Source: a virus. Taken from it: a stretch of 49,073 nt of DNA. This document shows positions 1 to 49,073 of the stretch, piece after piece. The notes under the pieces were generated by a model. That model saw nothing but the letters and a program-made list of their open reading frames with translations, was not told where the DNA came from and searched no databases. The stretch spans positions 1-49,073 of IMG/VR virus record IMGVR_UViG_3300046656_000202. One strand, written 5' to 3'. A program made the translations under genes and the position numbers. Numbering within the stretch: the first letter of the stretch is position 1; every line of letters starts with the position of its first letter.

Positions 1-26
1 TGATCCACTTGACCGTGTCACCCAAA
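1..26. repeat. Contig-end overlap, left copy
   Basis: These 26 bases recur at 49048-49073 with a single difference (A at position 20 here, C at 49067 there). The reading frame of queE continues from the right end into this left end, so the two ends are the same genomic place. The difference changes TCA to TCC, both serine. This is the normal sign of a circularly permuted or circular phage genome cut at an arbitrary point by the assembler. It is too short to be a biological terminal repeat. Confidence 0.85.
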
Positions 27-287
27 CCTGGGTACCTGTACGAGATGATCCAGGAGGCCGACGAGATCAAAGTCATCCACGGCGGGCTCGGAGATTCCTC
101 TGTCGGCTGGGCCTCCATCGAGGACGCAGTCGGCTGGGCCCAGCAGGGCAAGATCGTGTATCTCCAGCCCCAGAACTACGTGCATACGATCAACGTGGAC
201 CGGCTGGCCGACGTCGTACACATCTGCGAGAGGAATCCCCTGCTGCGCGTCTCCGCGCAGCTACACAAATTCTTGAACACGAGGTGA
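1..287 (+). CDS. queE: QueE, C-terminal part (7-carboxy-7-deazaguanine synthase), continues from the right contig end
   Basis: This is the 3' part of a gene whose 5' part lies at 48684-49073. The frame is open from position 3 and ends in TGA at 285-287. Joined through the contig ends, the protein reads HLTVSPKPGYLY; the SPKP motif is typical of QueE enzymes. QueE is a radical-SAM enzyme that contracts the pterin ring of 6-carboxytetrahydropterin to 7-carboxy-7-deazaguanine, the third step from GTP to preQ0. The iron-sulphur cysteines are in the other part. folE starts one base after the stop, so the two genes form one unit. The family assignment is secure; only the contig break makes this entry partial. 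Confidence 0.88.
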   Translation, partial: IHLTVSPKPGYLYEMIQEADEIKVIHGGLGDSSVGWASIEDAVGWAQQGKIVYLQPQNYVHTINVDRLADVVHICERNPLLRVSAQLHKFLNTR

Positions 288-288
288 C

Positions 289-852
289 ATGAAGTACAAC
301 GAAGCTGAAACGCTTCTCGCCATTCGGCAGCTGCTCGTCCAGGGCTTCGGTGTAGACATCGAGGACCCGCACTACAAGGAGACACCGGACCGGGTCGCCC
401 GGATGTACAAGGAGCTGTTCTCGCCTCCGGCGAACAACCTGAAGGCGTTCGACCTCCCTCCCGACGCAGCAAAGCGGGCGGGGATCGTCCTTCTCAGGCA
501 CCACCGGGCGTTCGGCGTTTGCCCTCATCACCTGCTTCCGTTCGAGATGAGCGCCAACGTAGCGTACATTCCGGGTCACAAAGTCTTCGGCCTCTCGAAG
601 CTGGCACGTGCGGTAGAGAGCCAGCTCAGTGCACCGATTCTGCAGGAGGAGCTGACTCAGGCCATTGTGGACATGCTCGTCTCCGAACTGGATCCGAAGG
701 CCGCTGGGTGCGTCATCGCTGGAGTTCACGGCTGCATGCGCTGCAGGGGGGTCAAGTCCACTGGTGACGTCGTCACAAGCAATATGTACGGGCAGTTCCT
801 CCTCAACCCCGCGGCCCGTGAGGAGCTGTTCCAGCTCATAGGTGATGTGTGA
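289..852 (+). CDS. folE: GTP cyclohydrolase I
   Basis: The 187-residue product converts GTP to dihydroneopterin triphosphate, the first step of both folate and 7-deazaguanine synthesis. The zinc and active-site motif CPHHLLPF lies at residues 78-85 (C78, H80, H81), the GLSKLAR motif at 101-107, and HGCMRCRGV at 147-155 supplies the second zinc cysteine (C149). Bacterial FolE usually has CEHH, so the proline in CPHH is a small variation. The length is slightly below E. coli FolE because the N-terminal helical part is short. It starts at ATG 289, directly after queE (GAGGTGAC upstream), and its stop overlaps the next start. Because queD, queE and queC are present, preQ0 production is its likely purpose here rather than folate. 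Confidence 0.9.
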   Translation: MKYNEAETLLAIRQLLVQGFGVDIEDPHYKETPDRVARMYKELFSPPANNLKAFDLPPDAAKRAGIVLLRHHRAFGVCPHHLLPFEMSANVAYIPGHKVFGLSKLARAVESQLSAPILQEELTQAIVDMLVSELDPKAAGCVIAGVHGCMRCRGVKSTGDVVTSNMYGQFLLNPAAREELFQLIGDV

Positions 853-1181
853 AGAAAGTGCATGATATCCTCGTGTGCATCATCGACGACACGAAGATAC
901 TGGATGCGAACGGGAAGAAGGATCAACACAACTTCCCGGTCGCATTCATACAGTGGGGCAACCCTGAAGACGGCTTCCAGTATGAGGCCGTCTGCCCCTT
1001 CTGTGCTAAGTCAATCGGCTGGGTCATCGGCCCCGAGACGTATCGGGAGTTGATGGCCATGCTCGCCATGTCGATGGCATCCCACTACACTGCGGGCTGT
1101 CCTCGGTTCGGAGCGTCCACGTTAGATGTTGAAGTCGCAAGGTTTCCCATCGGCACCGAAAAGCCGCCGATCGTCAACTAG
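849..1181 (+). CDS. Unknown small protein with a CPFC pair
   Basis: This 110-residue protein starts with GTG at 849, overlapping the folE stop by four bases, so it is probably translated by coupling. The middle holds AVCPFCAKSIGW (one CxxC pair) and a third cysteine follows near residue 87 (CPRFG). That could be a partial metal site, but no family is recognisable. It lies between folE and the cold-shock gene in the same operon. The function is unknown. Confidence 0.6.
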   Translation: MKKVHDILVCIIDDTKILDANGKKDQHNFPVAFIQWGNPEDGFQYEAVCPFCAKSIGWVIGPETYRELMAMLAMSMASHYTAGCPRFGASTLDVEVARFPIGTEKPPIVN

Positions 1182-1190
1182 GAGCGTCAC

Positions 1191-1391
1191 ATGACCGGAC
1201 AGATCAAGCTGCTCACGCGCGAAAAGGGCTTCGGCTTCATCCGCGGCACCGACAACAACGACTACTTCTTCCACCGCTCGGGGTTGATCGGGATCGAGTT
1301 CGATACCCTGCAGGAAGGCGACGAGGTTGAATTCCAGCCCAGCAAAGGACCGAAGGGCCTCCGCGCTGAGAACGTGCAGTACGGTGTTTGA
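1191..1391 (+). CDS. Cold-shock domain protein
   Basis: This 66-residue protein matches the bacterial CspA fold along its whole length. It has the RNA-binding motifs KGFGFI (RNP1, residues 12-17) and DYFFH (RNP2, residues 24-28), followed by the acidic GDEVEF strand. CspA-family proteins bind single-stranded RNA or DNA and melt RNA structure. A GGAGCG sequence stands upstream of ATG 1191. The last bases overlap the start of the polymerase gene, so it is expressed with the replication genes and may help replication or phage mRNA translation. The exact role is inferred. Confidence 0.85.
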   Translation: MTGQIKLLTREKGFGFIRGTDNNDYFFHRSGLIGIEFDTLQEGDEVEFQPSKGPKGLRAENVQYGV

Positions 1392-3780
1392 GTTCGGCGA
1401 ACTGCCCAACGGCAAAGCAGAGTGGTGCACAGGCTGCCCTCTGTTCAACAACCCCGGGCCCGTCCAGGGAGAGGGCCCGGCGCCTGCAAAGATGTTCTTC
1501 CTCGGGGAGGCTCCAGGTGAAGACGAAGTTGCCCCCATCAGACAAGGAAAGCCAGGGCGACCTTTTATCGGGGGCTCTGGACGAATCCTCACCAAGCAGT
1601 GCATCCAGGCTGGAGTTCGGCGGGACGCAGCCTTCGTCACAAACGTCGTCAAGTGTCGTCCAAATAACAACCGGACGCCGACGGATGACGAAATCCGCCA
1701 CTGTGCTCCCTTTCTTGCCCGCGAGCTGGGAGCCGTTCGTCCAAATGTCGTTGTCGCCCTCGGAGCAACAGCACTCTACGCCACAACGGGTCGCAACGGT
1801 ATTTATCAACAGCGTGGAGTACCGATTGAGGCGGCCATGGGAGATACGAAGCTCAAAGTCTTCGCCACCCTCCACCCCGCCCACATCATGCGACAGCAAG
1901 AGAACTGGCCCCTGGTCATCTACGACCTCCACAGGGCGCAAATCCAGTCGGCGTTTCCAGAAGTCAGACGTCGTCCATGCAACTATGTTCTCGACGCAAG
2001 CCTTGCGGAACACGGAACGCTTCTTACGCGACTTGCTAGAGAGCATGGAGTTCTTGACTTCGACATCGAGACCCACGGACCAGGACCCAAGGGAGGGCTC
2101 GACCCTCGCACAGGTCAGATTATCTGTAACGGCTTTGCGGTTGACGAAGAGACAGCTTACGTTTTCCGTTGGACCCCTGCCGTTGCCGAATGGTTCAACT
2201 CTCTGGCCTCTGATCCAGGCATTGAAATCGAAGGCCAGAATATCGAATCCTTCGACATCCCCTTCTGCGAAGAGAAAGGGATAACGTTCAACGGGCCAAC
2301 GTGGGACACACTACAAGCGTTCCATCTCACGAACTCTGACCAGCCGAAGAACCTTGGACACATCATGTCTTTGCACACCGACATGGAGTATCACAAGGAC
2401 ACAGCCTCGGACAACCTGTTCCTGTACAACGCGAAGGACGTCCTGGGTCAGCGGCGGAGTGCAGTCTCGCTGCGGAAGGAACTGAAGGACCTCGGCATGG
2501 AAGACCTCATGCGGACGGTCTGCCGGATCCAGCCCAAGCTACGCAAGATGAACAAGCTGGGCATGAAGCAGGACGAGTTGCTCGCGTTGCGGTGGGACAT
2601 GGCGATGGACATGAAGGCCCGGGAGTACGAGGAGAAGCTCCGTGCCGTGTTTGGTCAGTCGTTCAACGCCAAGTCATCCAAGGACGTAATGCACGTCCTC
2701 TACGACGTACTGGGGCTTCCCGTCCAGAAGATCAAGGACCAGAAGACCAAGCAGATGCGTCCGACAGCCAATGCGGAAGCTATCGAAAAGCTGGCCGCTC
2801 AGTACGACGACCCTCTGCTCCAAGGGATCAGTAAGGTCCGATCCCTGGATCACACCCGCAACACCTACATCAACGTGGAGAAGGATGAGAACAACTATGT
2901 CCATCCCAGATTCGGTACGGCTAAAGCAGCAACAGGACGCCTCAACAGTTGGGATCCGAACTTCCAAAACATCCCGCTGGAACTTCGACAGATCTACGTA
3001 CCGGATAGTCCTGACCACGTTTTCATGTCCGCTGACTGGTCCCAGGTCGAAACCCGGATTGCCATGTTCCTCAGCGGAGACGAGAAGGGCCTGGAGATTC
3101 TGGCATCTGGCGAGGACTGGTTGGTGTCAATGGCAGCTGACGCGTACCAGGTCTCAAAGGATCAATGCCGCAAGGGCGGGTCTCAGGAACACCTGAGGTA
3201 CATGGCGAAGTTCATCTGGTACGGCATGGCCTACGGCCGCGGGGCTAAGGACATTGCCAAGCAGACGAAGCGGTCGCAGACCGACATCGAGACGTTCATG
3301 AAGAAGATCTTTAAGCTCTTCCCGCAATGGCACGAGTGGCGGGAGACCTTCATGGACACCGTTGAACGGGACTCGTGTCTCATCAATCCCTTCGGCCGTC
3401 GGCGCTGGTGGTATACACGGCAGGTCACTGAGATGTACAACTTCCCCATTCAGAGCACCGGTGCGGATATGATGTACGTCAGCGTGTGCGATGTGGATGA
3501 TGACCTCACCCAGCACGCCAAGGCGTCGACCATTCGGGCCACGGTTCACGACGAACTGGTCCTCGTGGTCGCGAAGGACGAAGCGCGTATCGCGAAGGAG
3601 ATCCTCGAGCAAAGGATGAACCGGATCTGGCCGGAGATCGTGGCACAGAGTCGGCATCCGGAGAACTGCAAGAAATACTTCCCCGAGGGCTTCCGTGCCC
3701 CTGCCGAGGTAACCGTCGGCAACAACTGGATGGAGTCCAAGGACGGAAACAAGGACCTCTACAAGGAGCTGTTCGGATGA
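1384..3780 (+). CDS. Uracil-DNA glycosylase / 3'-5' exonuclease / family-A DNA polymerase fusion
   Basis: This is the replicative polymerase, with three enzymes in one chain. Residues 1-190 form a family-4-type uracil-DNA glycosylase: cysteines C15, C18, C91 and C107 for a 4Fe-4S cluster, GEAPG at 41-45, GRPFIG, and a C-terminal LHPAH motif. A DnaQ-like proofreading domain follows (FDIET around D227, then NIESFD and YNAKD). The last part is a Pol I palm: motif A DWSQVETR (D551), motif B KFIWYGMAYG (from K609) and motif C VHDEL (D723). SPO1-type phages also carry a polymerase with a uracil glycosylase domain. The frame is open back to a TTG at 1327, but that lies inside the cold-shock gene; I choose GTG 1384, which overlaps that gene's end and gives 798 residues. 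The stop overlaps the dpdA start. Confidence 0.93.
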   Translation: MFEFGELPNGKAEWCTGCPLFNNPGPVQGEGPAPAKMFFLGEAPGEDEVAPIRQGKPGRPFIGGSGRILTKQCIQAGVRRDAAFVTNVVKCRPNNNRTPTDDEIRHCAPFLARELGAVRPNVVVALGATALYATTGRNGIYQQRGVPIEAAMGDTKLKVFATLHPAHIMRQQENWPLVIYDLHRAQIQSAFPEVRRRPCNYVLDASLAEHGTLLTRLAREHGVLDFDIETHGPGPKGGLDPRTGQIICNGFAVDEETAYVFRWTPAVAEWFNSLASDPGIEIEGQNIESFDIPFCEEKGITFNGPTWDTLQAFHLTNSDQPKNLGHIMSLHTDMEYHKDTASDNLFLYNAKDVLGQRRSAVSLRKELKDLGMEDLMRTVCRIQPKLRKMNKLGMKQDELLALRWDMAMDMKAREYEEKLRAVFGQSFNAKSSKDVMHVLYDVLGLPVQKIKDQKTKQMRPTANAEAIEKLAAQYDDPLLQGISKVRSLDHTRNTYINVEKDENNYVHPRFGTAKAATGRLNSWDPNFQNIPLELRQIYVPDSPDHVFMSADWSQVETRIAMFLSGDEKGLEILASGEDWLVSMAADAYQVSKDQCRKGGSQEHLRYMAKFIWYGMAYGRGAKDIAKQTKRSQTDIETFMKKIFKLFPQWHEWRETFMDTVERDSCLINPFGRRRWWYTRQVTEMYNFPIQSTGADMMYVSVCDVDDDLTQHAKASTIRATVHDELVLVVAKDEARIAKEILEQRMNRIWPEIVAQSRHPENCKKYFPEGFRAPAEVTVGNNWMESKDGNKDLYKELFG

Positions 3781-4505
3781 AGTTATCGATGGAAATACCT
3801 ACGGCGTTGCTCAAGACAATCTCAAGCCTGGTGGACCTGGATTTCATCCTGGCACAGTTCGTGTTGGAGGATCCAGACTATGCCGAGTTCTTCCGGAAGT
3901 CCACCCGCTTCAAGATCCTGGACAACGGCTTCCACGAGAGAGGTGAGCCTCTGTCTCTCACTGAGATTGCGGAGGCCGCGGAACGATGCGCCCCCAACGT
4001 GGTCATTGCGCCTGACTGGCTCGGCGACGCGGCCCGTACGTACGAAGGTTTCACCGCCACAAAGAAGAAGCTCGGATCGGCGTACAAGCTGGGAACCGTT
4101 CTTCAGGGTAAGACTCGAGAGGAGCGCGTATCTTTCTTCAACGCGGTCCGAAGTGACACCCACCTCCTCTGCCTCCCGTTCAAGTCCGAACGATACAGCA
4201 ACTTCTCCGAGCTGGTGGACGCGACTCCGAAGCACATTAAGTGGCCGCCGAGGATCCACCTCCTCGGAATGAAGTCCCTGCAGGAGATGAAGCTGTTCGC
4301 TGACCTGTTCAACGATCTGGGCATCTCACACAGGACGTCCGTGGACACCGGCAAACTGGTCAAGTTCGGGATCGCCAAACAAGCAATCGACGAGTACACC
4401 GAGCTGCGGGGGAAGGGCCTCCTGGATCACAACGGGAAGAAGTTCGACTCCGAGCAGTTCGCCAACATCTTCTTCAACGTAGCATTCGCCCGTAAGTACA
4501 TGTAA
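3777..4505 (+). CDS. dpdA: DpdA-type DNA-guanine transglycosylase (7-deazaguanine insertion into DNA)
   Basis: This 242-residue protein resembles phage relatives of tRNA-guanine transglycosylase. TIM-barrel landmarks in order are KILDNGFHE (residues 47-54, the DNG acid), APDWLGD (78-84), VLQG (108-111) and RIHLLGMKS (159-167). Family members cut the base from guanosine sites and insert a 7-deazaguanine. Phage DpdA proteins do this on DNA and are shorter than bacterial Tgt, as here. The start ATG 3777 overlaps the polymerase stop (ATGA) and has AAGGAG upstream. Position beside the polymerase and the presence of folE, queD, queE and queC strongly support DNA modification. The nucleophilic aspartate cannot be assigned with certainty by eye. 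Confidence 0.8.
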   Translation: MKLSMEIPTALLKTISSLVDLDFILAQFVLEDPDYAEFFRKSTRFKILDNGFHERGEPLSLTEIAEAAERCAPNVVIAPDWLGDAARTYEGFTATKKKLGSAYKLGTVLQGKTREERVSFFNAVRSDTHLLCLPFKSERYSNFSELVDATPKHIKWPPRIHLLGMKSLQEMKLFADLFNDLGISHRTSVDTGKLVKFGIAKQAIDEYTELRGKGLLDHNGKKFDSEQFANIFFNVAFARKYM

Positions 4506-4506
4506 G

Positions 4507-5895
4507 ATGCCAAACCCTGTACCCCTGTCTGAACAGGTCAAACTGCTGATGCAGCATCTTCGTTCGCGGACCGTCACGTCATCTGGTGACTCGTCGCTGG
4601 ACAAGATCCTTGACTGGGTACGTGACGTTCCCCCCGGCGGCCGTCCCATAGAACTCCTGCTTCTGATAAAGGAGAAGTTCCTACTCGATGACAAAACCCT
4701 CGACAGTCGACTCCAGCCCAAAACCAAGATACCGGATTTCGATAACCTTGTCCCTTCCTCAGGGTGGATTCGAGACTACGTGGAATTCACCCGGAGTACA
4801 GAACCACCTACCGTCTTCCACTTCTTTGCGGGGCTGGTTGCTATCGGTGCCGCTATGCAGCGTAATGTATACGTCCGTAAGGGTCACTACTCCGTCTACC
4901 CAAACCTCTGCGTCGTTTTGGTGGCCCCTTCCGGAAAGTGCAGAAAGACGAGCGCATGCAATATTAGTGTGGGTCTCGTACGCTCTTTCGGAGGACAAGT
5001 CATTGCTGACAAGGCTACGCCTGAGGCTCTGGTGGAAGCTTTCCGTGAGCGAGAGACAGCCTGCGGGCTACTATATGCCCCGGAGCTGGCGGTCTTTCTG
5101 GGGAAGCAGAAATACCAGGAGGGCATGATCCCAATGCTGACGTCTCTATTCGACGCCCCGGCCGAATGGAGTTCGTTAACCATAGGACGGGGAGAATTGA
5201 AGCTGAACAATGTTGCCCTGTCGTTCCTCGGGGCATCGACGTTGGATTGGATCCAAACAGCCATACCGCGTGATGCTTTCGGGGGTGGTTTCATGTCCCG
5301 CTTGCTATTCGTTGTGCAAGAGGATACACCACGATCCTTTCCAATCCCTCCTCCACCAGATGAGCTGCTCAAGGCCAAACTCCGTAATGGTCTCATTGCT
5401 CTTACTCGTGCCCGTGGAGAAGTACCCTTCTATACTGGGAACGCTGATACACGTGCTTGGTATGAAGAGTGGTACAACAGCAAACACGGCGCCGGGAATG
5501 AGGAGCGGCAGTTCGCGGGCTACTCCGAAAGGAAACCCGACCACATGATTCGACTCGCGATGATCCTAGCGGCGTCGGAACATGGCGATCCACAGAAGCT
5601 GAACGTGCACCACCTGAAGCAGGCGCTACGGATACTCGAGTGGCTGGAGCTGTGGCTGCCCGCCACGTTCGAACAGCTGACGCAGAGCAACATCGGGGAG
5701 GACCATGCCCGGATGCTCAAGCAGGTCAAGAATCACGGAGGGACTCTTGAACACAGCAAGTGGCTCCGCCTGAACAGTAACAAAATGGACTCTCGGATGT
5801 TCCGGGAGCGCGTGGACACTATGCGCCAGGCCAAGCTAATCGAGTACGACCAGAAAACAAAGTCGTACTTCCTGACGCCTGAGGGATGGAAATGA
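4507..5895 (+). CDS. DUF3987-type P-loop ATPase, probable replicative helicase or primase partner
   Basis: The 462-residue protein has a variant Walker A, APSGKCRKTS (residues 140-149), and a Walker-B-like stretch LLYAPE (188-193). A GGGFMSRLLFVV motif is typical of DUF3987 proteins, which are linked to plasmid and phage replication helicases and primases. The N-terminal 90 residues are helical, and the C-terminal 80 residues look like a winged-helix tail. It starts one base after dpdA and ends overlapping the next gene. No other DnaB-like helicase is present, so this is the best candidate for DNA unwinding during replication. That role is inferred; the family assignment rests on the ATPase motifs. 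Confidence 0.72.
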   Translation: MPNPVPLSEQVKLLMQHLRSRTVTSSGDSSLDKILDWVRDVPPGGRPIELLLLIKEKFLLDDKTLDSRLQPKTKIPDFDNLVPSSGWIRDYVEFTRSTEPPTVFHFFAGLVAIGAAMQRNVYVRKGHYSVYPNLCVVLVAPSGKCRKTSACNISVGLVRSFGGQVIADKATPEALVEAFRERETACGLLYAPELAVFLGKQKYQEGMIPMLTSLFDAPAEWSSLTIGRGELKLNNVALSFLGASTLDWIQTAIPRDAFGGGFMSRLLFVVQEDTPRSFPIPPPPDELLKAKLRNGLIALTRARGEVPFYTGNADTRAWYEEWYNSKHGAGNEERQFAGYSERKPDHMIRLAMILAASEHGDPQKLNVHHLKQALRILEWLELWLPATFEQLTQSNIGEDHARMLKQVKNHGGTLEHSKWLRLNSNKMDSRMFRERVDTMRQAKLIEYDQKTKSYFLTPEGWK

Positions 5896-6293
5896 CCCAA
5901 TGGGAAGCACTCGCACAGTCGCTAGGGTTCCCCGGAGAAGTGGAGATGTGGAAGGAGCTGTACGAGAAGCGAAAACTCTCGATCAGCCAGCTGTCCTTGA
6001 AGTTCGCATGCTCGCCCCACACAGTGAGAAGCAGGCTCAAGTCCCTCCAACTCGAAATCCGAAAGAGGGGCGGGCCTAACAGTGTGAAGGTTCAGGTGAC
6101 GAATGACCTCCTGCTGAAGATCAAACAGCAGGGCATCCCAACGACCGCCAAGCAACTGGGTGTGTCGCCCCAGGCTCTGTACAGCCGTTTGTACTACAGC
6201 CTGGGGATCAAGAAGAAGGACTTGGAGAAGGAAATCACGAAGGCCCTGGAAGAGTCGTCACCGGAGGAGGCTCCGGTGACGGATCCCATCTAA
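5892..6293 (+). CDS. Helix-turn-helix DNA-binding protein
   Basis: A protein of 133 residues from ATG 5892. GAGGG sits six bases before this ATG, and ATGA overlaps the previous stop; an in-frame ATG at 5886 lies right on the GAGGG and is less likely. Two helix-turn-helix-like segments are visible: SISQLSLKFACSPHTVRSRL near residues 30-50 and a second similar one (TTAKQLGVSPQALYSRL) near 90-106. The C-terminus is acidic. It closes the replication operon and overlaps the convergent late block by four bases. It could be a regulator or an origin-binding protein; nothing separates these options. Confidence 0.7.
   Translation: MTQWEALAQSLGFPGEVEMWKELYEKRKLSISQLSLKFACSPHTVRSRLKSLQLEIRKRGGPNSVKVQVTNDLLLKIKQQGIPTTAKQLGVSPQALYSRLYYSLGIKKKDLEKEITKALEESSPEEAPVTDPI
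6256..6281. terminator. Strong hairpin at the convergent gene ends
   Basis: An 11-base-pair perfect stem (6256-6266 with 6271-6281) with the four-base loop GAGG lies inside the last codons of the helix-turn-helix gene. It also lies just downstream of the stop of the 2511-residue gene on the other strand. Two operons about 20 and 28 kb long meet here with no spacer, so a hairpin working in both directions makes sense. No clear run of T follows on either strand, so it may slow polymerase or protect mRNA ends rather than act as a classical intrinsic terminator. Confidence 0.5.
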
Positions 6294-9200
6294 TACGTGT
6301 CTTTGATCGGGGGGAATCCAAGGAAGTACTTGGTTCCCTTCGACCAATCCCCCAGCTGGATCTGGTCCAACGCTCGCATCGTCCGGTTGTACTGCCCGGT
6401 CGGCAGCGGGACGAACTGTTGCCACGAGTTCTTAAACCTCGCTAGTGCAATGGCGTCTGCCGGATCCGCCCCCTTCTTCGCTTGGCCCGTCATGTCGATC
6501 TGACCCTGGACCAGCATGTTCGTCGTTGAAAGGGCTTGCCCCGCAACCTCTACCATCGGACCACCTGTGTACCCGAAGGGGCTGAAGAAGAGCCAGCGGC
6601 CCATATCGACCCCGAACGCCTGGGATCCGATCTCGTACATGGCGGCATTGGCGGCTGCCCAACGAGCGGCGACCTTCATCCGGTTCTTGACGGACCCGCG
6701 GGTCATCGAGTCGTAGGCGTACTCTGCGAAGTAGGACGGCCACGTGCCATACTGTCCGGCCATTCGGCCTACGGTGTTCTGCATCCAGTACGGCGTGACA
6801 CCCCGGCGGTACTTGAACTGGGTGGCGTTCATGTAGTCAATCGACGCAATGTCAGCTGCGACATCAATCTCGCCCGCGTCCAGGGCCTCCTTGATGCCCC
6901 GATGCGTCGGCCCGTCCTTCATGTCCCTCATGTCGATGTACGACTTCTCGAGGAACTCATCCCACGTGATTTTACCCGCGTGGTACTGCTTCCCGAACTT
7001 CTCCGCGAGCTGGTGCTGGGAGTAGTACGCGATGATGTGGTTCAGGTCTTCCACCTTCTTGAACGGTGCCGTACCCATCGAAGCGAGGCGGGTTGTGTTC
7101 GCGATGATCTTCGAAGATGACCCTTCGAGGTTCATGATCATCTCATTGGCACCTCGCGCATCCGCCCACATCTGTGCAGTACGATCCCGGGTGATGATTC
7201 CCCTGTGCAGCAGCTCCTGCTCGAAGTCCGGATCCCGTAGATACTTCATGGCCTGCTTGAACCCATGTGCCCACGGTCCTACGCCGAGGCCGGTTCCCGT
7301 CTGAAGCGTCTGCAACGCGTTCCGCATTACGTTACCAGGACCGAAGGCCATGTTCGCAAAGTACCCGGCGCCCAGGATCACCGACGTAAAGTCAGTTGCA
7401 TCCGCGTCCGAGATGACCCCGATGCCTTCGAGCTTCTCTGCGACCTTCTTGAACACGTTAGCGATCGTGTTCGACACGTGGTCCTGCTGATGCAGCGCAC
7501 TCCGGATGTACGAGTCGAACACGGTGAACGCCCCGGAGTCAGTCAGCGGGGTATCAACCATCTTGTACGCCTGATACGCCTTGCTGATCGCTGACCAGGT
7601 GGGCATCATCTCCTTCTCGTTCGTGAATGCCCGACCCATCCGGATCAAGTTCTTCCGGACGTCCATCTCCCGGTTGCTCAGGATCACCGCGCCTTTCTCG
7701 AAGCTCTTCGACTCCGTTGTCAGAAGCTTAGGAAGCCCGAGACCGCGGGAACCTTTGTAGTCCGAAAAGCTTTGCCCTGACTTACGAATCTGCGGGAGCT
7801 CCTTCAACAAGGCCTCGACGTCCTCCTTGCTGTGACCCATCGTCTCGGTCATCCAGCGGGTAAAGAACTCGTGGGCCTTCTCTCCGAGTGCCAGGGCCGC
7901 ATCGTCCGTGATGTGCGCAATGTCCTGCATCTTGCCCGTCGCGTGCGCATCGAAGACCTGCTGGGCTGCTTCCCGAAGGTCCTGGGTAGTGCCACGGAAC
8001 AACTCATGCATGTTCTCCATGAGGGGTCCCATTGTGGCTTCGACGGCACTCCGCCGGTCTTCGATCGCTGTGAACCACGTAGAGAACGGAATCCCGCTAC
8101 GTACTTCCCACTCCTTGAACATCTCCGCGGGTACACGGAAGAAGTGCGCTAGCTGGTTGAACGGGCCGCTGAAGACGGACTTGAAGCCCTCCGCGATTCG
8201 TTTCTGCTCTGGCGTATCCGGTGGACCAGTAGGAAGACCTCCTCCGCCCCCGCCTTCTCCGCCCCCTCCGGCGTCGCCACCGGTTGCTTCGGCTGCTTCG
8301 GCTGCTTCGTCGCCCTTACCCCAGCCCCAGTCGTGGTACGTTGCATCCTCTGTCTCCGGGTGCATGTCACCGTACCAACCGGGGTGTTCAGGCTCTGCCA
8401 TCCCTGGTCCGGGCGGCATGTGCATACGTGCATCAGGGTGGAACCCGGGGATCACGTCCTCCAAGTCCAACGTCGGATTGTATGGCGGGGGCGGTTCACC
8501 ACCGGCGAACATGGACCCGGGGCCACCACGGCGGGAGAGGAGGATCTCGTTCGGATCGAATGTCCTGTACGGGCCCATCGAGTCCTGTGTCAGTTTCCCG
8601 CGGGTCCAGGACTCCCTCATCCCGTGCTCCCGAAGCCACGAGTAGTGCAGGGCCTGCTGTGGACCCTCCGGCCGTCCGAAGAGGGCTGCGAGACCCCACT
8701 TCTTGTTACTCAGTTCCTGCAGGACGTCCTGGAACGGCTGCTCCGTATTTACTCCGAGACGGGCAACATCTTCCTTCACGGAGCCCAACATCTGGCGGGC
8801 TCTCAATGTATCATAGATAGCAACCGCGTTCTTCCCGTGCCCAGTGCCCTTCAACGGCAGCACTGTGTGGGTCCCGGGAGGAAGATCGTTCATCATCTCA
8901 ATCGCACGGATTGCGTTCGAGATGGACGTCGGATCCTCTCCATGTAGGACGATCAGCGGTCGCTTCCCTGCGATAAGTTCCTTGGTCGCGGTCTCCTGAA
9001 GATCGACCTTGTGGAAGGCACCTGCGTCGACGTCGGCGTCGAAGCTACGGGATTTCCCGATGCCCAACGCCTGTTCGAACGCATCGTCCAGTGGTCTATC
9101 CAGTACCCGTCCGGGCATCTTTTCCACGAAGCGGGCCGCTGCGAGATGTGAGTCAAAGGTCTTCTCCCAAGAGCCGTCGGCAGCGCGGAGGATCATCCGT

Positions 9201-12200
9201 GGTCCATCTACGTACGTCTCGATGCCCCTAGGTGTTGCCTCGTCCCGCAGCCGTGTCAGACTGATCTGGGGTGGCTGATGATCCGCCAGCTCCTGTACGG
9301 TCCAGGGCCGGGTAGACGTCCAATTCGGCTGGTGCTGGGTGTACGCAGCCATCACGGCCACAGGAGTATCCCCATCCACACCGTGTCGTAGTAGGATTCG
9401 GGCCGACTTGATCGCATCCGCCAACTCCGCGTGCCCATGGTAGTCCGGGTGGATCTCGAAGTCCGGCCAGGGTTTCTGCTTCGACCTGTCCTCCGGGCCC
9501 ATCCTGGAGATGCCGATACTGGGTCCCATCTCGATCGGTTCACCCTCGACATCCCATTTCGTAGGAGTCATGCGAGTGAACTCTTTACCCCGGCGGACCT
9601 TCCACGCTGCCCTTGATGACGTCTCGGCGTGCGGGATCGTCTCGCCCGAGTCGACGGACTTGATCTTCCCAGCGAACGCGCTGCCCTTCCGGTAGTACTT
9701 CACGTTCGGTGTGGGGACCTGTGGCTGGAAGGGATTGTCAATCCGAGTCTCTCGACCTGCGAACGGACGGACTTGTGGCTCCCAGCCCCCCGTATAGTAG
9801 TTCCTCGACCACCGCTCATCCCGCATCGGCCCCGGGATGAACCCTGCGTACGGCTTCCACTTCTCGTTCTTCGGCCGGGGGGCGAAGTAAGACAGGTCAC
9901 CTGTTGTGGGATCGCGAACTGGACCAAAGCTGAGTTGCTGCTTCGTAGCTTCCTTCGCTGCCTTTGTCAGAGCGGGGTAAGCTTCGTCCTCACCCTTCCC
10001 TGCCCCGGCGTTCATCCACATCCCCTGCTCGGTTCCCGCTGCCCTAGATGGTCTCGGATCACCGATGCGGGTCCCCTCTATAGCAGTACCGCCACCCTTC
10101 ATCTTGACCAGCTTCGGCTTGACCTCGGAGCCTGCCAGGTGCCCAGTAGCTGAACCGCCCCCGGCATAGCCCGGCTTTGATGGCTGTCTCCTCCAGTCGA
10201 TAGAGTCAAGCCAACCGTACTCCCCGATTGGGTCTCCATAGAAGCCCCGCTCTTCCCAGATCTTCTCCCCGGGTGTCACTGAGAGGGTAATTCCACCCTT
10301 GTGGAAGAACGCTCGCACCTCGTTACCATGCGTCTGCTCATGGTCGACGTTCTTGAAGAACATGGACGTGAAGTAGGACTTCGGATTGAAATCCCCGTAC
10401 CCTTGCATGGAGATCTGTGTCTCGTAGTCCGGCCGTTCCACATGGATCAGTGCATGGCGGGCGGAGCCGTCCGGGTGCGCACTGATCTCAAGGTGTTCAC
10501 CCGGCCGCGGCATCCGTACGACGATGGAGGACAACGGGACCGTCTGGACGTTCCCTTTCGAGTCGCGGGTCCACACATGCGGAACACCCTGCTCGTCGAA
10601 GCCGTGACCGGTAGTGTTCCGATCTTCTTCTTCCTGGACCTGACGAGGGCCGACCTTTACTGCCTTCTTGGATCGCTTCGCTTCCTCCTGGCGGGCTTTC
10701 CATCGTGCTGCCCGCTCCGCCCACTCCTCGTCTGTCTCTTCCCGCATCTGCCGTGGCACATTACGGGACGGCGCTGGAGGAGGCATCAAATCTGCTTGGG
10801 TGTAGATCTTGGTTGTGTCCTCACCCATTTCCTGATTCAACTGGTCGGCCAGACCCCCGGGCTTCCACAGCTGTGCAACAGAATCGTCGACCTCGGACTC
10901 CTCAGCGTGTGCTGCCATGCCCCGATCTGCCGCTGCGAACTCGCGTTGGGCTTGTCGCTGATCTGCTTGATTCGCAGCAAGCCGCTCGAGGAACTCCTTC
11001 ATCACTTCACGGCGGGGCCGGGTAATGATATCAAAGACGTCCTCAGGGGAGTTGATCATGCCCAGACGATCGGCTGTTATCGCGATAACCTCGGCGAGCG
11101 ATTTACCTCCCCTTTGTGGGTCGAGATACGATGTGCCACCGTCCGCTTTGATCCTGTGGAACAGATCCATCGCGAACTCACGTGGAGTGAAGTCTGCATC
11201 GATGTTCTTTGGCGTGAACGGGGAAGGACCTTCATCCCCTCCACCTCCGCCACCCGAAGGAGGTTCTCCGCCCCCGCTCGGTCGGTCGACCCAGAACTCC
11301 TCATCCGGATTGCGACCGGTGCCCCTGGACTCCGTCGCTGCCCACTGGTCAACGCCTGTCGGCGGGGCCGCAGCTACCCGAGCCCGCAGCCGTGTATTTG
11401 GGTCCTCCTTTCGATGGATACGACCGGTACTCGGATTCAGAGACTCCGTTGCTTCATCGATTGTGCCACCAGGGACGAATGGACGGGTACCTGCGGCATC
11501 GTATGTACGCGGCAGCGGGGACTCGACTACCGTGTGGACTGCGGTGCCATCCGCAGTGACAACGTGCACCGTGTCACCCGGCTTGGGCATGGTCCCGCCG
11601 AACGCAGCCGTGTTCACCTTTGCGGCGCCGGGGACCATCTCCTTCGCGTCGGTGATCGGACGGTACATCAAGTTCAAGAACCTGGACTTGGTGCCCTCGT
11701 TCCCGATCTGAATGTTATCCACCTTAATCGGAGTGCCTTGCTCCCACGCCTTGCTGATCTGTTCCCTGATCGTGGCAACCTGTTTGGCGAACTGCCCATG
11801 GTCCTGCGGGTTCGATGTGAGGTGCACCGGTGTTAGAGGCTGATCACCGATCGACAGATTGAACTTGACACCGAAGTTGTCCCCGAGCATCGGGTCCAGC
11901 ACGAGGTTCTTCGGGAAGTGCTTTTGGATCTCGTTCTCGTACACCTTCGCGGCCGCATTGTACAGAGGCGACATCCGTACATTCGCGTCTTCTGCTCCGA
12001 TGTTGATCACTGCCTTCGCGGTTGCGATGTTACCGTTCGCAGGATTCGCCCGCATCGCGATTAGAGCGTCTTCCGCCTGATCGGCAGCTTTTCCGGTAGC
12101 CTTTGCTACACGATCTACGGTGTCGTGATACACACCGCCCAACTCCTCCTGTAGACCTGTTCCGATGTGCCGGAAGGCCAGATCCATTGCACCGAACAGT

Positions 12201-13825
12201 GCCAGATTCTTCCCGATCATCACAGAACGGGACTCACCAGGCTCGATGTTCGCGAACGCACTGAAGGCGGTGGTACCAACGGCTGCTGCAACGAACTTCC
12301 GAGCGAAGGGTGACTTCACAGCAAGACGTGCGAATTTGTCCGCCCCCTTGATGATCGGCTCACCTGGGATGAACGAACCTACGACCTCACCAGCCAAGGC
12401 AGGGGTCGCCGTCAGCAAGCCTCGTGTGGTGTCCGTCGGAGGACCGAACGGGCCGGACATCGCCTTGGTCATCTCATCCGTCGACAGGTAGCCCTTCAGC
12501 TTCTGTTGCTGCTCCTGCTGCGCCAGGGTCAACGACTTCCACGTGTTCGGCGCAAGGGATCCGAACGGACCAATAATCGCCTGTGCGAGACCCAGCGCTG
12601 CTGATCGACCGGATGCAGCTGCCAGATCCCCTGGGGCCATGTACGTGTTGACTTTCGGCCCCACTGCGTCTTCTGCCTCCTGACCTGGATGGGTGTAGTC
12701 GATCCCCATCTTCGAGTGGTCCTGGGCAAACTGCCGCATCTGCTGAACGGTTGGGCCAGGCATCGGGCGGAGAGAGTCGAGGATCTCCTTCATCTCCACG
12801 TCTTCGGAGACGGTCCGCGGGCCAAGGCTGTTATCCTTGGGTGGTGCGATCCCGAACAGGGTTGGACGCCCCTCAGGTTCCGGTATGGCCTCTGACGCCG
12901 GATTCGTGACCTTGACGGACCGGGGATCTGTGAACGACGCATTGGGCCCTCCTGCGAAAGGGAACGTCCCAGGGGGAGGCATCGGCGGCTGCATCGGCCC
13001 CGGCTGCGTCATCGGCATCTGCTGCGGGGACATCTGTACACCAGGTTGTCCGGGTGCGACCGGAGCCGCCGGCCCTGACATCCGCGGTGCCCGGCCCATA
13101 GGGAATTGCTGTGGCGGCATCGGCGCTTGCGGAGCCGACATGGGCCCGGAGACACCAGGGTCGATACGTGGGTCAAACCGCTGCGGGGAAGTATCTGTTG
13201 GAGGCATCTCCTGTTGCGGAACATCCTCCACTGGCATCGTGCTTGGAGGAGCCGGAACAGCTGCCGCTACGGGGCCCGGTTCCATCCTCCGCTGATCGGA
13301 AACGGGAGGTGTATCGTCCGGCGCCTGGAAATCCGCATACTCGGCTTTGCGGCGGCGGATGAGGCCTTTGTCAGGTTCGCCTTTGATTGTCGCAGAGGCG
13401 GTGAAGTCGTGCTCCCCGAGGACCTTCCCGGCGTTCATCTTCTTCGCCAGGTTCTCCCCCGCCGCAGGGCTGTTCCAGGAGACGGAGATCAGGGAATCGT
13501 ACTGATGCTGGTTGACCGGGATCTTGAGGGCGTTGTCCAGCCGGGGCTTGTAGATCGTATGGAGCTGACGATCGAACTCCTCGTCCGCCTCCTCCTGCGT
13601 GATGTGCATCCCCTCGTGGACTTTCTTACCCTTCCAGTACTGCATGCCGTAGCCGATGGCCCAGTCGCCAGCGTCTTCGTACGCATCTTCCTGGAAGTTC
13701 CCCTCACGGGGCCCCTTGAGCTTCTCGATCAGCTCGGGTGAAGGCTCCATCTCGCTCGCCCAGCGATAGTTCGAGTTCTTTAGGAGCTCTGCCGCCCGCG
13801 CGTTGATCTCGTCTTTGGTTGGCAT
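6290..13825 (-). CDS. Giant multidomain virion protein with N-terminal GH24 muramidase-like domain (polyvalent / internal virion type)
   Basis: At 2511 residues this gene takes about 15% of the genome. Residues 35-140 resemble GH24 phage lysozymes: the EGNF glutamate (E41), ED at 50-51, then GDWAIGYG at 53-60, where GH24 enzymes have a catalytic threonine and this protein has alanine. A Pro/Gln/Met-rich linker follows (about 170-330). A hydrophobic Ala/Gly-rich part comes after it, then Gly-rich linkers, an HEQTH motif at 1162-1166 (HExxH pattern), and a helical C-terminal region from about 1870. The layout, many modules in one chain at the end of a podovirus late operon, fits proteins ejected with the DNA (T7 gp16-like role, large polyvalent proteins). 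It follows the preceding gene directly (TAG then ATG). Specific activities other than the muramidase-like fold are not proven. Confidence 0.8.
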   Translation of the reverse strand: MPTKDEINARAAELLKNSNYRWASEMEPSPELIEKLKGPREGNFQEDAYEDAGDWAIGYGMQYWKGKKVHEGMHITQEEADEEFDRQLHTIYKPRLDNALKIPVNQHQYDSLISVSWNSPAAGENLAKKMNAGKVLGEHDFTASATIKGEPDKGLIRRRKAEYADFQAPDDTPPVSDQRRMEPGPVAAAVPAPPSTMPVEDVPQQEMPPTDTSPQRFDPRIDPGVSGPMSAPQAPMPPQQFPMGRAPRMSGPAAPVAPGQPGVQMSPQQMPMTQPGPMQPPMPPPGTFPFAGGPNASFTDPRSVKVTNPASEAIPEPEGRPTLFGIAPPKDNSLGPRTVSEDVEMKEILDSLRPMPGPTVQQMRQFAQDHSKMGIDYTHPGQEAEDAVGPKVNTYMAPGDLAAASGRSAALGLAQAIIGPFGSLAPNTWKSLTLAQQEQQQKLKGYLSTDEMTKAMSGPFGPPTDTTRGLLTATPALAGEVVGSFIPGEPIIKGADKFARLAVKSPFARKFVAAAVGTTAFSAFANIEPGESRSVMIGKNLALFGAMDLAFRHIGTGLQEELGGVYHDTVDRVAKATGKAADQAEDALIAMRANPANGNIATAKAVINIGAEDANVRMSPLYNAAAKVYENEIQKHFPKNLVLDPMLGDNFGVKFNLSIGDQPLTPVHLTSNPQDHGQFAKQVATIREQISKAWEQGTPIKVDNIQIGNEGTKSRFLNLMYRPITDAKEMVPGAAKVNTAAFGGTMPKPGDTVHVVTADGTAVHTVVESPLPRTYDAAGTRPFVPGGTIDEATESLNPSTGRIHRKEDPNTRLRARVAAAPPTGVDQWAATESRGTGRNPDEEFWVDRPSGGGEPPSGGGGGGDEGPSPFTPKNIDADFTPREFAMDLFHRIKADGGTSYLDPQRGGKSLAEVIAITADRLGMINSPEDVFDIITRPRREVMKEFLERLAANQADQRQAQREFAAADRGMAAHAEESEVDDSVAQLWKPGGLADQLNQEMGEDTTKIYTQADLMPPPAPSRNVPRQMREETDEEWAERAARWKARQEEAKRSKKAVKVGPRQVQEEEDRNTTGHGFDEQGVPHVWTRDSKGNVQTVPLSSIVVRMPRPGEHLEISAHPDGSARHALIHVERPDYETQISMQGYGDFNPKSYFTSMFFKNVDHEQTHGNEVRAFFHKGGITLSVTPGEKIWEERGFYGDPIGEYGWLDSIDWRRQPSKPGYAGGGSATGHLAGSEVKPKLVKMKGGGTAIEGTRIGDPRPSRAAGTEQGMWMNAGAGKGEDEAYPALTKAAKEATKQQLSFGPVRDPTTGDLSYFAPRPKNEKWKPYAGFIPGPMRDERWSRNYYTGGWEPQVRPFAGRETRIDNPFQPQVPTPNVKYYRKGSAFAGKIKSVDSGETIPHAETSSRAAWKVRRGKEFTRMTPTKWDVEGEPIEMGPSIGISRMGPEDRSKQKPWPDFEIHPDYHGHAELADAIKSARILLRHGVDGDTPVAVMAAYTQHQPNWTSTRPWTVQELADHQPPQISLTRLRDEATPRGIETYVDGPRMILRAADGSWEKTFDSHLAAARFVEKMPGRVLDRPLDDAFEQALGIGKSRSFDADVDAGAFHKVDLQETATKELIAGKRPLIVLHGEDPTSISNAIRAIEMMNDLPPGTHTVLPLKGTGHGKNAVAIYDTLRARQMLGSVKEDVARLGVNTEQPFQDVLQELSNKKWGLAALFGRPEGPQQALHYSWLREHGMRESWTRGKLTQDSMGPYRTFDPNEILLSRRGGPGSMFAGGEPPPPYNPTLDLEDVIPGFHPDARMHMPPGPGMAEPEHPGWYGDMHPETEDATYHDWGWGKGDEAAEAAEATGGDAGGGGEGGGGGGLPTGPPDTPEQKRIAEGFKSVFSGPFNQLAHFFRVPAEMFKEWEVRSGIPFSTWFTAIEDRRSAVEATMGPLMENMHELFRGTTQDLREAAQQVFDAHATGKMQDIAHITDDAALALGEKAHEFFTRWMTETMGHSKEDVEALLKELPQIRKSGQSFSDYKGSRGLGLPKLLTTESKSFEKGAVILSNREMDVRKNLIRMGRAFTNEKEMMPTWSAISKAYQAYKMVDTPLTDSGAFTVFDSYIRSALHQQDHVSNTIANVFKKVAEKLEGIGVISDADATDFTSVILGAGYFANMAFGPGNVMRNALQTLQTGTGLGVGPWAHGFKQAMKYLRDPDFEQELLHRGIITRDRTAQMWADARGANEMIMNLEGSSSKIIANTTRLASMGTAPFKKVEDLNHIIAYYSQHQLAEKFGKQYHAGKITWDEFLEKSYIDMRDMKDGPTHRGIKEALDAGEIDVAADIASIDYMNATQFKYRRGVTPYWMQNTVGRMAGQYGTWPSYFAEYAYDSMTRGSVKNRMKVAARWAAANAAMYEIGSQAFGVDMGRWLFFSPFGYTGGPMVEVAGQALSTTNMLVQGQIDMTGQAKKGADPADAIALARFKNSWQQFVPLPTGQYNRTMRALDQIQLGDWSKGTKYFLGFPPIKDTY

Positions 13826-15643
13826 CTACTTGGCCCCGGAGCCCATGTTGATCTGGACGAACAGTGCAGCGAGTGCAGCAGGGTCGTCCTTCGCTGCGTC
13901 GAGGTTCTTTGCGATGTCGTACCAGTACGTCTGTTCCTGCACGGACATGCTGGACTGGCGCTTCCCGATCTCCTTGAGCTGCGCCTTGAGCGTCTCTTTC
14001 ATCCGTGCCAGTTCGGGGTGGGTCTCCGCCACTTTGCCGGTCTTTGTGGGCGGGTGGAACCCTGGCGCCTGGATGTCCGACGGCTTCTCCCCCGCTGCCT
14101 TGAATGCGTCGGCCAGAGTACCGAAGGCTGCCCTGCCCTTATCAGTGAACTGTTTCGCACCCGGGATGGCGTACCCTGCGGCTGACACGGCAGCGTTCGC
14201 AGCACCCGCGCCGACCTCTTTGACCGCGGAGTCGACATAGTTCCCGGCAGCTGTGAGCCCACCCCCAACAGCACGGGACACGTTCATGATATCCTGGCCC
14301 ATTGGCCACACTGAATCGGGTGTCCGCTGGCCCGCAATGCCTGCGGCAGCGTCTGATGCGGTTGCTCCAGCGACCCCCGCGGCACCTTGTGCATAGTTCC
14401 CGGTGCCCTTCATGAAGCCCAGCATCTTGTCCCAGAACCCGGGCTGAGGCATGCCCTTGTACTCCGGGTGCATCTTGTAGAAGAGGTCCCAGGCCTGCTT
14501 CGCCGCACGTGCCTGGCCCTTGACGTCGTCCGACGCGGTGGCACGCCACAGGTCGAGGGCCTGCTTGAACTCCGGTAGCTCCTGTTCTGCGTGCTTCGCC
14601 TCGATGGTCATCTTGTTCAGGTTGGCCTGTTCGACCTGAGCCTGCAGCACCTTGATCTTGTCCTGTGGCCACGGGATGTCCTTGGGTGGACGTCCGGTCT
14701 TCTGGAACTCGTCGAGGAACCTCTCTGCGTCCTTTGCCGGGACCCCGTTGGTCACGATCGTGGTGTACAGATCCGACGTATCTTTCAACGTGTTCCGCCA
14801 CAACTCCTGCTTCTGCACATCGAGCTGTTGTTTCTTCAGATCGTTCTCGGCGTCGCGCCAGTCAGGGTTGATCTTGGTCCAATCCACAACGGCTGATGTG
14901 TCACCCCCGAGGTACTTCCCCAGGTTGACCATCTGATCCGCTTGCTCTTGGTTGTGTACCGGACGCTGCTTCTGGAGCTCTGTGAGCATCTCAGCACCCT
15001 TGAGCTTCTTCCACGCATCCGATCCGACGACCTTCTGCTCCTCCTGCTTGACGAGGGACCCCGGGTCCAGGAGAGACATTGGATTCGAGAGGGCCTCTTT
15101 GTATCCAGCTCGCAGGGCAGCGCCCATGTACTCCTTGGGTGTAGGAGCGTCCTCGCCACCGGCTTCGAACTTTTTGCCCATGTCGAAGAATTCGGACTGG
15201 AACTTCATCTGGTCCATCTTCTCGTTGAGCTCCAGTGCCGCTTTGTTCGCCTCAAAACCGAACTTAGCTGCCTGCGCCTCCTTCCCGCCCCGAATCGCCC
15301 GTTCCGGCTCAGTCTCCGCGCCCATCCCGAGAATGCCCTCGTAGGACGGTTTTGCGAAGCCTTCCTTCCCTGTATCATGCTTAGAGTACAGGTGAGGATC
15401 TACCATCTCGGTGACCTGTTGGATCCCACCTGGAGAGTTGAGAAACTGCTGCCGCTCGTCCGCAGTCATCCCAACGAACTTCGTCAGGTTGTCCGACGCC
15501 GCTTGTTTGTATGAGCCCTCCTTCTGCTTCATCGCAGCCTTCGTGAGAAGGGCCTGAGTAATCTGATCACCGATCTGAGCGATGATCCGCGCCGTGAGTG
15601 CGTTATCGTTCTGTTGTTGATTCCCGTAGACCCACTTACCCAA
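13826..15643 (-). CDS. Helical internal-virion-like protein
   Basis: This 605-residue protein is rich in Ala, Lys, Glu and Gln and almost wholly helical. Long stretches could form coiled coils (residues about 110-150 and 250-360), and a Gly/Ala-rich, weakly hydrophobic part lies at about 410-500. No enzyme motif is seen. It overlaps the S74-domain gene by eight bases and is followed without a gap by the 2511-residue gene. In T7- and P22-like phages this position, after the tail genes, holds internal or ejection proteins, so that is the likely role. The assignment rests on context and composition only. Confidence 0.6.
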   Translation of the reverse strand: MGKWVYGNQQQNDNALTARIIAQIGDQITQALLTKAAMKQKEGSYKQAASDNLTKFVGMTADERQQFLNSPGGIQQVTEMVDPHLYSKHDTGKEGFAKPSYEGILGMGAETEPERAIRGGKEAQAAKFGFEANKAALELNEKMDQMKFQSEFFDMGKKFEAGGEDAPTPKEYMGAALRAGYKEALSNPMSLLDPGSLVKQEEQKVVGSDAWKKLKGAEMLTELQKQRPVHNQEQADQMVNLGKYLGGDTSAVVDWTKINPDWRDAENDLKKQQLDVQKQELWRNTLKDTSDLYTTIVTNGVPAKDAERFLDEFQKTGRPPKDIPWPQDKIKVLQAQVEQANLNKMTIEAKHAEQELPEFKQALDLWRATASDDVKGQARAAKQAWDLFYKMHPEYKGMPQPGFWDKMLGFMKGTGNYAQGAAGVAGATASDAAAGIAGQRTPDSVWPMGQDIMNVSRAVGGGLTAAGNYVDSAVKEVGAGAANAAVSAAGYAIPGAKQFTDKGRAAFGTLADAFKAAGEKPSDIQAPGFHPPTKTGKVAETHPELARMKETLKAQLKEIGKRQSSMSVQEQTYWYDIAKNLDAAKDDPAALAALFVQINMGSGAK

Positions 15644-17642
15644 GGCGCGCCTCCAATTCCTCGACCTTCGTCGCTAGGGCCTGAATCGCTCCGTACAGAA
15701 CACCCACGGCGTCGACGGTCATGATGACCTTACCATCACCCACGCCGAACATCTCCTTGAAGTCCTGTGCCATCGGGCCCATATGCTTCGGATCGGACTT
15801 GATGTACTTCCACCGCGTGACGTCAATCGACCGAACGCCCTTGAGGACTTCCTTGACGTCGATCGGAGTGATCTCTTCCTTGACGTTCCGATCGGACATT
15901 GCGGCCGCGATTATCAGTGCGGTGGCAACTGAAGCACCCGCAGACGCATATGCGCCGCCGTTCCCGCCGGACTGACCCATCGGCGGGAATCCGGTGGCGT
16001 AACCCAGCGCCGCTTGCGTCCAGGGACTTGGACTGTTCTGGCGGATGTATTCCTGATACCCGCGGTTCACGTTGCCCTCGTTCACCTGCTGCTCGAGTGC
16101 GCCTACGCCCAGCAGGCCCTGTGCGGATTGGTTCCACAGTTGGCCCTGACCAAGCTGGAGGTTACCGTACTGGCCGGCGAGGTTACCCATCCCTTGGAAC
16201 GCACTCACCCTGTTCTGTCCGGCAGCCATAGATGCCTGAAGTGCAGTTCCAAGCATCTGTTCCTGCATCTGTGCAGTCCCGGTAGCAGCGCCTTGTGCCA
16301 GTGCACCGCTGACATCAGATCCGGCACCAAGGCCCAGTGCCCCGTACTGTTCCTTGATCTGCGCCAGGCTGTTGTCCATCTGCAACTGGGACCGCTTCTG
16401 AATCGCATCCATGTACGGGTTGAGATCCTGCATCCCACCGGTCTGCATCAAGCTTCGGCCCTGGTTGTACACATCGCCGAAGGTACCGGCGATGCCCTGG
16501 ACCCGCTGGTCCGTGATATCCGGCCCCGCCCTGTACCTATCGTACGCAGCCATCATACCCCAGGGATCACCGGTCTGAAGGGAACCGGGGTACGGACTGG
16601 GTGTTGGGTTCGCTGCAAGCTGACCCATCAGGTAGTTCGACAGCTGCTCCCGTAGGGGGCCCAGATCCGGTGGCATGGGGCCTGAGTACACCCCTCCCGT
16701 TTGTCCTCCAGTACCGGTACCAGTACCTGTACCAGTACCGTCGTCTCTTCCGGTATCCCCAGTGTAGTCCTGCCCAGGACCACCCCCAGGACCCGGAACG
16801 CCAACACCTTGATATCCACCGGTGAGACCCTGGTAGCCCCCCTGAGAGTACTGTCCGTAGGTCTGCCCAGGTAGGCCGTACCCGGCGTTTCGGTAGGTGT
16901 TAGCATTGCCAGCATATTCACTGACCATTGGATAACCGCCACCGTTGATGCCGGTATTACCCCCGTATCCGGTCATCCCGTTGTAACCGTACTGACTCCC
17001 ACCCATCCCGTACATGTAGGGGTTGTACGCCCCTTGTTGCATAGGGTTGTATGCATATGACCCGTTGGCGCCCGGGGTCATGTTCAACGTTTGCTGTCCT
17101 CCAGTTGCTGTAGGCATTGTAGCTCCACCACCGCCTCCACCGAGCACGAGCCACTGAAGGGCGTTTGCGCCTTCTTCATCCCGCCGTGTATCGATCTCTT
17201 CACCGGTCGACAGGCGCATGTTGGTGGGACTTGTCATAGTCGCACCGATCGCCTTCGCAGCGTCCTGCAACGAGCCGCCGCTAGCAAGGATGCGTGACGC
17301 AATGTACTTTGGCGACGTCACGCTCTGGTCGTTCATCTTGTTCTGATCGACGCCCTCCATGAAGCCGTACGACTGCGGCTTCGGAGCTGGCGTGTTGGAC
17401 ACACCCGCGCCCCCGTTAATCCCGGTGTTCTGAGAGGTCGATACTGGCAGCTGGGTCTGATACTGACCAGCCGTCGCCTGTTGCTGAGTCTGCTGGTTCT
17501 CGAAGTTCTGTTGCGTAGTTTGCTGGTTGTTCTCGAAGTTCTGCTGGGTCTGCGCCTGCTGATTGTCCTGCTGCTGTTGATACGGGTTGTAAGCTACGTA
17601 CCCCGTTCCGAAGAAGTCATCGCCGGGGACATCCATTGCCAT
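15636..17642 (-). CDS. Low-complexity virion protein with C-terminal S74 intramolecular chaperone domain
   Basis: The 668-residue protein ends in an S74 domain: SDRNVKEEI begins near residue 583, followed by WKYIKSDPKHMGPMAQDF and a final coiled coil (ALATKVEELEARLG). In tail spikes and fibres this domain trimerises the protein and then cuts itself off at the SD site. The first 70 residues are Q/N-rich with two copies of QQNFEN. Residues about 190-320 are Gly/Tyr-rich and end in a GT repeat. The middle is helical and similar in style to phage injection or tail proteins. AGGAG lies eight bases before ATG 17642. It sits between GNAT and the internal-protein genes. It is probably a tail or ejection component; the S74 call is firm. 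Confidence 0.85.
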   Translation of the reverse strand: MAMDVPGDDFFGTGYVAYNPYQQQQDNQQAQTQQNFENNQQTTQQNFENQQTQQQATAGQYQTQLPVSTSQNTGINGGAGVSNTPAPKPQSYGFMEGVDQNKMNDQSVTSPKYIASRILASGGSLQDAAKAIGATMTSPTNMRLSTGEEIDTRRDEEGANALQWLVLGGGGGGATMPTATGGQQTLNMTPGANGSYAYNPMQQGAYNPYMYGMGGSQYGYNGMTGYGGNTGINGGGYPMVSEYAGNANTYRNAGYGLPGQTYGQYSQGGYQGLTGGYQGVGVPGPGGGPGQDYTGDTGRDDGTGTGTGTGTGGQTGGVYSGPMPPDLGPLREQLSNYLMGQLAANPTPSPYPGSLQTGDPWGMMAAYDRYRAGPDITDQRVQGIAGTFGDVYNQGRSLMQTGGMQDLNPYMDAIQKRSQLQMDNSLAQIKEQYGALGLGAGSDVSGALAQGAATGTAQMQEQMLGTALQASMAAGQNRVSAFQGMGNLAGQYGNLQLGQGQLWNQSAQGLLGVGALEQQVNEGNVNRGYQEYIRQNSPSPWTQAALGYATGFPPMGQSGGNGGAYASAGASVATALIIAAAMSDRNVKEEITPIDVKEVLKGVRSIDVTRWKYIKSDPKHMGPMAQDFKEMFGVGDGKVIMTVDAVGVLYGAIQALATKVEELEARLG

Positions 17643-17643
17643 G

Positions 17644-18180
17644 TTACAGCTCCTGCCTGAGGAGACCGAACGTCAGTCGATCGGCGATCCCAGACTCATC
17701 GACCCAATCGGAGCGGAGAGTGCCCTCGTAGACGAAGCCGAGCCGCTGAAGGAAGGTTCGCATCGGAGCATTCTTGGCTGAGATGTCCGCCTGCACACGG
17801 ACAAGCTCAAAGTTCTTGAACGCGTCGACGATGCCCTCCCGAACAGCGGCCCGGCGTCTCGCAGAAAGCTTCCTATCCCAGAACAGGAGACCGAACGTGG
17901 CTTTGTACCGCGGCATCACGTTAGTGAAGAACACCAGGCCCTCGTTGTCGCCGACTTCGTGGAAGACCGAATCCCGGCGGCCGAGCAGGTGCATCTGGAA
18001 AAGCTGCACATGTTCCTTCGGGATGCTCAACGCGTGGTACTTCGCCAGGAGTTCAGCCGCGTGCATCTCGTCACGAATCACGAGGAGCTTCAGTCGTGGG
18101 TTAGCCTCGGGTTCAGCACGAACACTGTGCACGCTTGGTTCGCTGTGCTGCACCTGATGTATATCGTTGACGTGGTCCAC
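17644..18180 (-). CDS. GNAT-family N-acetyltransferase
   Basis: The 178-residue protein starts with GTG at 18180, with GGGAG seven bases upstream, inside the 3' end of the preceding gene (91-base overlap). The C-terminal half has the GNAT pattern: a central strand with VRVQADISAKNAPMRTFLQR, where N and the following helix bind acetyl-CoA, then LGFVYEGTLRSDW, the usual GF-x-E-G ending. GNAT enzymes move an acetyl group to an amine. Phages often carry one among tail genes, sometimes to modify virion or host proteins. The substrate is unknown. Confidence 0.75.
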   Translation of the reverse strand: MDHVNDIHQVQHSEPSVHSVRAEPEANPRLKLLVIRDEMHAAELLAKYHALSIPKEHVQLFQMHLLGRRDSVFHEVGDNEGLVFFTNVMPRYKATFGLLFWDRKLSARRRAAVREGIVDAFKNFELVRVQADISAKNAPMRTFLQRLGFVYEGTLRSDWVDESGIADRLTFGLLRQEL

Positions 18181-18473
18181 GGCGTTGCTCCCTTGTTAAT
18201 CGTCCCCGTTGCAGGGGGAACCATCAGAATGAATCCGACTGGCACCACGCCCAAGTTGTGCACGACGGCAACGTCACTGGCAACCGAACCAGTGTTTGGG
18301 ATCGTAACCCAAACGCCGCCCATATTGTCTGGGTCAACGCCATCTCCGAAGCCAATGTCACCGTTGATGATTGTGGCAGTGTCTGCGAAGAAGAGGCGGA
18401 ACCACTGCAGGAGTGTTTTAATGTCACGTGGCTCCTCGCGCTGTGCCCAGGGGAATGTGTCTTTGATACGCAT
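18090..18473 (-). CDS. Small tail-associated beta-rich protein
   Basis: A 127-residue protein with a helical N-terminus (IKTLLQWFRLFF) followed by strand-rich sequence containing VVHNLGVVPVGFILMV. The HNLG-x-VP-x-G motif recurs in small proteins encoded among phage tail genes. Start and stop are one base from or overlap its neighbours: the ATG overlaps the stop of the gp10-like gene, and the 3' end overlaps the GNAT gene by 91 bases. No enzymatic motif is visible. It is probably a structural accessory protein. Confidence 0.6.
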   Translation of the reverse strand: MRIKDTFPWAQREEPRDIKTLLQWFRLFFADTATIINGDIGFGDGVDPDNMGGVWVTIPNTGSVASDVAVVHNLGVVPVGFILMVPPATGTINKGATPWTTSTIYIRCSTANQACTVFVLNPRLTHD

Positions 18474-20032
18474 CAGAACACCTGAGCGTCGATTTCCATG
18501 TCAAAGAACAACTTCGTTAGCAAAGGTGTCTCACTGGCACTATTGTTGCGGAACTTAATTCTAACGCGCTTGTCCGTGATCTCTCGAAACCACGTTGCGT
18601 CGCCATGTCCGCCGGTCGATGTCCCACCCATGGTCACTGCTTCTTCCGCTGACCAGGACCGCCCGCCATTTGTTGAGAAGCTGAAGAGGAGCGTAAACAC
18701 GGATCCAGGGTCGCGATATGAAACGCCAACCTTCTTAATGCGGACAAAGTGGTGGGAGAAACCCTCCGACACATCGTCAGCTGTAAGGTCCTTGGACGTC
18801 CAGTACGCATCGATTGCGATCCCATCGTCAGACGGGAATGAATTGGACCACCGGTAGATGAGGCCATTGGTATGCCCTGTAAGAAGCGAAGGATACGCGT
18901 TCGAGTTGAACACATCGTCTAAGAGCCAGGTCTGCGCGTCGATCGTGTCGATCAGATCGTCGATGCGCACCGTAGCGTCCAGCCGATGAGTTGCACCGCA
19001 CGTATGCCGTTGAGCGACCCAGGGGTACCAAATATTGCGACCGTAGTTAAAGGCCCAAATCTTCGAAGGGTAGTTCCGGTCCCCTGTGCAACAGAACGTC
19101 AGATACTCCTGTGTGTCGCTGAGGATCGTAGACCAGGAGTTGTTGAGGGACTCTGGATTCAACTCAGAGAAGACTGCGTCCCGAACCGCCTCACCAATGG
19201 CGGTCGGTGCTCCACCATTGAAGAGGTAGAAATTATCCGGACCCAGAAAGAAATGGCTCTCTCGAAACCCAACAAGGGTACGAGCGGAATAAAGCCCAAC
19301 GTCAGAAGCAACCAGAGTATAACGAGTAGGCGCAGTAGCAGCTCCAGTCCGTTCACCCAGCCAGATGGATCGTTCGGTGTAGACGCCAAGGGAGTTCTGA
19401 AGCTTCAGAATGTTCCGGACAAAGTTCGGTTCCTCACCCGTATCGCGGAACCCAGAGCCGATTCCAGTCCAGTTGGTATGATCGTTGTTGACCGGCCACC
19501 GGACACGGAACGGCTTCGGAATCGTCGCCTCTACGGTGAAGCCTAGGAACAGCCGGTCCGCAAAGCGGGTCATGTACTTAGCCGCGGGGCAGTCCACACT
19601 GAGACGGGCGTACGAGGTAGGCGTGACCAGATCGATGATTTGAACTGGATCCACACCCTGTGAGAATGCAACCTTGGCCTGTGAGGTCGCCCAGGAGAAC
19701 AGGTCAGTGTTGAGGCCAGTCAACGCTGTCCCCGTTAGAGGGTTCCATACACGCGCGAGTGCGTCGTACAGGACAATACCGTCCTCCCAGGCGGCGAAGA
19801 GGTAGGACTTATCGTTCACGTCGTGTGTCGAGTAAAGCCCACAGACTCGGCCGCCCATTGACGTGAGTCCCCGTGGGTACGGCTGAAACCCCGGCCGTTT
19901 GCGCAGCACGCCCTGATACACCTGGAAGTTCTGCATATCAGGCGATTGCGATGGATCCAGGTTCTGCGCCTGTTCCATCGCAACCATGCCCCCGATGGGC
20001 CGCACCGGTAGATTCCGCTTGGGGAGTGGCAT
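18473..20032 (-). CDS. P22 gp10-like tail protein (podovirus tail stabilisation / nozzle type)
   Basis: The 519-residue protein is beta-rich with repeated aromatic blade-like segments. Early landmarks are NLDPSQSPDMQNF and VLRKRPGFQPYP; the pattern of a list of attached values with RPG-x is common in phage stabilisation proteins related to P22 gp10 and in T7 nozzle-like proteins. Other motifs are FADRLFLGF, FRVRWP, GFRESHFFLGPDNFYLFNG and IWAFNYGRNIWYPW. Such proteins close the lower tail tube of short-tailed phages, and this gene is a main reason to call the virion podovirus-like. It ends next to the small beta protein and follows the collar-domain gene. The assignment is by recognised pattern, not alignment. 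Confidence 0.7.
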   Translation of the reverse strand: MPLPKRNLPVRPIGGMVAMEQAQNLDPSQSPDMQNFQVYQGVLRKRPGFQPYPRGLTSMGGRVCGLYSTHDVNDKSYLFAAWEDGIVLYDALARVWNPLTGTALTGLNTDLFSWATSQAKVAFSQGVDPVQIIDLVTPTSYARLSVDCPAAKYMTRFADRLFLGFTVEATIPKPFRVRWPVNNDHTNWTGIGSGFRDTGEEPNFVRNILKLQNSLGVYTERSIWLGERTGAATAPTRYTLVASDVGLYSARTLVGFRESHFFLGPDNFYLFNGGAPTAIGEAVRDAVFSELNPESLNNSWSTILSDTQEYLTFCCTGDRNYPSKIWAFNYGRNIWYPWVAQRHTCGATHRLDATVRIDDLIDTIDAQTWLLDDVFNSNAYPSLLTGHTNGLIYRWSNSFPSDDGIAIDAYWTSKDLTADDVSEGFSHHFVRIKKVGVSYRDPGSVFTLLFSFSTNGGRSWSAEEAVTMGGTSTGGHGDATWFREITDKRVRIKFRNNSASETPLLTKLFFDMEIDAQVF

Positions 20033-20033
20033 C

Positions 20034-20981
20034 TCAGTACTTGATCACATACTTCAGTGCCGCACCAGGCTGCATGATGTTGTGAGGTGCGTTAGAGCCC
20101 ATTGCCGCAATCGAAATGCCCGTCACGGCGGCAGCGGTGGGAGAGAAGCCCGAACCCGTCACGTAGTCACCCGCTTCAGGGAATGCATTAGGCCCCCCTC
20201 CGCCGCTTATCACGGAAACCGCACTATGGATGTGCCCCGGATCAACTATTCCGTGCCCATGGGCCGCAAGCTCTCCGACCAGAAGGACGTGAGTCTCTTC
20301 ACCCATATACTGACCCAGCGGACGTGGAGTGAGACCAGCTCCTGCACCACCGCCGACGACCACACGACCCAGGAGGTTGGGAACGTTGAACGTTGTGGAT
20401 CCATCTCCGACCCCCCAGTACCCACCGATTGCCGCGAACAGGGCACTGTACACCGTGCGGGAGATCGCAGCACCATCACACTCGAGGTACCCTCCGGGTG
20501 GAGTTGGACCTGCGTAGGGGAAGACCAGACCCGCTGGGATTGAGGTGATTGCCGCAACACCGCTGATCGTACCTGTCGTAGCGATGTTACCGTCCAGGTC
20601 GACGTAGAACTTTTCAACTCCGCCGACTTTGTAAGAAATGGCACGACCCGGCCCGGCTGCCGTCTTGACAATGTCGATGTTCACGAGGTTCGGAGCACCC
20701 GATGTGTTCAGGGTGCCCTGTACGTCGATCATGGGGTGAACGTCGGCACCCGTCAGGCTGTACCCGAGGCCCTCAAGGATCGCAACGTTCGCCGCCATGT
20801 GAGCCGGCAGGATTCGGATGTTCCGGTGTGCCCCGTCGAGGGTCTGGTCCTGTCCGAACACGTGCTGGATGTTCAGCCGCTCCCGGATGTCCATCTTGAG
20901 GTTCTGGATAATCGTATCCAGAGTATTCGCGGCCTCGGACCCAAAAGGCCTGGTCTCATCCCAAGGATTAGTGGCTGGCAT
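20034..20981 (-). CDS. Tail fibre protein with phage tail collar domain
   Basis: In this 315-residue protein residues 150-212 match the tail-collar domain: GLVFPYAGPTPPGGYLECDG, then YSALFAAIGGYWGVGDGSTT and FNVPNLLGRVVVGGGAG. Collar domains occur near the ends of tail fibres (T4 short-fibre style) and help receptor binding or trimer assembly. The N-terminal 80 residues (LDTIIQNLKMDIRERL) look like a helical attachment segment, and the C-terminus is Gly/Ala-rich with a histidine-containing strand region. It is one of several fibre-like genes in the late block and a good candidate for receptor contact. Confidence 0.85.
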   Translation of the reverse strand: MPATNPWDETRPFGSEAANTLDTIIQNLKMDIRERLNIQHVFGQDQTLDGAHRNIRILPAHMAANVAILEGLGYSLTGADVHPMIDVQGTLNTSGAPNLVNIDIVKTAAGPGRAISYKVGGVEKFYVDLDGNIATTGTISGVAAITSIPAGLVFPYAGPTPPGGYLECDGAAISRTVYSALFAAIGGYWGVGDGSTTFNVPNLLGRVVVGGGAGAGLTPRPLGQYMGEETHVLLVGELAAHGHGIVDPGHIHSAVSVISGGGGPNAFPEAGDYVTGSGFSPTAAAVTGISIAAMGSNAPHNIMQPGAALKYVIKY

Positions 20982-20990
20982 CGTTGCTCC

Positions 20991-21605
20991 TTAGAGGGGC
21001 TTCAGCCCGTACTCTTTCCGGAAGTCGTTGAGGTGCAACTTGTACGAATCGTCCCAGGACAGCTTCCCGGAGTAGTAGTCCCACGCCGCCCGTGACGCAT
21101 GAACTGCGACCATACCGGAGTCGTAGCCGGCCTGCTTCGCCTCCTTGTACGCCTGGTTGCACCCGTTGCCGAACTGGATACTGTAGTCCTCGTTGTATGG
21201 GGGGACCTCAGCAGGGGGTGGAGTTCCACCACCCGGGCCATGACCCTCACCGGCGATCACGTCCACACCCTCCACCGCCACGAAGATCTGGCCGGTGACG
21301 TCCTGAGACTCGGGGTTCTTGTTCAACGTGGGCGCCCCGGACCCGGCCTCGGACAGCATGTCCCAGATGAACAGTGCCCCGTTCGGCTGCGTTTGCGCGA
21401 CCGCATCCTTGCTGATGGGCCTGTCCTTCTCAGCCCGCTTCGTACCGTACCCCTTCCCAGGTAGGTCGTGAGCAAGCTGATTGCACAGGCCCAACGTCCA
21501 GGTCCGCGCCCGTTCTTCCGCGGCTGGACCGGCGGGCATCGTCCAGAGTGGGAACGCCGTGACGTACCGGTCTCGAACGGCAAGTGCTTCAGATGGTAAC
21601 TGCAT
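20991..21605 (-). CDS. Conserved-looking protein beside the candidate holin, function unknown
   Basis: The 204-residue protein has a recognisable central pattern: WTLGLCNQLAHDLPGKGYG, then KRAEKDRPISKDAVAQ and NGALFIWDML. I have the impression that this style of sequence (GxGTKRA, RPxSKD) is common near the lysis and tail genes of phages, but I cannot name its function. A Gly/Pro-rich linker (residues about 125-145) separates a C-terminal helical part (YKEAKQAGYDSGM). AGGAG precedes ATG 21605. It could serve lysis or the virion; no catalytic motif of a known endolysin is seen. Confidence 0.55.
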   Translation of the reverse strand: MQLPSEALAVRDRYVTAFPLWTMPAGPAAEERARTWTLGLCNQLAHDLPGKGYGTKRAEKDRPISKDAVAQTQPNGALFIWDMLSEAGSGAPTLNKNPESQDVTGQIFVAVEGVDVIAGEGHGPGGGTPPPAEVPPYNEDYSIQFGNGCNQAYKEAKQAGYDSGMVAVHASRAAWDYYSGKLSWDDSYKLHLNDFRKEYGLKPL

Positions 21606-21614
21606 GCAGGACTC

Positions 21615-21800
21615 CTATCTACGGAAGCGTGGGAGCGGAATGTCCCCCACGAAGACGGATATCAACCAGATGATCACGATAGCTATGATCAGCCACCGAA
21701 TGATCGGCTTCATCGACTCAGAGATGAACGGGGCGGTCTCGATCAGCCAGACGACCGCGCCGACGATGCACAGAATGATCACGAGTTGTAGCAGTCCCAT
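21615..21800 (-). CDS. Small two-helix membrane protein, candidate holin
   Basis: This 61-residue protein has two clear hydrophobic segments, LLQLVIILCIVGAVVWLI (residues 3-20) and WLIIAIVIIWLISVFVG (about 36-52). They are joined by a short polar loop (ETAPFISESMK), and the end is basic (PLPRFRR). Small size, two membrane helices and a charged C-terminus fit class II holins. No other late membrane protein is seen. The start overlaps the adaptor stop (TAATG), so the two are coupled. No separate endolysin gene lies beside it, which leaves the holin role unproven. Confidence 0.6.
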   Translation of the reverse strand: MGLLQLVIILCIVGAVVWLIETAPFISESMKPIIRWLIIAIVIIWLISVFVGDIPLPRFRR

Positions 21801-22417
21801 TACCTGTACCTCACTCGGAACCCGGTCCGGTAATCGTTCAGTTTCTCCTCGGCTGCGGGGACCAAGCCGTACTCAGAGATGTACGCCCGGTAGAGACCCA
21901 TCACCCCGCCAGCCTGCTCGAGGTCGCGTGCCGTCTCAAACCCGATCTGCGCCGCCTTCAGGATCAGGAGTTGGTCGTATATCTCGTCCAGGACCGGTGA
22001 CGCTGTGAACATCACCGGCCGCTTCTTGTACTTGATCGTGACCGGCCGGACTTTGTCGGCTCGGGTGTCGAAAATGAACTTCTCGTTCCACCAGTAGTAC
22101 CGAGTCGGGGGACTCGGATACTTCTGCATGTTGTCGATCTCGTCCTTGTCCGCAGGGAGGATGATCCTGTCCGAAATCGTATCTCGTATTTGAACCGGCC
22201 ACCAGAGGTCCGTGATTGCCGCAAGAGACAGGCTATCGCTTCCGTTAACGATCGTGTCCGCCGCGTCGCCTTGCAGCTGGACATGATCGAAGCTCTTAGA
22301 GACCGCCATATAGGAGTCACGGAGAAAGAAGCCCCTTTGTGTCGGAGTGAGATCCGTCCGGTTTCCCAGCCTCTGGAGGATCTCAGCGTCAAAGTCCGAT
22401 ACGATTCGCCTTGCCAT
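21800..22417 (-). CDS. Head-tail adaptor / gatekeeper-like protein
   Basis: The 205-residue protein is helical with a middle beta part (RYYWWNEKFIF, VTIKYKKRPVMF) and a C-terminal helix rich in LDEIYDQLLILKAAQIGFE. The pattern of an N-terminal helical start (VSDFDAEILQRLGN), a central RPVTIKY-type strand pair and C-terminal helices is that of podovirus head-tail connector proteins such as T7 gp11 or P22 gp4 types. Such proteins bind under the portal and join the tail. Its position among the tail genes upstream of the collar and gp10-like genes agrees. Length is within the range of the family. Confidence 0.62.
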   Translation of the reverse strand: MARRIVSDFDAEILQRLGNRTDLTPTQRGFFLRDSYMAVSKSFDHVQLQGDAADTIVNGSDSLSLAAITDLWWPVQIRDTISDRIILPADKDEIDNMQKYPSPPTRYYWWNEKFIFDTRADKVRPVTIKYKKRPVMFTASPVLDEIYDQLLILKAAQIGFETARDLEQAGGVMGLYRAYISEYGLVPAAEEKLNDYRTGFRVRYR

Positions 22418-22713
22418 TAGAGATCCTCATCGATGATCGGAAGCGGTGGATCGGGCTTCTCAATCGGGAGCATGAGCGAACGCCGTGCGGGCCGATACCC
22501 AGGCTGATCAACACAGTTGTTCGTGTTCGGACCCTGACACCGGATCAGGCCATTCTGCACAACGACCTGGTCCTGCCAGAACTGAAAGCCACAGGACCCG
22601 CAGATGAACTTCCGCAGCTTGCGACGGCGCTTCTTCGACCATTCCTCAATGATCTCCTCCGCCTCCGAGGCAACGGGAGGAAAGCCGTCGAAGAGGAGGT
22701 ACAGGCTACCCAA
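22417..22713 (-). CDS. Small zinc-ribbon-like protein in the tail block
   Basis: A 98-residue protein with KFICGSCGFQFW (CxxC) followed by IRCQGPNTNNCVDQPGY, four cysteines in the order expected of a zinc ribbon. The N-terminus is helical and very basic (EEWSKKRRRKLRKF). The apparent start is a TTG at 22713 that overlaps the previous stop; no better start with a ribosome site is visible. Small zinc proteins are sometimes built into phage heads or connectors, but its role is unknown. Confidence 0.6.
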   Translation of the reverse strand: MGSLYLLFDGFPPVASEAEEIIEEWSKKRRRKLRKFICGSCGFQFWQDQVVVQNGLIRCQGPNTNNCVDQPGYRPARRSLMLPIEKPDPPLPIIDEDL

Positions 22714-23350
22714 TGTCGTTGCCCATGGAGTTCACCGGGTTGCGGGCTTCGAACGTAACGGGCTTGCCCCAAGCAACGCCAGTGTCGTCGTCTCCGGAGA
22801 CGGTCAACGTACCGTCTGCAATGGCCCAAGCGTTACGGAGGAACCGAAGGGCCTGCAGTGCACAACGGTCCGCTACCGTTTCGGGGTTGATCGAGGTCCA
22901 ATCCCTCGTGAGGACCTGATCTGCGATGGCAATCTTCTCCGCCGTGGAGAGCGAGAGACCGCTGCCGAGCAGTGTAATGACGGAGTTGACCGCACCCAGG
23001 ATCGTGTCCTGCTTGACCTCGGTGCCCAGGTCGTCCATCTGCTTCACGGACGTCTGGATCGATATGGCCAAATCACACCACTGTGCCCCGGCCTGGTCAA
23101 TGAACGTGACCATTATGTTGTCCCCGTTCATTTCGGCCGCGGAGAGTGTAACCTTCACGGCGACACTGGCTCCGGGCACCACGGTTGGTAGAGTGGTTAG
23201 ATTGGCAAACGCGCCCCCGTCAACGGACACCTTCACATCTCCTGCAACGATGGTCGGTGCAGATTGCAACGTCTTCACGTCGCTCTGAGCTGTGAGAGCA
23301 GCGTATAGGATGAACGCCGCGTTCTTCTTAGGTGTTACATACGACGGCAT
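22706..23350 (-). CDS. Structural protein of the fibre/tail block, function unknown
   Basis: The 214-residue protein begins with a beta-rich domain (residues 1-100) holding KNAAFILYAALTAQ and IMVTFIDQAGAQWCDLAISI. A helical linker follows (KQMDDLGTEVKQDTILGAVN), then a part with QVLTRDWTSI and ALQALRFLRNAW. I have the impression that this layout occurs near minor structural and fibre genes in phages. The start overlaps the preceding gene by one base and the end overlaps the zinc-ribbon gene by eight bases. No enzyme motif is seen. Confidence 0.6.
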   Translation of the reverse strand: MPSYVTPKKNAAFILYAALTAQSDVKTLQSAPTIVAGDVKVSVDGGAFANLTTLPTVVPGASVAVKVTLSAAEMNGDNIMVTFIDQAGAQWCDLAISIQTSVKQMDDLGTEVKQDTILGAVNSVITLLGSGLSLSTAEKIAIADQVLTRDWTSINPETVADRCALQALRFLRNAWAIADGTLTVSGDDDTGVAWGKPVTFEARNPVNSMGNDIG

Positions 23351-24375
23351 TAGTTGCCTCCGAAGAAGTTAACCTCACACCAGGGGATCCAGTTGGAGGT
23401 GTTGAATGCTTTCTTGCCCTGGGGTGTACCGTGATGACCGTTGTTACCCTTCGGGGGAACCTTATCTAGGATCGTATATGCAACCTCGATACAGTCCTGG
23501 GAGACCCTCGCACCCAGGGTCCACAGTGCGGTCTCGATCACGTCCTGCGACAAGCGACCGACAGTTGCACCGTCGTGGGCAACCTCAACCACATCCTGCG
23601 ATACCCGCCCCGCCGTATCTCCAGGCCAGGCAGTCTCAACCACGTCCTGAGAGACGCGCATCTCTCCAAGGGCGTCCAACAGGGCGAACTCAATACCGTT
23701 GATGTTTCCCGTACCCGTCATCGTGACGAGTGGTTCTGCCCCGATCGGTGCCGTCTGGATAACATGCCCGAGGAAGGTACCGTAGGCAATCGCTCCCAGA
23801 CCCGCGATTCCCTGATCGACCGTAAATGGCGAACTCACCCCCGACGGGACCCAGTTGTTCTCCGCGGAGCCACCAAAGACAACAAGTGAGTCAGGTCGAT
23901 CTGGAGTAACGCCTATGAATTGTATAACAGAGGAATTCGCTCCCGTGACCACGAATTGAGGAGGACCGTTGTAGGAGATCCCATTCGTCCATTGCATCGC
24001 CAGAACGGCAATGGACGGGTATCGTGCAGAGCCGATGCTAGGTGAGGTGAACGTGTGACTCGCACCGACACTAGTTGGTCGTGAAACGAAGGCAGTACAC
24101 CGTGCACCACCTGCTATCGCAAGTGTCGTAACCCGTTCCCAGACGTTCCCTTTACTATCCGTGACCGCTGGGATCGTAGCAGCGTCGTTCGAGAGGAACG
24201 CAACGAGAAGATTTGCCCCGGTGGTATCAACGGCAGGAGTCGTAGCTGAAAGTGAGTCGGTGGACCGGGCCCCCGTACTGACGATGACGAAGAACCCAAC
24301 CTCAGTACGGATGAAGCTAGTTCCATCCTCCTGTAGGATCTTGTCGCCAGTTTCCGCAAGAATCCGGTCGGCCAT
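23350..24375 (-). CDS. Fibre-like beta protein with four RVSQ-type repeats
   Basis: The 341-residue protein starts with DRILAETGDKILQEDGTSF, a style of start common to phage appendage proteins. A beta-sandwich-like middle follows, rich in Ser/Thr/Val. Near the C-terminus stand four copies of an about 18-residue unit with core RVSQDVVE (variants RLSQDVIE and RVSQDCIE). I have seen similar RVSQ units in other phage structural proteins and they may form a stalk or attachment point. The end is a short basic and polar tail (HHGTPQGKKAF). The neighbours are other fibre-like genes. It is probably exposed on the virion and may touch the host surface. Confidence 0.62.
   Translation of the reverse strand: MADRILAETGDKILQEDGTSFIRTEVGFFVIVSTGARSTDSLSATTPAVDTTGANLLVAFLSNDAATIPAVTDSKGNVWERVTTLAIAGGARCTAFVSRPTSVGASHTFTSPSIGSARYPSIAVLAMQWTNGISYNGPPQFVVTGANSSVIQFIGVTPDRPDSLVVFGGSAENNWVPSGVSSPFTVDQGIAGLGAIAYGTFLGHVIQTAPIGAEPLVTMTGTGNINGIEFALLDALGEMRVSQDVVETAWPGDTAGRVSQDVVEVAHDGATVGRLSQDVIETALWTLGARVSQDCIEVAYTILDKVPPKGNNGHHGTPQGKKAFNTSNWIPWCEVNFFGGN
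23480..23662 (-). repeat. Four tandem protein-coding repeats (RVSQDVVE unit)
   Basis: Within the 341-residue fibre-like gene the unit RVSQDVVETA recurs four times, spaced by about 17-20 residues, with variants at the Val/Ile/Leu and Thr/Val positions. The DNA copies have drifted, so the repeat is kept at protein level. Repeat number could vary between related phages. Confidence 0.8.
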
Positions 24376-24963
24376 TTACGGGATGATCTCTTGAACCGAG
24401 ATGCAGGACACCAGCGTGCCGCCGTACTTTCGAGCGGCAGCTTGACCGTTGAAGTAAACCGTCCCACCGACGTGATACCCCGCTCGAACTTTGAATGTAA
24501 TGGCGCTGGTCGTACCTGCGAGCATCCTCTTCGTGAGCACTATCTGCTGACCGACCGTCGCATCACTATTGTAGGTGAACGTGGTGGCGATTGCATTGGC
24601 GATCGCGTCCTGGAAAACGCACAGGGTCAGGATCGCTGCTGCCGTACCCATCGAGTTGAAGACTACGTCGATCTTGAGCCGATTCGTCGCACTGGTCGGG
24701 GTGATCGATACTGTCATGTACTGGTCGCCCTCAGTGTTCTGAGGGATCGTATCGTCCAGTGGAATGATCGTAGACCCCGCGGCATACGCACCGGTCTCGA
24801 AGTATACCTCCTGGACGACCTTTCCAGCACCCAGGGACCCGATCGCAGCGGATACCTGGGCCAGGGTGACCTTCTTCGTGGTTCCACCCTGATTGACGGG
24901 TACCTCGTCCGTCGAGAGAGCAGAACCCGCAGCCGTCAGGGCGGAGATTTTTACATCAGCCAT
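24376..24963 (-). CDS. Short fibre-type protein
   Basis: The 195-residue protein opens with ADVKISALTAAGSALSTDEV and PVNQGGTTKKVTLAQV, a repeat style known from phage tail fibres and head fibres, where it builds a thin N-terminal stalk or anchor. The rest is beta-rich, Thr- and Ala-rich and ends in a compact domain (MLAGTTSAITFKVRAGYHVG). Gene ends touch both neighbours without gaps. It probably works with the next two genes as part of a surface appendage. Confidence 0.65.
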   Translation of the reverse strand: MADVKISALTAAGSALSTDEVPVNQGGTTKKVTLAQVSAAIGSLGAGKVVQEVYFETGAYAAGSTIIPLDDTIPQNTEGDQYMTVSITPTSATNRLKIDVVFNSMGTAAAILTLCVFQDAIANAIATTFTYNSDATVGQQIVLTKRMLAGTTSAITFKVRAGYHVGGTVYFNGQAAARKYGGTLVSCISVQEIIP

Positions 24964-26094
24964 TTACGTCGTCTTCTGTTGTCCGAATTCAGCGGCGTCG
25001 TACTCCGCGGTAGTCCACGGAATGCCCGTCGCCGGGCTCAGCCCCTGTGGGTAGCACATGAACCCGTACGTCGTCGGGATGAACAGTTCCTGCGCCGTGA
25101 GGTAGTCGACACCACCGATCCTGGCCAGTGCCTTGATGCCCACGGGACCAGCGTCCGTCTTCTTCGCCTGTAGGACGTGCTGGATGCCGTTCACAACCGC
25201 ACCGGACACGGGGAAGGACGGGAAGTTCAGTGAGTCCTTCGCGTTCAGCACGTTCGTGGAGTTGTAGTCCGTGTCACCGTTTGCAAGGACCTCGTCCACA
25301 GTGGCCGACTGATCCGCACCTGTGGAACGGGTCCAACCGGAGTTCGAACCAGGTGCGTTGGGATACGTCGCATCGACCCGCTGGGGACCCTTCAACCCAG
25401 TCCATCCGTCGGCGCCGGTACCATCGCTGAGGTACATGTCTGCCATGGACCACTCGACACCCAGTGCGCCACCGGAAGTGAACTGCCCGAAGCGAATCTC
25501 GTCCCAGGCGTTCACGGAGCCCGTACGGGTGATGAGGTTCGTCATCGCTAGTGCAGGACCGCCGTCGATCTTGATCGTAACCGACCCGGTGGCAGTCCCA
25601 CTCAGGACAACCTGCCACTCGATGTACTGCCACACGTTCTGGAGCAGAGGCTGCGCTGTCTGCCCGATCTGCGTCGAGCCGACCCAGAAGGAGATCTTCC
25701 CGGTCGGCTCCAACTTTAACCAGCACTGGTTGTTGCTGTTCTGCCGCAGACAGATGAGCGTTGAGGTCCCACCCGCACCGCCACCGACTCCGTCCGGGTT
25801 CGTCCCTGCACTGTTGGGAGCGGAGAACGCAGACACGGACCTGAAGTTCACACCCCAGTTGAAGGTAGCACCGGAAGGGGTGGGAAACGCTGGAACGAGG
25901 CTGAGGATCCCACTACTGAAGGCAGCGGGGTTGGTCACAGTAAGCTTCAGTGCCTGTCCACCCCTTGGCCCGTACGCTGGTGTGATCAGGAAGCAGATGG
26001 CACCGGCAGTACCCGCGGCCCTCGATGTCCACTTGCCCGCGGTGATGTCTGCGTCGGTGTAGTGTCCGAAACTGTCAAGCCTGATGAGTGCCAT
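24964..26094 (-). CDS. Concanavalin/LamG-like appendage protein
   Basis: The 376-residue protein is beta-rich throughout with few charged clusters. The N-terminal 230 residues look like a concanavalin-A-like (LamG) sandwich: strand motifs FNWGVNFRSV, KLEPTGKISFWVG, QNVWQYIEWQVVL, then SVTIKIDGG and WDEIRFGQF. Such domains often bind sugars. The C-terminal part contains VVNGIQHVLQAKKTD, which resembles sequences in other phage appendage proteins. It is probably a fibre or decoration protein that touches host or environmental glycans. That binding is inferred from the fold alone. Confidence 0.6.
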   Translation of the reverse strand: MALIRLDSFGHYTDADITAGKWTSRAAGTAGAICFLITPAYGPRGGQALKLTVTNPAAFSSGILSLVPAFPTPSGATFNWGVNFRSVSAFSAPNSAGTNPDGVGGGAGGTSTLICLRQNSNNQCWLKLEPTGKISFWVGSTQIGQTAQPLLQNVWQYIEWQVVLSGTATGSVTIKIDGGPALAMTNLITRTGSVNAWDEIRFGQFTSGGALGVEWSMADMYLSDGTGADGWTGLKGPQRVDATYPNAPGSNSGWTRSTGADQSATVDEVLANGDTDYNSTNVLNAKDSLNFPSFPVSGAVVNGIQHVLQAKKTDAGPVGIKALARIGGVDYLTAQELFIPTTYGFMCYPQGLSPATGIPWTTAEYDAAEFGQQKTT

Positions 26095-26102
26095 GTTCGT
26101 TC

Positions 26103-26387
26103 CTACCTCAGCTGAACGACCACTTTGAGCGTACCCGTCGCCGCAGTGACGAGCTTGACCCCGTTCGAAAGGAACTTCTCGGCGCCGGTGAGGATGTCCG
26201 CATCCTCCGACGTGGCCATGATGTAGTGCTCGGCCATGATGCCGTCGTTGATGTCCTTGATCTCAACGAGCTGGCCTACCGTCAATCCAGTTCCGGAGAA
26301 GTGGATCGAGAGAATGTGCAGCCGCCCGGCGAACAAGTCACCGTTGGCGGTCATGACGATTGTGTTGCTGCCTCGTGTTACTGACAT
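26103..26387 (-). CDS. Small beta-rich structural protein
   Basis: This 94-residue protein (starting MSVTRGSNTIVMTANGDLFA) is mostly beta strands, with GRLHILSIHFSG and EHYIMATSEDADIL. It sits between the proteins after the capsid and the fibres. No cysteine or catalytic motif occurs. A role as a small decoration or adaptor piece fits its place, but nothing in the sequence proves it. Confidence 0.55.
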   Translation of the reverse strand: MSVTRGSNTIVMTANGDLFAGRLHILSIHFSGTGLTVGQLVEIKDINDGIMAEHYIMATSEDADILTGAEKFLSNGVKLVTAATGTLKVVVQLR

Positions 26388-26513
26388 GTTGTAATCCTTC
26401 TAAACGTGGTTGGGGAGCGGTTAACGCACTCCCCGTTTCCCCATCCCAACGTTACCTTGGTGGGAGACCTGTCGGCGTTTCGCTCCCAGGTCCCTCGGTC
26501 CACCTTAGTCCCT
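26388..26513 (-). promoter_or_regulatory. Hairpin-rich intergenic region downstream of the capsid genes
   Basis: There is no gene in these 126 bases. On either strand they fold strongly. GGGGAG and CTCCCC flank a short loop containing GGTTAACG, an outer pair is formed by AACGT with ACGTT, and a second stem pairs parts of GGGAGACCTG with CAGGTCCC. The region lies between genes of one operon, so it probably attenuates transcription or protects mRNA ends, setting a lower level for the fibre genes than for capsid. No long T run is seen. Confidence 0.45.
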
Positions 26514-27125
26514 TTACCCGACGGGGGCGAGTGTGATCGTCAGCATTCCAACCAGACCAGTGATGGTCCCGCTGAAATCCAGAGCGATCTTGTCGCCCGT
26601 AGCGAGGAGCAGGTCGGCAGCGGTTGCCGACAGCACCCCGGTCTGTGTGGTGTTGATCACCGCAGTGAGGTCGAACACCGCGGTCGTGAGTTCCTTAACC
26701 GTCGCACCTGCAACAGCACCGGGAGCTGAGGTGTCCGTGATCTTACGAGGACGGACGTTAGCACCGGCGCCGCCAACAACGGAGTGGATCTCGTTGACCG
26801 CGGTTACCTTGTACGCCCTGTCCGCGACAAAGACGTGCTGGTCAACCATGGTACCGGTGAGCGGAATGCCGACCGATCGAGCTGAAGCAACTCCGCCCCC
26901 GGTATTCCACGCGCTGAAGCCCGCGGCCTCAACGGTGGCTGCGTCCGCAACGCGCATCGTGCCCGCGTTGTCGAACCACATGTACCAGTCGTTGCCGTCC
27001 CCATCCTGGAAGATTTGCCCCGCGGGGGCTTTGCCAGTGAGAGGAACACCACCGACCAGTGCGCTTGATTCCCGGGTCTGACGCGAAAAGCCCGCAAGGG
27101 GCCGACGAGACTTTGATGCTGCCAT
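26514..27125 (-). CDS. Head-associated protein following the major capsid gene
   Basis: The 203-residue protein has a basic start (AASKSRRPLAGFSRQTRESS) and twice shows a VG-VPLTGK / VGIPLTGT type repeat, followed by a beta and Ala-rich C-terminal half. AAAGGAGG precedes ATG 27125. It is encoded directly after the capsid protein, with only the inverted-repeat region between them, so a decoration or head-fibre role is plausible. Its family is not recognised. Confidence 0.55.
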   Translation of the reverse strand: MAASKSRRPLAGFSRQTRESSALVGGVPLTGKAPAGQIFQDGDGNDWYMWFDNAGTMRVADAATVEAAGFSAWNTGGGVASARSVGIPLTGTMVDQHVFVADRAYKVTAVNEIHSVVGGAGANVRPRKITDTSAPGAVAGATVKELTTAVFDLTAVINTTQTGVLSATAADLLLATGDKIALDFSGTITGLVGMLTITLAPVG

Positions 27126-27143
27126 TCAGTCCTCCTTTGTTTA

Positions 27144-27210
27144 AGTGGCTGGGAACCGGTTAATCGGGCAAACCCCCCAGAGAGCACGACTGTCCGTGCC
27201 CCCAGCCACT
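27144..27210 (-). terminator. Long inverted repeat after the major capsid gene
   Basis: A perfect 10-base inverted repeat, AGTGGCTGGG at 27144-27153 and CCCAGCCACT at 27201-27210, encloses a smaller stem, GCACG at 27184-27188 with CGTGC at 27195-27199. It begins seven bases after the capsid stop. In phage late operons such structures behind the capsid gene cause partial termination or stabilise capsid mRNA. No T run follows on the minus strand, so an mRNA-end or attenuator role is more likely than full termination. Confidence 0.5.
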
Positions 27211-27216
27211 CAAATG

Positions 27217-28137
27217 TTATCCGCCAGAGGACCCGTACACGCCGCGCCACTCGGAGAAGCCCTTCGAGTATCGGGCGTAGATCTTGAACAGCGCATCGCC
27301 GCTCGTGAAGTCGTCCGCGTTGGCCGTCTCGGGCCGGACACGCCAGAAGAACTTGGCGTCGTGACCGCCCGACTTCTTCTGCGACTTCGGCGGGCACACC
27401 AGGAACCACTGACGGGCGCTGGTGAAGAACCGGCACGTGAGGAACTCGGTGACCTCGCCCTTGAGGGGGTTGATCTCGTTGTTCTCCGTGTACGGCTTGT
27501 ACTCGGACTGGAGGATCTCCTTCGCGGCCCACTGGAACGTGGGGTCCAGGATGACCAGAGCCGGGCTCATGACGATGGGCCGACCGCGATCGTCGAGGAT
27601 CTGGTTGTAGTGATCCAGCCCCGCCTGATACGACGTGAAGGAGAAGTCGGCGTCCGTGGACGGCCTGTTGCCCATCGTCGCACCACCGTCGAGCCGGGTG
27701 TGCGCGGTGTTGCACAGGGAGAGGCCGTCCAGGCCGACGAACGAGGCGCTGAACGCGTTGTTGAAGACGCTCCACGCATCCGTCTCGACCTTGTACGAGC
27801 ACGCGCGGCCCAGTTCGGCGGCCATGTTGCTCATGATGTCGTACAGATCATCATCGTACATCTCCCGGGTGATACGGAACCCGAGGCCGTACGATGCGTG
27901 CGTGTAGCGAAGTGCCGATCCGATGAGTGGATCGTCGAACGCCGTTGCCGTGCCTTCCGGCTTCGGCACCATCGTTCCGAGCCCCGCGACCTTGAGTTCC
28001 TCTTCGTACGCTCTCACCGAGGTATCGGTGTTGAACACGCCCTGCCACTGGTTCGGCTGAGCGTCGATCTCGTTGAAGAGCACATCGAAGAGACCAGGTG
28101 CAAGGAGCGCGGAGAACTGACCTGAAGAGACTGCCAT
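27217..28137 (-). CDS. Major capsid protein
   Basis: The 306-residue protein has the size and pattern of Mu gpT-like major head proteins in the HK97 fold. The N-terminal helix holds LFDVLFNEIDAQPNQWQGVF, then RITREMYDDDLYDIMSNMAA and CNTAHTRLDGG. A strand-rich part with ALVILDPTFQWAAKEIL and DAKFFWRVRPETANADDF follows. A strong ribosome site (TAAGGAG seven bases before ATG 28137) fits high expression. It lies after a small head protein and before the inverted-repeat region, the usual place of the capsid gene downstream of portal and scaffold. No protease or large N-terminal prosegment is obvious. Confidence 0.82.
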   Translation of the reverse strand: MAVSSGQFSALLAPGLFDVLFNEIDAQPNQWQGVFNTDTSVRAYEEELKVAGLGTMVPKPEGTATAFDDPLIGSALRYTHASYGLGFRITREMYDDDLYDIMSNMAAELGRACSYKVETDAWSVFNNAFSASFVGLDGLSLCNTAHTRLDGGATMGNRPSTDADFSFTSYQAGLDHYNQILDDRGRPIVMSPALVILDPTFQWAAKEILQSEYKPYTENNEINPLKGEVTEFLTCRFFTSARQWFLVCPPKSQKKSGGHDAKFFWRVRPETANADDFTSGDALFKIYARYSKGFSEWRGVYGSSGG

Positions 28138-28149
28138 GTTCTATGCTCC

Positions 28150-28668
28150 TTACGTGCCCACGCGTGTCTGGCAAACAGCTGCGCAGAACGACGCGTAAAC
28201 GTGGGGACGGATGTCGGTCAGGGCGTATGGCGTTGGGACCGTCTCATCCCAGCTCCCCCAGATGATCATGCGATCGGCAGTCGTGTCGGCGATGTCGACG
28301 TACCACAGTCCGCCTGCGGCCGCTTTGGCGACACCGTACGCTTTGCCGATAGCAGCTGTCGTGAGGACACCAGTTCCCTCGGAAGCACTGGTGTCAGCGT
28401 ACGCGCGGAAGACGACGTCGGGATGGGCGATCTCCACGAGACCGGAGGCCGCGAAATCCACAGCGTTGTTTGTCCCGGGTGCCGTTGCTACGCCTGCGAT
28501 GAGAGCGGGGTCAGCGCCGCATTCCGTGAGACGACCGCTGGTGTCGAGAAACAGCAGCGCCCCGCGAACATGCGTGTTGAGAGCCTTCTCACCCCAGGAG
28601 TAGCGCGGAATCGGCACCGCGTTGACAGTCTTCACGGCGCGCATCGGGAACTTGCTCTGCGTTGCCAT
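28150..28668 (-). CDS. Head decoration-like protein
   Basis: The 172-residue protein is beta- and Ala/Gly-rich. Strand motifs in order are GALLFLDTSGRLTECG, ALIAGVATAPG, VEIAHPDVVFRAYAD and GLWYVDIADTTADRMIIWG. Proteins of this style and position, directly before the capsid gene, are usually capsid decoration or stabilising proteins (DUF2190-like). AGGAG stands before ATG 28668. The capsid gene starts 12 bases after its stop region. Confidence 0.6.
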   Translation of the reverse strand: MATQSKFPMRAVKTVNAVPIPRYSWGEKALNTHVRGALLFLDTSGRLTECGADPALIAGVATAPGTNNAVDFAASGLVEIAHPDVVFRAYADTSASEGTGVLTTAAIGKAYGVAKAAAGGLWYVDIADTTADRMIIWGSWDETVPTPYALTDIRPHVYASFCAAVCQTRVGT

Positions 28669-28677
28669 GAATTGCTC

Positions 28678-29097
28678 CTACTCCTCCCGGAAGACGAGCT
28701 GCTTGGGGACGTTTTTCAATCCCGCCTGCTTCGCTGCGTTTCGGGCGTTTTCGTTTGCCTGCTGGACCATAGTGTCCAGAGACACGTTCTGGCGGTCTCT
28801 CGCCGCTCTCAGTTCTTCGCCGACTGTCTCCTCGTACGCTTCCTTTCGAATTCGCATGAGGACAAGATCACCGCGCATGCGGGATCCGGCAGACACAGGG
28901 TTTTCCGTACTCTGCCCTGCGACGGGGAGGGGGGTGAGGGACATCTTCGGATCCTCCCCTATGACGGGTTCGAACCCGTCCAGCTGCATGGACATCACGT
29001 TGATGTCCTTCGTGTTGGCCCACCGATAGTAGTACTCGGGGTCCATGTCCGACACGAACAGGCGATCGATCCTACCGTTTGGCAAGCGACCGGTCAT
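28678..29097 (-). CDS. Small head-module protein, function unknown
   Basis: A 139-residue, helical and charged protein. The N-terminus holds a short conserved-looking part (RLFVSDMDPEYYYRWAN), and the C-terminal half is a likely coiled coil (KEAYEETVGEELRAARDRQN). It begins inside the 3' end of the scaffold-like gene (26-base overlap). I have the impression that proteins of this type commonly stand between scaffold and capsid genes in phages, but the function is not known to me. Confidence 0.6.
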   Translation of the reverse strand: MTGRLPNGRIDRLFVSDMDPEYYYRWANTKDINVMSMQLDGFEPVIGEDPKMSLTPLPVAGQSTENPVSAGSRMRGDLVLMRIRKEAYEETVGEELRAARDRQNVSLDTMVQQANENARNAAKQAGLKNVPKQLVFREE

Positions 29098-29872
29098 AAA
29101 CGCTCCTTGGCGCGCTCTGTGTTGCCGTCGACGGAGCGTCGATGTCCGCCTGTGTTTGTCCCATCTGTTCGAGACGGGAAAGGTACTGCGTAACGTCCTG
29201 CCCGGTGGCGCGGCAGAACTTGATGATCTTCTCGTTCGGTTTGAGCTTCGTCGTTGCGGCCGCGGGAGGAGGAGCAGAGGTCCTGGATCCCGGTGTCGGC
29301 GGCAGCGCGGGTGGCACAGGCTTCGCCTGTGGCGCGGTGCGCGTATGAGCAGCTACTGGAACCGTCTTAGCAGCGGGCGGCGTCTCAGGCGGTACTTCCC
29401 CTTCCGCTGCCGGAGCTCCGGGTTCCATCAGACGCGCCGCGAACTCCGGGTCGCTGGACTTGACGTTGATGTAGATCTGCCTGTGCAGGCCCTTCTGCGT
29501 CAACTGGTGCGGAGGAATGTTCCGTTTGATCTCTTCGATCTTCTCCGCGTACTTGTCGTAGTCCGTCACGGTCGCTTTGAACGCGTCCATGTCGTCCTGG
29601 ATCATCCGCAGGACGACGCCCGTGTTCAGAGGGTCCATCCGTGCGTTGTTCGCCGCGGCCAGGCGGGCCTCGGGAGTATTCTGTGGCGGTGGAGCTTGAG
29701 CAGGAGGAGTAGCTTGCTGAGCAGGTGGCCTCTCTGCAGGAGGCTTTCCGCCTCGGCTCGCCGTCTCAAGTGTTTCCGCATAGTTTGCTACATCCTCCGC
29801 ACTGAAGCCCGCGAAGCGGCCGGTTGTGTACAAGCCGGTCCGTGGGTCAATAACTGGCGTTTCGCCTGCCAT
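29072..29872 (-). CDS. Scaffold-like protein
   Basis: The 266-residue protein alternates Pro/Ala/Gln-rich disordered parts (residues about 42-70 and 150-215) with a charged helical centre (VLRMIQDDMDAFKATVTDYD, EIKRNIPPH). The end is helical and basic (QYLSRLEQMGQ). It lies between portal and capsid, the normal place of the scaffold gene. Low-complexity helical scaffolds of this size guide capsid assembly and are then removed. The assignment is from position and composition. Confidence 0.6.
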   Translation of the reverse strand: MAGETPVIDPRTGLYTTGRFAGFSAEDVANYAETLETASRGGKPPAERPPAQQATPPAQAPPPQNTPEARLAAANNARMDPLNTGVVLRMIQDDMDAFKATVTDYDKYAEKIEEIKRNIPPHQLTQKGLHRQIYINVKSSDPEFAARLMEPGAPAAEGEVPPETPPAAKTVPVAAHTRTAPQAKPVPPALPPTPGSRTSAPPPAAATTKLKPNEKIIKFCRATGQDVTQYLSRLEQMGQTQADIDAPSTATQSAPRSVYDRSLAKR

Positions 29873-30080
29873 TCTCTGGCTCCTTTGCCTTTGCGGCGAA
29901 GTCTCTCACTTCGCCCAGTTTACGTGACAGGAACTGTGCTTCGCCCTGCCGACGAAGCATCGCTTCCGGACTCTCCTCCCGGACCAACCGCACCTGACTG
30001 TTGAGGAGTTCCGCCTCCAGGAACCGCTCCAGCGCCACCTGCGCCGATTCCGGGAGGGCCGCCCATTCCTGGTTGTCCAC
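29847..30080 (-). CDS. Small helical protein overlapping the portal gene end
   Basis: The 77-residue protein starts with GTG at 30080, five bases after a perfect GGGAGG. It lies in another frame across the last 161 bases of the portal gene. It is almost wholly helical and charged (SAQVALERFLEAELLNSQVR, LRRQGEAQFLSRKLGEVRD). The ribosome site and a regular helix pattern say it is a real gene, while the portal tail in the same DNA is low complexity. Its end overlaps the scaffold start. It may be a small partner of portal or scaffold. Confidence 0.62.
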   Translation of the reverse strand: MDNQEWAALPESAQVALERFLEAELLNSQVRLVREESPEAMLRRQGEAQFLSRKLGEVRDFAAKAKEPENGRRNASY

Positions 30081-31971
30081 CTGGTCCTCCCATCATGCCC
30101 TGCGGGCCTCCGCCCATACCGGGCTGCATACCGCCTCCGCCCATCATGCCCATCGCATTCCCGATATTCTGCATCGCGGTCATGATCGTGGGCACGACTT
30201 CGTCCAGGTTCTCGATATCGAATCGCTCGACGAACTTTTTGATGATGATCCCGGCGGCATTCATGATCTGTACGATGACCATCTTCTGCTGCGGCGGGAA
30301 CATCGGGTTAAATAGGATCGCAGCGGCCTGGTTCACGCGGCCGTAGTAATCGTTGAGGACCTGGATCAGGACCTGCAGCTGCTGAATCTCGAGGTCCCGG
30401 TTCACGGACTCGGACGAGAGCTTCAAGGACAGGCCGAGCGTCACCCGGGGGTCACCAGGAGGGAACTGGATATATCGACCTGGAGCCCATTCATAGCCTT
30501 GGGGCCGGAACTGCTGTTCCTGTTGCACCGTCAGGTACAGGAGCTCTTCGATCGCTTTACGCATGTCATCGATGGACACCCAGAAACGGATGTTACCTTC
30601 GGTGATCAGCGCTGTGGTACCGGTGGCCGTTGCTCTGGACCCTACCGTCGCCGACTCCATACCGAGGTTGTACACGCTAACCCCAGTACGCTTCTCCATG
30701 AGGAAGGCGGCTCGCTCTTCGACGTTAGCCAGGTTACCGCTTGGCTCGGAGAGGTGGTAGATGGCAAAGTCCTTCCCAGGATTCTCAACTTTGACGTGCT
30801 TACCGGGGTAGATTTCCTCGTTGCGGCCAATGTTCGTGTCCGGAGTAGTGACAATAATGCCAGCGTTGGCGGCGGTCGCAGCATCGATCACCTGATTGTG
30901 GGCGGTGGACGCTTCCTTCTGGAAGGGAAGGGACATCTCAGCAACGCCAAGGGAGTACATCTGATGGCTCTGGACCAGGTAGGGAATCTTGACGAAGTGC
31001 CGGGCCCGCCCAAAGAAGGGGTTGTAAATCTTCCGGATCAACTTACGGGCGGTGTGACTGTACAGGAGGATCAGTTCCTGAAACAGCGGCGGCTGCTCTT
31101 TGTCATCGCTGCCTTCGGCGGGTGCTGTCGCGTCCGTTGCAGTGGGCGCTGTACCCGGTGGGATCTCGAACAGGCCGTGCACTTCGAACAGGTCGTAGAT
31201 GTCCTGCGTCTCCTCGATGATTCGCTCAGACTCGTTCGTCACTTTATGTCGTTCGTCGTCTCGCTTCTTTCCGGTGTGCTTGACGGCGTCGACGTCTTGA
31301 AAGGTTCCGTCGAGCTCTCCCCGTTTGAGTTCGGACCAGGAGAACCTGAGGCGGTGTGCGAACCACGGTAACTGCGACCAATTATCGAAACCACGAGGAG
31401 TAATAACATCAGCACCAGGAGCGACGTGCCATTTGACTCCGGTGTACCCGGGAACAGGAACCTCGACAACGTTTCCACCATCGTCGTACCCGTGGTAGGT
31501 TTCGGACTCCTCAACCCAGATCGGCTTGACGAACCCGTCGCCGTTCAGTGACACGTCGAAGAAGACCGACCGGAGTTTATCGGAGGCCCCGCTGTTCTCG
31601 AGGAAGTGCTTGACCCAGTCGCGGATGTCCTTATCGCCCAGGGGCTTACCGTTGGACATCTGGAACGGAGTCAAGCCACTCAAGTGGGCCTCAACCGGGT
31701 CCTTCGCCCCGAGAATACTGCGCTGGAGGCGGGCGGCGACCGCATCGACGGAGATGGCGACGTATGGGACAACTACGTTCGAGGCCCCCGGCCACGGGAA
31801 GTTCTTCGTCTCGACTTCCGGCTGCGCCTTATACGCTCGAAGAAGGTCCGCGAGGAAGACTTCTCTGGGGCGATGAGCCTCCAGCGCGCTGCCGATCTCC
31901 TTGTGGAGATACGTCAGGATCGCGGCTTCCTGGCTACTTTCGAGCTCGACCGGAATAGCTTGTATCGCCAT
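29920..31971 (-). CDS. Portal protein
   Basis: The 683-residue protein sits directly after terminase and has the portal pattern: an N-terminal helical part, a core with NFPWPGASNVVVPYVAISVD, SVFFDVSLNGDGFVKPIWVE and VKWHVAPGADVITPRG. Then comes FGRARHFVKIPYLVQSHQM with the SLPFQKEASTAHNQVIDAAT helix. The long helical C-terminal part includes FVERFDIENLDEVVP. The last 75 residues are Gly/Met/Pro-rich and overlap the 77-residue gene. Portal rings form the DNA gate at one capsid vertex and bind terminase. The length fits large podovirus portals. Confidence 0.82.
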   Translation of the reverse strand: MAIQAIPVELESSQEAAILTYLHKEIGSALEAHRPREVFLADLLRAYKAQPEVETKNFPWPGASNVVVPYVAISVDAVAARLQRSILGAKDPVEAHLSGLTPFQMSNGKPLGDKDIRDWVKHFLENSGASDKLRSVFFDVSLNGDGFVKPIWVEESETYHGYDDGGNVVEVPVPGYTGVKWHVAPGADVITPRGFDNWSQLPWFAHRLRFSWSELKRGELDGTFQDVDAVKHTGKKRDDERHKVTNESERIIEETQDIYDLFEVHGLFEIPPGTAPTATDATAPAEGSDDKEQPPLFQELILLYSHTARKLIRKIYNPFFGRARHFVKIPYLVQSHQMYSLGVAEMSLPFQKEASTAHNQVIDAATAANAGIIVTTPDTNIGRNEEIYPGKHVKVENPGKDFAIYHLSEPSGNLANVEERAAFLMEKRTGVSVYNLGMESATVGSRATATGTTALITEGNIRFWVSIDDMRKAIEELLYLTVQQEQQFRPQGYEWAPGRYIQFPPGDPRVTLGLSLKLSSESVNRDLEIQQLQVLIQVLNDYYGRVNQAAAILFNPMFPPQQKMVIVQIMNAAGIIIKKFVERFDIENLDEVVPTIMTAMQNIGNAMGMMGGGGMQPGMGGGPQGMMGGPGGQPGMGGPPGIGAGGAGAVPGGGTPQQSGAVGPGGESGSDASSAGRSTVPVT

Positions 31972-32028
31972 GGGGGTTCAGTTTGCACCTGCCCTGATAT
32001 GCCACTGTGCCGACGAGAGCCGGCCCCG

Positions 32029-32226
32029 CTATTTTCCGAGCGGGAACTTGCCCTTCTTCGTCCCCACTGGGACGATCCCCCTTGCGCTTGACGAGTTTGG
32101 CCGCCGGTTCTCGCCGCTGTTGATCGGCTGTGACTTGTGCGACGGAATCATCCCGTCGAACTTGCTTCCCCCGGGAGCGTGGGTACTTCCGCTGTACGTC
32201 GAGTAGTTTTTCGGACTGCCCTTCAT
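32029..32226 (-). CDS. Small basic protein between terminase and portal
   Basis: A 65-residue Ser/Pro/Gly/Lys-rich protein, probably disordered. AAGGAG lies seven bases before ATG 32226, and its codons mostly end in G or C like its neighbours. A second frame over the same DNA (32260-31934, 108 residues, Lys/Arg/Gln-rich) is also open and has a weaker ribosome site; its codon use looks less like a gene. I prefer the shorter frame, but both could be translated. Confidence 0.5.
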   Translation of the reverse strand: MKGSPKNYSTYSGSTHAPGGSKFDGMIPSHKSQPINSGENRRPNSSSARGIVPVGTKKGKFPLGK

Positions 32227-32297
32227 CTTTTTGCTCCTTCTTGGCTTTAGCCTTGGCCATTTCAGCCCTCGTCTATTCGGGGTCCGTTCCGGACGCC

Positions 32298-33962
32298 CTA
32301 GTAACCGGTTAACGGTGAACGACCGAGTTGACGTGATTTATCCGCCGATGCTGCGAGGCGTAGGTCTCGATCCGAAAGGGCTGGGAGCTTCGATAGCAGC
32401 GGGATGCAAGCTGCCAGAGCGTCGACCAAGTCCTTCGTTGGGAACAGAGGGAACCCTTTCATCTCCTCTACGAGGTCTCGCTGACCCCGCCGGATGTAGA
32501 GCAGCTTGGATTCGTGGTACGGGATCAGAGAGCGGATCCGATAATCCTTGTCCCCGATGGGCCGCTCTTCGAGGACGGGGAACTGGTATCCCTGTTCACG
32601 CATCTCTCGATATAGAGGAAACTTGAGGACCTTTTGGAAAGCAACGTCTTCAATTGCCGCGCGCTCAACGACGTAGCGACGATGTAGACCGATATATTGT
32701 GCGAAAAGGAGCGTTGGCTCTTGACGCTGAGCTCTCGCTTCGACAACAAAGATGCGGCCCTTCGGGTCTTTGAAGGCGACGACAATTGCGTTCCTCGCAT
32801 TCTTCTTCTTATCGGGACCGCTTAGGGCGGGATCCCAGAACATGACCCGGCGGCACACTTCGAAGGGAATGATCTCCATCGACTCGCCGTAGGAGATCGA
32901 GATGTCCCCGTCCGCGTTGAATTCGAAGTATTGGATGTCTGATTCCCGAAACTCGGCCATGGAGGGGTCGCGGGGGTTGTTCAAGTACAGCATCGAGTAC
33001 ATGAACGCGCCCTGTTTCGCGCGGACCCGTTTGCAGGATTCCATGGGAAAGAAGGACGGAAAGAACAGATATTCTTCCTCAGGATCCGGGGCGTATTGAT
33101 TAGGATCCATGTCCCACGTAGGTCGTCTATCGTGGTCCTTCGCGTCCTTTAGATCGCCTTCGAGCTGTTCACGGTTCCACTGCAGAGGGCGTACTAGGAA
33201 ATCGTACGTGTCCCCCTCGTTAGCTTGTATATCGTTGTACACGTCGTCCACACCCCAACGAGTCCCGATAAGGAGGTGAAACGCGGTCCGCTCTTCCACG
33301 AATAGAGCCTCGGACGCTTTATACCAATCCTTAACTTTACGCCGTACGGTGGGGCTTTGGAAGGACTCCAGGTCTTCAAGGTCGTCGCCTATCTGGACGG
33401 TGTAATGCCGCGAAACAAGGTGCGTATCCACGCCGGCCGCTTCCATCGTGTCTTCACCGTACACGCCATTACGAGGGAAGAGCAGATTGGAGTCAGTCCA
33501 AACCGTCCGGGAGAAATCTGGAATAATCTCAGGGAAGAGCCACCGGAGGATCTGGTTCCGTTCAATCTGGATGCGGATCGCTTTGATCTGTTTCTTTGCG
33601 TTCTCACTGGAAAAGCTGGCTAGGAGGATCCTATGCTCGGGGCCCGGTAGGCCACAGAAGTCGTCTTGTATGAGGATCCAGATCGGGAGGGATTTCGATC
33701 CGACCGTGGATTTGAACGTGTCCCGCGGGATGAGGACTACCTTGCGCTTCTTCTCGGTGTTCTGGATGAAATTACACAGCTCGAGGTGGGGATTGCGTTG
33801 GATCTTATCATAGCCGAGAACGGCAGTTGACAAGAAGAACAGTGATTCCTGAGCCCGCTGCCGCGTCTGCGCCCGGAGTTCGTCGGCCTGGGACGAAGGA
33901 GGGAGGTTCACCCCCAGGGCTTCCTCGATAGCTTTCTTGCCATGATCGAGGATAATGTCCAT
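32298..33962 (-). CDS. terL: Terminase large subunit
   Basis: The 554-residue motor protein cuts and pumps DNA into the head. The ATPase part has a variant Walker A, IPRDTFKST (residues 78-86), and Walker B IGDDLED (191-197). A coupling motif IGTRWG follows at 232-237. The RNaseH-like nuclease part has VMFWDPALSG (D377), AAIEDVAFQK (E438/D439) and KDLVDALA (D511, D514). The length is typical. It begins directly after the small subunit stop (TAA then ATG). The circular closure of the contig suggests headful packaging, but the packaging type is not proven by sequence. Confidence 0.93.
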   Translation of the reverse strand: MDIILDHGKKAIEEALGVNLPPSSQADELRAQTRQRAQESLFFLSTAVLGYDKIQRNPHLELCNFIQNTEKKRKVVLIPRDTFKSTVGSKSLPIWILIQDDFCGLPGPEHRILLASFSSENAKKQIKAIRIQIERNQILRWLFPEIIPDFSRTVWTDSNLLFPRNGVYGEDTMEAAGVDTHLVSRHYTVQIGDDLEDLESFQSPTVRRKVKDWYKASEALFVEERTAFHLLIGTRWGVDDVYNDIQANEGDTYDFLVRPLQWNREQLEGDLKDAKDHDRRPTWDMDPNQYAPDPEEEYLFFPSFFPMESCKRVRAKQGAFMYSMLYLNNPRDPSMAEFRESDIQYFEFNADGDISISYGESMEIIPFEVCRRVMFWDPALSGPDKKKNARNAIVVAFKDPKGRIFVVEARAQRQEPTLLFAQYIGLHRRYVVERAAIEDVAFQKVLKFPLYREMREQGYQFPVLEERPIGDKDYRIRSLIPYHESKLLYIRRGQRDLVEEMKGFPLFPTKDLVDALAACIPLLSKLPALSDRDLRLAASADKSRQLGRSPLTGY

Positions 33963-34487
33963 TTACTCACCGAGGCCATTACGGGCACCTTCGGTGCGCC
34001 CGCTACCAACAGTGACGACACCGTGGGATTCCTGCATCCGACGGAAGATTTCGGCCACGGCTCCCTCAGTGAGGACGATCTGAGCGGAGTTGCTGATCTT
34101 TTTCTGCGCTGCGTACCCGCCCCGATCAAGCCAATCCTGCGCGATTGCGACTTGCAGCTTCTCGTCTTCGGTGGATTCTGCGATTTCCAGGAGTCGGGAA
34201 GCCATCTCCCCGCTGAATTCCTGGATCATCTCATCCACGCCCGCATGAACATGGCGCTCATACGGGGTCCACTCGGCCTTTTTCTGGGTGAAGACCCAGT
34301 TCTCGTAGGCCTGGTACTTAGGTTGCTTGATCCAGACGCGCACGGACGCAGGAGAACGCCCTACCCGTTGAGCTAGCTGCGGAACGCTGATTTCGGGTAC
34401 CTCAGCACGGAGCTCCGCCATCATCTTCCATTCCATACGGACTGGGTCCGGGTAGAGCGGGATCGGCGGAGATGTAACTTGGGTCAT
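33963..34487 (-). CDS. terS: Terminase small subunit
   Basis: I place the start at ATG 34487, giving 174 residues. The frame stays open up to 34541, but that part contains the promoter and would begin before the predicted transcript start. The N-terminal half has a helix-turn-helix, SVPQLAQRVGRSPASVRVWI, followed by a helical oligomerisation part (VHAGVDEMIQEFSGEMASRL). Small subunits bind the packaging site and activate the large subunit. It is the first gene of the late operon and is directly followed by terL. Confidence 0.8.
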   Translation of the reverse strand: MTQVTSPPIPLYPDPVRMEWKMMAELRAEVPEISVPQLAQRVGRSPASVRVWIKQPKYQAYENWVFTQKKAEWTPYERHVHAGVDEMIQEFSGEMASRLLEIAESTEDEKLQVAIAQDWLDRGGYAAQKKISNSAQIVLTEGAVAEIFRRMQESHGVVTVGSGRTEGARNGLGE

Positions 34488-34512
34488 GATACCTGTGCTC
34501 TTTGTTCCGTCC

Positions 34513-34541
34513 ATTATATAGCGGATCCCGCGGCAAAGCAA
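34513..34541 (-). promoter_or_regulatory. Late operon promoter (sigma-70 type)
   Basis: On the minus strand TTGCTT (34541-34536) and a perfect TATAAT (34518-34513) are separated by 17 bases. Transcription would start near 34506, about 19 bases before the terS ATG at 34487, where a short leader carries AGG. This supports the shorter terS start. It faces away from the plus-strand early promoters. The same -35 hexamer, TTGCTT, occurs in the promoter at 37168. Confidence 0.7.
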
Positions 34542-34698
34542 CCGGCAAGGGGTTTATACTACGTACTTGGATGTCACAGTGAAAAATCGGGTACTATTTT
34601 TGACGTGCGTACCTAAAGGTAGGACCTAAAGGTCCGAGGGTCCCCCCATGGTAGCAGCATACGATCGTACAGCAGGACTAGAGCTGTGCCAGTTCGAG

Positions 34699-34710
34699 CC
34701 ATATAGAGAG
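34699..34710 (+). promoter_or_regulatory. CCATATAGAGAG element, copy 1
   Basis: CCATATAGAGAG, seven variable bases and then GAGGTGACTATG lead straight into the start of the 60-residue gene. The identical arrangement occurs at 35022, and a variant at 36223. TATAGA may be the -10 box of a promoter with a very short leader; a clear -35 is not visible. A host RNA polymerase with a phage or host activator is one explanation. Confidence 0.5.
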
Positions 34711-34726
34711 CTAAGGCGAGGTGACT

Positions 34727-34909
34727 ATGAGCGATGCTAAGCGTACGTGGCAGAAGAAGACCGTCGAGATGGAAGTCAAGCCTGGCGTGAAGAGCAACTG
34801 CGTCCTGGTGAAGATCGTCGCCAAGGATGGCAAGCTGCAGAAGTACGTGATGAAGCCCGTAAGCGAGTTCTGGGGCGAAGACGACGAGAAGTCCACGATC
34901 AACTGGTAG
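34727..34909 (+). CDS. Small basic protein, first gene of the rightward early region
   Basis: The 60-residue protein (starting MSDAKRTWQKKTVEMEV) is Lys-rich with alternating strands. The start is ATG 34727, behind GAGGTG. An in-frame GTG at 34721 is part of that ribosome site and unlikely. It has its own promoter element and its own terminator directly behind it, so it is a one-gene transcript. That arrangement and its position next to the late promoter suggest an early regulator or takeover protein. No family is recognised. Confidence 0.62.
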   Translation: MSDAKRTWQKKTVEMEVKPGVKSNCVLVKIVAKDGKLQKYVMKPVSEFWGEDDEKSTINW

Positions 34910-34915
34910 CCTAGT

Positions 34916-34952
34916 GACGGTCGTAGGAGCAATCCTACGATCGTCTTTTTTT
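34916..34952 (+). terminator. Intrinsic terminator with GCAA loop
   Basis: A 13-base-pair stem (34916-34928 with 34933-34945) containing one G-T pair closes on the stable four-base loop GCAA and runs into seven T. It ends the transcript of the 60-residue gene. The wobble pair would become an A-C mismatch in the opposite strand, so it works best rightward. Confidence 0.9.
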
Positions 34953-35021
34953 GCTACTACGCCAGGGCTTTCTTTCAGAGCAGGCCATTCCCCGTACGAG
35001 CTTAGATCATAGCGTGTTGTA

Positions 35022-35033
35022 CCATATAGAGAG
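35022..35033 (+). promoter_or_regulatory. CCATATAGAGAG element, copy 2
   Basis: Identical to copy 1 in its 12 bases and again followed after seven bases by GAGGTGACTATG, the ribosome site and start of a 25-residue membrane peptide. The preceding terminator ends 70 bases upstream, so a new transcript must start here. This fits a promoter. Confidence 0.55.
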
Positions 35034-35049
35034 TGATTGTGAGGTGACT

Positions 35050-35127
35050 ATGCAATGGTTATCAGTCGTCGAAGCAGTCGCGTTGATCGTGTGTTTCTCA
35101 ATCGTCATCTATCAGTCGCAGGAGTAG
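35050..35127 (+). CDS. Tiny membrane peptide (25 residues)
   Basis: ATG 35050 is directly preceded by GAGGTGACT, the same start region as the gene at 34727. The peptide has one hydrophobic segment, VEAVALIVCFSIVIYQ, able to cross the membrane once. The gene stop lies inside the ribosome site of the next gene (CAGGAGTAG). It is too short for most gene finders, but the copied start region argues that it is translated. Confidence 0.55.
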   Translation: MQWLSVVEAVALIVCFSIVIYQSQE

Positions 35128-35130
35128 CGT

Positions 35131-35343
35131 ATGAAGAACAAGATGCAGCTCGAAGATCCGTTCCGCGGTCGGTTCGATGCAGTCAAGAATGCACTGCACA
35201 ACGTCCTCCAGCAGCCGTTCAGTGGCACGGTCGGCGAAGCGTGCAACATCGGCAACGCAGCGACGACGGCACTCCGCATCATCGACGGGCAGTACGACAT
35301 CAGCGAGCTCTCGTACAAGATCACACAGGTCCCACAGGAGTAA
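35131..35343 (+). CDS. Small unknown early protein
   Basis: The 70-residue, mostly helical protein contains RFDAVKNALHNVLQQPF and ISELSYKITQ. AGGAG stands six to seven bases before ATG 35131. It belongs to a compact run of five small genes (35050-36199) with good ribosome sites and almost no spacing. The run is typical of phage early genes that act on the host. No family is recognised. Confidence 0.58.
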   Translation: MKNKMQLEDPFRGRFDAVKNALHNVLQQPFSGTVGEACNIGNAATTALRIIDGQYDISELSYKITQVPQE

Positions 35344-35345
35344 CG

Positions 35346-35555
35346 ATGCATCTCATGCGGTTCGGACTCACAGACCACGAAGGCGAAGCGTGGACAGACG
35401 ATCATCCGATGACCATCCAGCACGTCGAAAAGACCTGGGATCAACCAGGCGGCGTGTGGTTCTTGACAGTCTACTGCTCCAACGGTTGGTACTTCGTCCT
35501 CACTCCGGACGACATGAAGCAGTTTATCGAAGCGTCATTCAGCTGGGGAGTCTAA
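35346..35555 (+). CDS. Small unknown early protein
   Basis: A 69-residue protein with two beta hairpins likely (VWFLTVYCSNGWYFVLTP) and a short acidic C-terminal helix (DDMKQFIEASF). ATG 35346 follows CAGGAGTAACG, so the stop of the previous gene lies inside its ribosome site. It is rich in aromatic residues. The function is unknown. Confidence 0.6.
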   Translation: MHLMRFGLTDHEGEAWTDDHPMTIQHVEKTWDQPGGVWFLTVYCSNGWYFVLTPDDMKQFIEASFSWGV

Positions 35556-35557
35556 CG

Positions 35558-35728
35558 ATGCAGGTGCCAGAACTCGACAAAGAACTCCTCGCGGAAGCAA
35601 TCGCAACGGCGATGATCCACACGACAGACGAGAGCGGCGACTTCGTCGGCGACTTGTGGATCATGGTCGATCGTCTCGGAATCAGAGCGATGGTCGAAGA
35701 GCAGATCAAAGCTCTCTCAGGAGAATAG
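35558..35728 (+). CDS. Small acidic helical protein
   Basis: The 56-residue protein is helical and acidic (KELLAEAIATAMIHTTDESG, LGIRAMVEEQIKALSGE). ATG 35558 lies behind GGGGAGTCTAACG, giving a ribosome site of proper spacing. It is short and missed by a 60-residue limit. Function unknown. Confidence 0.58.
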   Translation: MQVPELDKELLAEAIATAMIHTTDESGDFVGDLWIMVDRLGIRAMVEEQIKALSGE

Positions 35729-35729
35729 C

Positions 35730-35996
35730 ATGGTACCACAGATCACAGTCAAGTCGGACTTCGACGGCTACTTCGAGGGCCTGGTCAAGCACTGGGTCAA
35801 CGACAAAGCGAACAACGGGGGAACGTTCAAATGCGAAGTGATCGAGGTCTCCGCAGGGCCTTACCGAGCAGCAGCAGTCTCATACGAGCGCAAGGAATCC
35901 GGACGTGTGCTCGCCTTGGACTTCTACTCAGCGATCAGACGTGGATTCGGATCGTTGAGCGAGCAGGACGTGATCGACATCCAGGAGCTCATGTGA
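35730..35996 (+). CDS. Small unknown early protein
   Basis: An 88-residue protein with mixed strands and helices (CEVIEVSAGPYRAAAVSYER) and an acidic C-terminal helix (LSEQDVIDIQELM). CAGGAG lies before ATG 35730. Its TGA stop overlaps the next ATG. Function unknown. Confidence 0.58.
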   Translation: MVPQITVKSDFDGYFEGLVKHWVNDKANNGGTFKCEVIEVSAGPYRAAAVSYERKESGRVLALDFYSAIRRGFGSLSEQDVIDIQELM

Positions 35997-36199
35997 TGAA
36001 CATCGACGTCCGTGGACCACATCCGATCGTGATCATCGGCTTGAAGACATACAACTTCGCACTCGAGGAGGACATTCAGGCGTTCTGCTGGATCGAACTG
36101 CAGTACATCATCATCGACGAAGCGGCCTGGGATCAGCTCAGCCCGTACATCGATGCTTACAACACGCACGCAGACGACGGAGGTGCCGACCACACATAG
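35996..36199 (+). CDS. Small acidic early protein
   Basis: The 67-residue protein begins MNIDVRGPHPIVIIGLK and is acidic at its C-terminus (AYNTHADDGGADHT). The overlap TGATG with the previous gene indicates coupled translation. It is the last gene before the third promoter-like element. Function unknown. Confidence 0.58.
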   Translation: MNIDVRGPHPIVIIGLKTYNFALEEDIQAFCWIELQYIIIDEAAWDQLSPYIDAYNTHADDGGADHT

Positions 36200-36222
36200 A
36201 ACGTTGGGATCAAGTGTTCATA

Positions 36223-36234
36223 CCAGATAGAGAG
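36223..36234 (+). promoter_or_regulatory. CCAGATAGAGAG element, copy 3 (variant)
   Basis: This copy differs from the first two by one base (G for T in the sixth place) and is followed by GTTGTGATAGTG rather than by the GAGGTGACTATG start. TTGGGA lies 16 bases before GATAGA. An operator-like inverted repeat follows directly downstream, before the next gene. Confidence 0.45.
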
Positions 36235-36247
36235 TAGTTGTGATAGT

Positions 36248-36272
36248 GTTAACGGGCAGGGTGCACGTTAAC
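36248..36272 (+). promoter_or_regulatory. Operator candidate, GTTAACG inverted repeat
   Basis: GTTAACG (36248-36254) and CGTTAAC (36266-36272) form a perfect seven-base inverted repeat with 11 bases between centres of the arms. It lies 14 bases behind the copy 3 element and before the 82-residue gene. This is the classical layout of a repressor site that covers the transcription start. GGTTAACG-like sequences also occur in the late intergenic regions near 26420 and 32305. Confidence 0.45.
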
Positions 36273-36296
36273 ATCTATCAGTCATAGGAGTCAGAG

Positions 36297-36545
36297 ATGG
36301 CTAAGCACGAGTTGTCGTACGCGTCGATGGAGCAGGGCCACAAGGACGGTTGGAAAGAGATCGGTGGCACGACCGAGCTGCTCCGGATGGTCAAGCAGGG
36401 TTGGTACGCAGTCTGCGAGCGCAAGGAGCAGAACGACAAGAACACCATGATCAGGGACATGGTCAAGAACGACCCGCGTCTCAAGACGATCAGGGAACAG
36501 GCGAAGGCGAAGCTCAAGGCAGCTCGCGAGGCAGGCAAGAAGTAG
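36297..36545 (+). CDS. Small basic helical protein
   Basis: The 82-residue protein (starting MAKHELSYASMEQGHKDGW) ends in a strongly basic helix (LKTIREQAKAKLKAAREAGK). ATG 36297 stands behind ATAGGAG. It has its own promoter-like element and operator candidate in front and a strong terminator behind, again a single-gene transcript. A nucleic-acid-binding role fits the basic tail but is not proven. Confidence 0.6.
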   Translation: MAKHELSYASMEQGHKDGWKEIGGTTELLRMVKQGWYAVCERKEQNDKNTMIRDMVKNDPRLKTIREQAKAKLKAAREAGKK

Positions 36546-36555
36546 GTCGACATCA

Positions 36556-36594
36556 GAGCGGCGGTGCGAGCAATCGCATCGTCGCTCTTTTTTT
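36556..36594 (+). terminator. Intrinsic terminator with GCAA loop
   Basis: A 14-base-pair stem (36556-36569 with 36574-36587) with two G-T pairs closes on GCAA and runs into seven T. It is built like the terminator at 34916 and ends the transcript of the 82-residue gene. Both wobble pairs have G in the 5' arm, so the structure favours rightward termination. Confidence 0.9.
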
Positions 36595-37167
36595 GTTCTT
36601 CGTGCCAGGGCGTCATCGCTAAAGTCGGACTTAGCTCGTCAGCAAGCCGCCTCCACTAATATCGACCCACCTAAAACATCCCTGGGCGGCCCTGATCCCG
36701 CCCGCCGCAGGTAGGAGATCCGTGGGCGCCAGGGCTTTGTTCCCTGAGCTGGCGCCTGCAGTGGTATGAACGTGAGCCGCTGCCGACGACGTTGCTTCAA
36801 TGTTCCCTGAGCAGATGCATCCTTTGCCGCATTGGATCATAGCTCGCGTGATCGTTCGTGAAAGATTCGTCCCTTGCCTCGTTCGTAAATGATACTAATT
36901 GCGAGCACTTTTACGAACCGATGTTGATTAAGTCCTTTGTTCTCAACGGGTTACGATTGTGTGCCAGTTCGCTTGCCGTATATAAGTATATAGTATAAAA
37001 AAGCATATATCATATATACCTACACCCGTCGATCCCCTCTTTGAGACAAGACGGCATGGCATTCGGCCGGCAGAACATTGTATCCTGTTGTGCCTAAAGG
37101 AGTTACAGCGTACTTGTGATCGGGGCGGTGTCGTAAACATTGATCCAGCCCCATCAATAGAAAGACG
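36595..37167. other. Non-coding region with inverted repeats and A+T-rich core; origin candidate
   Basis: I find no convincing gene here on either strand. GTTCGTAAA (36881-36889) and TTTACGAAC (36910-36918) form a perfect nine-base inverted repeat. The stretch 36978-37019 is nearly pure A/T in a G+C-rich genome and starts with GTATATA and ends with TATATAC. CGCCAGGGCTTT occurs near 36728 and also at 34959. An easily melted core with nearby inverted repeats, in the largest gap of the genome, is what a phage origin often looks like; a cluster of early promoters is the other possibility. Confidence 0.4.
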
Positions 37168-37197
37168 TTGCTTTTGAACAGTGAGGTGTGATATAAT
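37168..37197 (+). promoter_or_regulatory. Sigma-70-type promoter
   Basis: TTGCTT (37168-37173), an 18-base spacer and TATAAT (37192-37197) preceded by TGA, an extended -10. The leader runs about 80 bases to ATG 37284. It contains the stem GCGGA/TCCGC and the sequence CGGGGGCGGATC, which recurs in the leader at 40798. An AAGGAG lies before the gene. Confidence 0.72.
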
Positions 37198-37283
37198 CAT
37201 CATAGAATCACAACACGGGGGCGGATCATAGCTAACTCGTCCGCGTTCCGAAGGGACCCGAAAGCGCTCACAAGGAGAATCAC

Positions 37284-37778
37284 ATGTCGAAGACGTTCCG
37301 TACCACACCCGAAGTCACCTCGATCATTAACGGCCGCGGGGTCATCGAACCCCCGTCATACCGGAAGCAGTGGACTTCCAGTCGCCTCGTGGTGATGGAG
37401 GACGGTACCACAGTGCCCCTGCTGTACATCCTAGCAGCACACAAGTTCGGTGCCTTCGACCCGAAAGAGAAGATGCCCTACTGGGGCGACAAGATGTGTA
37501 CCAACGAATCCCTGGACAACGTCGAGCTGCTCCCTATGAACCCTGACCGGCGTCCCCGCCAGAACTCCTACGGGGTGCCCTCCGGGACTCCCGAATATTT
37601 GAAGCGATACCGTGCTGCGAACAAGGACAAGATGAAGACGTACCATCAACGGTACTACCGGAAGATGCGGGAGGTCTATGAGGCCGCTCTCCACGCTGCA
37701 CCCTCTACGACACCCATCCTCGACTCCCAGTTCAGCAAGTTGATGGAGATCATCCCGAAACCGCCCGAAGAGGAGTAA
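37284..37778 (+). CDS. HNH-like fold remnant with basic repeat tail
   Basis: The 164-residue protein has a middle section, YWGDKMCTNESLDNVELLP, that resembles the end of HNH endonuclease domains (DGDxxNNxxxNLELV). The metal histidines are not in the usual places, so activity is doubtful. A Lys/Arg/Tyr-rich segment follows (YLKRYRAANKDKMKTYHQRY), similar in style to the 124-residue protein at 40916. AAGGAG precedes ATG 37284. It could be a DNA-binding protein or a degraded homing nuclease. Confidence 0.6.
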   Translation: MSKTFRTTPEVTSIINGRGVIEPPSYRKQWTSSRLVVMEDGTTVPLLYILAAHKFGAFDPKEKMPYWGDKMCTNESLDNVELLPMNPDRRPRQNSYGVPSGTPEYLKRYRAANKDKMKTYHQRYYRKMREVYEAALHAAPSTTPILDSQFSKLMEIIPKPPEEE

Positions 37779-37793
37779 CGGGTTCCAAGTCAG

Positions 37794-37822
37794 TTGATTC
37801 TGACATTGATTTGTAGTATAAT
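37794..37822 (+). promoter_or_regulatory. Sigma-70-type promoter
   Basis: TTGATT (37794-37799), 17 bases and a perfect TATAAT (37817-37822). Most of the region is shared with the promoter at 40705, including AACAATG just downstream. It drives the long row of small genes starting at 37902. The leader ends with GCAAAGGAGTC, a ribosome site also seen before 42900. Confidence 0.78.
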
Positions 37823-37901
37823 GATCTTAACAATGAGATTTCCTTTACATCCAAACCTTGAACCGGATCTCATTGTCGTTTCCAAGCAAAGGAGTCAGAG
37901 T

Positions 37902-38072
37902 ATGGGCATGACGTACGACCAGTGGAAGAAACAGGTCGAGTACCTGTTGATCCTCACCTACCACCTCGCCATCGACGATCTTCCCGATGCACCGCTTGCG
38001 CGGTGGTACTCCGAACACGTCTCACCGAAGACCGCGATGAAGAAACTCATCGCCCACGCGAGGACATTCTGA
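37902..38072 (+). CDS. Small unknown protein, first of the 38-40 kb gene row
   Basis: The 56-residue protein begins MGMTYDQWKKQVEYLLILTY and is helical. AAGGAG lies before ATG 37902. The frame is open further upstream, but that part contains the promoter. The stop overlaps the next start (TGATG). The next twelve genes follow with gaps of no more than two bases or overlaps, so they are one transcript. Function unknown. Confidence 0.6.
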   Translation: MGMTYDQWKKQVEYLLILTYHLAIDDLPDAPLARWYSEHVSPKTAMKKLIAHARTF

Positions 38073-38278
38073 TGCGATACCAAGTCCTCGTCCTCTGCCG
38101 TGTCTTCGTCGAGGCGGACTCCAAGGCGGCCGCAACCGAGCGCGCCTTCGAGGTCACCAACAACCACAGCGACGACTTCGAAGCGCCTGGAAGGCGGGTC
38201 ATCGTCCTCGACCAATCAGTCGGATTCGACAACGACGACGTCAAGGAACTCGACAAGGAACCGGAGGAACTCCTGTGA
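38072..38278 (+). CDS. Small unknown protein
   Basis: A 68-residue protein with an N-terminal strand and helix (RYQVLVLCRVFVEADSKAAA) and a very acidic end (DNDDVKELDKEPEELL). Its start overlaps the previous stop by one base. The acidic tail is a feature of many phage proteins that mimic DNA or bind host proteins, but nothing more can be said. Confidence 0.55.
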   Translation: MRYQVLVLCRVFVEADSKAAATERAFEVTNNHSDDFEAPGRRVIVLDQSVGFDNDDVKELDKEPEELL

Positions 38279-38625
38279 AGAACCTCTACATCATCGCCCA
38301 CGACGAATACATGACGATGTTCTCCGGGATGTACTCCTTCGAGGGTACGTTCCGGGAACTCCTGTACAAACTCAACGGCATCACTGATCCCACGCAGATG
38401 GTCGACGAGGACGATCCGCTTGGAATCCAGTTCAACTCCGTCGATGACGATCAACTCATCGAGTGGTTCAACCTCGCAAACGGAGACGGCCAACCGTACT
38501 ACCAGGTCTGGTGTGTGCAGGAGAACAAACAGGTCCTGGGCGGATCTGAGGACTACACTCCGCGTAGCAGTGACACAGTCGAGAACATCCTCGACGCATT
38601 CGGCCTGAAGAAGGAGAACTTGTGA
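38275..38625 (+). CDS. Small acidic unknown protein
   Basis: A 116-residue protein with GTG start at 38275 overlapping the previous stop (GTGA), behind GGAGGAACTCCT. It is acidic and has mixed secondary structure (YMTMFSGMYSFEGTFRELLY, DDDQLIEWFNLANGDGQPYY). The function is unknown. Confidence 0.57.
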   Translation: MKNLYIIAHDEYMTMFSGMYSFEGTFRELLYKLNGITDPTQMVDEDDPLGIQFNSVDDDQLIEWFNLANGDGQPYYQVWCVQENKQVLGGSEDYTPRSSDTVENILDAFGLKKENL

Positions 38626-38873
38626 TCAGAGTATGGAGCACGGAAGGCGTAGCGATCTACGACCTGACCGAAGTGAAGTGGGTCGAATCCGTCGAAGCGT
38701 GGATCTGCGGCTTCGGCACCTACAAGGACCGCGTGTTCGCTTGGGAAGCCAAACCGCTGCATCAGGGCTGGTACGTTGAGATCCACACCAGCCTCGGCCG
38801 TACCGGAGCCCTTCAGGGCGCCACATTCAACCTGCCCCTGGAAGTCGCATCCGCAGTCAGGAGGATCCTGTGA
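38622..38873 (+). CDS. Small unknown protein
   Basis: An 83-residue protein starting with GTG at 38622, again overlapping the previous stop and behind AAGGAG. It is beta-rich with many tryptophans (VKWVESVEAWICGFG) and a C-terminal helix (LEVASAVRRIL). Function unknown. Confidence 0.57.
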   Translation: MIRVWSTEGVAIYDLTEVKWVESVEAWICGFGTYKDRVFAWEAKPLHQGWYVEIHTSLGRTGALQGATFNLPLEVASAVRRIL

Positions 38874-39160
38874 AGAGCATCTGGACAGTCCGCCTCGTCA
38901 TGTTCAACAGCAGCACGATGAATCCACCCATCCCAGGTGTCTGGATTGAGCAGTTCCGCCACATGGGCCTCCTGCGTGTCCTCGAAGTCCTCGAAGAAGG
39001 CACGCTGAGCGAGCGCACCGTCCTGGAGTTCGAGTACCCAGGCTCCGCCCGTGGCATCGACACCAAGATTTGGGCTGAACAGGAATCCGAACGGATGAAG
39101 TCCTTCGGCATCAACGCGGCCGCGGCTCCCAAGTGGGCCGGTTCCACGGTGAGGCTGTAA
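38870..39160 (+). CDS. Small unknown protein
   Basis: A 96-residue protein, GTG start at 38870 overlapping the previous stop, with AGGAG just upstream. It shows SIWTVRLVMFNSSTM at the start and a helix near WAEQESERMKSFGI. Translation appears coupled in this gene row. Function unknown. Confidence 0.57.
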   Translation: MKSIWTVRLVMFNSSTMNPPIPGVWIEQFRHMGLLRVLEVLEEGTLSERTVLEFEYPGSARGIDTKIWAEQESERMKSFGINAAAAPKWAGSTVRL

Positions 39161-39510
39161 TGCAGTTCACCTTCCAGATCTCCGACCGGGAGTACAGCCT
39201 CCCGGGCCGCTACGTCGTCTGCCCACGCTGTGAGGGCAAGGGCTCACACGTCAACCCGAACGTCGACGGCAACGGGCTGTCCCAAGAAGACTTCGATGAG
39301 AACCCCGGGTTCTTCGAGGACTACATGTCCGGCGTGTACGACGTCAGCTGCTACACGTGCAAAGGTCAGCGGGTCGTGCTCGAACCCAACGAGTCGCTGA
39401 TCAAGTACAATCCCAAGCTCAAGGCGATCTACAAGATGTGGATCCAGTCCCTCCGCGAGGAAGCCGAGTACCAGGCCGAGTGTGCGGCCGAACGAAAGAT
39501 GGGGTGCTAA
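39160..39510 (+). CDS. DnaJ-type zinc-finger small protein
   Basis: The 116-residue protein has CPRCEGKG (C21, C24) and CYTCKGQR (C64, C67), the paired CxxCxGx(G) motif of DnaJ-type zinc fingers, here with one set of two motifs. It starts at ATG 39160 (TAATG overlap) and the C-terminus is a charged helix (LREEAEYQAECAAERK). Such fingers bind unfolded protein or act as small adaptors. The role in the phage is not known. Confidence 0.7.
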   Translation: MQFTFQISDREYSLPGRYVVCPRCEGKGSHVNPNVDGNGLSQEDFDENPGFFEDYMSGVYDVSCYTCKGQRVVLEPNESLIKYNPKLKAIYKMWIQSLREEAEYQAECAAERKMGC

Positions 39511-39512
39511 CC

Positions 39513-39653
39513 ATGTCCGAAGAAGCGTTGCGTCAGGCTCTCCGCTGGATCCTGGACATCTCGTACGCTGGCCATCCTGACGGCCGTGAGGTGCGCCTGG
39601 AGCAGATCACGAAGATTGCCCGCCAGGCATTGGAGACCAAAGATGCCAAGTGA
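39513..39653 (+). CDS. Short helical protein
   Basis: A 46-residue protein from ATG 39513 (starting MSEEALRQALRWILDIS), below the usual length limit. It is helical, and its 3' end overlaps the next start by 11 bases. It is compactly set between two genes of the same frame pattern. Function unknown. Confidence 0.52.
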   Translation: MSEEALRQALRWILDISYAGHPDGREVRLEQITKIARQALETKDAK

Positions 39654-39879
39654 CCCGAAGACCATTGCGGAGTGGTACGCCCGCATCGAGCTGCACGCTC
39701 GCGAGCACTACAACGAGGACGGCTGGGACTTCTTCGTGGAGTGCTGGCAGCCGAGTGATGTTCAACGGATCACCGAGATCTGGCACACGATCACCTACGA
39801 GGAGTGCCTCGCTCAGATCCACACGCTCTGCAAGATCCAGAACGACCGCCGCAACGACATCCAAGCGGAGGCCTTCTGA
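39643..39879 (+). CDS. Small helical unknown protein
   Basis: A 78-residue protein from ATG 39643, helical, with CLAQIHTLCKIQNDRRNDI near its end. Its start lies in the 3' end of the previous gene and its stop overlaps the next start (TGATG). Function unknown. Confidence 0.55.
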   Translation: MPSDPKTIAEWYARIELHAREHYNEDGWDFFVECWQPSDVQRITEIWHTITYEECLAQIHTLCKIQNDRRNDIQAEAF

Positions 39880-40100
39880 TGTCCAAATGGGCTTTCGGCT
39901 GTGGCAAGAAGATCGAGGTCGTCGTCCCACACGGAAGATACGACTCGCGCGCGATCACCGTGGAGTGCGGATCCAGTGCACATGACGGGGGCGTGAATCA
40001 GTGCGACGCCTGCGAAAAAAATCACCCCGTCTCCGACCCGTACGAAGACGAGGGCGACATGGAATGGTTCGACCGCCAGGGAGGCGAAGATGCCGAGTAA
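39879..40100 (+). CDS. Small protein with four cysteines, possible zinc binder
   Basis: The 73-residue protein has C8, C30, C42 and C45 (QCDACEKNHP), enough for one zinc site, and an acidic C-terminus (DPYEDEGDMEWFDRQGGEDA). The start overlaps the previous stop. It could be a small metal-stabilised partner protein; no family is recognised. Confidence 0.57.
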   Translation: MSKWAFGCGKKIEVVVPHGRYDSRAITVECGSSAHDGGVNQCDACEKNHPVSDPYEDEGDMEWFDRQGGEDAE

Positions 40101-40305
40101 CGAGCTCACGATCACCGTCACGTACACGCTCCGCTTCGCGGACATCAACGAGGACATCGAGCAAGAGGAGGTCAGCGAAGAGCTGATCGAGGCCTTTATG
40201 GACTCCTACAGCTCCACGCTCCAGGACGAAACCGGGTCCGTCGTGTTCGAAACCTCAGACCAGAAGTTCAACTACGAAACCATGACAGCGGAGATCAAGC
40301 GATGA
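40090..40305 (+). CDS. Small acidic protein
   Basis: A 71-residue protein (MPSNELTITVTYTLRFADIN) with a long acidic middle (EDIEQEEVSEELIEAFMDSY). It starts within the 3' end of the previous gene behind GGAGGCG. Negative charge and small size would suit a DNA-mimic, but this is only a possibility. Confidence 0.55.
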   Translation: MPSNELTITVTYTLRFADINEDIEQEEVSEELIEAFMDSYSSTLQDETGSVVFETSDQKFNYETMTAEIKR

Positions 40306-40481
40306 AGTTCACACTCCCGTTCAGCAAGACCACCGCAGGCACCGTCGTCTTCGCCAACCAGCTGGACAAGTCCCTGCCGGTCAACGCTATCTACGTCCGC
40401 AAGGGCACAATCGTCGACGGCAAGGACGTCTCGCAGCTGAAGTCCCTGACGTTCACCCTCTCCGCCGAAGGCAATGGCTGA
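40302..40481 (+). CDS. Small beta-rich protein (59 residues)
   Basis: This gene falls just below 60 codons. ATG 40302 overlaps the previous stop (ATGA) with GAG upstream. The product, starting MKFTLPFSKTTAGTVVFANQ and with YVRKGTIVDGKDVSQLK in the middle, is beta-rich and resembles small phage proteins of DUF7671-like or similar unnamed types only in style. The next gene begins inside its end. Function unknown. Confidence 0.55.
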   Translation: MKFTLPFSKTTAGTVVFANQLDKSLPVNAIYVRKGTIVDGKDVSQLKSLTFTLSAEGNG

Positions 40482-40686
40482 GGATCCGCACAGCGTAACG
40501 CACTTCGTCCCGTACGACAGCCCGTACTTGACGGTCCGCTTCCCCCGCCATGCTCGCGCGTGGTGTGGGAAGCTGATCGACATCAAGACCCAGATGTCGA
40601 ACGAACCGAGCTGCCCTGTATGCCAGCGGATGCTAAAGGAGTTCGATGAAGAACCCACATACTGGGACAAGAGGGACAAGGGGTGA
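40474..40686 (+). CDS. Small zinc-finger-like protein
   Basis: The 70-residue protein contains W-C31-G and SCPVCQRM (C47, C50) with nearby histidines at 10 and 26, a plausible zinc site. It is the last gene of the row begun at 37902. The next promoter starts 19 bases after its stop. Function unknown. Confidence 0.57.
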   Translation: MAEDPHSVTHFVPYDSPYLTVRFPRHARAWCGKLIDIKTQMSNEPSCPVCQRMLKEFDEEPTYWDKRDKG

Positions 40687-40704
40687 AATACGGTTCCTTA
40701 CCTG

Positions 40705-40733
40705 TTGATTTTCACTTTGGTCTGTGGTATAAT
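40705..40733 (+). promoter_or_regulatory. Sigma-70-type promoter with extended -10
   Basis: TTGATT (40705-40710), 17 bases and TATAAT (40728-40733) with TGG directly before it, an extended -10. It closely matches the promoter at 37794, including AACAATG downstream. Transcription would begin near 40740 and give a leader of about 175 bases. Confidence 0.8.
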
Positions 40734-40739
40734 ATATCT

Positions 40740-40915
40740 AACAATGGAGATTATGGATCACGTCAAAAGATTCACATCACATTGCCCTTCGTCCCTGCGG
40801 GGGCGGATCGGGTCCATCATTCCGATAGGACCCTCGTCAACAACCGAGCCATACGTCCTGCACGTCACTGGTTTCGGTTCCAAGTCACCAGCTCTACGGT
40901 GACAGGAGAAACGCC
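40740..40915 (+). promoter_or_regulatory. Structured 5' leader upstream of the 124-residue gene
   Basis: No gene is seen in this leader. GGGTCC (40810-40815) pairs with GGACCC (40828-40833). GTCACC (40884-40889) pairs with GGTGAC (40898-40903), ending directly at the ribosome site AGGAG (40904-40908). CTGGT near 40868 can pair instead with ACCAG (40887-40891), which would break the last hairpin. Two exclusive folds next to the ribosome site suggest control of translation. No known riboswitch consensus could be matched by eye. Confidence 0.4.
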
Positions 40916-41290
40916 ATGTCAAGCATTCTGTCCGAGGCGGCCGCGAACTTCGAGAACCTCTCCGTCGACGACCTCAAGGCCCGCCTGAAGGGCATCGCCG
41001 AGGCGAAGGCGAAGCAGAAGGAGCGCCAGAAGGAGTACAACGCGTCTCCCGAGGCGAAGGAGAAGCGGACCACGTACCAGAAGACCCGCCTCGAGACCAT
41101 CAAGGGCGATCCCGAGAAGTACGATGCGCTCAAGACGAAGCGCAAGGAGTACATGAACCGCCCCGACGTCAAGGCGAAGCGTCAGGAGTACCACAAGAAG
41201 CGGAACGCCGAGACCAAGGCCATCATCGAAGCCGCGAAGGCCGCGGGCATCGACGTGAAGGCGATCCTGGCCGGCGAAGCCACCGCGTAG
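40916..41290 (+). CDS. Highly basic lysine-rich protein
   Basis: The 124-residue protein is dominated by Lys, Glu, Arg and Tyr. It shows repeated segments of the type KEYNASPEAKEKRTTYQKTR and KEYMNRPDVKAKRQEYHKK about 35 residues apart, a helical repeat. A similar segment ends the 164-residue protein at 37284. Its strong promoter, structured leader and own terminator point to high and controlled expression. Binding nucleic acid by the repeats is likely from charge, but no family is recognised. Confidence 0.62.
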   Translation: MSSILSEAAANFENLSVDDLKARLKGIAEAKAKQKERQKEYNASPEAKEKRTTYQKTRLETIKGDPEKYDALKTKRKEYMNRPDVKAKRQEYHKKRNAETKAIIEAAKAAGIDVKAILAGEATA

Positions 41291-41297
41291 GCGAATG

Positions 41298-41325
41298 AGG
41301 GGAGGGACTGCACACCTCCCCTTTT
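41298..41325 (+). terminator. Intrinsic terminator
   Basis: AGGGGAGG (41298-41305) and CCTCCCCT (41315-41322) form an eight-base-pair stem with a nine-base loop, followed by TTTTC. It lies eight bases after the basic-protein gene and closes that transcript. No convincing sigma-70 promoter was found in the 50 bases before the next gene. Confidence 0.75.
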
Positions 41326-41376
41326 CGTTGCACAATGTTCACCGTTGTATTTCACTTTCACAGAGGAGCACGAGTC

Positions 41377-41514
41377 ATGGCAAACATCGGAAGTCCGCTC
41401 CGCGAGATCGAAGTCGAACCGCTCCAGATCCCCGTTCCGGAACGTGAACAGCCGGAGTCCATCCCGCAGATTCCACAGGAACAGCCTGAAGTCGAGGAAC
41501 CGGTTCTCGTATGA
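41377..41514 (+). CDS. Short acidic Pro/Glu-rich protein
   Basis: A 45-residue protein from ATG 41377 behind AGAGGAG. It begins MANIGSPLREIEVEPLQIP and goes on with repeated Pro/Glu/Val pairs. I have seen similar short proteins in other phage and environmental sequences, without known function. Stop and next start overlap (ATGA). It is probably disordered and may serve as a binding peptide. Confidence 0.62.
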   Translation: MANIGSPLREIEVEPLQIPVPEREQPESIPQIPQEQPEVEEPVLV

Positions 41515-42020
41515 AGATCCCGGACTACCTCGACCCGCTGGTCGGCTGGCGGGCCTGGTCGAACGTGAACCGCGAAGGGCACCTCGTCCCTCTCGTCAGC
41601 GTTCACCAGGTCTGGCCGAAACGGATCCCCGCACAAGCGATGTGCGAGTGCTGCAAGCAATTCGCCAAGCCGTCGATGCACAACCAGATCGGCTTCTACG
41701 CGTTCAAGAAGGTCATCGACCTGCTCGACGAAACGGTCGTTCAGAACCGCTTCGCCCATCGGTACGGGAGCTACGTCTTCGGTCAGGTCTACATGTGGGG
41801 CACGCTGGTCGAATGCGGACAACGCGTGGCCGAGATCAACAACGACACGGGATACAGGAACGAAGTCAAAGGCTGGCGGGCAGAATTCGCCTATCCAAAA
41901 CGCCTTATGACCGAAAACGCTGACCTCGCAGCGCAGCTCCAAGACGATTACGGAGTGCCCTGTGAAGTCGGCCGCGCGATCGACATCTACAACGAACTCC
42001 TACGGAGGGCTCAACCGTGA
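41511..42020 (+). CDS. Unknown protein directly before queC
   Basis: The 169-residue protein opens with YLDPLVGWRAW, which I associate with a family of unnamed proteins of bacteria and phages that have a WRAW start and Cys/His pairs. Here the cysteines are AMCECCKQF at residues 44-50. The middle, IGFYAFKKVIDLLDE and YVFGQVYMWGTLVECG, is similar to that style (GIYAFK). Its stop overlaps the queC start, so it is translated with the deazaguanine pathway, which makes a link worth testing. No enzyme motif is seen. Confidence 0.6.
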   Translation: MKIPDYLDPLVGWRAWSNVNREGHLVPLVSVHQVWPKRIPAQAMCECCKQFAKPSMHNQIGFYAFKKVIDLLDETVVQNRFAHRYGSYVFGQVYMWGTLVECGQRVAEINNDTGYRNEVKGWRAEFAYPKRLMTENADLAAQLQDDYGVPCEVGRAIDIYNELLRRAQP

Positions 42021-42685
42021 GTAAAGCAGTCGTCCTCTTGTCAGGCGGAATGGACTCCACCACCGTCCTGGCTTTGGCTCAGTACCTCGACAACGACGTA
42101 CACGCCCTGTCGTTCAACTACGGGCAGCGCCACCGCACCGAGCTGATCTCGGCGTCGGTAATCGCACAGCACTTCAACGTCCCACATACGATCATCGACC
42201 TGAGCGGATCGCGGATCTTCAGCGGCTCGGACTCATCCCTGGTCAACCCGGACGTCAAAGTGCCCGAAGGTCACTACGCCGACGAGTCGATGAAGGGCAC
42301 CGTCGTTCCAAATCGGAACATGATGATGCTCAGCATTGCGGCAGCGTTTGCGATCTCGAACGGGACCGAACAGATCTTCTACGGTGCTCACGCTGGTGAC
42401 CACGCAATCTACCCTGACTGCCGACCACAGTTCGTCAAGGCGATGCAGAAGGCCCTCGAGCTGTGCGACTGGAAGCAGGTCAAGCTGGTCGTGCCGTTCC
42501 TCAACCAGAGCAAGGCGGACATCGTCACCAAGGGTCACTCGCTGCACGTGCCGTGGGACATGACATACTCCTGCTACAAGGGAGCCAAGGGCGTGCACTG
42601 CGGTGTCTGTGGAACGTGTACCGAGCGCCGCGAGGCGTTCTTCGACGCTGGCGTCACTGATCCGACGGTATACGAGAACACCTAG
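42017..42685 (+). CDS. queC: QueC, 7-cyano-7-deazaguanine (preQ0) synthase
   Basis: The 222-residue enzyme turns 7-carboxy-7-deazaguanine into preQ0 with ATP and ammonia. SGGMDSTT (residues 8-15) is the PP-loop that binds ATP, and FNYGQRH and VPNRNMMMLS follow in the proper order. The zinc cysteines CYKGAKGVHCGVCGTC keep the C-x8-C-x2-C-x2-C spacing of the family. The length equals normal QueC. There is no extra GAT (glutamine amidotransferase) domain as in phage 9g-type proteins, so the product is likely preQ0 itself. The next gene starts at the stop. Confidence 0.95.
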   Translation: MSKAVVLLSGGMDSTTVLALAQYLDNDVHALSFNYGQRHRTELISASVIAQHFNVPHTIIDLSGSRIFSGSDSSLVNPDVKVPEGHYADESMKGTVVPNRNMMMLSIAAAFAISNGTEQIFYGAHAGDHAIYPDCRPQFVKAMQKALELCDWKQVKLVVPFLNQSKADIVTKGHSLHVPWDMTYSCYKGAKGVHCGVCGTCTERREAFFDAGVTDPTVYENT

Positions 42686-42870
42686 TGACCATCCTGGAGT
42701 TCCGTGTTCCGCCGAAACCGCCCCACTTCACTGTTGAGGAGTGGGAAATCCGTCTCGTGTTCGACTTCCTCACGTTCCTGAGTAACCATGGGATCGACCT
42801 GGAGATCGACGAGGCAATCTACTACACACAGGCCATCATCAGAGGCCAGGACGTCATCGACATCGTTTGA
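42685..42870 (+). CDS. Small acidic helical protein after queC
   Basis: A 61-residue protein from GTG 42685, overlapping the queC stop by one base. It is acidic and helical (TVEEWEIRLVFDFLTFLSNH, IDEAIYYTQAIIRG). The coupling to queC hints that it shares the role of the cluster, but the sequence gives no function. Confidence 0.55.
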   Translation: MTILEFRVPPKPPHFTVEEWEIRLVFDFLTFLSNHGIDLEIDEAIYYTQAIIRGQDVIDIV

Positions 42871-42899
42871 TCGACCGTTTCTAAGCAAAGGAGTCTCTC

Positions 42900-43112
42900 G
42901 TGTACCGAGTTGGAAAAAACGCTTACGCACACAGCACGTATGTCCGCAAGGATCGGAAACAGGTCATGCGATTCTGCGCCCAGTTGGCGGAGGAACAGGG
43001 TATGACGCTTTCCCGCTTTCTCACGGACATCGTCCTGGACTACCTCGAAGGGAATCTCGTGTACCGGCGTGAATTGGAACGTAGCATTCGCCGAAGGAGC
43101 GCAAAGAAGTGA
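42900..43112 (+). CDS. Ribbon-helix-helix-like protein
   Basis: The 70-residue protein has a basic N-terminus (YVRKDRKQVMRFCAQLA) and a helix pair EEQGMTLSRFLTDIVLDYLE like the two helices of ribbon-helix-helix repressors. AAGGAG precedes GTG 42900, in a leader that matches the one before 37902 (GCAAAGGAGTC). A regulator of the neighbouring genes is a reasonable guess. The match is by pattern only. Confidence 0.5.
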   Translation: MYRVGKNAYAHSTYVRKDRKQVMRFCAQLAEEQGMTLSRFLTDIVLDYLEGNLVYRRELERSIRRRSAKK

Positions 43113-43306
43113 ACGCACAGGCTACGAAGTTCGTCATCAAGAAGCAGAAGACCAACAACAACGGCGAGAAGTTCTACAAGCAGGTTGGCACGGTCATCAT
43201 CAACGGCACCGAGGGCACCGGTGTAATGTACCTCGACATGTTCGATGGCCAATACCGCCTGTTCAGTGGCGAGTTCTACGACGAGCTCACCAAGGAAAAG
43301 GCATGA
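43109..43306 (+). CDS. Small unknown protein
   Basis: A 65-residue protein from GTG 43109, overlapping the previous stop (GTGA). It is basic at the start (KFVIKKQKTNNNGEKFYKQV) and beta-rich after that (YLDMFDGQYRLFSGEFYDEL). The next gene starts over its end. Function unknown. Confidence 0.57.
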   Translation: MNAQATKFVIKKQKTNNNGEKFYKQVGTVIINGTEGTGVMYLDMFDGQYRLFSGEFYDELTKEKA

Positions 43307-44118
43307 TCCTCACCTGGTGGGAAGTCGAGGAACTCGAGGAGCACTTCCATGGCAGAGAGGACATCTGGACCTGGGACGAAGGATCCAAGTGCTGGCTCCG
43401 AACGAATAACGAAGGAGACGCCCTTCTGGGTCTCCAGATCCTGGGTCCTAACGCAGCGGGACCCTACCGCAAGTACATGCTCAAGTGGGTCTCACTCGGA
43501 TGGGACGAAACCACTTGTGCTGATTACATCGTCATGCTCTGTACCAAGTGGACCAGCTACGGCTTCCGGCAGTCCGTCAAAGACTTCCTCGTCGAGGACG
43601 ATGCAGTCAAGATGGACCCGAAACTCGCCGACGCAGTCGCTGTTGCCATCTCCAAGATGGAGCAAGAGCCCGCGCCTGACCCTGAAGTACTACAGATCCC
43701 GACGCAACGGGAAATCTGGCCCGACTTGAGCGGCTGCGTGGTCATCCCTTCGATCATCGAACGGACCATTCGAATGACCGGTCTGGTCGGTGGTGGATGG
43801 CTCTCGATTCGGTACCAAGGAGAGATGCTCCGTGTTCGGCTTAGCATCCCTTCTGGGGAAACCGGTGGATACGATCACCCCTTCGAGGGATACATCAGGC
43901 CGCGGGATGGCAACGTCCCCATGGCCTGCTCATACTTGTTCGGACTTAACACGCCAGCCAAAGGAGCAGAGAATGCCGCTAGTACTGAGAATGACCTTCA
44001 TCTACCCACCGAGCCAGGAAATCCATCAACAGATGCAGGAGACGCTGAACGTCCCGATGAACGACCTGCAGCTGTCGGAGACGGCGATGATCCTCCAGAT
44101 GGAACAGTGGCTGAATGA
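43303..44118 (+). CDS. Unknown protein with a low-complexity tail overlapping the next gene
   Basis: The 271-residue frame starts at ATG 43303, overlapping the previous stop (ATGA). The first 220 residues look like a folded protein (WEVEELEEHFHGREDIWTW, YRKYMLKWVSLGWDET, VGGGWLSIRYQGEMLRVRLS). The last about 48 residues are Pro/Asp/Ala/Glu-rich and lie over the next gene in another frame. Either the tail is a late extension over the neighbour, or a frame error removed an earlier stop. Function unknown. Confidence 0.58.
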   Translation: MILTWWEVEELEEHFHGREDIWTWDEGSKCWLRTNNEGDALLGLQILGPNAAGPYRKYMLKWVSLGWDETTCADYIVMLCTKWTSYGFRQSVKDFLVEDDAVKMDPKLADAVAVAISKMEQEPAPDPEVLQIPTQREIWPDLSGCVVIPSIIERTIRMTGLVGGGWLSIRYQGEMLRVRLSIPSGETGGYDHPFEGYIRPRDGNVPMACSYLFGLNTPAKGAENAASTENDLHLPTEPGNPSTDAGDAERPDERPAAVGDGDDPPDGTVAE

Positions 44119-44161
44119 GCACAGCAAGATCCGCGTCCACTTCGACTTGCACGAGGACTGA
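43973..44161 (+). CDS. Small protein overlapping the preceding gene by 146 bases
   Basis: The 62-residue protein starts at ATG 43973 behind AAAGGAG, a strong ribosome site inside the tail of the previous frame. The product has a normal composition (starting MPLVLRMTFIYPPSQEIHQQ, with LSETAMILQMEQWLNEHSK). This makes it more believable than the tail it overlaps. Its stop ends just before the next gene. Function unknown. Confidence 0.6.
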   Translation: MPLVLRMTFIYPPSQEIHQQMQETLNVPMNDLQLSETAMILQMEQWLNEHSKIRVHFDLHED

Positions 44162-44162
44162 C

Positions 44163-44387
44163 ATGGCCAAACCCAAGTTCTACGACAAGCAGAAGAACGT
44201 CGAGGCCGCTGACGCCCTGTTCATGGACCTGGCGGCGACGCTCAAGTCCGCCAAGACGCTGAACACGGACGACCCGAACTACCAGCGGCGGATCGCGGTC
44301 GCTATGACCAACGCCGAGCAGGCCCAGTTGTGGTACAACGCGGCCATGGATGCACTCGAGTCCTTCGAGGAGGACGACAATGCATAG
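44163..44387 (+). CDS. Small helical protein before the nuclease gene
   Basis: A 74-residue protein (MAKPKFYDKQKNVEAADALF) that is nearly all helix with an acidic end (DALESFEEDDNA). It starts one base after the previous stop and its 3' end overlaps the nuclease start by eight bases. It could be a partner of the nuclease. Function unknown. Confidence 0.57.
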   Translation: MAKPKFYDKQKNVEAADALFMDLAATLKSAKTLNTDDPNYQRRIAVAMTNAEQAQLWYNAAMDALESFEEDDNA

Positions 44388-45462
44388 CTTCGCCATCGAG
44401 CTGGACGGGGAGCTGATCCCGTTCGAGGACTTCTTCAGCCCGATCACGAATATGAACCAGTCCCGCCTGCAGTTCTTCCTGGACTGCAAACGGAAGTACT
44501 GGTGGCTGTTCGAGATCGGTTTGGTCCCAGACAGGCCGCGGTGGGCACTCGAGGACGGGAAAGCCTTTCACGAAGGAATGGCTGTCATGGGCGGGGGTCA
44601 CGGTGTAGAGAAGGCGGTGCGTGCCGCGACTGAATCACTGCGTGAGTCCCTTCCCAAGCAGAAGCTCATGTACGACGAAACGGAGCTGAAGGAACACGTC
44701 ATCCTTGTCGAGCGGCTCATCCGAGCGTACGACATCGAGTACGGTGGGAAGGTCCTGTACCAGCCCCTCGGAATCGAATGCAGCGGCCGCGTGGAGGTCG
44801 GTGAAGGCACCGGCTGTTTCCTCGTATTCCGAACGGATCGCCTGGTGAACTGGGCGAACCGCATCTGGATCGTGGATCACAAGACAGCCGCGAAACTGGA
44901 CATGCGGGACGTCATGAAGTACGAGATGGACCTGCAGTTCACCGCGTACGTGTACGGAGCGTCGAAGATCCTGGGCGAGCGAGTCGCAGGGGTCATCGTG
45001 GACGTCATCACGAAGGCCCAAACGATCAAGTTCCACCAGGAGCCGTTTGCGCGCTCCGACGACGAGTTGCTGGACTTCGAGGGCGAGTTCGTCGAGATGG
45101 TGCGGGAGATCGCTTGGCGCCGCGCACGTGTCAAGGCAGGAGAGAACCCGAAGAACGTGTGGTACAAGAACACCAAGGAGTGCTTTAGATACGGAACCTG
45201 CCCGTACCGCGATCTGTGCCTGGAAGACAATCCCGTCAAGCGGGCACTGTTCATGCAGAGGGACAAGGACTATGTCGACGACGCAGACAGGGGATCCAAA
45301 GCCATCGATCCAGTCTCGGTTAACGCTGCACATCAGCGAGGTATCGAGGCTGCAGGCCGAGCTGGCGACGCAGCTGAGCAGGGGCCCTCACATCCCGACA
45401 GTGATGCGACTGAACGCAGAGCTGTCCCAGGAGACGGAGTTCCTGGAGAGGACGTTCAGTGA
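44380..45462 (+). CDS. Cas4/RecB-like PD-(D/E)XK nuclease with iron-sulphur cysteines
   Basis: The 360-residue protein has the order of a RecB/Cas4-family exonuclease. C36 (LDCKRKYWW), KAFHEG with H64, FRTDRLV with D153, IVDHKT with D166 and K168 and QFTAY (Q186 to Y190) come first. Then stand C268, C274 and C280 (ECFRYGTCPYRDLC), which with C36 would hold a 4Fe-4S cluster. These enzymes degrade or trim DNA ends and are often paired with single-strand annealing systems. ATG 44380 overlaps the previous gene. Residues after about 300 are low complexity and lie over another frame. It works with the Sak4-like and DUF669-like genes downstream. Confidence 0.8.
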   Translation: MHSFAIELDGELIPFEDFFSPITNMNQSRLQFFLDCKRKYWWLFEIGLVPDRPRWALEDGKAFHEGMAVMGGGHGVEKAVRAATESLRESLPKQKLMYDETELKEHVILVERLIRAYDIEYGGKVLYQPLGIECSGRVEVGEGTGCFLVFRTDRLVNWANRIWIVDHKTAAKLDMRDVMKYEMDLQFTAYVYGASKILGERVAGVIVDVITKAQTIKFHQEPFARSDDELLDFEGEFVEMVREIAWRRARVKAGENPKNVWYKNTKECFRYGTCPYRDLCLEDNPVKRALFMQRDKDYVDDADRGSKAIDPVSVNAAHQRGIEAAGRAGDAAEQGPSHPDSDATERRAVPGDGVPGEDVQ

Positions 45463-45562
45463 ACTCGTTACGTCCCTTACTCGGCCAGATGATCGTGTCG
45501 AAGGCCCGGAAGGTGACGACCCATCAGGTGCCGGGGTCAAGAGCCACACTGATCTTACCTGA
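45272..45562 (+). CDS. Coiled-coil-like small protein overlapping the nuclease end
   Basis: A 96-residue frame from ATG 45272, with AAGGA a few bases upstream. Its sequence includes LTLHISEVSRLQAELATQLS and MRLNAELSQETEFLERTFSE, regular heptads typical of a real helical protein. It overlaps the last 191 bases of the nuclease frame and, at its own end, the first 104 bases of the next gene. The nuclease tail over the same DNA looks like noise. The last 25 residues here also look like noise. Translation needs proof. Confidence 0.5.
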   Translation: MSTTQTGDPKPSIQSRLTLHISEVSRLQAELATQLSRGPHIPTVMRLNAELSQETEFLERTFSELVTSLTRPDDRVEGPEGDDPSGAGVKSHTDLT

Positions 45563-45767
45563 CACCGCACACAAGCTGGCGCAGAGGGCATTCTGCCACC
45601 TGCACAGAGCGACGTTTCGATTCGGCGAGGATCTCACGGGCCAGTGGGTCCTTGTAGACAAATTCGCCGGGCGTCGCTTCACTCTGAGAGACACAGAGTT
45701 CTGGATCCTGCCAGAAGGATCCTGTCTCGCCATTCTGGAAGAAGGTGAGCAGCAGTATGAAGCGTGA
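45459..45767 (+). CDS. Small unknown protein
   Basis: A 102-residue protein from GTG 45459, whose GTGA overlaps the nuclease stop; no strong ribosome site, so coupling is likely. A later ATG at 45489 is possible. The core is beta-rich and basic (GSRATLILPDTAHKLAQRAF, FRFGEDLTGQWVLVDKFAGR). Its stop lies inside the next gene. Function unknown. Confidence 0.55.
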   Translation: MNSLRPLLGQMIVSKARKVTTHQVPGSRATLILPDTAHKLAQRAFCHLHRATFRFGEDLTGQWVLVDKFAGRRFTLRDTEFWILPEGSCLAILEEGEQQYEA

Positions 45768-45960
45768 TGAATTCGTCGAGCTCCTCGTGAACAAGGTCAC
45801 CTCCGCCGTGAAGGAGAACCGTGACCTCACGGAGGACGACGTCAACAACCTCAGCGACGAGCTCGCGTACGAGGACGTCGTCACCGACATCGTGGGAGAC
45901 GTCGACGAGCCCGAGCCGGACGAGGACCCCGATGTCACCGAACCCGACACGGATCGGTGA
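45757..45960 (+). CDS. Small acidic protein
   Basis: A 67-residue protein from ATG 45757 with a helical start (MKRDEFVELLVNKVTSAVKE) and a very acidic tail (Asp/Glu/Pro-rich, about residues 50-67). It is helical and could bind nucleoprotein. AAGGTGAG lies upstream. The tail lies over the start of the next gene in another frame. Confidence 0.57.
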   Translation: MKRDEFVELLVNKVTSAVKENRDLTEDDVNNLSDELAYEDVVTDIVGDVDEPEPDEDPDVTEPDTDR

Positions 45961-46162
45961 GAAGTACTCCGTTCCCTTCGATCTCTATGACGAGGAGAAC
46001 AACCACTGGGGGCAGTGTCGTCTCGCGCAATACGGCGGGGCGACACTTATCCAGGTACAGGTCGATCGTGACGGTCTGGATTGGCAAGACTTCCAGACGT
46101 TCATCGTCCTGGATAACAAACTCCACTACGGAGTCGTCGGTAAACGTCCAAACAAAGGATAA
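45932..46162 (+). CDS. Small beta-rich protein
   Basis: A 76-residue protein from ATG 45932, six bases behind GAGG, in the acidic tail of the previous gene. It is beta-rich (FDLYDEENNHWGQCRLAQYG, DWQDFQTFIVLDNKLHYGVV). Function unknown. It ends six bases before the Sak4-like gene. Confidence 0.57.
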   Translation: MSPNPTRIGEKYSVPFDLYDEENNHWGQCRLAQYGGATLIQVQVDRDGLDWQDFQTFIVLDNKLHYGVVGKRPNKG

Positions 46163-46168
46163 CATGGC

Positions 46169-46996
46169 ATGCCGCCTGGAAAACTACCACCTCTGAAGCG
46201 CACGTCCCAGATGCAGAACACGCGGGCGAAGGTGCTGCTCTACGCACCTGCACGGTGGGGCAAGACCACTCTCATCCGCACGTGTCCGAAGCCTCTCGTC
46301 CTGGCAACGGAGATTGGAGATACGAAAGGGCTCCAGTCACTCAAGGACGACGACATCCCCTTCATTGAGATCGAGGACATCGACACACTGCACGCCGTGG
46401 TGGCGGAACTCGGTCGCAAGTCGGGGAAGGTCGAATACGCTGGGGAAACGTTCGAGACAATCGTGCTCGACTCCCTCAGCGCTACCGGGGAGCTTTGGCT
46501 CGACGAGGCTAAGGCCATCCACGGCTGGGACATGGTTTGGGACGCAGGAGACGGTCCCAAAGGGGTTGCACGTAAGGACCCACGGCAAGCCTATCCCTAC
46601 GTCGCAGAGAAGGGCCGTCAGACAGCGAAGATCATCATGGGCCTCGACGCCCACTGCTTGTTCCTCGCTCGCGAGGCGGTCATCGAGGAAGGCCAGGGCA
46701 AGGAGAAAATCGTCTTCTGGGCTCCTGAGCTCCCCGGACAGAAGCTACCTCGTGAACTGCCCGGCTGGCCGGACGCTACACTGCGTGGCGTCATCCAGAA
46801 CGGGAAGCGGATGATCTGCACCACGACCATTGCCCGGACCGTGGCTGGGTTCCGCGTCCCCTTGAACTTCTCGGTCCCGACGTACATCGGTACGAACATG
46901 ACCGAGGTGTTCAAGCTCACGATGGGAGACAAGAGCGCACTGCAAGCGCTCGTCGCACAGAGGAAGGCTGAAGCTCCTGTCCCCGTTCGTAGTTAG
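46169..46996 (+). CDS. Sak4-like RecA-fold ATPase (recombinase)
   Basis: The 275-residue protein has Walker A APARWGKTT (residues 26-34), the LATEIGDTKG step and Walker B ETIVLD (96-101). It then shows QTAKIIMGLDAHCLFLAREA and RMICTTTIAR. These fit the AAA-type Sak4 proteins of phages, which act as RecA-like single-strand annealing ATPases. AAAGGATAAC stands upstream of ATG 46169. The DUF669-like protein just downstream is the usual companion, and the Cas4-like nuclease upstream completes a recombination module. DNA annealing activity is known for the family, not shown here. Confidence 0.78.
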   Translation: MPPGKLPPLKRTSQMQNTRAKVLLYAPARWGKTTLIRTCPKPLVLATEIGDTKGLQSLKDDDIPFIEIEDIDTLHAVVAELGRKSGKVEYAGETFETIVLDSLSATGELWLDEAKAIHGWDMVWDAGDGPKGVARKDPRQAYPYVAEKGRQTAKIIMGLDAHCLFLAREAVIEEGQGKEKIVFWAPELPGQKLPRELPGWPDATLRGVIQNGKRMICTTTIARTVAGFRVPLNFSVPTYIGTNMTEVFKLTMGDKSALQALVAQRKAEAPVPVRS

Positions 46997-47000
46997 CGCG

Positions 47001-47090
47001 ATGATCTTTCTGTTCGCGCTAAACCCGGGCTTGTTTCTAGTCACAGTGGTGATCATGGTGCTCATCACTAATGAACGTCAGAGGAGATAA
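47001..47090 (+). CDS. Tiny membrane peptide (29 residues)
   Basis: The frame from ATG 47001 fills the whole gap between the Sak4-like gene and the next gene and stops in the latter's ribosome site (GAGGAGATAA). The product is one hydrophobic helix, FLFALNPGLFLVTVVIMVLI, ending in basic residues. No strong ribosome site precedes it, so coupling to the previous gene is needed. It could be a real small membrane peptide or chance. Confidence 0.35.
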   Translation: MIFLFALNPGLFLVTVVIMVLITNERQRR

Positions 47091-47095
47091 CGATC

Positions 47096-47560
47096 ATGCG
47101 TTTCGACAACTTCCGTCAGAAGGACATGGCCGAGGACAACACGATCCCCGAGGCCACCTACCGCCTGCGCGTCAACAAGGTGACGTTCAAGGAGCCCAAG
47201 GACTCCGAGCAGAGCGGCGAGAACGAGTTCGGCATCCCGGTGTACCGCAACAAGAAGGGCGAGGACACCTACCCCTACCTCACGCTGGACCTGGTCGTCC
47301 AGGACGAGGGCGAGACGTACGGCCGTCACGTCTTCGACAACTACCTGTCGCTCGCGCCCGGCGACGACTGGAAGATCCGCCAGATCATGAAGGCGCTCGA
47401 GTTCGACGAGGACGAGCCTCTCGACACCGATACCTGGATCGACCGTGAGTGCTACGGCGTCGTCACCCGTCAGAAGGCCGGCAAGGGCAAGGACGGGAAC
47501 TACTACCAGGCCCAGAACCGCGTCGGGCGGTACATGGCCACGCAGAACGAGAAGGCGTAA
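47096..47560 (+). CDS. DUF669-like single-strand DNA-binding protein
   Basis: The 154-residue protein starts with MRFDNFRQKDMAED and the pattern PEATYRLRVNKVTF, then YPYLTLDLVVQDEGETYGRH and YLSLAPGDDWKIRQIMKALE. This order, an OB-like barrel with a GRHVFDNYL step, is that of DUF669 proteins linked to phage recombination as single-strand-binding partners. GAGGAG precedes ATG 47096. A strong terminator follows, closing the recombination unit. Confidence 0.68.
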   Translation: MRFDNFRQKDMAEDNTIPEATYRLRVNKVTFKEPKDSEQSGENEFGIPVYRNKKGEDTYPYLTLDLVVQDEGETYGRHVFDNYLSLAPGDDWKIRQIMKALEFDEDEPLDTDTWIDRECYGVVTRQKAGKGKDGNYYQAQNRVGRYMATQNEKA

Positions 47561-47584
47561 TCTTCTCGTGGTTCCGTAAACTGT

Positions 47585-47623
47585 TCGGGGGGACGGACCG
47601 CAAGGTCCTCCTCCCGACTTTTT
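47585..47623 (+). terminator. Intrinsic terminator with GCAA loop
   Basis: A 14-base-pair stem with one bulged C and one G-T pair (47585-47599 with 47604-47617) closes on GCAA and runs into CTTTTT. It is the third terminator with this loop in the genome. It lies between the DUF669-like gene and the MazZ-like gene and separates recombination from the preQ0 unit. I see no clear promoter between it and 47639, so read-through may feed the queD-queE-folE genes. Confidence 0.88.
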
Positions 47624-47638
47624 CGTTAAAGGAGTTCT

Positions 47639-48109
47639 ATGAGCGAGAGAATCGATCCTGGTCCGATCGCAAGAGCGGGCCTCCGCCTCGACGCTGGCCT
47701 GAAGGCGAGCGGTACGTCTCCGATCGAACCCGTTCACACCTTCGAAACCGGGGCTCAGAGAAGTGAGGTCAAACCACGCTATGATCTCATTCCCAATTCC
47801 GGCCTGGTTCGCCTCGCGGCTCGTTTCGAAATGGGGCTCAAGTACGGCGAGCACAACTACAAGCTCGGGCTCCCCTTCGACGACACGTTCAATCACATCA
47901 TCGAGCACCTCGAGAAGTACAAAGAGCGCCGCAAGGAGTTCCTCCGGGAAGTCTCCGAAGGTGACGTCAGAGACTTCGGTGGCGTCTCCAAAGAAACGGC
48001 GGCGATCCACGTCACCCGTGGCAGAGAAACCGACGGAGATGACCTTGCCGCTGCCGCTTGGGGATGCTTCGCCCTCATGGAGCTCGAACGTACGGAGCGA
48101 CTCAAATGA
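47639..48109 (+). CDS. MazZ-like dATP/dGTP diphosphohydrolase family protein (DUF5664 type)
   Basis: The 156-residue protein has the pattern TGAQRSEVKPRYDLIPNSGL, RFEMGLKYGEHNYKLGLPFD and DTFNHIIEHLEKYKE, with DGDDLAAAAWGCFALMELE at the end. That matches the family that includes cyanophage S-2L MazZ, which hydrolyses dATP/dGTP-type triphosphates to monophosphates. AAGGAG lies before ATG 47639. The stop overlaps the next start. Here it stands at the head of the preQ0 synthesis unit. It may change purine nucleotide pools during infection; no PurZ or DatZ is in the window, so a Z-genome is not supported. Confidence 0.75.
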   Translation: MSERIDPGPIARAGLRLDAGLKASGTSPIEPVHTFETGAQRSEVKPRYDLIPNSGLVRLAARFEMGLKYGEHNYKLGLPFDDTFNHIIEHLEKYKERRKEFLREVSEGDVRDFGGVSKETAAIHVTRGRETDGDDLAAAAWGCFALMELERTERLK

Positions 48110-48318
48110 TGGAGACCTTCATCTGCGAACGCCGCGGAATCAAGCTGACCGTGACGATGCAGACAACGACCGGTGACGCTCACTCCATCCTCAGCGACGT
48201 CGGGTCACCCGCTGTCCGACGGCTGCTGGACTCGAAGTTCGAAACCCTCATCGCGAAATTCCTCGCCGATGTGGCCTTACTCCATGATCCGGGTGCCGCT
48301 GATGCTCCTCACCTTTGA
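48106..48318 (+). CDS. Small unknown protein before queD
   Basis: A 70-residue protein from ATG 48106, overlapping the previous stop (ATGA). It shows FICERRGIKLTVTMQTTTGD and a helical end (LLDSKFETLIAKFLADVALL). It lies between the MazZ-like gene and queD and its end overlaps queD by 17 bases. Function unknown, though the place suggests a link to purine or pterin steps. Confidence 0.57.
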   Translation: MMETFICERRGIKLTVTMQTTTGDAHSILSDVGSPAVRRLLDSKFETLIAKFLADVALLHDPGAADAPHL

Positions 48319-48691
48319 CTACGAACTGCCCATGGGGCACCGACTGATGAACCACCAGGGCAAGTGTCGTTACCTACACGGTCATAACTATCTCATCCGC
48401 GTGGAGCTCCAGGGCCACGTGGACATGACCGGCATGGTCATCGACTTCTCCGACCTGAAGACCCGTGTCAAGGGCATCTTCGAACGGTGGGATCACGCCT
48501 TTGCTCTCCACGAGCTTGACCCCGCCGCCGAAGAGATCCGTGCCTACGCTCGACTGATCCTCCTGCCCGTTCACCCGACGGCGGAGGAGCTCGCAATCAC
48601 CTGGCGGGACGAACTGCAGAAGTCCTTCCCGATCCATCACGTCTACATCGCGGTCAAGGAGACGCGGGACTGTGGGGTGGTCCTTGAGTGA
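48302..48691 (+). CDS. queD: QueD, 6-carboxy-5,6,7,8-tetrahydropterin synthase
   Basis: The 129-residue enzyme uses dihydroneopterin triphosphate from FolE to make 6-carboxytetrahydropterin, the second step to preQ0. The motif GKCRYLHGHNY (catalytic Cys, then zinc HGH) is the hallmark that separates QueD from other pterin synthases. The first zinc histidine is in MGHRL, and WDHAFAL and VKETRDCG complete the site. I choose ATG 48302; an ATG at 48284 is open as well but has no ribosome site. GGGTG lies upstream. The stop overlaps queE. Confidence 0.93.
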   Translation: MLLTFDYELPMGHRLMNHQGKCRYLHGHNYLIRVELQGHVDMTGMVIDFSDLKTRVKGIFERWDHAFALHELDPAAEEIRAYARLILLPVHPTAEELAITWRDELQKSFPIHHVYIAVKETRDCGVVLE

Positions 48692-49073
48692 CAAACGGTA
48701 CCCGCTCGCCGAGAAGTTCATTGCCCCCCAGGGCGAGGGACTGCTCACCGGCGTCATGACCGCCTTTATCCGTCTTGTCGGGTGCAGTGTTGGCAAAGGC
48801 GTATGCACTCACTGCGACACGGACTTCGACAAGTGCTACGAGAACATGGGCGGCGGGATGTACACAGCTACCGCACTGTACGCCTGGTCTCAAGGTATCC
48901 CCAACGTCTGCTTCACGGGCGGAGAACCCCTCGACAGGGATCTCACGGAGCTCGTAAACAAGCTGGGTAAGGGCCGACTGAAGGTCCAGATCGAGACCAG
49001 CGGCACTGTGATGCCTCACTGGCTCGAGGATCCACACTACAGGAACATGATCCACTTGACCGTGTCCCCCAAA
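48684..49073 (+). CDS. queE: QueE, N-terminal part (continues at position 1)
   Basis: The radical-SAM part reads EKFIAPQGEGLLTG, VGCSVGKGVCTHCDTDFD, then NVCFTGGEPLDR and VQIETSGTV. Q-GEG and TGGEP are typical of QueE, whose product is 7-carboxy-7-deazaguanine. The cluster cysteines are C34, C41 and C44, that is C-x6-C-x2-C; most radical-SAM enzymes have C-x3-C-x2-C, but QueE is known to vary in this loop. The start is probably TTG 48684, overlapping queD; an in-frame GTG 48672 is the alternative. The gene runs off the contig end and ends at position 287. Confidence 0.9.
   Translation, partial: MSDKRYPLAEKFIAPQGEGLLTGVMTAFIRLVGCSVGKGVCTHCDTDFDKCYENMGGGMYTATALYAWSQGIPNVCFTGGEPLDRDLTELVNKLGKGRLKVQIETSGTVMPHWLEDPHYRNMIHLTVSPK
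49048..49073. repeat. Contig-end overlap, right copy
   Basis: This is the partner of positions 1-26, with one mismatch at 49067 that is silent in queE. It marks where the circular sequence was opened. Confidence 0.85.

Follow-up and report, generated by a model that had tools for sequence, protein, structure and literature searches.

A repeated, putative start-region element before three small-gene units of an uncultured phage, with cytosine-poor leaders and cytosine-free operons among its relatives

Small genes behind copies of one element

The DNA analyzed here (the window) is a 49,073-base IMG/VR virus record from an uncultured phage. Its late genes are read leftward from 34.5 kb; its small genes are read rightward. 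The features considered below are as follows.

34532..34647, +, conserved intergenic block to the right of the terminase small subunit (blastn, 73.7% to L009 and 78% to L007)
34632-34647, +, GTCCGAGGGTCCCCCC, the end of the conserved block (hallmark comparison)
34692..34717, +, element copy 1, GTTC-N3-CCATATAGAGAG plus a 7-base spacer (12-mer at 34699-34710)
34718..34729, +, GAGGTGACTATG, consisting of the Shine-Dalgarno-like GAGGTGA and the p60 start codon
34727..34909, +, p60, 60 aa, from a family of 20 ORFs in the clade
34916..34952, +, intrinsic terminator behind p60 (terminator scan)
35022..35049, +, element copy 2 with TTGTG and GAGGTGACT (12-mer at 35022-35033)
35050..35127, +, p25, a hydrophobic 25-aa peptide, first gene of an operon that reaches 36199
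35131..36199, +, remainder of the p25-pD operon, ORFs of 70, 69, 56, 88, and 67 aa
36214..36243, +, element copy 3 (variant 12-mer) with TTGTGA (12-mer at 36223-36234)
36241..36280, +, RNA hairpin of the p82 leader, immediately adjoining copy 3 (self-complement blastn match; fold z -3.6)
36297..36545, +, p82, 82 aa, basic and predicted to be helical, from a family of 28 ORFs (43 clade regions searched)
36555..36595, +, intrinsic terminator behind p82 (terminator scan)

A preliminary description of this DNA had reported the same 12 bases, a seven-base spacer, and GAGGTGACTATG at 34699 and 35022, with a one-base variant at 36223. Exact searches confirm this arrangement. The 12-mer CCATATAGAGAG is found on the + strand at 34699-34710 and 35022-35033, and a copy with one mismatch, CCAGATAGAGAG, lies at 36223-36234. 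Two sites in the window, 34699 and 35022, fit the pattern [12 bases]-N7-GAGGTGACTATG, and no others do; their 12 bases are identical. In its fuller copies the element can be written GTTC-N6/7-[C/G]ATAGAGAG-...-TTGTG. Copy 1 lacks TTGTG, and both copy 1 and copy 2 directly adjoin GAGGTGACTATG, which is missing from copy 3; there a hairpin leader of ~60 nt instead extends to the start codon. Copies 2 and 3 share ATAGAGAGTnnTTGTGA, a sequence with no other exact match in the window (one further match has 3 mismatches), and CATCTATCAGTC downstream is also common to p25 and p82.

With up to 2 mismatches allowed, the 12-mer matches the window 4 times against 2.0 expected and is not rare alone; thus, the significance of the element rests on its position and register. 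When leaders were compared without gaps, z was 7.6 for p60/p25 and 7.7 for p25/p82, and 0 of 100 dinucleotide shuffles reached either value. The p60/p82 pair gave z 2.1, which was reached by 7 of 100 shuffles.

The units behind the three copies (p60, the p25-pD operon of six small ORFs at 35050-36199, and p82) otherwise have little in common. The second copy does lead into a gene, as first described, but this gene is the 25-residue p25, which heads the operon to 36199. Because the p60 terminator precedes it, p25 needs a separate start of its own. The terminators described behind the 60- and 82-residue genes were both recovered by the scan. The single-gene transcripts deduced from them are likely for p60, but hold only in part for p82: no terminator turned up between p82 and the operon before it, so p82 is not necessarily transcribed only as a single gene. 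Neither p60 nor p82 had a usable match in PHROGs or Foldseek, a Pfam search with p60 was without a match, and so was an Rfam search of the window. The p60 structure is predicted, with middling model confidence, to have three strands. Judged by eye, p25 resembles a 27-aa peptide of L007.

Other genes of the window include a leftward ORF of 2,511 residues (6290-13825) with an N-terminal phage lysozyme domain. A 90-aa ORF at 44115-44387 weakly matches the Acb2/Tad1 hairpin domain (PF24729, 25.2 bits with a cut-off of 27) and is a possible anti-defence protein. ORFs resembling FolE, QueC, and QueD, named by eye from their sequences (289-852, 42017-42685, and 48173-48691), suggest 7-deazaguanine DNA.

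Element versions in related genomes

A terminase search yielded 14 loci and a profile search 48, although many of the relatives are contig fragments. The exact element is present in five contigs that are nearly identical to the window and is absent from the diverged relatives compared. A scan of all IMG/VR with ATATAGAGAGN{5,10}GAGGTGA returned 39 stretches, and only the five near-identical contigs contain two matches. These results support the earlier view of the element as genome-specific. Beyond what was first described, several of the diverged relatives, which lack the 12-mer, carry versions of their own at the same places, and the leaders are poor in cytosine, which becomes extreme in some relatives.

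Leader repetition was assessed with 27 hand-picked leaders from 12 genomes. L009 is the closest of the diverged relatives, with 82% terminase identity. It does not contain the 12-mer but has its own element, of the form GTTCG..GAAATAGAAG, before its homologues of p60, p25, and p82. Its copies at the three places are GTTCGTGGAGAAATAGAAG, GTTCGCGAGAAAATAGAAG, and GTTCGGGAGGAAATAGAAG, and its leader pairs have z of 2.8, 3.8, and 11.2. A third form is repeated in L110 before the first gene, p60, and p82 (z 4.4, 5.3, and 0.6), and L102 has a repeat built on a G-rich hallmark before p60 and p82 (z 3.8). Leader pairs with z>3 make up 7 of 19 same-genome pairs versus ~14% of the 242 cross-genome pairs of different modules. 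Same-genome repetition was weak in L115, L100, and L085, and the comparison revealed none that was convincing in L007, L111, L113, or L089.

The G-rich hallmark itself has a weak version at window 34632-34647 and appears as TTTGGGGGTnnGGGG in many relatives. A CTAAAG or GTATA block stands ~30 nt to its left. Possible roles for the hallmark are those of a start region, an origin, or a genome end.

The terminase is only distantly related to those of sequenced phages, for example ICP2 and CW02 of the Zobellviridae (tblastn, ~23% identity). These phages are also ~49 kb in size, but the neighbours of their terminases differ. A literature search on Zobellviridae promoters and RNA polymerase gave nothing bearing on the element.

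A candidate phage-specific promoter

A simple scan of 34300-37400 found no sigma70-like TTGACA-16/18-TATAAT pair on the + strand, in keeping with the earlier remark that no normal -35 is seen; on the other strand there are 2 such sites against 1.8 expected. The TATAGA and GATAGA hexamers of the element are poor sigma70 -10 boxes. A separate site at window 37168-37197, TTGCTT-N18-TATAAT (read by eye), precedes a 164-aa gene, and its GTGATATAAT recurs in L009 and L011 (also by eye).

In the 16 p82 leaders that were folded, the ribosome site is separated from the start region by a hairpin whose sequence is quite different in each lineage. Relative to shuffles, these leaders have a mean fold z of -2.3, and 9 of the 16 fall below -2; for leaders of first genes and p60, the mean is -0.3, with 2 of 14 below -2. 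L011 and L081 each carry the p82 homologue as two tandem copies, and every copy has TATAAT immediately upstream of its 5′ hairpin. The intervening distance, measured by eye, is ~3-6 nt in three of the four homologues and ~1-11 nt in the fourth, depending on the choice of stem. In the window, L009, L110, and L102, the four genomes whose p82 leader has a repeat in common with another leader at z>3, the genome's own repeat ends within ~8 nt of the start of the hairpin, and ATAGA lies ~9 nt before the hairpin in the window (both by eye). The fact that the element stands beside the p82 hairpin where L011 and L081 have TATAAT suggests that it substitutes for a -10 box. The two arrangements share the gene family and the position just upstream of a 5′ hairpin. 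They differ in that L011 and L081 have a perfect TATAAT, whereas the window has TATAGA/GATAGA within a longer repeated element.

We consider it somewhat better than an even chance that p60, the p25-pD operon, and p82 are each transcribed from a phage-specific promoter whose -10 and start region is the element, probably by host RNA polymerase with a helper. The preliminary description had proposed a promoter with a very short leader, and the comparison with L011 and L081, together with the abutment of element and hairpin, speaks indirectly in favour of this. The repetition, the recurrence at syntenic places, the position beside the hairpin, the terminators, and the low C are observed; a transcription start at the element, and what recognizes it, are inferred. 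The element has no recognizable -35, and host RNA polymerase would probably read it assisted by a factor from the phage or the host. A start around TTGTG would place the Shine-Dalgarno sequence almost at the 5′ end of the p25 and p60 transcripts, and would cause the p82 RNA to begin with its hairpin. The recognition sequence would drift fast, such that several relatives hold their own version before the same genes, and a cytosine-poor first transcribed stretch would be part of the design. If the element is indeed a promoter, then this clade of uncultured phages, with no recognizable polymerase of its own, has a fast-drifting start signal for which the nearest relatives give a matched comparison.

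Phage promoters that lack a -35 and need an activator exist, T4 middle promoters being an example. These likewise have a -10-like element without a -35, are phage-specific, and are reused before several units. Here, in contrast, MotA/AsiA-like genes were not identified, the signal drifts between close relatives, and the first stretch is cytosine-poor. No known promoter activator was matched among the window proteins scanned, and a host lookup found no terminase relative in the GTDB genome collection.

Some observations fit other explanations. Transcription might begin further upstream, with the repeat acting in the RNA as a leader element whose scarcity of cytosine keeps the ribosome site unstructured or which binds a regulator; p82, for instance, could bind its own leader. 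The direct contact of copies 1 and 2 with GAGGTGACTATG, the cytosine-poor leaders throughout the clade, and the conserved hairpin leader before p82 would all suit such a role. Copy 3, however, is ~60 nt from its start codon, across a hairpin, and distant homologues show a -10 box at that place. We regard an RNA-level function as unlikely. We also considered a promoter for a single-subunit RNA polymerase of the T7/SP6 type, which the general look of the sequence, its compact length, and the missing -35 recall. The TATA and GAGAG of the element resemble TATAGGGAGA and SP6 ATAGAAG, and T7 and SP6 promoters share the compact form with ATA followed by a G-A-rich start. The cognate polymerase was not found in the phage records searched (PF00940 in 0 of 10 records, the window included, and phrog_414 in 0 of 4, with positive T7 controls for both), although these records may be incomplete. 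The negative search for a single-subunit polymerase in the 10 records makes such a promoter very unlikely, even if the host or a co-infecting phage could supply the enzyme.

Copy 1 lies ~50 nt to the right of the conserved block, which counts against the promoter reading, and this block could itself hold the p60 promoter. Recombination between modules could also have copied sequence that is no promoter, leaving the leaders alike as a remnant of duplication with no function beyond the ribosome site. The shared CATCTATCAGTC of the p25 and p82 modules is in line with this, and the Shine-Dalgarno sequence explains part of the match. The recurrence at three places in L009 and L110 with different sequences would nevertheless require repeated independent copying, and we consider this origin doubtful.

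Cytosine-poor leaders and cytosine-free first operons

Two of the four + strand runs of at least 24 nt without cytosine (C-free) in the 49 kb of the window are at element copies 2 (35024-35047) and 3 (36225-36252, the longest on this strand). When related regions were aligned on the hallmark, the mean C fraction fell from ~0.29 to 0.08 and that of G rose to 0.43, and C made up at most 4% of the first 50 nt after the hallmark in 16 of 27 regions. These 27 of 43 regions omit the near-duplicates L105, L082, L097, L014, and L114, which an earlier comparison of the relatives had also set aside. Also omitted are L104, L108, L106, and L103, three regions shorter than 600 nt, and four that did not match the hallmark.

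In some relatives, the sense strand is C-free over far longer tracts: 1,140 nt in L090, 652 in L110, 570 in L115, 367 in L088, 337 in L109, and 227 in L091, the runs of L088 and L109 extending to the contig end. The tracts lie in the first rightward operon, to the right of the terminase small subunit, and span several genes. In L110 and L115 they contain a membrane-type gene and p60, and the terminator stem marks the end of the tract. No such tract was seen in the 4 kb upstream of the ICP2 and CW02 terminases, where the longest C-free runs are 26 and 31 nt; in a third distant phage, ctLwi270, the longest in the corresponding 4 kb is 47 nt. A tie between the window element and these operons is proposed from the position and low C that they have in common. 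We view the operons as mattering more than the element, as one nucleotide is absolutely avoided over up to 1,140 coding and noncoding bases. A limited search of the literature found no report of cytosine-free or cytosine-depleted phage operons.

Where the sense strand has no C, codons for Ala, Pro, His, Gln, and Thr are impossible. In 15 low-C genes from seven contigs, which were selected for being C-free, 928 codons include 3 C; Pro and Gln are absent, and Ala, His, and Thr nearly so. Avoidance on this scale, which gives up five amino acids, implies a strong pressure, which we could not match to any described one. A C-to-T mutational process on the non-template strand would be strand-specific and could be strongest at the presumed transcription start, as seen here. 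However, pure C-to-T change would make GTT the commonest Val codon, whereas GTG (51) and GTA (37) exceed GTT (28) and GTC (0); the counts for GTA, GTG, GTT, and GTC are 13, 35, 38, and 40 in the controls, which are mechanical ORFs and possibly include some false ones. Arg is retained as AGR (47, with 0 CGN), compared with 44 AGR and 120 CGN in the same controls. This codon choice rejects pure C-to-T mutation and indicates selection against C, making a mutational origin highly improbable. The C content also increases away from the hallmark in 18 of the 21 loci that had sufficient sequence (one is constant at zero), but a leftward control shows a rise too (median rho 0.26, 27 loci), which makes the gradient weak evidence on its own.

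Restriction-site avoidance was set aside by reasoning, as it would not ban every single C. Avoidance of Rho suits untranslated leaders but, by the same kind of reasoning, does not require C-free coding DNA. R-loop initiation, for example to prime replication, is a quite unlikely source of the tracts. G clusters at the start and a G content of ~40% are in its favour, but of 29 loci, only 7 have sequence near the site that fits the rule published in PMC4489302 (G clusters followed by 100 nt or more of at least 40% G), and the window, L090, L110, and L115 are not among them.

A family-wide design can be imagined, though we rate it as quite unlikely, that keeps cytidine out of the phage RNA made first, so that the first proteins could form even if CTP were missing or poisoned. 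The whole first operon of the extreme relatives, untranslated parts included, could be transcribed from A, G, and U alone, with C first needed in the terminator. One benefit might be escape from the chain-terminating ddhCTP made by prokaryotic viperins (PMC12926258). Such CTP avoidance fits L090, L110, and L115, but is a poor fit to L012, L113, L085, and the p82 genes, which are C-poor only in the leader or first part. With C avoided over whole operons in some loci and only near the start in others, a role close to the start would be the common part.
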